DNA of 33,344 bases from Bacteroidia bacterium. GTDB lineage: Bacteria; Bacteroidota; Bacteroidia; AKYH767-A; 2013-40CM-41-45. Each line of letters begins with the position of its first letter. Within the stretch, counting starts at the first letter, position 1. Made by a program: the position numbers and the translations under genes. Of the stretch, positions 1-33,344 are shown in pieces. The stretch spans positions 1-33,344 of the forward strand of contig JADZBN010000010.1 in the NCBI GenBank assembly GCA_020852075.1, given 5' to 3'. The notes below the pieces were generated by a model. It saw only the letters and a list, made by a program, of their open reading frames with translations. It ran no database searches and was not told where the DNA came from.

Positions 1-270
1 CACTCCGTCTGTACCTTTAGAGAACACAGTTTTATTCATCTGATTTCTGTGATGTGTATTCTTTTGGAAGGAGTCATGTGACGGGATAATAAGGGAGAAA
101 TTTAAAACTAAATTGGGAACTTACACTTCTCTGAACCTGTCATCCGCCATTGCTGCCCGAATACCGGAACCCGAAATATTGCCGGAATTATTGAAGATAT
201 ATCTGAAAATTTTATAATTTTTTTTACCTTCATTGACGATTTCTATTACTGCGACTAAAAATCACTGTGT

Positions 271-684
271 ATGAAGTACAGATTCAACCGGATACTCATC
301 ATTGATGACAGTTCCACCGATCGCTATATTCTAAAAAGAACCTTGTCGGCCGGTTCTTTTTCCGAAGAATATATGGAAGCATCCACAGGAGTGGAAGCGC
401 TGGACAAACTCACACTGCGAAACGGATCCATTCTTCCCAATCTGATCTTCCTGGATGTAAATATGCCGGTACTCAACGGATTTGAGTTCCTGGATGCACT
501 ACATAAAATTCATGTGCAACTGAACAAGCAGATTCCGGTTATTATTATGTGTTCCATCCGGGATGACCATGATAAGGCCCGTGCCGCAACCTATGAAAAT
601 GTGATTGCCTACCTGATTAAACCCGTTCTGATGGAAGACCTGGAAAAATTATTCGACGGAAATCACTTTTCCCAAACCGCATAA
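271..684 (+). CDS. Stand-alone response regulator receiver domain protein (CheY-like)
   Basis: 137 aa; N-terminal ILIIDDSS acidic pair, phosphoacceptor context LIFLDVNMPVLNGFEFL, and conserved Lys in YLIKPV; no output domain. Confidence 0.93.
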   Translation: MKYRFNRILIIDDSSTDRYILKRTLSAGSFSEEYMEASTGVEALDKLTLRNGSILPNLIFLDVNMPVLNGFEFLDALHKIHVQLNKQIPVIIMCSIRDDHDKARAATYENVIAYLIKPVLMEDLEKLFDGNHFSQTA

Positions 685-873
685 TGCACGCACCGGATCC
701 TGATGCATTGCCCGGGATTCATCTGTGGAATTACAGAAGCATACCGGAGGATTTACGGTTTTGAAATGCGCGGGCTCCACCCCGATTAATAGAGCCGCAA
801 TGGCTGTCAGGCATGGAACGAGAACCCATCGCAAAAGACCGCCTTCAAAGTATTATATCAATTCGGAAAAAGT

Positions 874-1296
874 TTATTTCACTACCAGGGAATCAATACT
901 CGTCATGGGATGCGGCGACCCGCGATGGCAGGTCACACAGGTAATGTGATCGAAGCCGTGTTCACCCATTTTGTCCATAAATTTCCTGTTGATTGCATCC
1001 GTCATCTTCATCATTTTTCTGGCGGTAACTTTTTCAGGTTTGGCATCGGAGGCAAAATTTACTTCAGTAAAGGAAGCGCCCTCCTTTCCTTCATGACAAT
1101 ACATACATTTAACACCAAGGCTTTTGGTAAACTCATGCATCTTCGCGTGAAGTTCTTCTCCTGTTGTGTTTTTGGGTAAGACTTTCAGATTGGTGGCTTT
1201 TTCAGGCCAGTGCCATTTCTCCTGTCCAAGTGCTGAAAAAATAATGAAGGCCATAAAGACAGTCAGCAGGCTGATGGTGTATTTCGGGGTTTTCAT
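874..1296 (-). CDS. Secreted di-heme c-type cytochrome (photosynthetic reaction centre cytochrome c subunit-like family)
   Basis: 140 aa; N-terminal signal peptide; two CxxCH haem motifs (CMYCH, CVTCH); NLKVLPKNTTGEELHAKMHEFTKSLGVKCMYCH pattern. Confidence 0.85.
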   Translation of the reverse strand: MKTPKYTISLLTVFMAFIIFSALGQEKWHWPEKATNLKVLPKNTTGEELHAKMHEFTKSLGVKCMYCHEGKEGASFTEVNFASDAKPEKVTARKMMKMTDAINRKFMDKMGEHGFDHITCVTCHRGSPHPMTSIDSLVVK

Positions 1297-1360
1297 ACTC
1301 AGGATGTATTATGTTATAAATGTAATTAGAAGAATGTAAAATACAAAAAATGGAAATAGA

Positions 1361-1383
1361 AAAGGCAGGAAACTTCCTGCCTT
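1361..1383 (-). terminator. Rho-independent terminator of the dockerin-like secreted protein gene
   Basis: Inverted repeat AGGCAGGA-AACT-TCCTGCCT (1363-1382), followed on the minus strand by a TTTTC T-rich tract, just downstream of the minus-strand stop at 1407. Confidence 0.75.
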
Positions 1384-1406
1384 AAGTATAGGTTCATCAG
1401 TTCCTC

Positions 1407-3935
1407 TCAGGGCCGGGCGGATATCAGAAACATCTGGGAATTATTTTCAATAAGACTGTAATCCGCAGATTCGACTAAGTCATCACCCGTTACATCATCC
1501 ACGTAATACGCAAAAATAAAAAGTTGAGATGAGTTTTCCACCTGGCTGTAATCACCCGATTCAATTACTCCATCCTGAGTTACATCCCCGCTGTAAATGC
1601 AATACGCCCCCCCTATATTTTTCATGTTATTGCCGTAGGCTTTATTTGCAGCTGTGGTAAAATCATACGAAATATTGCTGCTGCTGAAGGTTACAGGAAA
1701 GGCACTCCAGGTTTCCAGTGAATTACGGTGTTTGAAAACAATGTAATACGACAGGCCCAGCACGGTGGATGGGAATGCAAAACTTCCCATTCCGTCAGTC
1801 ATCAAAACATTCCTGTCTGTATAGGCAATGGAATTAGGTGCAGCGACATTGGCAAGTGCAACCGTTACCGTATCGCATAAGGCTATGTGGCCGCCCGGAT
1901 CTGCAACAGCAACCATCTGACCGCCTCCGAGGTAGAATCCCTGAATAAATGCTTTCAGATTCAGGACTGCGGCTGGTGCGGAAATCGTAAGTACTGCACC
2001 CGAAGTGGTCTGACCATCAGGGTTGGTGACCGTAACCGTCTGTAAGCCCTGACTGGCACCATTGGTATTCAGGGTAAGTGTTATTTGTGTCGGGTTGTCA
2101 AATTGCACACCGGTAACCGTTACCCCTCCGCTTACGCTCACTCCAAGCCGGTCGGGGAAACCGGTTCCTGGATCAAAAAAACCGGAAGAGTTTACCTGGG
2201 TTCCTGTAATTACAACCGACACCGATCCCAATCCGCTGCTGACAGTGGAGGGAGTTGCGCTGGTGACATCCGCCGGCGGCGGAGCCATAAGTTTTATGGC
2301 GCGTACCATCCATGAATTATTTGCATTGCAGTATTCCTGAAACGCCCATACATCCTGATCATTTTGCGGATCCACAGTAAGCTGGGAGTAATCACCCCAT
2401 CGCTGGGGAGTGCTTGACTGAACATTGTAATTACTCGAGGAAGTCTGTGCAACCACCGGTGCGTCTGTAATACCTGAAACATCCGTATTGAGATGGCCCG
2501 AAACGGATATCTGGGCATGGCTGTTCGTTCCTGCGCTGCTGCAGCCCAGAAACATGTGACCCTGCCCGTTGGCTGCTACGGAACCAAACCAGTAACCCAA
2601 AGGATTACTGGAAGCGGGATCATATAAGGTTCCGGATTGCAATAAAGCAGGGGTGGTGGTAAGATTGCCTACCTCATACCACCGGACACCATTTCTGTTT
2701 CCGGAAGAACTCGATACCCCCGAAGAATTTACCTCATTTGTATGTGCAGTCCACAGGGAAGACACACCTGTCAGTTTGTTTTTCTTGATCATGGCAGCAT
2801 ACAAACGATCGTCTATGGCATCAAGAGCTTTGGTAGAACCCTGTGCAGGTTGATTCTGGGGATAAACAGTAGTGGGCACGGTAATGTTCAGGTTGGCTGA
2901 AAGAACCGGTGTACCTCCGGGGTCTGAAATCCGTTTCATAACCAGTTTTCCATAGGAGGCATTATCCACTCCAATCAGGTATCCTTCGGTGGCAGCCGGG
3001 TCATCATTGTCCACACCCTGCGGGGTATAAATACCTGCCCCGGAAGAGGTGCAAAGTTGCCTGAAGACTGTTACTACCAGGCTCCCGCTAAGCAAAGCCG
3101 ACTTCCTGATAATGAATGCCGAAGTGCCGATGTAGGTGGCTCCGCCCGCAAACATATTGACGCCGATATACAGGGCATTGGCATCCAGTCCGAAAGTATC
3201 GTAATCAGCCAGGGCACCGGTATCAGCATTGGGTACTGTGCCTACCTGGTCCTGGGTAAACTGAAAGAAAGTAAAACTGGACTGGCTGGTAATTACTGAA
3301 CCTGAACTAACCGCGATCATAACCCTGTTGGGAGTAGAGACATTGATCATGGTCACAAACCATCTGCCTGATAAACGATCGTAGCGTACATGGGGATCGC
3401 TGCTTGTACTTCCGTCTCTGACAGAATTGAAAAAAGTATTTGTAGTTACATCGAGCGGCCCAAGAACCCCTTGTTTGCTGAATACCCGGATTCTGCCATT
3501 TGAGGCAACCAAAATTTGAGAGGGACCTGCCGCCCCATTGGAGTCGGGTGGGATATATCCCGAGGACCCCAGGTCGTTTGAATCAAAACCGGTGCTCACT
3601 GTATAGGTGGTGGCGGGAATGGCAAAGCGTCCGATTACCTGGTTGGGATCGGGAGCGGGCCACCGGCTTACCCGTGGAGAAAGTTTGTTGCGTTTGGGCC
3701 GTCGCACCTTATTTTCTTCTCCTTCTTCGGTCTTTGTTTCCATGATTTTATTCGGATCAAAGACGAAAGGATGGGCCGCTTCACGTGCCATGATTTGGGA
3801 TACGGTTTCCTGAATCCCCGGATTTCCCAGCCAGGGTTTTCCGATGGTGATACCGTTCGCATTGGCCAGTTGTGCATATCCCTGCCAGGAGAACAGGAGA
3901 AAGGCACACAGGATGAGGATTCGTTTCTGATACAT
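1407..3935 (-). CDS. Large secreted protein with IPT/TIG-like domain and C-terminal dockerin-like Ca-binding repeats
   Basis: 842 aa; signal peptide MYQKRILILCAFLLFSWQGYAQ; TIG-like segment VSSGLGSVSVVITGTQV...TVTNPDGQTTSGAVLTI; C-terminal pair GDVTQDGVIESGDYSQVENSS / DDVTGDDLVESADYSLIENNS. Confidence 0.8.
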   Translation of the reverse strand: MYQKRILILCAFLLFSWQGYAQLANANGITIGKPWLGNPGIQETVSQIMAREAAHPFVFDPNKIMETKTEEGEENKVRRPKRNKLSPRVSRWPAPDPNQVIGRFAIPATTYTVSTGFDSNDLGSSGYIPPDSNGAAGPSQILVASNGRIRVFSKQGVLGPLDVTTNTFFNSVRDGSTSSDPHVRYDRLSGRWFVTMINVSTPNRVMIAVSSGSVITSQSSFTFFQFTQDQVGTVPNADTGALADYDTFGLDANALYIGVNMFAGGATYIGTSAFIIRKSALLSGSLVVTVFRQLCTSSGAGIYTPQGVDNDDPAATEGYLIGVDNASYGKLVMKRISDPGGTPVLSANLNITVPTTVYPQNQPAQGSTKALDAIDDRLYAAMIKKNKLTGVSSLWTAHTNEVNSSGVSSSSGNRNGVRWYEVGNLTTTPALLQSGTLYDPASSNPLGYWFGSVAANGQGHMFLGCSSAGTNSHAQISVSGHLNTDVSGITDAPVVAQTSSSNYNVQSSTPQRWGDYSQLTVDPQNDQDVWAFQEYCNANNSWMVRAIKLMAPPPADVTSATPSTVSSGLGSVSVVITGTQVNSSGFFDPGTGFPDRLGVSVSGGVTVTGVQFDNPTQITLTLNTNGASQGLQTVTVTNPDGQTTSGAVLTISAPAAVLNLKAFIQGFYLGGGQMVAVADPGGHIALCDTVTVALANVAAPNSIAYTDRNVLMTDGMGSFAFPSTVLGLSYYIVFKHRNSLETWSAFPVTFSSSNISYDFTTAANKAYGNNMKNIGGAYCIYSGDVTQDGVIESGDYSQVENSSQLFIFAYYVDDVTGDDLVESADYSLIENNSQMFLISARP

Positions 3936-4059
3936 AGATGTCGTTAACAGGGGTTGTATGCAGTAAGAGTCCTTCCGGGTTATGTTTCAGAAGGATTCAG
4001 TATAAACTGATAAGTAAAGGAGGTGTGAATAGGGTTTTTGGTGATAATTATGGGGTATC

Positions 4060-4067
4060 CAAAGATA
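4060..4067 (-). promoter_or_regulatory. Candidate Bacteroidota -7 element (TATCTTTG) upstream of the 1407-3935 gene
   Basis: Plus strand CAAAGATA = minus strand TATCTTTG, matching TAnnTTTG, about 125 nt upstream of the start codon; -33 element not convincing. Confidence 0.4.
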
Positions 4068-4298
4068 TAGTAATTAGGACGCAAAACCGCATACCGCCTG
4101 TGGTTTTAATGAGGCGGGGTCTTAAAATTCATATTTAAAATAAAGTCTATATCCCTTTGCAGGCCTTGAGCAGCAGGGTATTCCTGGCTTACCGGTGATA
4201 AACACAATGGAAAGAAAACAACCAGTTCTGTGTTGGCAGGAAGGTAGAGAAAAACAGAAATGAAGGTAAATTCTGAATAGGTAAGACAGGCAGTCCGC

Positions 4299-6092
4299 TT
4301 AAATACCTTTTTGAGATTCGATCCACTGATTTACCTGATCTTCCAGGACAGACAGGGGGAGGCACCCATTTTCCAGGATGGCATCATGGAATTTTGCCAT
4401 ATTGAATTTCTTCCCAAGCGCTTTTTCAGCTTTTGCACGAAGTTCAAGAATTTTCATCTGTCCTATTTTGTAGGATAAAGCCTGACCGGGAATAGCCATA
4501 TATCTTTCAATTTCTGCCGTAATAGCCTCTTTGCTTTCCCCTTCATTGTCCAGGGAAAACTGGATGGCCTGATCCCGGGTCCAGCCTTTCAGATGAATTC
4601 CCACATCCACAACCAGGCGGATAGCACGGTGCATTTCTTCACTGAGTGCGGCGAAATGCTGGTAGGGATTTTTATACAAACCCAGGGCCGTCCCCAGGGA
4701 TTCTGTGTAAAGCGCCCAGCCTTCACCGAAGGCGCCATACCATATATACCGCCGGAAACTGGGCAATGAGTCGTTTTCCTGCTGCAGGGAAATCTGGTAA
4801 TGATGGCCCGGAATGGCCTCATGAAGGAAGAGGTCTTCCATTCCAAATGTATTGAACTTCCTTGGGTCGGGAATCGGGACATAAAACACCCCGGGACGGG
4901 AACCATCGGCTGTGCCCTGGATGTATTCAGCACTTGCACTGGCTTCCCGGAATTTTTCCGTTTCCCGGATTTCAAATTTCGTTTTTGGTTTTACATCAAA
5001 AAGCGTATTCAATGCAGGCTCCATGGCAGCATAAATATTCCTGAATGAATCCAGCACAGCTTCGGCTGAGGTGAAAGGGAAAAATTGTTTGTCGGTATTC
5101 AGGAAAGTGAAAAATTCCTTCTGACTTCCTTTAAACCCGGTGCTGAGCATTATTTTTTCCATTTCATCCCGTAACCGTTTCACCTCGTTCTGCCCGGTTT
5201 CGAATATTTCATCAGGAGTCAGATCCGTAGTAGTCCAGAATTTTGCGAGGTACCTGTAATAATCACGGCCCCCGGGAATATCACTGATACCGGCGGTTTC
5301 CCTGCATGCCTTTATGTAGTCATTTTTAATGAAGTCGTATAATTTTTTGTAAGATGGAATGATTTCGTTTTTTATGGCATCACGATACCCGGCGGTCAGC
5401 CTTTTCCGGTCCGGTTCATTTACACTATCGGGGAAATTCTCAATGGGTTTGTAGAAGAGGCTTTTTGTGACATCATCCGTAATCATAGCCTGCATTTGCG
5501 GAAGTACTCGATCCATCAGAATTCTTGGAGGAACTATTTTTTCCGCCATACCTTTCTTCATGTTTGAAATGGCGGTATCACACCATGCATAAAAGCCGTG
5601 CACACGCATCAGCCAGTTGTCATAATCTTTGGTATTCCTGAATGGCTGAATACTTTTTCCGGAGCCCAACTGACCGAAGGTCAACGGCATACCCCAGAAC
5701 TGGTTTACCGGCATCAGGTTGTCTTTAAATTGTAATCCTTCCAGTCCTAGTTCAAGATCCCAGTGCAGCACCTCATAACTTATCTTTTCCTGCTCGCTGA
5801 GTTGATCAGGAGAATAATTTCTCAGCGAATCCAGAAATGTGGAATAAAAATTTTTCAGGGTATCACGGTACTCTGTGCTTATATCCACAGGGAGTTTGTC
5901 ATTATACCTGTAATCACCATTGGTCGTTGCCTCAAGAGGGAACAGACGCATTCGCTCGTTATAATACGTGTCGAGCACTTTCGAAAATGTGATCATCTCG
6001 TTATTGTTGGTTGCTGATTCTGGTGTACTGCTGCATGAAAACAGAAATTGTGATAGAATGAGCAGTGAAATAATAAATACCTTGCTTTTCAT
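4299..6092 (-). CDS. DUF885 family lipoprotein (putative zinc metallopeptidase/carboxypeptidase)
   Basis: HEAIPGHHYQ motif; lipobox MKSKVFIISLLILSQFLFSCSS. Start placed at the internal ATG (6092) giving a clean lipoprotein signal, rather than at the track's 6152. Confidence 0.85.
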   Translation of the reverse strand: MKSKVFIISLLILSQFLFSCSSTPESATNNNEMITFSKVLDTYYNERMRLFPLEATTNGDYRYNDKLPVDISTEYRDTLKNFYSTFLDSLRNYSPDQLSEQEKISYEVLHWDLELGLEGLQFKDNLMPVNQFWGMPLTFGQLGSGKSIQPFRNTKDYDNWLMRVHGFYAWCDTAISNMKKGMAEKIVPPRILMDRVLPQMQAMITDDVTKSLFYKPIENFPDSVNEPDRKRLTAGYRDAIKNEIIPSYKKLYDFIKNDYIKACRETAGISDIPGGRDYYRYLAKFWTTTDLTPDEIFETGQNEVKRLRDEMEKIMLSTGFKGSQKEFFTFLNTDKQFFPFTSAEAVLDSFRNIYAAMEPALNTLFDVKPKTKFEIRETEKFREASASAEYIQGTADGSRPGVFYVPIPDPRKFNTFGMEDLFLHEAIPGHHYQISLQQENDSLPSFRRYIWYGAFGEGWALYTESLGTALGLYKNPYQHFAALSEEMHRAIRLVVDVGIHLKGWTRDQAIQFSLDNEGESKEAITAEIERYMAIPGQALSYKIGQMKILELRAKAEKALGKKFNMAKFHDAILENGCLPLSVLEDQVNQWIESQKGI

Positions 6093-6541
6093 ATTAGGAT
6101 GTAATACTGAGGATAAATGTGAATATAAATTTACTACAAATTGTTTTGACAAATGATGATATTGTCCGGTAATAAAAACACTATTGGCCGAATCATCATG
6201 TTCTGCTCATTTTGATTATAATACTTTAACAAATTTTTCTGGTTTCTGCAGAGTGAAAGACGGGTGAGTTCTTATCCGGGCAATGTAATTCTGTGGTTTT
6301 TCATGGATCGGTACTCAAGGCCGGATATTAATGCAGAAATTAACAGGCATTTATGAAATAATTTTTTGGATTTTCTAATAAAACCTGAGCAAACCATTAG
6401 ATCCGATAGGCTGATGTCAAAAATTTTCCCGGGAAATATCAGATGAATACAGGAATTTCCGGACATTCTCTTGTTTTCATGGATCAGGAAATCAGGTTTT
6501 ATTTTGTAAATTAATTATGAACAAAATAGAGGCTTGTTGCA

Positions 6542-6572
6542 TTGGTATTTAAATGAGTTGTAAGTAACTTTG
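6542..6572 (+). promoter_or_regulatory. Candidate Bacteroidota promoter: -33 TTG (6542-6544) and -7 TAACTTTG (6565-6572)
   Basis: 20-nt spacing between TTG and TAnnTTTG; ends 4 nt before the ATG at 6577. Confidence 0.55.
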
Positions 6573-6576
6573 CGTC

Positions 6577-6849
6577 ATGGCAAGACCCAAACAAAATAAG
6601 GCTCTCCTGAAAGGATGGGCGGATCTCCTGGAATCATTCATCGAGATCAACAGAAAACTTGATGCAGTAATCAGAAATCAGAAGAAGAACAGATCCGGCC
6701 GCGGCCCCGGCCGTCCGCCAGGTTCAAAGAATGTTAAACCTGGCCGCATTGCAGGCAGACCTAAATTACGCCGTGGCCCGGGACGTCCTCCGGGTTCAAA
6801 AAATAAAAGGCGTTCAAAAGCCGGAAGACCGCGTAAAACCAGAAATTGA
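6577..6849 (+). CDS. Small basic AT-hook-like putative DNA-binding protein
   Basis: 90 aa; short helical N-terminus (ALLKGWADLLESFIEINRKLDAVI), then two near-identical blocks RGPGRPPGSKN plus AGRPKLRR and AGRPRK: four GRP cores in a Lys/Arg-rich tail. Confidence 0.75.
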   Translation: MARPKQNKALLKGWADLLESFIEINRKLDAVIRNQKKNRSGRGPGRPPGSKNVKPGRIAGRPKLRRGPGRPPGSKNKRRSKAGRPRKTRN

Positions 6850-6960
6850 ACAAGACAGCCCCCCTGGTACTACGATGGATTTACAATGACAAACCGGTTA
6901 TGTCCGGGGAAAATGTCATTTGGTTTCTGATCGTGTACAGCAGTAAATTTTTATCGTGAA

Positions 6961-8025
6961 ATGAAGAAGGTTATCGGAAGAAAGCCGGATTGGCCCGGGA
7001 GGTTGTTTTTTACCGTCCTGTTACTTAGTGGTGTGAGTTTATCACTGCGTGCGGACAATCCCGATTCTGAAGGAAGCCGTGTACACTGGATGCGACTGGA
7101 TGAAGCCCTTGCAAAGAACGAAAAGGAGCCCCGGCCCATCATCATTGACTTTTATACTGACTGGTGCGGCTGGTGTAAGAAAATGATGAAAACAACCTAT
7201 GCCAATGAAAACCTGTCAGGATATATCAATAATTATTTTTATCCCGTAAAATTTAACGCCGAGGGAAAGGATACAGTGGAATTTCTCGGTAAGAAATACC
7301 TCCCTGTCTCGGATAAGCCACGAATACCGCATGAGCTGGCGGTTCACCTTCTGAATAACAAGCTGGTATATCCCACCACGCTTTTTCTCAATGGGTACAA
7401 CCGCGAAAAGAATCAGTTCGCCCTGAATATGATTGCCGGCGGATATCTGGAAGAAAGCAAACTGGAGCCCCTGCTGATTTTTTCTCTTGAAAATGCTTTC
7501 CGGAACAGCACCTACGAAGACTGGCAACAAAATTATCAGGAGGCGTTTTTCGATACTTCACTTGACAGGAAACTGGATTCCTTGAAATGGCTCAGTCCTG
7601 TGGAAGCATTCTCACGGAGGCAGGATACGACGCGAATGAAAATAGTGTTCATTCATACTTCCTGGTGCAACTCCTGTAAGGTCATGATGAGAACCTCATT
7701 TATCAGCCCATTGGTATTCCCCTATCTGAAAGCACATTTTGATCTTGTGGATTTTGATGCAGACACAAAGGATACCATTTCTTACAAGGGGAAAATCTAT
7801 CCGGGCGGAACTGTATCCGGGCAACCTTTTCATCCTTTGATTCATGAATTGTGTAAAAAAGGTCCTATGATTCCAGGCATAGTTATAATGGATAAATATG
7901 ATAACATTGCGGACATGATTCCTTTTTACCTGCCTCCCGATCTTCTGAACCGAGTCCTGGTGTACTATGGTGACGGTATAAACAAAACCAGGTCCTGGCA
8001 GGAGTACAGTGCAGGCTTTAAATGA
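6961..8025 (+). CDS. Secreted tandem thioredoxin-fold protein
   Basis: 354 aa; N-terminal hydrophobic segment; two thioredoxin-like motifs, DWCGWCKKM and SWCNSCKVM, each followed by similar (GKKYLP / GKIYPG) downstream segments. Confidence 0.85.
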   Translation: MKKVIGRKPDWPGRLFFTVLLLSGVSLSLRADNPDSEGSRVHWMRLDEALAKNEKEPRPIIIDFYTDWCGWCKKMMKTTYANENLSGYINNYFYPVKFNAEGKDTVEFLGKKYLPVSDKPRIPHELAVHLLNNKLVYPTTLFLNGYNREKNQFALNMIAGGYLEESKLEPLLIFSLENAFRNSTYEDWQQNYQEAFFDTSLDRKLDSLKWLSPVEAFSRRQDTTRMKIVFIHTSWCNSCKVMMRTSFISPLVFPYLKAHFDLVDFDADTKDTISYKGKIYPGGTVSGQPFHPLIHELCKKGPMIPGIVIMDKYDNIADMIPFYLPPDLLNRVLVYYGDGINKTRSWQEYSAGFK

Positions 8026-8102
8026 TTAGTGACACTAATTACCGGAGTATTATATCCACGTATTCTAATTTCAGGTGTTTGATAAAACCAAATATTATAA
8101 TA

Positions 8103-9347
8103 ATGAAACAACTCATCTCCTTCCTTGCATTTCTGATTCCTGGTACTACCATGATTACAGCGCAGCCCTGCATGCCTAATACCTCTTCACTGGTATTTGA
8201 CGGATTGTCTTCTTATGTAAGCTTCAGTACGGAAAACGGACTTAATCCGACAGATGCCATTACCGTTGAAGCCTGGATAAAAGCCGATGCATGGGGCCAG
8301 TTTTATTGGGAGAACTCGATCGTTTGTAACAGTGGATGGAGTCTTGGAGAGGAAGGATATGTATTGCGGGCGGGCGGAACGGGTGAACTTTCTTTTGCTA
8401 TTGCGGGCATGGATACCAGCGGTACGCCGGTAAGCTGGGTGGATGTTATAAGCGGAGATTCTGCCCTTACCCTGAATACCTGGACACATGTTGCCGGAAC
8501 ATTTGACGGAAACCAGTTAGCCATTTTCATTGACGGGAACCTGGCCGGTACCGTCCCCTTTCCCGGAACCATTGTACCGTCAGTGGATTATTTATTTAAA
8601 ATAGGAAAGCTTGCAGATGACAATCAACCAGAAGACCGATTTTTCAGCGGGATGATTGATGAGGTACGCATATATAACAGGGCACTTTCCCAGGCGGAAA
8701 TTCAGTCCGGGATGAACCATCAAATTGATACGGCTTCTGCAGCAGGACTCGTAGGTTACTGGCGGATGAATGAGGATACTGGCACTGCAGTGGGTGACCT
8801 GGGTTTGGGAATGAATACCGGCTTAGCACTCAACACAAATTGGACAGACACGGTTCCCTTTTCTGATACACTGCCGGTTCCGATTATCACCTGGAACGGC
8901 AATGAACTCGTTTCCACGCCTGGCATGCAATACCAGTGGTTTTTCAATGGGGATTCTGTACCCGGTGAAATTTTTCAGACCTATATACCCCTTCTGAATG
9001 GATTGTACACGGTATCTGTTGCAGACTCCAATGGATGTATATCAGCTTCACTGCCTTATATTTTTACCACGGCAGGTCTGAATGAAAATTCCGGGAATGG
9101 GCGCCTGATGCTATGGCCGGTTCCATCCGGACAAAGAGTTTACATAAATGGAACCGGAAACATGCAGCATCAGGAACTTACCGTAATCAATTCAATGGGC
9201 ATGGTTGTTTTCAAAGCAAATGTATCCGGGTTGGAAGTATCTGGAGAAAATCGTGTATTAAATGTATCAGGTTGGGCAAGGGGTGTTTACCTGGTACAGG
9301 TTTCAGGATCCTCTGAATTGAAAACAACAAGACTCGTTGTGCAGTAA
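8103..9347 (+). CDS. Secreted LamG/concanavalin A-like domain protein with T9SS type A C-terminal sorting domain
   Basis: LamG pattern (DAITVEAWIKAD...WTHVAGTFDGNQLAIFIDGNLAGT...FSGMIDEVRIYNRALSQAEI) and C-terminal LMLWPVPSGQRVYI...WARGVYLVQVSGSSELKTTRLVVQ. Start moved from 8022 to 8103 because MKQLISFLAFLIPGTTMITAQ is a clean signal peptide. Confidence 0.87.
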   Translation: MKQLISFLAFLIPGTTMITAQPCMPNTSSLVFDGLSSYVSFSTENGLNPTDAITVEAWIKADAWGQFYWENSIVCNSGWSLGEEGYVLRAGGTGELSFAIAGMDTSGTPVSWVDVISGDSALTLNTWTHVAGTFDGNQLAIFIDGNLAGTVPFPGTIVPSVDYLFKIGKLADDNQPEDRFFSGMIDEVRIYNRALSQAEIQSGMNHQIDTASAAGLVGYWRMNEDTGTAVGDLGLGMNTGLALNTNWTDTVPFSDTLPVPIITWNGNELVSTPGMQYQWFFNGDSVPGEIFQTYIPLLNGLYTVSVADSNGCISASLPYIFTTAGLNENSGNGRLMLWPVPSGQRVYINGTGNMQHQELTVINSMGMVVFKANVSGLEVSGENRVLNVSGWARGVYLVQVSGSSELKTTRLVVQ

Positions 9348-9354
9348 CAGATGT

Positions 9355-10365
9355 TTAAATCTGGAGACCAACCACCAGAACATCGTCCACCTGTTCAAAT
9401 TTTCCTTTCCAGTTTTCAAAATAGGCTTCAAGGGTTTGCTGCTGCTGGTACATAGTACTTTCATGAATGGACAGCACCAGATCCTTGAATTTTTTAGTCA
9501 TTATCTTTTTCCCGTCAGGCCCGCCAAACTGATCGGCATATCCGTCCGAAAACAGGTATAACCGGTCCCCCGGCTGAAGGTTTATGGATTGTATTGAAAA
9601 GTTGCGGTCTTCGTCCTGATTAAATCCACCGATAGGCAGCTTGTCGGGTTTTATCGAATCCGCCTGGTATTTCCGGATCATGTATAACGGACGGTTCGCT
9701 CCGGCAAATTCTACCAGCATTTTACCGAAGTCAAAACAACATAGCGCAATGTCCATACCGCCGTGTGATGCGGTTTCTTTTTGACGGAGGGCATCCACAA
9801 TTCCATCGTTGAGTTTTTTCAGTATCGTGTCCGGTCCACCAATGTCCTTTTGACCGGTAATCTGGTGAAGGAGGGAACTTCCGACCATACTCATGAAGGC
9901 ACCGGCAACGCCGTGTCCTGTACAATCCGCAACCGCCAGGTAGATTTTATCATTTACCTGTTCAAAAAAATAAAAATCTCCGCTGACAATATCTTTTGGC
10001 TTGTAAAGGACAAAAGCGTCCGTAAAGTGTTTTTTAAGGCTTTCCGTTTTTGGCAGAATGGCGTACTGAATATTTCTTGCGTAATTCAGACTGTCAATAA
10101 TTTCCTCATTCTGCTGTGAAATACTGATGTTTTTTCTTTCCAGTTCCCATTTTTGCATCATTACCTGATAGGACCTTTCACTGACTTTTTCGGAAAGCTT
10201 TTTATTTTCATCCCGGAAACGTTTATTTGCCCAACGGAAATACACCCAGCCGCCAATAAGCACAAACAGGTTAGTAAAAATGAGAAACCAGGTAATGGTG
10301 TCACCAAACAGTACCGGTTCGGGTCCGGTCTGACGAAGCAGGCAAACAGTACTGATCAGATTCAA
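9355..10365 (-). CDS. SpoIIE/PP2C-family serine/threonine phosphatase, membrane-anchored (SiaA-like)
   Basis: GDFYFFEQVNDKIYLAVADCTGHGVAGAFMSMVG and LFSDGYADQFGG motifs; one N-terminal TM segment plus coiled coil. The start at 10365 is TTG, so the exact start is uncertain. Confidence 0.87.
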   Translation of the reverse strand: MNLISTVCLLRQTGPEPVLFGDTITWFLIFTNLFVLIGGWVYFRWANKRFRDENKKLSEKVSERSYQVMMQKWELERKNISISQQNEEIIDSLNYARNIQYAILPKTESLKKHFTDAFVLYKPKDIVSGDFYFFEQVNDKIYLAVADCTGHGVAGAFMSMVGSSLLHQITGQKDIGGPDTILKKLNDGIVDALRQKETASHGGMDIALCCFDFGKMLVEFAGANRPLYMIRKYQADSIKPDKLPIGGFNQDEDRNFSIQSINLQPGDRLYLFSDGYADQFGGPDGKKIMTKKFKDLVLSIHESTMYQQQQTLEAYFENWKGKFEQVDDVLVVGLQI

Positions 10366-10569
10366 GTTGTGGATGTATGGAAATGAGGATGCAGAACCTG
10401 CTGAATGGATAAGTTCACGAAAATAGTATTTATGGTGTAAGTTTCACATTTTTTCCTGTACAGGCCCTATAGTGAAGCCCTTGGTTGGTTCCAGGATAGC
10501 CCGGCCGGAGGGGACAACAGGTATGATTTCCTCGCGGGAGCCACAATTTCAGGAGTTAAAATGAATTTT

Positions 10570-10577
10570 TATTTTTG
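10570..10577 (+). promoter_or_regulatory. Candidate -7 element TATTTTTG upstream of the SiaB-like gene
   Basis: Matches TAnnTTTG, 13 nt before the ATG at 10591. Confidence 0.45.
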
Positions 10578-10590
10578 AACGGAATCTGTA

Positions 10591-11148
10591 ATGGGCATGC
10601 AAACCGAAGACAGCATTTATGGTTTATTACATAAAATGGAGGAGGACAGGATTATTCTCAGTTTTAAAGGTCAAATCACACCCGAACTACTTGCTTCTGT
10701 TTACAGGATCATGGAGGTCAGGATGAACCATGAGAAGGAAGAGCCCCGACGGAAAAAAAAATTCTACCATATCCTGGTGGAATGCCTGCAAAATGTCTAT
10801 CATCACATGGGCAGCCTGAAGGAAGAAACCCGGGAAAGGGATAATGCGGCTATCTTTATGATTGGTTACGGTAAGGGCGCAAGTTATAGAATCATTACCG
10901 GCAATTTCATCCAGAATAAAAATGTGGAAATCCTGAAATCACGTATCGAACATATTAACAGCCTCTCACCTGAAGCATTGCGTCAGTATTATGTGGAGCA
11001 GCTTGCCGGGACAGAACTTTCGGAAAAAGGCGGTGCCGGCCTGGGACTGATTGACATGGCACGGAAGTCAGGCCAGAAACTGGAATACAGTTTTCATGAG
11101 GTTTCATCCACCCTTTCCTTTTTTAGTTTATCCGTTACCATATATTAA
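10591..11148 (+). CDS. SiaB-family protein kinase (GHKL-like fold)
   Basis: 185 aa; N-box-like VECLQNVYHH, G-box-like EKGGAGLGLIDMARKSG; directly followed by a SiaC-like gene. Confidence 0.8.
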   Translation: MGMQTEDSIYGLLHKMEEDRIILSFKGQITPELLASVYRIMEVRMNHEKEEPRRKKKFYHILVECLQNVYHHMGSLKEETRERDNAAIFMIGYGKGASYRIITGNFIQNKNVEILKSRIEHINSLSPEALRQYYVEQLAGTELSEKGGAGLGLIDMARKSGQKLEYSFHEVSSTLSFFSLSVTIY

Positions 11149-11159
11149 AACACCCCTGC

Positions 11160-11537
11160 ATGGACCCACTGGTTATTGAAGAGAGCATTAAAACCCCGTC
11201 TGTTTCTTTTGATCCCTCCTCCGGAGTCCTTGTCATTAAGGGCAAGTCCATACCGGAAAACTCCCTTGAATTTTACCGGCCTGTTTTTGAATGGCTGGAT
11301 AACTATTCACATACTCCGGCCTCTTCCACGGAAATTCAGGTCCGGCTCGATTATTTTAATACGAGCTCCTCAAAATGTATGCTGGATATTTTCAGAAAAC
11401 TGGAAGCAGTCCATAGCGGTGGCACCGGAAAGGTAAAAGTTTGCTGGTACTATGAATCGGAAGACGAGGATATGATGGAAGCGGGCGAAGATTATAAGGC
11501 CCTGGTAAAAATCCCGTTTGAACTCATTAGCATTTAG
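11160..11537 (+). CDS. SiaC-family regulatory phosphoprotein (DUF1987)
   Basis: 125 aa; VRLDYFNTSSSKCMLDIFRKLE contains the family-typical YxNTSS segment; C-terminal WYYESEDEDMMEAGEDY. Confidence 0.85.
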   Translation: MDPLVIEESIKTPSVSFDPSSGVLVIKGKSIPENSLEFYRPVFEWLDNYSHTPASSTEIQVRLDYFNTSSSKCMLDIFRKLEAVHSGGTGKVKVCWYYESEDEDMMEAGEDYKALVKIPFELISI

Positions 11538-14500
11538 TCAGGGTTTGTCTGTTTTTTTTCGCCTTGTTGATACGGATGAAATGATTCTTCTCAGAGCATC
11601 CGTTCTCAGGGTGATATAAAGCAGGAAGGTCATCAGCCATACCATACACAGGTTTACCACAAATGTGTCAGTAGTTTTTCCGAAAAGATTTTTTACTGGT
11701 GCGAAAAAAATACTTCGTATCCACTGTTGCCCCGGTTGTATTTTGTAAACGGGTTCATATCTCTGGATAATATGATTATTGTAAACCGATATCCGTTCGG
11801 TTGTATTGCTGTTTCTCACCATTTCATCAAGGCTCTCATTCTGATATTCCTGTTTCAGTATATTGAATGAATCCAGTTGTTGTTGGCCGGAAGTGAGAGC
11901 ATTAATCTTACGTTCCTTTTTATCACTGGCTTCAGCATACATCCTGATGTAATATTCCTTAACTGAATTAAGAAAATCCCTGGCCAGATCTGTTTGAGGA
12001 AGGGTCATCCGGTCCATCATTTGGGCAATGGAATGACTGTTAAAGGAAGACGGCAACACCAGCGCCGGATCATTCAGCTCATTTTTTACCAATACCAAAA
12101 CATCCCTTACGGAGTCTGGCGGATGTCCCTCTGTGAGGAGACGGCTGGCTTTGTCAATGCGCTCCCGCATTACCGGCAACCACCAGTCCTTACGGTAGGT
12201 CGCCTGACTCATAACCGCATCCATGGGGAAGAATAACTTTTCAAACGGATTATCCCGGAATTGTGCGACTGATAATGCTTCAAAGGCCCAACGTGAGGCC
12301 ATGATATCGCCGATAAACGGTACCTCACCCTGACGGGTTATGACGGGATTGAGTTTTTCAAAACGTACAATTACCCCGCTCAGCAGGATTTGCGGAATTA
12401 TCAGAAAGGGTATGAGGATGTAAATGGTAACCACGGAATCAAGAGCGGAGGAAATATTCAGTCCAAGGAGATTGGCAAAGCAGGAGATGGAAAACAATAC
12501 CAGGAAGTAGGTTCCCCACATATCATGGATGCCCAGAATTAGATTCCCGATCAGGATAAAGGACATTGCCTGAATGGCAGAGAGGAAAAACATCAGGGTG
12601 ATTTTTGCAAAGAGATAGCTGTTCCGGCTAAGGTGTAGGAATTTTTCCCTCTGAAGGATTTTTCTGTCCCGGATGATTTCTTCCGCACTTACCGAAAGCC
12701 CGAGAAACAGGGATACAATCACGCAGATAAAAAGCCAGGCAGGAATATTCGGGTTGTCACTGAAGATGTACTTTTCTCCCGGGCGTGAATACCTGAGGAT
12801 ACATGCAAGTATTCCCGACAACAGAGGAGCTTCCAGCAGGTTTATCATCAGATATTGCCGGTTACTCAGTTTACTCATGAAGTCCCTGCTGAAAAATGTC
12901 CGGAACTGTTTAAGGATACCGGCTTTTTTTACGTGAGGAACCTCATGGGTCTGGCCGTCTTCTGTCGAGGACTCCTTAGTGGCGTTATTTATAAAAATGC
13001 GGTTCCATTCTTCCGGCGTGATCCTTCTGTTTTTTGTCTGATTCCCGAATTCATCTACTTCTTTCAGTTCAATGATATTGAACAATTGTTCGGGATTAAT
13101 GTTTCCGCATGCCGGGCATTCCCCCTGATCGGCATCCGCATAGCCGATCTGCTTCCTGAAATAAATGAGTGAATCGGGTGCATTTCCGAAATACACAGGA
13201 TAACCGCCCGTATCAAGTATCAGAAGCCGGTCAAACAACCTGAAGATATCCGAAGAGGGCTGATGGATAACTACGAAAACCAGTTTGCCTGTCAGGGCAA
13301 GTTGCTTCAGCAGATCCATAACATTTTCCGCATCCCGGCTGGACAATCCCGAAGTGGGTTCATCAACAAACAGGATGGAAGGCTCCCGGATCAGTTCCAG
13401 GGCGATGTTCAGGCGCTTCCTCTGTCCTCCGCTGATGGTTTTATTGAGTGGATTTCCTACCCGGAGGTCTCTGGTTTCCGTAAGACCCAGTGATTCCAGT
13501 GTGTCCATCACCTTCCTGGATATCTGCAGATCATCAAGATCACCGTAAACCAGCCTTGTATTATAAAAAAGGTTCTGGAATACAGTCAGCTCTTCGATCA
13601 GCAAATCATCCTGCGGTATATTGCCAATCAGGCCGTCAGATTTTTCATGATTTTCATACAGGTCAGTCCCATTAATAAAAATGTTGCCTGATGAAGGACG
13701 GGCTGTGCCATTCAGAACATTCAGCAGGGTGGATTTCCCTGCGCCACTGCTTCCCATGACGCCGATCATTTGCCCGGAACCTGCACGGAAGGTCAGACTG
13801 TGCAACCCCTTCTTCCCGTTTTTGAAGGTGAATTCAAGTTCCCGGGTTTCAAAACGGATATCCGTTTTTTCGCCGCCTTCCATAAAACAGCGAAGGATAT
13901 CACTGAAATATAACGGTTGTATTTTTTGCCCCCTTAATACGGCTCCCTGCGCAAAAACCGTTACCACACCGGCCAAAACCGGTTGCCCGTTGACTGTAAG
14001 GGACTCCCTGCCCGAATACCTGAGGAAAAATATTCCTGCCCTCCGGATATATACAAATACCAGTTGTCCGTCGGTATCTGCATGCCTGAGAAATTTCGCA
14101 CGACCTGATGAGCTTACAAGCTGACTGCCTGCAACAAGAACCTGATCCGAGTCTAATTTCTCCGTCTGTAAAACAGTTTCGGCCAGTGCCAGGCAAATGG
14201 TGTGATCTTCAGGGCCGATGGTAAAAACGGAAGAAACGGTATCAAGAAATTCCCGCTCAGGCGCAGTCATTTCTTCATCGGAACTGTTCATGAATTGCAC
14301 CAGTCGCATGAACACAATGTACTTTTGCCGCGTATTGAGTTCCTTATTGATTTCCGTACATATCCTGAGCGCCTTTACCGAACTGACGGCAATCTTTTTT
14401 CGCGTTCTTGCCGGATCATCTACGCCCTGCAGCGCGGCAAGTTGTCCGTCAAATACATCCAGGTATTCTGCAACCCGATGCAGGCTGATTTGCTGCTTCA

Positions 14501-14600
14501 GAAATTGTTCCACCAGCACACGGCTTTTCATTGTGAGCCGTTCCAGGCTGGCGCCAATGGCAAAAAGTTGTAATAAGGCCCGTAAAATCCGTTCACTCAT
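11538..14600 (-). CDS. ABCG-type ABC transporter with fused ATPase and permease, and N-terminal TerB-like and FHA-like regions
   Basis: 1020 aa; Walker A GVMGSSGAGKSTLLN, signature ISGGQRKRLNIALEL, Walker B SILFVDEPTSGL, H-loop VVIHQPSSD; several TM segments in the C-terminal half; N-terminal TerB-like helical stretch (about aa 85-145) and beta-rich SGRESLTVNGQPVLAGVVTVFAQGAVLRG (about aa 175-235). Confidence 0.85.
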   Translation of the reverse strand: MSERILRALLQLFAIGASLERLTMKSRVLVEQFLKQQISLHRVAEYLDVFDGQLAALQGVDDPARTRKKIAVSSVKALRICTEINKELNTRQKYIVFMRLVQFMNSSDEEMTAPEREFLDTVSSVFTIGPEDHTICLALAETVLQTEKLDSDQVLVAGSQLVSSSGRAKFLRHADTDGQLVFVYIRRAGIFFLRYSGRESLTVNGQPVLAGVVTVFAQGAVLRGQKIQPLYFSDILRCFMEGGEKTDIRFETRELEFTFKNGKKGLHSLTFRAGSGQMIGVMGSSGAGKSTLLNVLNGTARPSSGNIFINGTDLYENHEKSDGLIGNIPQDDLLIEELTVFQNLFYNTRLVYGDLDDLQISRKVMDTLESLGLTETRDLRVGNPLNKTISGGQRKRLNIALELIREPSILFVDEPTSGLSSRDAENVMDLLKQLALTGKLVFVVIHQPSSDIFRLFDRLLILDTGGYPVYFGNAPDSLIYFRKQIGYADADQGECPACGNINPEQLFNIIELKEVDEFGNQTKNRRITPEEWNRIFINNATKESSTEDGQTHEVPHVKKAGILKQFRTFFSRDFMSKLSNRQYLMINLLEAPLLSGILACILRYSRPGEKYIFSDNPNIPAWLFICVIVSLFLGLSVSAEEIIRDRKILQREKFLHLSRNSYLFAKITLMFFLSAIQAMSFILIGNLILGIHDMWGTYFLVLFSISCFANLLGLNISSALDSVVTIYILIPFLIIPQILLSGVIVRFEKLNPVITRQGEVPFIGDIMASRWAFEALSVAQFRDNPFEKLFFPMDAVMSQATYRKDWWLPVMRERIDKASRLLTEGHPPDSVRDVLVLVKNELNDPALVLPSSFNSHSIAQMMDRMTLPQTDLARDFLNSVKEYYIRMYAEASDKKERKINALTSGQQQLDSFNILKQEYQNESLDEMVRNSNTTERISVYNNHIIQRYEPVYKIQPGQQWIRSIFFAPVKNLFGKTTDTFVVNLCMVWLMTFLLYITLRTDALRRIISSVSTRRKKTDKP

Positions 14601-14745
14601 ACCGGTTCAGGATTTCTTTTTTTGTTTCGGGAAAGTACAAATTAATCTTTATCCCTGACCCGGATGACAAAACCGGTTCGATTACGTAATGTGACAAAGC
14701 ACGTTGGCATGCAGTACCTGAAATGAGGTCAGTTGCCCGGAGGAT

Positions 14746-14772
14746 AAAAAAGCCCAGACTAAAGTCAGGGCT
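14746..14772 (-). terminator. Rho-independent terminator downstream of the lipoprotein gene
   Basis: AGCCCAGAC-TAAA-GTCAGGGCT stem with one internal mismatch (14751-14772), followed on the minus strand by TTTTT. Confidence 0.7.
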
Positions 14773-14790
14773 GTATCCTGGTAAATGTGC

Positions 14791-15642
14791 TTAACCTATG
14801 AGGTTGGTACGCACCTTAGCGACTGCGACGGATAACTGTTCGAGTTTATCCCTTGTCAGGTCTGCAGGGGAGGTAAGGGTGTCATACGATTTTTTCAGTT
14901 CTTCCACCCCGGCCAGAAGCTTGGCAGTTTCGGGATTTTTCTTCAATTCAGTGAGCAGGCTGATCAGATTTTCAACATATAGCTTTTGATTGTAAATCTT
15001 TTCAAAAACAGGTTCGTTTGCCGGTGTCCTATTCAGGTTTTTCATAAGTTCAAGGCTCAGGTATTGCACCTCTATAATGGCACCTGCAAGAACGTGTGTG
15101 GCATCCAGCAGCCGGTTGTTGTTTCGAAGATAGCTGTCTGTTTCTGAATAAGCCCGGTCAATCATTTTTACCAGTGAATCCCTGTTCCCTGAATTTTCCT
15201 GGAAGCTTTCCGTAAAGGCATCAAAGGTTTCCTGTACATTCAGCCTTTCAGCCACCTTCCGGGTTGTTGCATAGTAACTCAGGAGATCCTGATTTTGGCC
15301 GTAGAAGGCAGCGTATGCCATATCAATACCATACACTCCGTAATTGATGGCTTTTTTAAAGGTAGTATTATAACGGCTCTCGTTAGTGGTTGGATTCAGC
15401 AAATCTTTATTAAAGGGAACATTATTCTGGTAAATCGCGCTGATGATCTCCATGGGAGAAGGCAGATTGGCGATGGTATAGAAAAATTTAAAATCAATCA
15501 GCTCCTTGGTTTTTGCGGACATGGTATCCTGTATCATTCGTGTGGTATCCGTAACCTGTTCGTTATTTTCCTGAGATGAATTCGAACAGGAGGTGGTTGT
15601 CAGCACAGCAGGAACCAGCGCAATCAGAAAATATTTTTTCAT
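14791..15642 (-). CDS. Conserved hypothetical helical lipoprotein
   Basis: Lipobox signal MKKYFLIALVPAVLTTTSCSNSS; helix-rich remainder. Start placed at internal ATG 15642 rather than 15687. Confidence 0.75.
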   Translation of the reverse strand: MKKYFLIALVPAVLTTTSCSNSSQENNEQVTDTTRMIQDTMSAKTKELIDFKFFYTIANLPSPMEIISAIYQNNVPFNKDLLNPTTNESRYNTTFKKAINYGVYGIDMAYAAFYGQNQDLLSYYATTRKVAERLNVQETFDAFTESFQENSGNRDSLVKMIDRAYSETDSYLRNNNRLLDATHVLAGAIIEVQYLSLELMKNLNRTPANEPVFEKIYNQKLYVENLISLLTELKKNPETAKLLAGVEELKKSYDTLTSPADLTRDKLEQLSVAVAKVRTNLIG

Positions 15643-15658
15643 GAGGGAATATTTGTTG

Positions 15659-15666
15659 CAAAAATA
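15659..15666 (-). promoter_or_regulatory. Candidate -7 element TATTTTTG upstream of the lipoprotein gene
   Basis: Plus strand CAAAAATA = minus strand TATTTTTG, 16 nt before the ATG at 15642; supports the shorter start. Confidence 0.45.
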
Positions 15667-15762
15667 GAAAGGAAACCCAGATTTCAAAGCATTCGGGCGG
15701 AGGCAGCCATTTCACCGGCACGCCTGAATCATGGAAATGTTCTACATTAGTCCGTTACCATA

Positions 15763-17781
15763 ATGGCAAAAAAATACAAAAAAATACCCCCGGCACCCCC
15801 GGCCACATATCCTGGCCTGGCAAGCGGTGGCATGCTGTTGCTGATTTTCTGCGTTTCATTATTGGCATATTCAGCCTGTTTTGGGTTTACCATCACCAAT
15901 TGGGATGAAAAACGATACCTCCTGGAAACCCCTATGATCCGGGAACTGAGTTGGGAAAACATCCGGCTTATTTTTACCAGTAAAGTACTGAACAGCTACA
16001 ATCCCCTGGTACTATTGTCGTTTGCCGCAGACAATGCATTGCACGGTACGGAATACGGCTGGTTTCATGGTGAAAATGTGGTATTGCACGGCTTGAATAG
16101 TATGCTGGTATTCCTGTGCGTACGCAAATTCAGGATCTCTGTCTTTTATTCAGGTATTATTGCCCTGCTTTTCTCCGTTCATCCAATGCATGTGGAGTCG
16201 GTTGCCTGGATTGCCAGCCGGAAGGACGTTCTCTTTACCTTTTTCTTTCTGCTTTCCTGGATGATGTATATCACGTACCTGAATAAAAACAGCATAACAT
16301 GGTACCTTGCAGGCATCCTGTTCTTTGCATTGTCTTTGTTGTCCAAAGCCCAGGCTGTAACCCTGCCGCTGGTACTTCTGCTAACAGATTATTTATTGAA
16401 CGGCAGGCTGAATGTCAGGAATCTGCTTGACAAAATTCCCTGGTTTTTGCTGGCAGCAGGTGCCGGATACATGGCGATCAGCGGGAGCACATTTGTTGCG
16501 GATAAATATGCAGCACCATTGACTCTTTGGGAGAAATCCATTTACTCCGTGATTGCCACAGGCATGTATCTGGCAAAGGCAGTGATCCCATTCTCCCAGT
16601 CTGCCATATATGCATTTATAAAATCGGGGACCACTGCCTGGTATACCTGGATGATTATTTCCTCTGTCCTGGTAGCCGCGCTGGTATTTTCAATAATCAG
16701 GTATGGCAGGAAAAACAGGCTGATACCATTCGGGGTACTCTTTTTCTTTGTCAATATATTTCTGACACTCCATATCGTTGCAGTAAACAGTTCATTAATC
16801 TATGAACGGTTTTCATACATCAGCTACCTTGGATTGTTCATGGCCGGTACCGGCATGATTTCCGGCATGAAGAATTCACAAATTGCCGGAAAGGCCGTGC
16901 TGGTGTCCCTGACAGTAATCTTTGGAATTCTCACCTGGCAGAGAACCCTGGTATGGAAAAACAGTGAAACATTATGGACAGATGTCATCAAAAAGAATCC
17001 GGAAGCACAGGTGGCTTATAATAACAGGGGGGAATATTACAATAACAGGAACGAACTGGATAAGGCATTTGCTGACTTTAATTCCTCCATCCGGGTACGC
17101 CCCCGCCAGCCCAGCGCTTTTAATAACCGCTCGGTAATTTATTTTAAGAGGGGTGAAATGGCAAAGGCCCTGGATGATAACGAAACAGCCCTCAGCCTGG
17201 AGCCCGATTATCCTGAAGCGATTGCCAATCGTGGAATTATTTATTTCAATATGAATCAGTTTGATTCAGCAATATATTATTACGACAAAGCCCTGATCAA
17301 ATTACCCAATTACCCTTCTGCCTGGCTAAACCTGGGCTCCGCCTGGTTAAAGAAGGGGAATCCGGCAAAAGCCATTGAAAGTTACCGTAAGGCATTGGAA
17401 TATTTGCCCGGTTATACCGATGCCTGGAAATATATGGGCATAGCCTATGTACAACTTGACAGTCTTGCAGAAGCGACAAATTGTATCAGCGAGGCAAAGA
17501 AATCCGGAGCAGGACAGGAGGTAATACGGGCAATCAGTAATGAATATCTTGGAATGGGAAATGCTGCATACAAAAATGGTTCAACGGATAAGGCGATGGA
17601 ATATTATCAGAAAGCAGCAGGTATTGATCCGGCAAATGCAGAAGCGTATTATGATCTTGGGGGAATATATCTTATGAAAAGAGATATAAAAAAGGCAAGG
17701 GAATACTGGAGGAAAACCCTGCAACTGGAACCTGGCCATGCTGCAGCAACCGGCTGGCTCAATAAGACAGGCGGATTATAG
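15763..17781 (+). CDS. Polytopic membrane protein with C-terminal TPR repeats (TMTC/glycosyltransferase-like)
   Basis: 672 aa; HPMHVESVAWIASRKDVLFTFFFLLSW-type segment typical of TMTC-like proteins; about ten TM helices; C-terminal TPR units (YNNRGEYYNNRNELDKAFADFNSSI, AIANRGIIYFNMNQFDSAIYYYDKAL and others). Confidence 0.82.
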   Translation: MAKKYKKIPPAPPATYPGLASGGMLLLIFCVSLLAYSACFGFTITNWDEKRYLLETPMIRELSWENIRLIFTSKVLNSYNPLVLLSFAADNALHGTEYGWFHGENVVLHGLNSMLVFLCVRKFRISVFYSGIIALLFSVHPMHVESVAWIASRKDVLFTFFFLLSWMMYITYLNKNSITWYLAGILFFALSLLSKAQAVTLPLVLLLTDYLLNGRLNVRNLLDKIPWFLLAAGAGYMAISGSTFVADKYAAPLTLWEKSIYSVIATGMYLAKAVIPFSQSAIYAFIKSGTTAWYTWMIISSVLVAALVFSIIRYGRKNRLIPFGVLFFFVNIFLTLHIVAVNSSLIYERFSYISYLGLFMAGTGMISGMKNSQIAGKAVLVSLTVIFGILTWQRTLVWKNSETLWTDVIKKNPEAQVAYNNRGEYYNNRNELDKAFADFNSSIRVRPRQPSAFNNRSVIYFKRGEMAKALDDNETALSLEPDYPEAIANRGIIYFNMNQFDSAIYYYDKALIKLPNYPSAWLNLGSAWLKKGNPAKAIESYRKALEYLPGYTDAWKYMGIAYVQLDSLAEATNCISEAKKSGAGQEVIRAISNEYLGMGNAAYKNGSTDKAMEYYQKAAGIDPANAEAYYDLGGIYLMKRDIKKAREYWRKTLQLEPGHAAATGWLNKTGGL

Positions 17782-17817
17782 CCGATGAGATGTTCAGCGA
17801 ATATCCCTGCATAATTG

Positions 17818-17825
17818 TACCTTTG
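17818..17825 (+). promoter_or_regulatory. Candidate -7 element TACCTTTG of the dCMP deaminase gene
   Basis: Matches TAnnTTTG, 6 nt before the ATG at 17832; -33 element weak. Confidence 0.45.
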
Positions 17826-17831
17826 CACCCT

Positions 17832-18308
17832 ATGCTCAAACCTTCATTTGACGAAATATATATGGAACTGGCCATGAACCTGGCCAAACGTTCCCATTGT
17901 GTGAAAATCCAGGTTGGGGCTGTCCTCACCAAGGACACCCGGATTGTTTCCCTGGGATACAACGGGCCACCGGCCGGTACCCATAACTGTGATGAGGAGT
18001 GGCCGGATACAGGTTGTCCGCGTGACAGTAAAGGATCCTGCTCGCTGGCCTTGCATGCAGAACAGAATGCCATCCTCTATGCCTCCCGAAATGGCGTTCC
18101 GGTGGACGGAAGCACTTTATATGTAACGCTTTCACCCTGTCTTGCATGCGCAAGAATCATTTTTACCATGGGTATCCGTAAGGTCTGGTTCCTTCATTCC
18201 TACGCCGCCTATAAGGGCCTGGCTGCAGATGAAGGAGTGGAATTCCTGAAAAGATTCGGTATCGAGGTACAGCAATACCAACCTGAAACGGAAACCGCCG
18301 CCGGATAA
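17832..18308 (+). CDS. dCMP/deoxycytidylate deaminase family protein
   Basis: Zinc deaminase motifs LHAEQNAILYA and LSPCLACARIIF; start moved to the ATG at 17832 (MLKPSFDEIYMELAMNLAKRSHCVKIQVGAVL). Confidence 0.9.
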   Translation: MLKPSFDEIYMELAMNLAKRSHCVKIQVGAVLTKDTRIVSLGYNGPPAGTHNCDEEWPDTGCPRDSKGSCSLALHAEQNAILYASRNGVPVDGSTLYVTLSPCLACARIIFTMGIRKVWFLHSYAAYKGLAADEGVEFLKRFGIEVQQYQPETETAAG

Positions 18309-18415
18309 AAGATGAAAAGTTCCTAAAGGGACTGAATTTTCGGTCCGTCCGGTAAAATTTACAAAACATTTTTCCCCGAATTCAGTTAAATGCAAGTACA
18401 GCCCTTTCCATTCCT

Positions 18416-20044
18416 GTGAAACGTTTAAAATACTGGTTACCCTTTATCATTTCGGTCAGTCTGGTCCTTGGAATGTATGTCGGGATGCGTCTGAGTGAAC
18501 CGTTTAAAAATACCCGTTCTTTTTTTTCTTTCCGGACAGGCCAGTTCAGCAAAATCAATGATGTCATCAATTATATCAATAATGAATATGTTGATACGGT
18601 AAATCAGAAATCACTGGTCGAGAAAACCATCAGTGACATGCTTCATGAACTGGATCCTCATTCGGCGTATATCCCGGCGGATGAATTACAGGCAATGAAC
18701 GAACCATTGGAAGGAAACTTCGACGGTATTGGGATTGAGTTTCATATACAGGACGATACCATAATGGTGGTTTCGGCAGTATCCGGCGGGCCTTCTGAAC
18801 AACTTGGTATCCGGTCAGGCGACAGAATCATAAAAGTAGAGGGGAAAAATGTAGCTCATGTTGATATTACCAATACCCAGGTAATGCAACTGCTCCGTGG
18901 CCCCAGTAAAACAAGTGTGAAGGTTACAGTATTCAGAAGATCAACAGGGCAAACCCTTGACTTTACCATTGTCAGGGGAAAAATTCCCATCTACAGTGTG
19001 GATGTGGCCTATATGATTAATAAGGAAACAGGATTCATAAAGATCAGTCATTTTGCCGAAAATACGTATTCAGAATACATTGACGCATTTATGAAACTGA
19101 AGGAGCAGGGCCTCCAGAACCTTGTTCTTGACCTCCGTGGAAACCCGGGAGGGTACCTGAAGACAGCCATTCAGATTGCCGACGAATTTCTGCCTGACAG
19201 GAAACTCATTGTTTATACCGAAGGAAGATCACGGGCACGCGAATCATTTTATACTACGGATCACAGAGGGTATTTTGAAACCGGACCATTGGTCGTTTTG
19301 ATTGATGAAGGCAGCGCCTCCGCCAGCGAAATCGTTGCCGGTGCCCTGCAGGACTGGGACAGGGCCACTATTGTCGGCAGAAGGTCATTCGGCAAAGGCC
19401 TGGTACAGGAGCAAAGTGAATTTCCTGATGGCTCTGCCATTCGGCTCACTGTGGCAAGATACTATACTCCCACCGGCAGGTGTATTCAAAAGGCATATTC
19501 GGAGGGATACGACGAGTATTCCAATGAATTGTTTGAACGGATGAAAAGGGGCGAACTCCTGAGTTCAGACAGTATTCATTTTTCGGATTCACTGAAATAT
19601 AAAACACCCGGTGGAAAAATCGTGTATGGCGGAGGCGGAATCATGCCGGATGTATTCGTACCGCTTGACACAGCAGGCAGTTCGGACTTTTATGCCGTTG
19701 TCAACGGCCAGGGACTGATTTCACAATTCGCATACAACTATCTGGATGAACACAGACAGGGATTTGACAAGTATGATTCCTTTGGCACATTTAATACATC
19801 CTTTAATGTTACCGGTGATAGGTATCATCAGTTCCTTGATTTTGTAAAAAAGAATAATGTGGCAAGTGATGCAAAGGGGGCGCAGGTTTCAGAGAAACTG
19901 ATCAAACTCCAGTTGAAGGCGCTGATAGCCCGGCAGATTTGGAAAAATGACGGATTTTATCCCGTATTGTTATCGGATGATCCCACCCTGAAAAAGGCGC
20001 TCGAACTCCTTGAAAAGAAAGAGGTTGCTGCGCATGGGAGCTGA
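18416..20044 (+). CDS. S41 family C-terminal processing peptidase (CtpA-like)
   Basis: N-terminal TM; PDZ segment GIGIEFHIQDDTIMVVSAVSGGPSEQLGIRSGDRIIKVEG; catalytic DEGSASASEIVAGALQDWDRATIVGRRSFGKGLVQ. GTG start. Confidence 0.93.
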   Translation: MKRLKYWLPFIISVSLVLGMYVGMRLSEPFKNTRSFFSFRTGQFSKINDVINYINNEYVDTVNQKSLVEKTISDMLHELDPHSAYIPADELQAMNEPLEGNFDGIGIEFHIQDDTIMVVSAVSGGPSEQLGIRSGDRIIKVEGKNVAHVDITNTQVMQLLRGPSKTSVKVTVFRRSTGQTLDFTIVRGKIPIYSVDVAYMINKETGFIKISHFAENTYSEYIDAFMKLKEQGLQNLVLDLRGNPGGYLKTAIQIADEFLPDRKLIVYTEGRSRARESFYTTDHRGYFETGPLVVLIDEGSASASEIVAGALQDWDRATIVGRRSFGKGLVQEQSEFPDGSAIRLTVARYYTPTGRCIQKAYSEGYDEYSNELFERMKRGELLSSDSIHFSDSLKYKTPGGKIVYGGGGIMPDVFVPLDTAGSSDFYAVVNGQGLISQFAYNYLDEHRQGFDKYDSFGTFNTSFNVTGDRYHQFLDFVKKNNVASDAKGAQVSEKLIKLQLKALIARQIWKNDGFYPVLLSDDPTLKKALELLEKKEVAAHGS

Positions 20045-20105
20045 TTACAGTTGATACTGTTCAGATCAGGAAATCTCTTTCGTTCCCCATTTCGATTTCG
20101 TTTTG

Positions 20106-20113
20106 TAATTTTG
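20106..20113 (+). promoter_or_regulatory. Candidate -7 element TAATTTTG upstream of superoxide dismutase
   Basis: Matches TAnnTTTG; implies a leader of about 110 nt. Confidence 0.35.
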
Positions 20114-20228
20114 ATGCACGAAAAGACCTGCAGCAGATATCGGGTACAATAGAACCTGATTGTTGATTCAGGCATTGCCTCGCGGCCTTTTCCAACATTG
20201 TTTCTCTAACCTTTAAACCCCAACATGT

Positions 20229-20837
20229 ATGGCCTTCGAACTTCCCAAACTCCCGTATCCATTTGCGGCTCTTGAGCCCAGTATTGATGCACGTACCATG
20301 GAAATCCACCATGGAAAACACCATCAGGGATATGTTACCAATCTGAACAATGCGATTTCCGGAACTGATGCCGGGAATTTAAGCATAGAAGACATTTGCA
20401 AACAAATTTCCAGGTATCCTGTAGCTGTCCGGAATAACGGCGGCGGACATTTCAACCATTCCCTTTTCTGGACCGTCATGAAACCCGGTGGCAGTCCTCT
20501 TTCCGGTACATTGAAGGAGGCCATTACATCAGCCTTCGGCACCGTTGATGAGTTCAGGAATAAATTCGCTGCTGCCGGAGCATCACGGTTCGGAAGCGGA
20601 TGGGCATGGCTGGTGGTGGGCCAGGATAAGAAACTTGCGGTCGGATCCACTCCCAACCAGGACAATCCGCTGATGGATATTGCTGAAATAAAAGGAATCC
20701 CTGTTCTCGGACTTGATGTCTGGGAACACGCCTATTACCTGAATTATCAGAATCGCAGGCCCGATTATATTTCCGCCTGGTGGAATGTTGTCCACTGGGA
20801 CGAAGTGGCCAGGCGTTTTGCAGCAGCGATGAAATAA
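20229..20837 (+). CDS. sodB: Fe/Mn superoxide dismutase
   Basis: 202 aa; [38 protein letters not shown] and [31 protein letters not shown] metal-ligand motif. Fe versus Mn cannot be decided from sequence by eye. Confidence 0.96.
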
Positions 20838-20850
20838 CATTTTCGTGATA

Positions 20851-20879
20851 AAATACCGGGTAATGCCCGGTATTTTTTT
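20851..20879 (+). terminator. Rho-independent terminator of superoxide dismutase
   Basis: Perfect stem AAATACCGGG-TAATG-CCCGGTATTT followed by a T run. Confidence 0.9.
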
Positions 20880-21042
20880 GGAATAAAATCTTCCCGGAAA
20901 GCAATCCCTTTTCTGATTTTTACGTATGCGATAATAACTATGTCTGCACTGACCGTGGACTGCTGCAGGCCAATTCTTCAGTCAGCCGGGTTATCTCCAA
21001 TATAGAGACCCGAGTTTCGTTGATACTATTTTCCGGATTTTG

Positions 21043-23559
21043 ATGAAATCAGGGTTGTCTTCAGTTCTCATACAGGTGGCAAAAGGCGTTGCTTTGTTCA
21101 TCCTGGGTTTGGTATTGCTGGGATTACTCATCAGTTTCTTTTATGAAAAAGAGGTTAAAAGGATGATGGTTGAAAAGTTGAATGCCAGCCTGGATACAAA
21201 AGTGGAGGTAAAGGAATTTGATTTTTCTGTCTTCAGACATTTCCCTTATGCCTCACTTGACATGCAGGATGTTCTGGTGTGGGGTACCGAAGGCAGTGCA
21301 GCGGGAGATACCTTACTTTTTACTCATCATTTTTCATTGCTTTTTAATGTTTTTGGGATTTTTAAAAAGGATGTTTCAGTACGCAGGGTGGTGTTAACCG
21401 GAGGGGCCCTCCATATAAGGATGTTGCCGGGAGAAAACAATAATTATCATATCTGGAAAAAACCTGCTGATTCTGCTGCCTCTTCTTCTCTGGATATTCA
21501 GGACATCCGTGTACGGAATATGAGGATGGATTATAGCGATCCTGAAAACGGTCAATTCTTTGCCTGGACAACATCGGATGCAGAGCTGGCGGGAAAATTT
21601 TCTGACCAGCTTTACAACCTTATGGTGGAGGCCGACCTGTTTATTGACCACCTTAAAATCGGAGACGTGGACTATATTCCCGGTAAAAAAATTACCGTTG
21701 ATTCAGGCCTTGAGATCAACAATACAGGAAAAGTTTACAACTTCCATAATAGCCGTGTTACCATTGAGGACCTTTCTTTTGATGTAGGAGGGGATATCCG
21801 GATGCCATCCGGCAGGACACTCCTGAATCTTTCTGTGAAGGCGCATGAGGCAGACCTGAAGGATTTTATCTCGCTTCTTCCGGCCAGGTATGTTGAATAT
21901 TTCAGGAAATTTGATTGTGAAGGAAAATGCCTCTTTGAATCAACCATCCGAGGAAATACATCAGCACCTGCTTTCGACATTGCCTTTTCCGTCCAGCAGG
22001 GAAAGGTAACTCCTGAGAATAGCCCTGTTTCGCTGAATCAGATTCAGTTGGACGGAACTTTCAGATTGGATTCATCCGGAAAGAATATTTTATCCGTACC
22101 GGCAATGAAGGCAAGCCTTGGCAATCACCCTATTTCCGGAGGATTCAGCATTGAAAACTTCAGACAGCCCTATCTGGATATGCACGCCAGGGCAGAAATT
22201 GACCTGTCACAGGCAAAAAGTTTTGTGGCCCCGGACACGCTGGAAAGCCTGTCTGGGCTCCTTCGTCTGGATTTTTCCTTCGCCGGAAGAATCGGTGGTT
22301 CTCAGAATGGTCATTCCCTGTTATCAGATGCAGTGAAGGCCTCCGGGAATGCCGGTATTTCCAACCTTTCATTTTCATTGAAAAAAAATCCTCTTGTTTT
22401 TCAAAAAATCAACGGAATTTTTTCACTTGAGAATAACAATATACTGGTGAATACATTATCTGGAAATATATCTTCAACTGATTTCCAGGTATCGGGATTA
22501 TTCCACAATGCCCTGAATTTTATTTTTATTCCGGGACAGCCCGGAACCATCACCGGAAAATTTACCTCCTCAAAGCTTGATCTGGATGAATTGCTTTCTG
22601 ACAAATCATCACAGGAGAATGATACATCCTATATCATGAAGTTCAATCCACGGCTCGTGGCAGACCTGGATGCATCCATCGGTAAAATTGTTTTCAGAAA
22701 ATTCAGCGCCTCCAGGGTTCAGGGAAAGATAAGCCTGAACCAGCAGGTAATCAGCGGAAGCGGACTGACGTTTTCCTCCATGAATGGAATGGTGTATATG
22801 GATGCTTCCATCAATGCTTCCCGTAAAGACAGTATTTTCATGAGCTGCAATGCCCGGTTCAACAGGATAGATATTACACGACTCTTTCACGACCTGGAAA
22901 ATTTCGACCAGGAAACGATGACCGACAAAAATGTAAAAGGGAATGTTACTGCAGATGTTCAGTTTGCATCCGTATGGACCAAATCATTCTCAATAGACCC
23001 GGGGAAAACACGTGCAACGGCAGATATCTCCATTGAAGACGGTGAGTTGATCAATTTTACCCCCATACTTGCACTCTCAAAATATATTAAAGTCCCTGAC
23101 CTGAACCACATCCGTTTCTCCAACCTCAGGAATCAGATTTCCATTTCCGACCGGAAGATTTACATACCTTCTATGGAGATCAAGTCTTCTGCATTAAACC
23201 TTACAGCCAGTGGGGTACACGATTTTGACAATAGGGTTGATTATCACCTGAAACTGTTGCTTTCTGATGTTCTTGGCAAAAAGATGAAAGACAATAAATC
23301 GGAATTCGGGGAGATTGAAGACGATGGACTTGGCAGAAGCCAGTTGTTTCTTACTATGCGGGGGCCGGTGGATAATCCGAAATTTGCACCCGATACCCGT
23401 GCAATGGGAAACAAAATTAAAACAGACATTGCTTCCGAAAAGCAAAATCTGAAGGCCATTCTGAAAGATGAATTTGGGTTGTTTAAAAAGGACACCATTC
23501 AGATTAAGAAAAAGAAAAAAGATGAAATGCAGATTGATTGGGAAAATGATGAACATTGA
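21043..23559 (+). CDS. AsmA-family-like large envelope protein
   Basis: N-terminal TM anchor, MMVEKLNASLDTKVEVKEFDFSVFRHFPYASLDMQDVLVWG opening, beta-rich repeats and DYHLKLLLSDVLGKKM C-terminal AsmA pattern. Confidence 0.82.
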   Translation: MKSGLSSVLIQVAKGVALFILGLVLLGLLISFFYEKEVKRMMVEKLNASLDTKVEVKEFDFSVFRHFPYASLDMQDVLVWGTEGSAAGDTLLFTHHFSLLFNVFGIFKKDVSVRRVVLTGGALHIRMLPGENNNYHIWKKPADSAASSSLDIQDIRVRNMRMDYSDPENGQFFAWTTSDAELAGKFSDQLYNLMVEADLFIDHLKIGDVDYIPGKKITVDSGLEINNTGKVYNFHNSRVTIEDLSFDVGGDIRMPSGRTLLNLSVKAHEADLKDFISLLPARYVEYFRKFDCEGKCLFESTIRGNTSAPAFDIAFSVQQGKVTPENSPVSLNQIQLDGTFRLDSSGKNILSVPAMKASLGNHPISGGFSIENFRQPYLDMHARAEIDLSQAKSFVAPDTLESLSGLLRLDFSFAGRIGGSQNGHSLLSDAVKASGNAGISNLSFSLKKNPLVFQKINGIFSLENNNILVNTLSGNISSTDFQVSGLFHNALNFIFIPGQPGTITGKFTSSKLDLDELLSDKSSQENDTSYIMKFNPRLVADLDASIGKIVFRKFSASRVQGKISLNQQVISGSGLTFSSMNGMVYMDASINASRKDSIFMSCNARFNRIDITRLFHDLENFDQETMTDKNVKGNVTADVQFASVWTKSFSIDPGKTRATADISIEDGELINFTPILALSKYIKVPDLNHIRFSNLRNQISISDRKIYIPSMEIKSSALNLTASGVHDFDNRVDYHLKLLLSDVLGKKMKDNKSEFGEIEDDGLGRSQLFLTMRGPVDNPKFAPDTRAMGNKIKTDIASEKQNLKAILKDEFGLFKKDTIQIKKKKKDEMQIDWENDEH

Positions 23560-23655
23560 TTTTCCCATATTTATGAAAAACTGCCATCTTTGCCTTGACA
23601 GGGAAGACAATTTAACAACAGGTTACCCGTTTTTTATGAAAAGAACACAATTGGC

Positions 23656-24804
23656 GTGAATATTTATACCCAAAAACAACGCTGGAAAATATTATTGCTG
23701 GTAGCCGCGCTCCTGATAGGGGCCGCATCCCTTTGGTATACCAATAAACTGGTCAATAAACTTGCGGAAGAGGAACATAAAAAAATTGAACTTTGGGCAG
23801 AGGCCACCAAACGCCTGGCTGACATATCCGAGGAAAATTCAGACATAAATTTTTTATCCAGTGTAATAGGAAATAATACCACGATTCCCGTTATCTGGAC
23901 GGATGAGCATTTCAATGTTATTTCTTATCGGAACCTGGATTCCATCAAGGCGAAAAAACCCGGTTACCTTGAGGAACAGGTCAGGACAATGCAGGAGGAA
24001 CATAACCCGATCAATATACATATAGGACAATCACTTACCCAGTATATTTTATATAAGGATTCGAACCTGCTGGTCCGTCTGCGTTACTATCCGTATTTCC
24101 AGCTCGCGGTGATTGCCCTGTTCCTTTTTGTATCCTATCTCGCATTCAGTACTTCCAGGAAGGCGGAACAAAACCAGGTATGGGTTGGAATGGCTAAAGA
24201 AACGGCTCACCAGCTCGGAACACCCTTGTCATCCCTGGTCGCCTGGCTGGAACTATTGAAACTGAAGGGAATTAACGGTGAGTATGCAACTGAAATTGAA
24301 AAGGATATTCAGCGCCTTCAAACCATAACCGACAGATTTTCCAAGATCGGTTCGGCACCTGCCCTGACACGGGAAAACCTGTATGATGTCCTGATGCATT
24401 CCGTCAGGTATATTGGTACCAGAACCTCCGACAAGGTTAGCTTCCAGCTCAGGCAACCATCCAATACCGTTTTTGTTCCGTTGAATATTCCACTTTTTGA
24501 ATGGGTTATTGAAAACCTTCTCAAGAATGCGCTGGATGCCATGGGGGGATCCGGAACCATAAACATAAAGATTACGGATCAGCAACAATTTGTATATATT
24601 GACATTTCCGATACGGGTAAAGGAATATCCAAACAGGCATATAAAACCATTTTTAAGCCCGGATACACCACCAAAAGCCGGGGCTGGGGACTCGGATTGT
24701 CACTCAGTAAACGGATTATTGAGGAGTATCATGACGGACAGATATTTGTAAAAAACTCCGAAATGGGAAAGGGTACTACCTTCCGTATCGTTTTGAAGAA
24801 GTAA
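23656..24804 (+). CDS. Membrane sensor histidine kinase
   Basis: Two TM segments; phosphoacceptor KETAHQLGTPLSSLVAW; HATPase N/G boxes NLLKNALDAM, DISDTGKGI, GWGLGLSLSKRIIEEYHDG. GTG start. Confidence 0.92.
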   Translation: MNIYTQKQRWKILLLVAALLIGAASLWYTNKLVNKLAEEEHKKIELWAEATKRLADISEENSDINFLSSVIGNNTTIPVIWTDEHFNVISYRNLDSIKAKKPGYLEEQVRTMQEEHNPINIHIGQSLTQYILYKDSNLLVRLRYYPYFQLAVIALFLFVSYLAFSTSRKAEQNQVWVGMAKETAHQLGTPLSSLVAWLELLKLKGINGEYATEIEKDIQRLQTITDRFSKIGSAPALTRENLYDVLMHSVRYIGTRTSDKVSFQLRQPSNTVFVPLNIPLFEWVIENLLKNALDAMGGSGTINIKITDQQQFVYIDISDTGKGISKQAYKTIFKPGYTTKSRGWGLGLSLSKRIIEEYHDGQIFVKNSEMGKGTTFRIVLKK

Positions 24805-24844
24805 AACAGGCAAGGTGCTGAAACCATCTTTTTCCGGGTACTTG

Positions 24845-24852
24845 TATCTTTG
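24845..24852 (+). promoter_or_regulatory. Candidate -7 element TATCTTTG upstream of hemW
   Basis: Matches TAnnTTTG, 28 nt before the ATG. Confidence 0.45.
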
Positions 24853-24880
24853 CCCACGGGAAATGATGGACGGATAAAAT

Positions 24881-26008
24881 ATGGCCGGAATTTATATTCA
24901 TATTCCATATTGCAGGCAGGCCTGCCACTACTGTGATTTTCATTTTTCCACTACCAGGAATTCCATACCGGAAATGGTACTGGCACTGGAAGGAGAACTC
25001 AGGATCCGTTCCGGCTACCTGAATGGACAACAAGTACATTCCGTTTATTTTGGTGGAGGAACCCCGAGTATTCTGGAACCGGAGGCGATTACCCACATGC
25101 TTTCAGTTATCCATGAATTGTTCGATATTCACCCTGATGCTGAAATCACCCTTGAAGCGAACCCGGACGACCTTACATTATCTTATCTTACTTTCCTCAG
25201 GGAATCCGGAATCAACCGGCTGAGTATCGGAGTTCAGAGTTTTTCCGATAAAGACCTGTTGGTTATGAACCGGGTACACACTGCCGAACAGGCATTACAA
25301 TCCATTGAGAATGCTGTAAAGGCAGGATTTCAAAACCTCACCATTGATTTGATTTATGGCACTCCGGGAATGAGTGATTCGCAATGGAACAAAAACCTGG
25401 ATATCGCATTTTCAATCGGTCTGAATCACCTGTCCTGTTATTCCCTTACTGTCGAACCCCGAACCGCTCTTGCATCATTTATCAGCACAGGAAAGATGAA
25501 AGATGTGGATGACGGTCAGGCCACAAGACAATTCCTGATATTAATGGACCGGGCTGCCGGTGCAGGTTTTATACACTATGAAATTTCCAATTTCGGGAAG
25601 GAAGGTTTTTTTTCCCGGCACAATACATCCTATTGGTCGGGCAGTCATTATCTCGGAATCGGACCCTCAGCCCATTCATTTGACGGCTTGAGCAGGCAAT
25701 GGAATGTTTCCAGCAATCCCGAATACATCCGGTCGCTAAAAGCCGGAAAAGTTCCTTTTGTAAGGGAAGAACTCACCCGTCGCGACCGTTACAACGAATA
25801 CATCCTGACTTCCCTGAGAATGCATACGGGAATTAATGGGGAAGAAATTCTTGAAAAATTTGGAGACACAAAAAGAAAAGATTTTCTTCAGGCTGTTTCT
25901 CCATTCCTGATAAGCGGAGAGATATTTGAATTTGAAGGAAGGTATATTCTTACCAGGAAAGGTAAACTGATGGCCGACAGGATTACATCGGAATTATTCC
26001 TCTGGTGA
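24881..26008 (+). CDS. hemW: HemW-like radical SAM haem chaperone (coproporphyrinogen III oxidase-like)
   Basis: IYIHIPYCRQACHYCDFHFST radical SAM cysteine motif; VYFGGGTPSIL; EITLEANPDDL; RLSIGVQSF; DLIYGTPG. Confidence 0.94.
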   Translation: MAGIYIHIPYCRQACHYCDFHFSTTRNSIPEMVLALEGELRIRSGYLNGQQVHSVYFGGGTPSILEPEAITHMLSVIHELFDIHPDAEITLEANPDDLTLSYLTFLRESGINRLSIGVQSFSDKDLLVMNRVHTAEQALQSIENAVKAGFQNLTIDLIYGTPGMSDSQWNKNLDIAFSIGLNHLSCYSLTVEPRTALASFISTGKMKDVDDGQATRQFLILMDRAAGAGFIHYEISNFGKEGFFSRHNTSYWSGSHYLGIGPSAHSFDGLSRQWNVSSNPEYIRSLKAGKVPFVREELTRRDRYNEYILTSLRMHTGINGEEILEKFGDTKRKDFLQAVSPFLISGEIFEFEGRYILTRKGKLMADRITSELFLW

Positions 26009-26722
26009 GGGAGTATCTGAATCCTTCTGCCCGGAACCGGATATTTCCCGGTCTCCGCACCCTTCAACAACGATTACGATTTCCCCCTTAACAGTTGCAG
26101 ATGAAAAATGCCTGATACTTTCATCCAGCGTACCTCTGAAATTTTCTTCATACATCTTGGATAATTCCCTTGAAATGCCGGCATGGCGGTCACCACCCAG
26201 GTATTCGCGCAATTGTTCAAGGGTTTTCATCAGCCGGTGTGGAGATTCATACAGTATGAAGGTCCGTTTTTCTGCAGCAAGTGCCTTAAGCCGTGTAACC
26301 CTCCCTTTCTTATGGGGGAGAAAACCCTCAAAACAGAACCTGTCGGCTGCCAGTCCCGAATTCACAAGGGCTGGAACAAAAGCGGTAGGGCCAGGCAGAG
26401 TCTCGACGGAGATTCCTGCTTCCAGACATTTCTTTACGATTAAAAAGCCGGGATCGGAAATTCCCGGGGTGCCAGCGTCGGTTACCAGGGCGGTACTATT
26501 GCAGGAAGTTATTCGCCGGACCAGGCTGTCAGCTACCTTGTGTTCGTTGTGCTGGTGGTAGGGGAGAACCGTTTTTTGAATATCAAGGTGCCGTAGCAGG
26601 ATGCCGCTGGTTCGGGTATCTTCGGCCAGAATCAGGTCTGCTTCCCGAAGCACCCGGATGGACCTGAGAGTGATATCTTCCAGGTTACCAATGGGTGTGG
26701 GTACCAGGAAAAGTTTAGGCAT
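25994..26722 (-). CDS. rsmI: 16S rRNA (cytidine(1402)-2'-O)-methyltransferase
   Basis: PKLFLVPTPIGNLEDITLRSIRVLREADLILAEDTRTS; VTDAGTPGISDPGF; YESPHRL; REL(S)KMYEE. Start taken at 26722. Confidence 0.95.
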   Translation of the reverse strand: MPKLFLVPTPIGNLEDITLRSIRVLREADLILAEDTRTSGILLRHLDIQKTVLPYHQHNEHKVADSLVRRITSCNSTALVTDAGTPGISDPGFLIVKKCLEAGISVETLPGPTAFVPALVNSGLAADRFCFEGFLPHKKGRVTRLKALAAEKRTFILYESPHRLMKTLEQLREYLGGDRHAGISRELSKMYEENFRGTLDESIRHFSSATVKGEIVIVVEGCGDREISGSGQKDSDTPSPEE

Positions 26723-27530
26723 GCGATCCGAACCGTCGTTCCACAAATTCCATAAAGAGTCCCGTGGTGGAATTGTTCAAGTCCCAGTTCAATACCGGAA
26801 CCAGCGCTGTGTCAATGATCCTGCGGGCCGAATCAAGTGAGCCGCAATTATTAATTTGATGAATCACCTCCAGGTAGCGGATGCTGTTGCCACCGAATAA
26901 ATGATTTATGAAAAGAAATTTATCGTTGATTCCAATGGACACTTCCAGGTCGGTGATGGGTTTTTTCTTCAGGGTTTCAGCCACTCTTTTACTGTCAGGC
27001 TGAAGGTTCGCCATCTTCCCTGCCAGGGTTTCAGGAGAATCGAATTTCCCTGCAATGGATGGATGATCGCTGAACATTTCTCCAACTTCTGCAACTTTTT
27101 TCCGGGGAGTTGCAATATCAGATTCAGTATTCACCGGTTGCAGGGCACTTTCACCTGAAGGATGAAGGCTGACCGGATCCGGTGAAATCTTTTCGTGTAC
27201 TGTTGAAAAATCCGCCTGCGCAGTGCTATATGCCTGATTCGCTTCATGAACGGCCCGGGTACCTTCAGGTGCCGAAGGAGGTGCAGTCTGGCTGCCTGAG
27301 GAATCTTTTTCCTGTCTGGTAGCAATGGCAGATTCAAGTTCCTGGACATGCATCAGCGCATTCTGGTATTGAAGCTGTAGTGAAATTTCATAGAGCTTTT
27401 TCAACTGAACCAGGAAGTCATCTACTTCTGCATACGGGATGGCAGATCCCTGAGCAGACATAGCCCTTTGCATTTCATTCAGTTTCTCAATTACCGCTTT
27501 TATCTGAGTAAGATATTTCTGTGAATTCAT
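26715..27530 (-). CDS. Conserved hypothetical protein: N-terminal coiled coil, low-complexity linker, C-terminal helical domain
   Basis: 271 aa; stop overlaps the rsmI start by 8 nt; C-terminal ITDLEVSIGINDKFLFINHLFGGNSIRYLEVIHQIN segment resembles a Bacteroidota-conserved family. Confidence 0.75.
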   Translation of the reverse strand: MNSQKYLTQIKAVIEKLNEMQRAMSAQGSAIPYAEVDDFLVQLKKLYEISLQLQYQNALMHVQELESAIATRQEKDSSGSQTAPPSAPEGTRAVHEANQAYSTAQADFSTVHEKISPDPVSLHPSGESALQPVNTESDIATPRKKVAEVGEMFSDHPSIAGKFDSPETLAGKMANLQPDSKRVAETLKKKPITDLEVSIGINDKFLFINHLFGGNSIRYLEVIHQINNCGSLDSARRIIDTALVPVLNWDLNNSTTGLFMEFVERRFGSHA

Positions 27531-27593
27531 AGCAATTCCATGTAACGGTGAAATTGAAAACTTGTTGTGTTATTTTTGGAAATAAATCAAATC

Positions 27594-27624
27594 TTGACGG
27601 TTTGAACGGAATCAGGTAGGTTTG
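27594..27624 (+). promoter_or_regulatory. Candidate promoter: -33 TTG (27594-27596), -7 TAGGTTTG (27617-27624) for thymidine kinase
   Basis: 20-nt spacing; 24 nt before the tdk ATG. Confidence 0.5.
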
Positions 27625-27648
27625 CCCTGCCGGTAAAGGTATTAAGAA

Positions 27649-28230
27649 ATGTTTTTAGAAAATTTAAAGACCCAGGGCAGGCGACACGGCCATATTGAGG
27701 TAATTTGTGGTTCTATGTTTTCCGGCAAGACGGAAGAACTTATACGGAGGCTGAAGCGGGCCAGGATTGCCAACCAAAAGGTTGAAATTTTTAAACCCCG
27801 GATGGATAACCGGTTTCATGCTGAAAATGTAGTTTCTCATGATGCCAATGCCATCGCTTCCACGGCTGTGGATACGTCTTCTGCCTTATTGATCCTTGCA
27901 AATACCGTAGATGTGGTGGGAGTGGATGAGGCACAGTTTTTTGATGATGGATTACCGGAAGTATGTCAGGATCTTGCAAATGCAGGTGTCAGGGTAATCG
28001 TTGCCGGCCTTGACATGGATTTTCAGGGGGAGCCGTTCGGACCCCTGCCGAAGTTGATGGCTATTGCCGAATATGTAACCAAGGTGCATGCAATCTGTAT
28101 CCGCTGCGGGAATCTTGCCAATTACAGCTACCGGACGGTTGCGGATAATACCCGGATTCTGGTTGGTGAAAAGGAAAGTTACATTCCTTTATGCCGTACT
28201 TGTTATAATGAAGAAAGTGGTAAAAACTGA
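27649..28230 (+). CDS. tdk: Thymidine kinase
   Basis: [40 protein letters not shown]-loop; [13 protein letters not shown]-terminal CIRCG / CRTCY zinc cysteines. Confidence 0.95.
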
Positions 28231-30725
28231 TGTGTCCCTCCAGGATAGGTACTGATTATACAATTCAGAAAATTGCAGACATTATCAGCGGAAAACTGAC
28301 CTGCAAGGCTCCTGGTCAGGTTCTGATTGATGAACTTCTGACGGATAGCAGAAAGGTTACACATCCTGATACCGCACTTTTTTTTGCCATTTTCGGAGAA
28401 AGACATAATGGGCATTCATTCATCTCTGAATTATTCCGGAATGGAGTGAGAAATTTTGTCATTTCCGAATTCAGAGAAGAATGGGAAAATTTCAATGCAA
28501 ATTTTATCCGGGTTGATGATGCACTGGAGGCATTACAGGAAGTCGGTGGTTACCACAGAAGCCGGTTTACAATTCCGGTAGTGGGTATTACCGGAAGTAA
28601 TGGAAAAACCATTGTCAAAGAATGGTTGTACCAGTTACTTCAGTCGGACAGAAACATTGTCCGGAGTCCGAAAAGTTATAACTCCCAGGTGGGAGTGCCA
28701 CTTTCCCTGTGGCTGATAAGGGACAATCATCAGCTTGCTCTTATTGAAGCAGGTATTTCCCAGCCGGGGGAAATGCTGAAACTCGAAAAAATTATCCGCC
28801 CGACTATCGGGATACTTACCAATATTGGATCTGCTCACGATGAGAATTTCCACAGTGTTTCGGAAAAGTTATCGGAGAAGCTCAGATTATTCCGGCAGGT
28901 GTCATCTCTTATTTACTGCAGGGATCAGCAGATCATTCAGGATGCGGTTGACGCGTTGAAGAAAGAAAATCCTTCTGTTGTGCTTTTTGCATGGTCGCGA
29001 AAATCAAAGGCAGACCTGCAGGTGGGACGTATTACCCGCTCATCCGATGAAACTGAAATACAGGCCGTATATCACAATCGGTTTATCAGGATCCGGATTC
29101 CCTTTACAGATGATGCATCGGTTGAAAATGCCATTCATTGCTGGGCATTTATGCTGTCTGTTGATGTGGAACAGGATTATATTGAGAAGCACATGACATT
29201 TCTCAGCCCGGTTGCAATGAGGCTGGAACTTAAAAACGGAATTAATCATTGTTCGGTAATTAACGACACGTACAACAGCGATATAGGGTCCCTTACCATT
29301 GCACTGGATTTTTTGAACCAGCAGAAGCAACATGAAAAACGGACAGTAATCCTCTCCGATATACTTCAGAGCGGAAGGGACGAAGAAAACCTTTATCGTG
29401 AGGTATCAAACCTCCTGATCGCAAAAAATATCAGCCGTATCATTGGTATAGGGGAAGCCCTGACCAGGCAAAAGGATGTGTTTCCCCATTCTTCAAAATT
29501 TTATCCTGATACAGAACATTTTCTCAGGGAGTTTACTCCCGGAAATTTCTCGAACGAGACCATATTGTTGAAAGGCGCAAGGCCCTTTGGGTTTGAAAAA
29601 ATATCAAAGGTCCTTCAGCAAAAGGCCCATGAAACAGTTCTCGAGATCAACCTGAATGCCCTGGTTCATAACCTGAATTATTACAGGTCAAGGCTCCGTC
29701 CCGATACCCGGATTATGGCGATGGTAAAGGCGGCGTCTTACGGCAGCGGCAGTCAGGAAATAGCCAGCGTACTGCAATTCCACAGAGTGGATTACCTTGC
29801 CGTGGCGTATTCTGATGAGGGAGTGGAACTGAGAAGGGCGGGCATAACATTGCCCATCATGGTGATGAACCCGGAATTGCAGGGACTTGATGCCATGTTG
29901 AGAGAAAAACTGGAACCTGAAATTTATAATTTCAGGTTGCTGGGCCAGCTTCATGATATGCTGAACCGGTATGATGGAGAACCATTTCCTGTGCATATTG
30001 AAATTGATACAGGTATGCACCGCCTGGGTTTTGACGAATCAGAGATGAATGAACTCATCGTCCGGCTTGGAAACAATAAAAAAATCAGGGTGCAATCGGT
30101 CTTTTCACATCTTTCTGCAAGCGATGAAGCAGAACACGATGGATTCACCCGGTTGCAGATTGAACGGTTTACACAAATGTCGGGACAGATATGTAATGCA
30201 TTTGATTATCCGGTTCTCAGGCACCTGCTTAATTCGGCGGGAATTCTCAGATTCTCCGAGGCTCAGTTCGATATGGTTCGGCTGGGTATCGGAATGTATG
30301 GCATTGCCGCTACCTCTCATGAACAACAGCAGTTGCAGCAAGTGGCTACCCTGCGCTCCGCAATTTCACAGATTAAAAATGTTCCGGCCAATGAAACGGT
30401 AGGTTACAGCAGGAGGGGTGTATTAAAACGGGATAGTGTCATTGCAACCGTGGCCGTTGGTTATGCCGATGGGGTAAACCGGAAAATGAGCAATGGTACA
30501 GGAAATTTGATGGTAAACGGGATACTGGCGCCTGTTGTTGGAAATGTGTGTATGGATATGACGATGATAGATATTACCGACATTCCTGCAAAGGAAGGAG
30601 ACGAGGTAATCGTATTTGGACCGGATTATCCTGTTACGGAGATTGCCAGGTCTCTCGGCACCATCCCCTATGAAATTCTCTCAAATGTAAACCAGCGTGT
30701 CAAGAGAATTTACTTTTATGAATGA
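28230..30725 (+). CDS. Bifunctional UDP-MurNAc-tripeptide:D-Ala-D-Ala ligase / alanine racemase (MurF-Alr fusion)
   Basis: N-terminal Mur ligase VVGITGSNGKTIVKEW and NDTYNSDIGSL; C-terminal alanine racemase MAMVKAASYGSGS PLP-lysine motif, GMHRLGFDE, GNVCMDMTMIDI. Confidence 0.94.
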   Translation: MCPSRIGTDYTIQKIADIISGKLTCKAPGQVLIDELLTDSRKVTHPDTALFFAIFGERHNGHSFISELFRNGVRNFVISEFREEWENFNANFIRVDDALEALQEVGGYHRSRFTIPVVGITGSNGKTIVKEWLYQLLQSDRNIVRSPKSYNSQVGVPLSLWLIRDNHQLALIEAGISQPGEMLKLEKIIRPTIGILTNIGSAHDENFHSVSEKLSEKLRLFRQVSSLIYCRDQQIIQDAVDALKKENPSVVLFAWSRKSKADLQVGRITRSSDETEIQAVYHNRFIRIRIPFTDDASVENAIHCWAFMLSVDVEQDYIEKHMTFLSPVAMRLELKNGINHCSVINDTYNSDIGSLTIALDFLNQQKQHEKRTVILSDILQSGRDEENLYREVSNLLIAKNISRIIGIGEALTRQKDVFPHSSKFYPDTEHFLREFTPGNFSNETILLKGARPFGFEKISKVLQQKAHETVLEINLNALVHNLNYYRSRLRPDTRIMAMVKAASYGSGSQEIASVLQFHRVDYLAVAYSDEGVELRRAGITLPIMVMNPELQGLDAMLREKLEPEIYNFRLLGQLHDMLNRYDGEPFPVHIEIDTGMHRLGFDESEMNELIVRLGNNKKIRVQSVFSHLSASDEAEHDGFTRLQIERFTQMSGQICNAFDYPVLRHLLNSAGILRFSEAQFDMVRLGIGMYGIAATSHEQQQLQQVATLRSAISQIKNVPANETVGYSRRGVLKRDSVIATVAVGYADGVNRKMSNGTGNLMVNGILAPVVGNVCMDMTMIDITDIPAKEGDEVIVFGPDYPVTEIARSLGTIPYEILSNVNQRVKRIYFYE

Positions 30726-30747
30726 GACAAAAGATGTATCGCCCCTT

Positions 30748-31794
30748 TCAGAAAAATCTTGGCATCTTGTTGAAGTTCTTTGCCTTTTGCCCCCTTTTTA
30801 CATAAGAGACAAAGGAAAGGTTGATTTCAAAGGCACTGGCCGAACCCGCAAGCGTGCTTAACTGGGAAACATTGAAATCATAACTGAGCCCCAAACCGAA
30901 GGAGTTGTATTCCACACGGGCGGATGCTATGACAGCATCATTCCAGCGGTAAAAACCTCCAAGGTAGAAATAAGCCTCTTTTTTATAATTCGTGTACCGT
31001 GATTTAAACTGTACCTTGTTTTTCACATAACCGCCAAAAACAATTTCCTTCTGTTTCCCCTGAAGGTTTACAAGAAGTTTGGGATCAATCCAGGATGATT
31101 TTTCAGCATCAAGACCAATTTCTCCGGAGGCGGTAAAAGTGTAACGGGATCTGAGGGGCGCGTCTGCTTCGGTAAAGAAACTGATGTTTGGACTGCCGAT
31201 GTGGGAATAGCCTCCGCCTATGGCTAAAGAATTATTACCGTCAGGAACATAATAATACAGAAGTCCCGCATTGAAATCCAGGTATGCGAACTGGTGAAGC
31301 TGAATGGATTCAAAGGAAGGCAGGGCAGGGTCAAAGGTGTCACCGTTCCATTGTGAATCCCATGTGGCTTTGGAAAGGTCAAGCGATTGCTGATTCAGTC
31401 CGGTCTGGAAACCGATGGAAAGGAAATGATCCCCGATGTCATCAAGTGCTGTAACATAGGAAAGGGACGCTTCAATAATGGTAGATGTTAGCCCCGTCTC
31501 TCCCGCCTTATCCTGATACACAAGAAGGCCTGCGCCAAAATAATTGTTTCCGAGCATTCCTTTGGCGATCGGGCCATCCAGGGAAACATGGATCGTCCGG
31601 TAGCCTTTTCCAAATCCGGACCATTGGGAACGGTAATTATTGGAAATCCGGAATTTCCCGTCAAACACGCCGGTATATGCAGGATTAAGTTGCAAGGGCG
31701 TGCCATAAAACTGACTGAAATGTGCATCCTGCCCCAATCCGGAAAATGGTTGGAGGCTGATACAGGCAAGAAGTATAAATAAAAATTTTCTCAT
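30748..31794 (-). CDS. PorP/SprF family type IX secretion outer membrane protein
   Basis: QDAHFSQFYGTPLQLNPAYTGVFDGKFRISNNYRSQWSGFGKGY family opening; beta-rich. Start at the internal ATG 31794 with signal MRKFLFILLACISLQPFSGLGQ. Confidence 0.92.
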   Translation of the reverse strand: MRKFLFILLACISLQPFSGLGQDAHFSQFYGTPLQLNPAYTGVFDGKFRISNNYRSQWSGFGKGYRTIHVSLDGPIAKGMLGNNYFGAGLLVYQDKAGETGLTSTIIEASLSYVTALDDIGDHFLSIGFQTGLNQQSLDLSKATWDSQWNGDTFDPALPSFESIQLHQFAYLDFNAGLLYYYVPDGNNSLAIGGGYSHIGSPNISFFTEADAPLRSRYTFTASGEIGLDAEKSSWIDPKLLVNLQGKQKEIVFGGYVKNKVQFKSRYTNYKKEAYFYLGGFYRWNDAVIASARVEYNSFGLGLSYDFNVSQLSTLAGSASAFEINLSFVSYVKRGQKAKNFNKMPRFF

Positions 31795-31816
31795 GGAAAA
31801 TTTCAAAATCACACCG

Positions 31817-33344
31817 TTAACGTACTAATGTAATATTCCCCGTTTTCGTAAGCGTCTTTCCGTCATTGTAATTAATCGTCAGGACATATACGAAAACCGC
31901 AGGGTCAAGTTCTTTTCCTTTATACGTCCCATCCCATCCTGTGAGAGGGTCTGTTGTTTCAAATACCTTTTCACCCCAACGGTCATATACGGAAAACCTT
32001 ACCCCATACAGATTGTTGCCTCGCACGAACAGGTAATCATTGTGGCCGTCTTTATTGGGGGAAAATGTATTGGGTATAAAATAATCATTGTCATGAAGGA
32101 TAGTAACCGTTACCTGCCTTGTTCCGGTACAGCCGCTTCCGTCGGTTATCTGTACCGTGTAGGTGGTGGTTTCATCCGGTGTGGCAACCGGTGAAGGTCC
32201 AGCCGTAGTGTCAAGTCCCGTAGCAGGACTCCAGGAATAACTGATACCTCCCGTAGCCAGAAGCTGGTAAGAATTCCCGAAATACATGGAAGTATCCTGG
32301 CTTACCGTGGCAGATGGTACACTCTCCACATGAACAAGAGAATATTGCGTCAGCGTATCCTGTCCATACTGGTTGTGTACAATCAGTGTGACATCATAAT
32401 ATCCATCCTGGGGGTAACAAATACCTGCCGGATTTTGCTGTGAGGAGGTGTCCGGTGAGGCTCCGGGGAAAAACCACTCCCAGGATGTGGGGCTTTGGGT
32501 GGAGAGATCAAAGAAACTGATACATGTGTTGGAACAGATATCCGGCGTGGATGTATTGAAGCCGGCAACCGGCAAGGGACATGAATTGATGTTCATGTAA
32601 CCGGGCAGCGTCAGCGTGTCCGAACCGTACTGGTTGGAAACGATGAGCGTTACCGGATAGGATCCGGGTGTGAAATAGCAGATGCCGGTTGGATTCGGGC
32701 TGGTGGAGGTGGCAGGAAGGCCTCCGGGGAAATTCCAGACCCAGGAGGTGGCACCGTTCAGGCTTTGATCCGTGAAATTAACGCAGGAACGTTCACAAAC
32801 GGATGTACTGTCTGCACTGAAATCAGCAACAGGCGGAAGACAGGGATTTACTGTTATGTAATTTGATTTTACCAGTGTGTCAGTACCACTCGCATTTACT
32901 ACCACCAGTTGAACACGGTAAGTTCCCGGGCTGGTGTAACAAATGTTTGCCGGGTTCGGATCATTGGAAGTTGATGGAGTTCCCCCGATAAAACTCCAAC
33001 TGTATGCCAGAGGTGCATTCTGACTCAAATCAGAAAATAAAATGCAATCTCCAACACCTAGAACGGAATCACTTACTGAAAAACCGGCAACAGGTGGCAG
33101 GCCTCCCGTAAGACGAATGCTGTCAACCGCAAAGGAAGGACTGATACCCACACCGCCATTATTATTCACCCAACGGAACCCGATTTTAACGGACGGATTA
33201 TTGTCAGCAGAGGGGGGGAGCGGGATGGAACGGGCGGTCCATATTCCTACCCCACTGCCACATGAGGTACTGGTTCTTGGAGGATCTGTGAGATTGATCC
33301 ACGAAGTTCCGTCCCAGTATTCTACGTATGTATTGTCCTGGTTC
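31817..33344 (-). CDS. PKD-repeat surface protein with gliding motility-associated (CHU_C, T9SS type B) C-terminal domain; N-terminus truncated by window end
   Basis: Repeated PKD units (PVADFSADSTSVCERSCVNFTDQS...GICYFTPGSYPVTLIVSNQYGSDTL and similar); C-terminal DNDYFIPNTFSPNKDGHNDYLFVRG...FSVYDRWGEKVFETTDPLTGWDGTYKGKELDPAVFVYVLTI. The frame stays open from 33169 through the window end. Confidence 0.92.
   Translation of the reverse strand, partial: NQDNTYVEYWDGTSWINLTDPPRTSTSCGSGVGIWTARSIPLPPSADNNPSVKIGFRWVNNNGGVGISPSFAVDSIRLTGGLPPVAGFSVSDSVLGVGDCILFSDLSQNAPLAYSWSFIGGTPSTSNDPNPANICYTSPGTYRVQLVVVNASGTDTLVKSNYITVNPCLPPVADFSADSTSVCERSCVNFTDQSLNGATSWVWNFPGGLPATSTSPNPTGICYFTPGSYPVTLIVSNQYGSDTLTLPGYMNINSCPLPVAGFNTSTPDICSNTCISFFDLSTQSPTSWEWFFPGASPDTSSQQNPAGICYPQDGYYDVTLIVHNQYGQDTLTQYSLVHVESVPSATVSQDTSMYFGNSYQLLATGGISYSWSPATGLDTTAGPSPVATPDETTTYTVQITDGSGCTGTRQVTVTILHDNDYFIPNTFSPNKDGHNDYLFVRGNNLYGVRFSVYDRWGEKVFETTDPLTGWDGTYKGKELDPAVFVYVLTINYNDGKTLTKTGNITLVR

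Follow-up and report, generated by a model that had tools for sequence, protein, structure and literature searches.

We analyzed a window of 33,344 nucleotides from a Bacteroidia bacterium (GCA_020852075.1, contig JADZBN010000010.1, positions 1 to 33,344), in which homologs of the Pseudomonas aeruginosa SiaA, SiaB and SiaC proteins lie next to an ABC transporter gene. A SiaA-like PP2C (SpoIIE) phosphatase (9355-10365, minus strand, 336 aa, TTG start; PF07228, E 4e-19) is divergent from a SiaB-like GHKL-type protein kinase (10591-11148, plus strand, 185 aa) and from SiaC (DUF1987), a STAS-like phospho-switch protein (11160-11537, plus strand, 125 aa; PF09345, E 1e-42). The stop codon of SiaC directly abuts that of a 1020-aa ABCG-type half-transporter on the minus strand (11538-14600; TTTAG/TCAGGG, gap of 0 bp). 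The first-pass annotation had described these four genes and their arrangement correctly, but missed a lipoprotein gene directly upstream of the transporter (14791-15642, minus strand), as well as two additional domains at the transporter N terminus.

The three Sia proteins align with their solved P. aeruginosa counterparts. The phosphatase aligns with the PP2C domain of SiaA (6k4e, E 3e-32) and keeps the metal-site Asp motifs, but carries a single predicted N-terminal membrane helix and no extracellular sensor domain, so that it matches only the PP2C part of the NCBIfam SiaA equivalog (178 bits, cut-off 700). The kinase (PF19788, E 2e-41; NF038262 SiaB family, 158.8 bits over a cut-off of 85) aligns with 6kko chain A, including the N box and the G box (GAGLGLIDMARKS). 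SiaC was aligned residue by residue with P. aeruginosa SiaC (6kko/6kkp) and keeps the phospho-site Thr68 in the motif FNTSSSK.

The transporter carries an ABC_tran domain (E 2e-30) followed by an ABC2_membrane domain (E 4e-20) in one chain, and its best NCBIfam hit is TIGR00955, the ABCG-type pigment permease. It comprises a TerB-like domain (aa 1-140), an FHA-like domain (aa about 150-240), an NBD (262-480), TM helices, a periplasmic domain (about 790-955) and a last TM helix, the limits of the last three parts being read from the alignment. The TerB profile (PF05099) matches 52 of 59 relatives (best E 6e-9) although the window protein itself does not pass, and an AlphaFold2 model of aa 1-255 (pLDDT 86.9) shows the helices of this domain. 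The second domain is FHA-like by fold comparison only: the top Foldseek hits of the model are FHA domains (probability up to 1.0), with E-values of 0.06 and above and partial coverage, while the window protein has no Pfam FHA match and a profile of the domain finds no FHA chain. The adjacent gene (from ATG) encodes a lipoprotein with a lipobox cysteine, predicted to be all-helical (AlphaFold2 pLDDT 88.4), with no Pfam family and no convincing PDB fold match (Foldseek E 0.4 or worse, with low TM-scores). A homolog lies beside the transporter in 71 of 80 and 62 of 78 loci, with an invariant lipobox Cys20.

The first-pass annotation proposed that the transporter, rather than a cyclase, could be the output of the module, and we asked whether the linkage recurs beyond this genome and its close relatives. 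The transporter lies within two genes of SiaC in 22 families of the class. The commonest order is convergent (35 loci), which is not an operon, but two further orders are operon-like: SiaA-SiaB-SiaC-ABC-lipoprotein in two of our family groupings (f9 and f64) and SiaC-lipoprotein-ABC in five others (f59, f62, f74, f78 and f83). In the window's own order, which was sampled completely, 9 of 16 SiaC genes are beside this transporter, and 15 of 78 transporter loci chosen by similarity only have SiaC within two genes. A further set of 80 transporter-centered regions gave 25 of 80, but these were picked to span families partly after seeing adjacency, and this is not an unbiased rate. No SiaC-ABC gene fusion was found in the ORFs scanned. 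Across 395 genomes SiaC and the transporter co-occur (190 both, 23 and 9 alone, 173 neither; odds ratio 159), with p 0.002 within one family (f60). A phylum-wide sample finds the transporter in 6 of 396 genomes, among them all 5 SiaC-bearing genomes of this class. Co-directional SiaC and transporter form matching clades, and transporter paralogs have their own SiaC paralogs. The arrangement is far beyond chance. The association is nonetheless not strict: five of the ten other genomes of the window's own family keep the transporter without any SiaC, so the transporter can work alone, and SiaC in other classes of the phylum has no such transporter while most SiaC paralogs in SiaC-rich genomes are not beside it, so SiaC has other outputs too.

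We next looked for the output known from Pseudomonas. GGDEF is missing from 25 of 26 genomes, including that of the window (85% complete), with a 49-residue fragment in the remaining one. Thr68, on the other hand, is present in 48 of 48 transporter-linked SiaC proteins against 50% in the others, and SiaB is usually next to SiaC, often with SiaA too. The Thr68 and SiaB observations argue against the possibility that SiaC is a constant structural subunit whose phosphorylation is incidental. That reading, which we consider unlikely, draws on MlaB, a STAS protein that stabilizes its ABC ATPase and for which phosphorylation of Thr52 has not been shown (PMC7367683).

Further support for a partnership comes from the transporter N terminus. 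Retention of the TerB-like domain has a median of 0.61 without SiaC against 0.90 and 0.98 with it, while that of the NBD is 0.88 against 0.94 and 0.96 (p 4e-7). The effect lies above all in one helix motif of this domain (K..S..SVK.L, residues 68-78; KKIAVSSVKAL in the window protein, 14367-14399, minus strand), the helix-4 motif, which is near-invariant when SiaC is the partner. It scores 4-7 of 7 in all 43 SiaC-adjacent transporters but 0-2 in the absence of SiaC, being lost in all 11 transporters of SiaC-less genomes. In three genomes with one SiaC and three transporter paralogs, only the SiaC-adjacent paralog keeps the motif (6-7 of 7 against 0-1 in the six extra paralogs), with equal NBD conservation. 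We note that the motif was found after looking, that only the f9 paralog test was new data, and that lineages are not fully independent in the rank tests. No sequence match was found between helix 4 and the SiaD stalk: a profile of aa 60-110 finds no SiaD chain in the PDB. Together with the operon-like orders and the co-occurrence, this domain-selective relaxation makes it very unlikely that the linkage reflects genomic hitch-hiking or a shared regulon without contact, a reading favored only by the prevalence of the convergent order.

The FHA-like domain suggests another route, in which phosphorylation recruits SiaC: FHA domains read phosphothreonine, and phospho-Rv2623 is recognized by FHA I of Rv1747 (PMC5549992). 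However, conservation of the FHA-like domain hardly depends on SiaC, with no drop in the tandem-SiaC lineages, equal values among the f9 paralogs and only a small drop in SiaC-less genomes. The typical GR and SxxH phosphate-binding residues are not evident, and in SiaC-SiaD phosphorylation prevents binding (PMC8457831). This alternative therefore appears doubtful.

Taken together, our findings suggest that this is a SiaABC partner-switching module whose output is probably an ABC exporter instead of a diguanylate cyclase, a reading that supports the first-pass inference on genomic and evolutionary rather than biochemical grounds. In this model, SiaB phosphorylates SiaC at Thr68 and the SiaA-like phosphatase removes the phosphate on a signal. 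Unphosphorylated SiaC may then dock on the TerB-like domain, with helix 4 (aa 65-80) as the main contact, and change the ATPase cycle of the transporter, most likely switching export on, while phosphorylation at the interface would release it. Direct binding, its sign and its phosphorylation dependence are inferred. The exporter would work with the envelope lipoprotein, and its substrate may be a lipid or lipid-linked envelope component. Linkage and the TerB result show partnership but not direction, and many genomes hold several SiaC: the transporter could instead be the sensor, with SiaC reading its state or flux and passing it to another, unlinked target, as flux-sensing ABC transporters do for two-component systems. 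We consider this less likely, since no other gene is as constantly linked to this SiaC clade and since the upstream sensors vary (a single TM helix in the window, a beta-propeller in another locus, L078, and dCache-HAMP-GAF-PAS in f9) while the transporter is constant, which fits an output.

SiaC is widespread, but its one known output is a diguanylate cyclase, and a transporter output would explain what SiaABC does in these Bacteroidia. Direct docking of SiaC on the TerB-like domain, with gating by reversible Thr68 phosphorylation, is somewhat more likely than not. It would be the first SiaC output that is a transporter, and a STAS-like regulator of an ABC transporter with its own kinase and phosphatase; TerB-like domains would then be phospho-switch receivers, possibly for other SiaC paralogs as well. 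Literature searches for SpoIIE or partner switching with ABC transporters in Bacteroidetes gave no hit, although subscription papers were not covered and this absence is not proof of novelty. The transporter and its lipoprotein form an uncharacterized system found in about half of the sampled Bacteroidia genomes.

The module shares with SiaABCD of P. aeruginosa the PP2C phosphatase, the SiaB kinase and SiaC with Thr68, but no SiaD or any GGDEF was found in the genome, SiaA is short, divergent and lacks the membrane sensor part (periplasmic domain, HAMP), although other loci do carry dCache-HAMP or beta-propeller sensors, and the constant neighbor is an ABC transporter. In the HsbA-HsbD and BgrV (BrgV)-BgrR pairs a STAS protein likewise modulates its binding partner, the output being a diguanylate cyclase (cited in PMC8457831). 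The system is also reminiscent of MlaB-MlaF from the E. coli MlaFEDB phospholipid transporter, where a STAS-like protein with a Thr at the interface acts on an ABC transporter (PMC7367683). MlaB, however, binds the NBD of an MCE-type transporter and has no known kinase, whereas here the transporter is ABCG-type with fused NBD and TMD, the SiaC-dependent part is an extra TerB-like domain, and kinase and phosphatase genes are alongside. It provides a natural setting for the open question, raised for MlaB, of whether STAS-type proteins regulate ABC transporters by phosphorylation. Finally, Rv1747-PknF of Mycobacterium tuberculosis is an ABC exporter with an N-terminal FHA-type domain under Ser/Thr phospho-control and a proposed lipid substrate, but its kinase is eukaryotic-type and no SiaC is involved, while here the FHA-like domain appears degenerate and is preceded by a TerB-like domain.

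All four genes described in the first-pass annotation are confirmed: a SpoIIE/PP2C gene (9355-10365, minus), a SiaB-like gene (10591-11148, plus), a SiaC gene (11160-11537, plus) and an ABC transporter gene (11538-14600, minus). Searches against Pfam and NCBIfam assign them to SpoIIE, DUF6272/SiaB family, SiaC, and ABC_tran plus ABC2_membrane, respectively. The SiaC and ABC genes end stop to stop with no base between them. SiaC and ABC stop codons abut or overlap in several families, seen here in the following loci (L numbers): L045, L152, L160 (overlap 11 bp), L068, L069, L119 (4 bp) and the window (0 bp), so the convergent transcripts would be antisense at their 3' ends. The three signaling proteins align with the solved P. 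aeruginosa proteins: Thr68 of SiaC falls exactly on the Thr68 position of 6kko/6kkp, and both the N and G boxes of SiaB and the Asp motifs of the PP2C phosphatase are kept. The SiaA-like protein of the window is short (336 aa), with one predicted membrane helix and no sensor domain. Elsewhere in the window, a Mur ligase and an alanine racemase are fused in one 831-aa ORF (28230-30725), and an 842-aa ORF on the minus strand (1407-3935) has no Pfam match.

We also identified a gene that the first-pass annotation had missed, encoding a lipoprotein (14791-15642, minus) directly upstream of the ABC gene. Its homologue is found beside the ABC in 71 of 80 and 62 of 78 loci. The protein has an invariant lipobox cysteine and an all-helical predicted structure (pLDDT 88.4), but no Pfam family or convincing fold match. 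In most lineages, a further secreted protein of about 140 aa without a Pfam family (L078:9622-10074 and homologues) lies between the lipoprotein and the ABC, although it is absent from the window and missing in the window's family. In ten loci (L151:13130-15379, and L099, L102-L104, L149, L162, L175, L177 and L185), labeled Flavobacteriales or Vicingaceae where named to that level, the ABC gene is directly followed by a gene for a patatin-like phospholipase, a weak hint at a lipid substrate.

We then asked whether the association between SiaC and the transporter recurs. In the window's order, all 42 available genomes were searched, and 9 of 16 SiaC genes lie beside this ABC, in three families. 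Across the class, adjacency within two genes was seen in 22 families (individual families are designated below by f numbers). Three gene orders occur. SiaB-SiaC convergent with the ABC is the commonest (35 loci, gaps -11 to 401 bp), while SiaA-SiaB-SiaC-ABC-lipoprotein in one direction occurs in f9 and f64, and SiaC-lipoprotein-ABC in one direction, sometimes followed by SiaA, occurs in f59, f62, f74, f78 and f83. Among 78 ABC loci retrieved by sequence similarity alone, 15 have SiaC within two genes, for which the binomial probability is about 2e-15 at a generous chance rate of 1%. A further 80 regions, 25 of them with SiaC, were partly chosen with adjacency in view and are not used as a rate. 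Some SiaC loci show other arrangements of the kinase and phosphatase: one 625-aa ORF next to SiaC in another class of the phylum (L052:8162-10039) matches both the SiaA and SiaB profiles and is a likely phosphatase-kinase fusion, and double-length SiaB-like proteins (366-382 aa, with two DUF6272 stretches in the one scanned) lie next to SiaC in L253 (3595-4692), L254, L257, L259, L268, L269 and L271, often facing one or two SiaA-like genes.

The two genes also co-occur across genomes. In 395 genomes of the class, SiaC is present in 213 and the ABC N-domain in 199: we count 190 genomes with both, 23 with SiaC only, 9 with the ABC only and 173 with neither (odds ratio 159). Phylogeny inflates this value, but the association remains within the single family f60 (4, 1, 1 and 18 genomes, respectively; p 0.002). 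In a separately drawn phylum-wide sample of 396 genomes, the ABC is found in 6, including all 5 SiaC-bearing genomes of this class; the sixth has no SiaC, and 17 SiaC-bearing genomes of other classes lack the ABC. In these samples, the ABC is thus a feature of this class, and SiaC has other outputs elsewhere. We also searched for GGDEF, the domain of the SiaD-type output, in 26 SiaC-bearing genomes including the window's own, and found none in 25 and a 49-residue fragment in one, while the same search found it in 8 of 14 control genomes. The SiaD-type output therefore appears not to be available in these genomes.

Phylogenetic trees of SiaC and of the ABC show that the SiaC-lipoprotein-ABC type forms a clade in both (support 100/96 for six SiaC and 99 for seven ABC), and genomes such as G411, G454 and G478 hold both types, each ABC with its own SiaC. 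All convergent SiaC and the SiaC-lipoprotein-ABC type fall in one clade (96/90), together with orthologues from genomes where the two genes have drifted apart, whereas the f9 and f64 operon types and one f83 gene lie outside it with weak support. Thr68 is invariant in 48 of 48 linked SiaC; in the others, Thr is at 50% and Ser or Thr at 91%.

To examine the anatomy of the transporter, we modeled its residues 1-255 with AlphaFold2 (pLDDT 86.9). The model shows a helical domain (aa 1-140) and a beta domain (about 150-240). Fifty-two of 59 relatives match the TerB profile in the region of the helical domain. The best fold matches of the beta domain are FHA domains (Foldseek probability up to 1.0, although with E 0.06 and partial), but the usual phosphothreonine-binding residues of FHA are not evident.

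If SiaC binds the transporter, the contact surface should decay where SiaC is lost. We therefore computed the retention of family-conserved positions per domain, with each sequence left out of its own reference. Eleven transporters from genomes without SiaC, which we judge to represent about five separate lineages (f1 more than once, f60, f13 and f64), keep a median of 0.61 (0.39-0.75) of the TerB positions, against 0.90 for 43 SiaC-adjacent transporters and 0.98 for 55 with SiaC elsewhere, while their NBD stays at 0.88 against 0.94 and 0.96 (TerB minus NBD, p 4e-7). The lost positions cluster in helix 4: K68, S71, S74, V75, K76 and L78, plus T121. S74 and V75 are at 100% with SiaC, and these seven positions survive in only 0-2 of 11 without it, while fold-core positions stay. 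Six genomes with SiaC only in separate, mostly tandem-SiaC clades have also lost the motif; tandem-SiaC modules, in which two SiaC genes lie about 1 kb apart, were seen in five families (genomes G472, G504, G477, G584, G650 and G719; loci L317-L334). A fresh test, performed last, used three f9 genomes that each hold one SiaC gene and three transporter paralogues: only the SiaC-adjacent paralogue keeps the motif (6-7 of 7), while the other six score 0-1 at equal NBD conservation. All 43 SiaC-adjacent ABCs score 4-7, and the only low scorers among the 55 with SiaC elsewhere are two second paralogues in genomes with two ABCs and one SiaC. The FHA-like domain shows no such dependence in the f9 and tandem-SiaC comparisons, and only a small one in the comparison with SiaC-less genomes.

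In P. aeruginosa, unphosphorylated SiaC grips a helical stalk with its alpha2/alpha3 helices, Thr68 inserting between helices, and phosphorylation prevents this (PMC7278518; PMC8457831). By analogy, SiaC should grip helix 4 of the TerB-like domain, being released by SiaB and restored by SiaA, although direct binding, whether SiaC activates or inhibits the transporter, and what is exported are matters of inference. The sensor parts vary between loci: a single membrane helix in the window, dCache-HAMP-GAF-PAS in f9, and in L078 a SiaA-type phosphatase (945-4241) with a Reg_prop beta-propeller and Y_Y_Y sensor, an architecture usual for hybrid histidine kinases. The transporter, in contrast, is constant, which fits swappable inputs and a fixed output. 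Transporters persist without SiaC in several lineages, so SiaC is probably a regulator and not an essential subunit there.

We found no report of this link in the literature searched, which excluded closed-access papers. As a mechanism, the system probably works like SiaABC with a new output. It resembles MlaB-MlaF, in which a STAS protein acts on an ABC transporter and phosphorylation is undecided (PMC7367683), as well as Rv1747-PknF/Rv2623, in which an FHA-bearing ABC exporter is under phospho-control (PMC5549992). It is not SiaABCD in the strict sense, as no SiaD was found, it is not Mla, and it has not been shown to be a phosphothreonine reader of the Rv1747 type.
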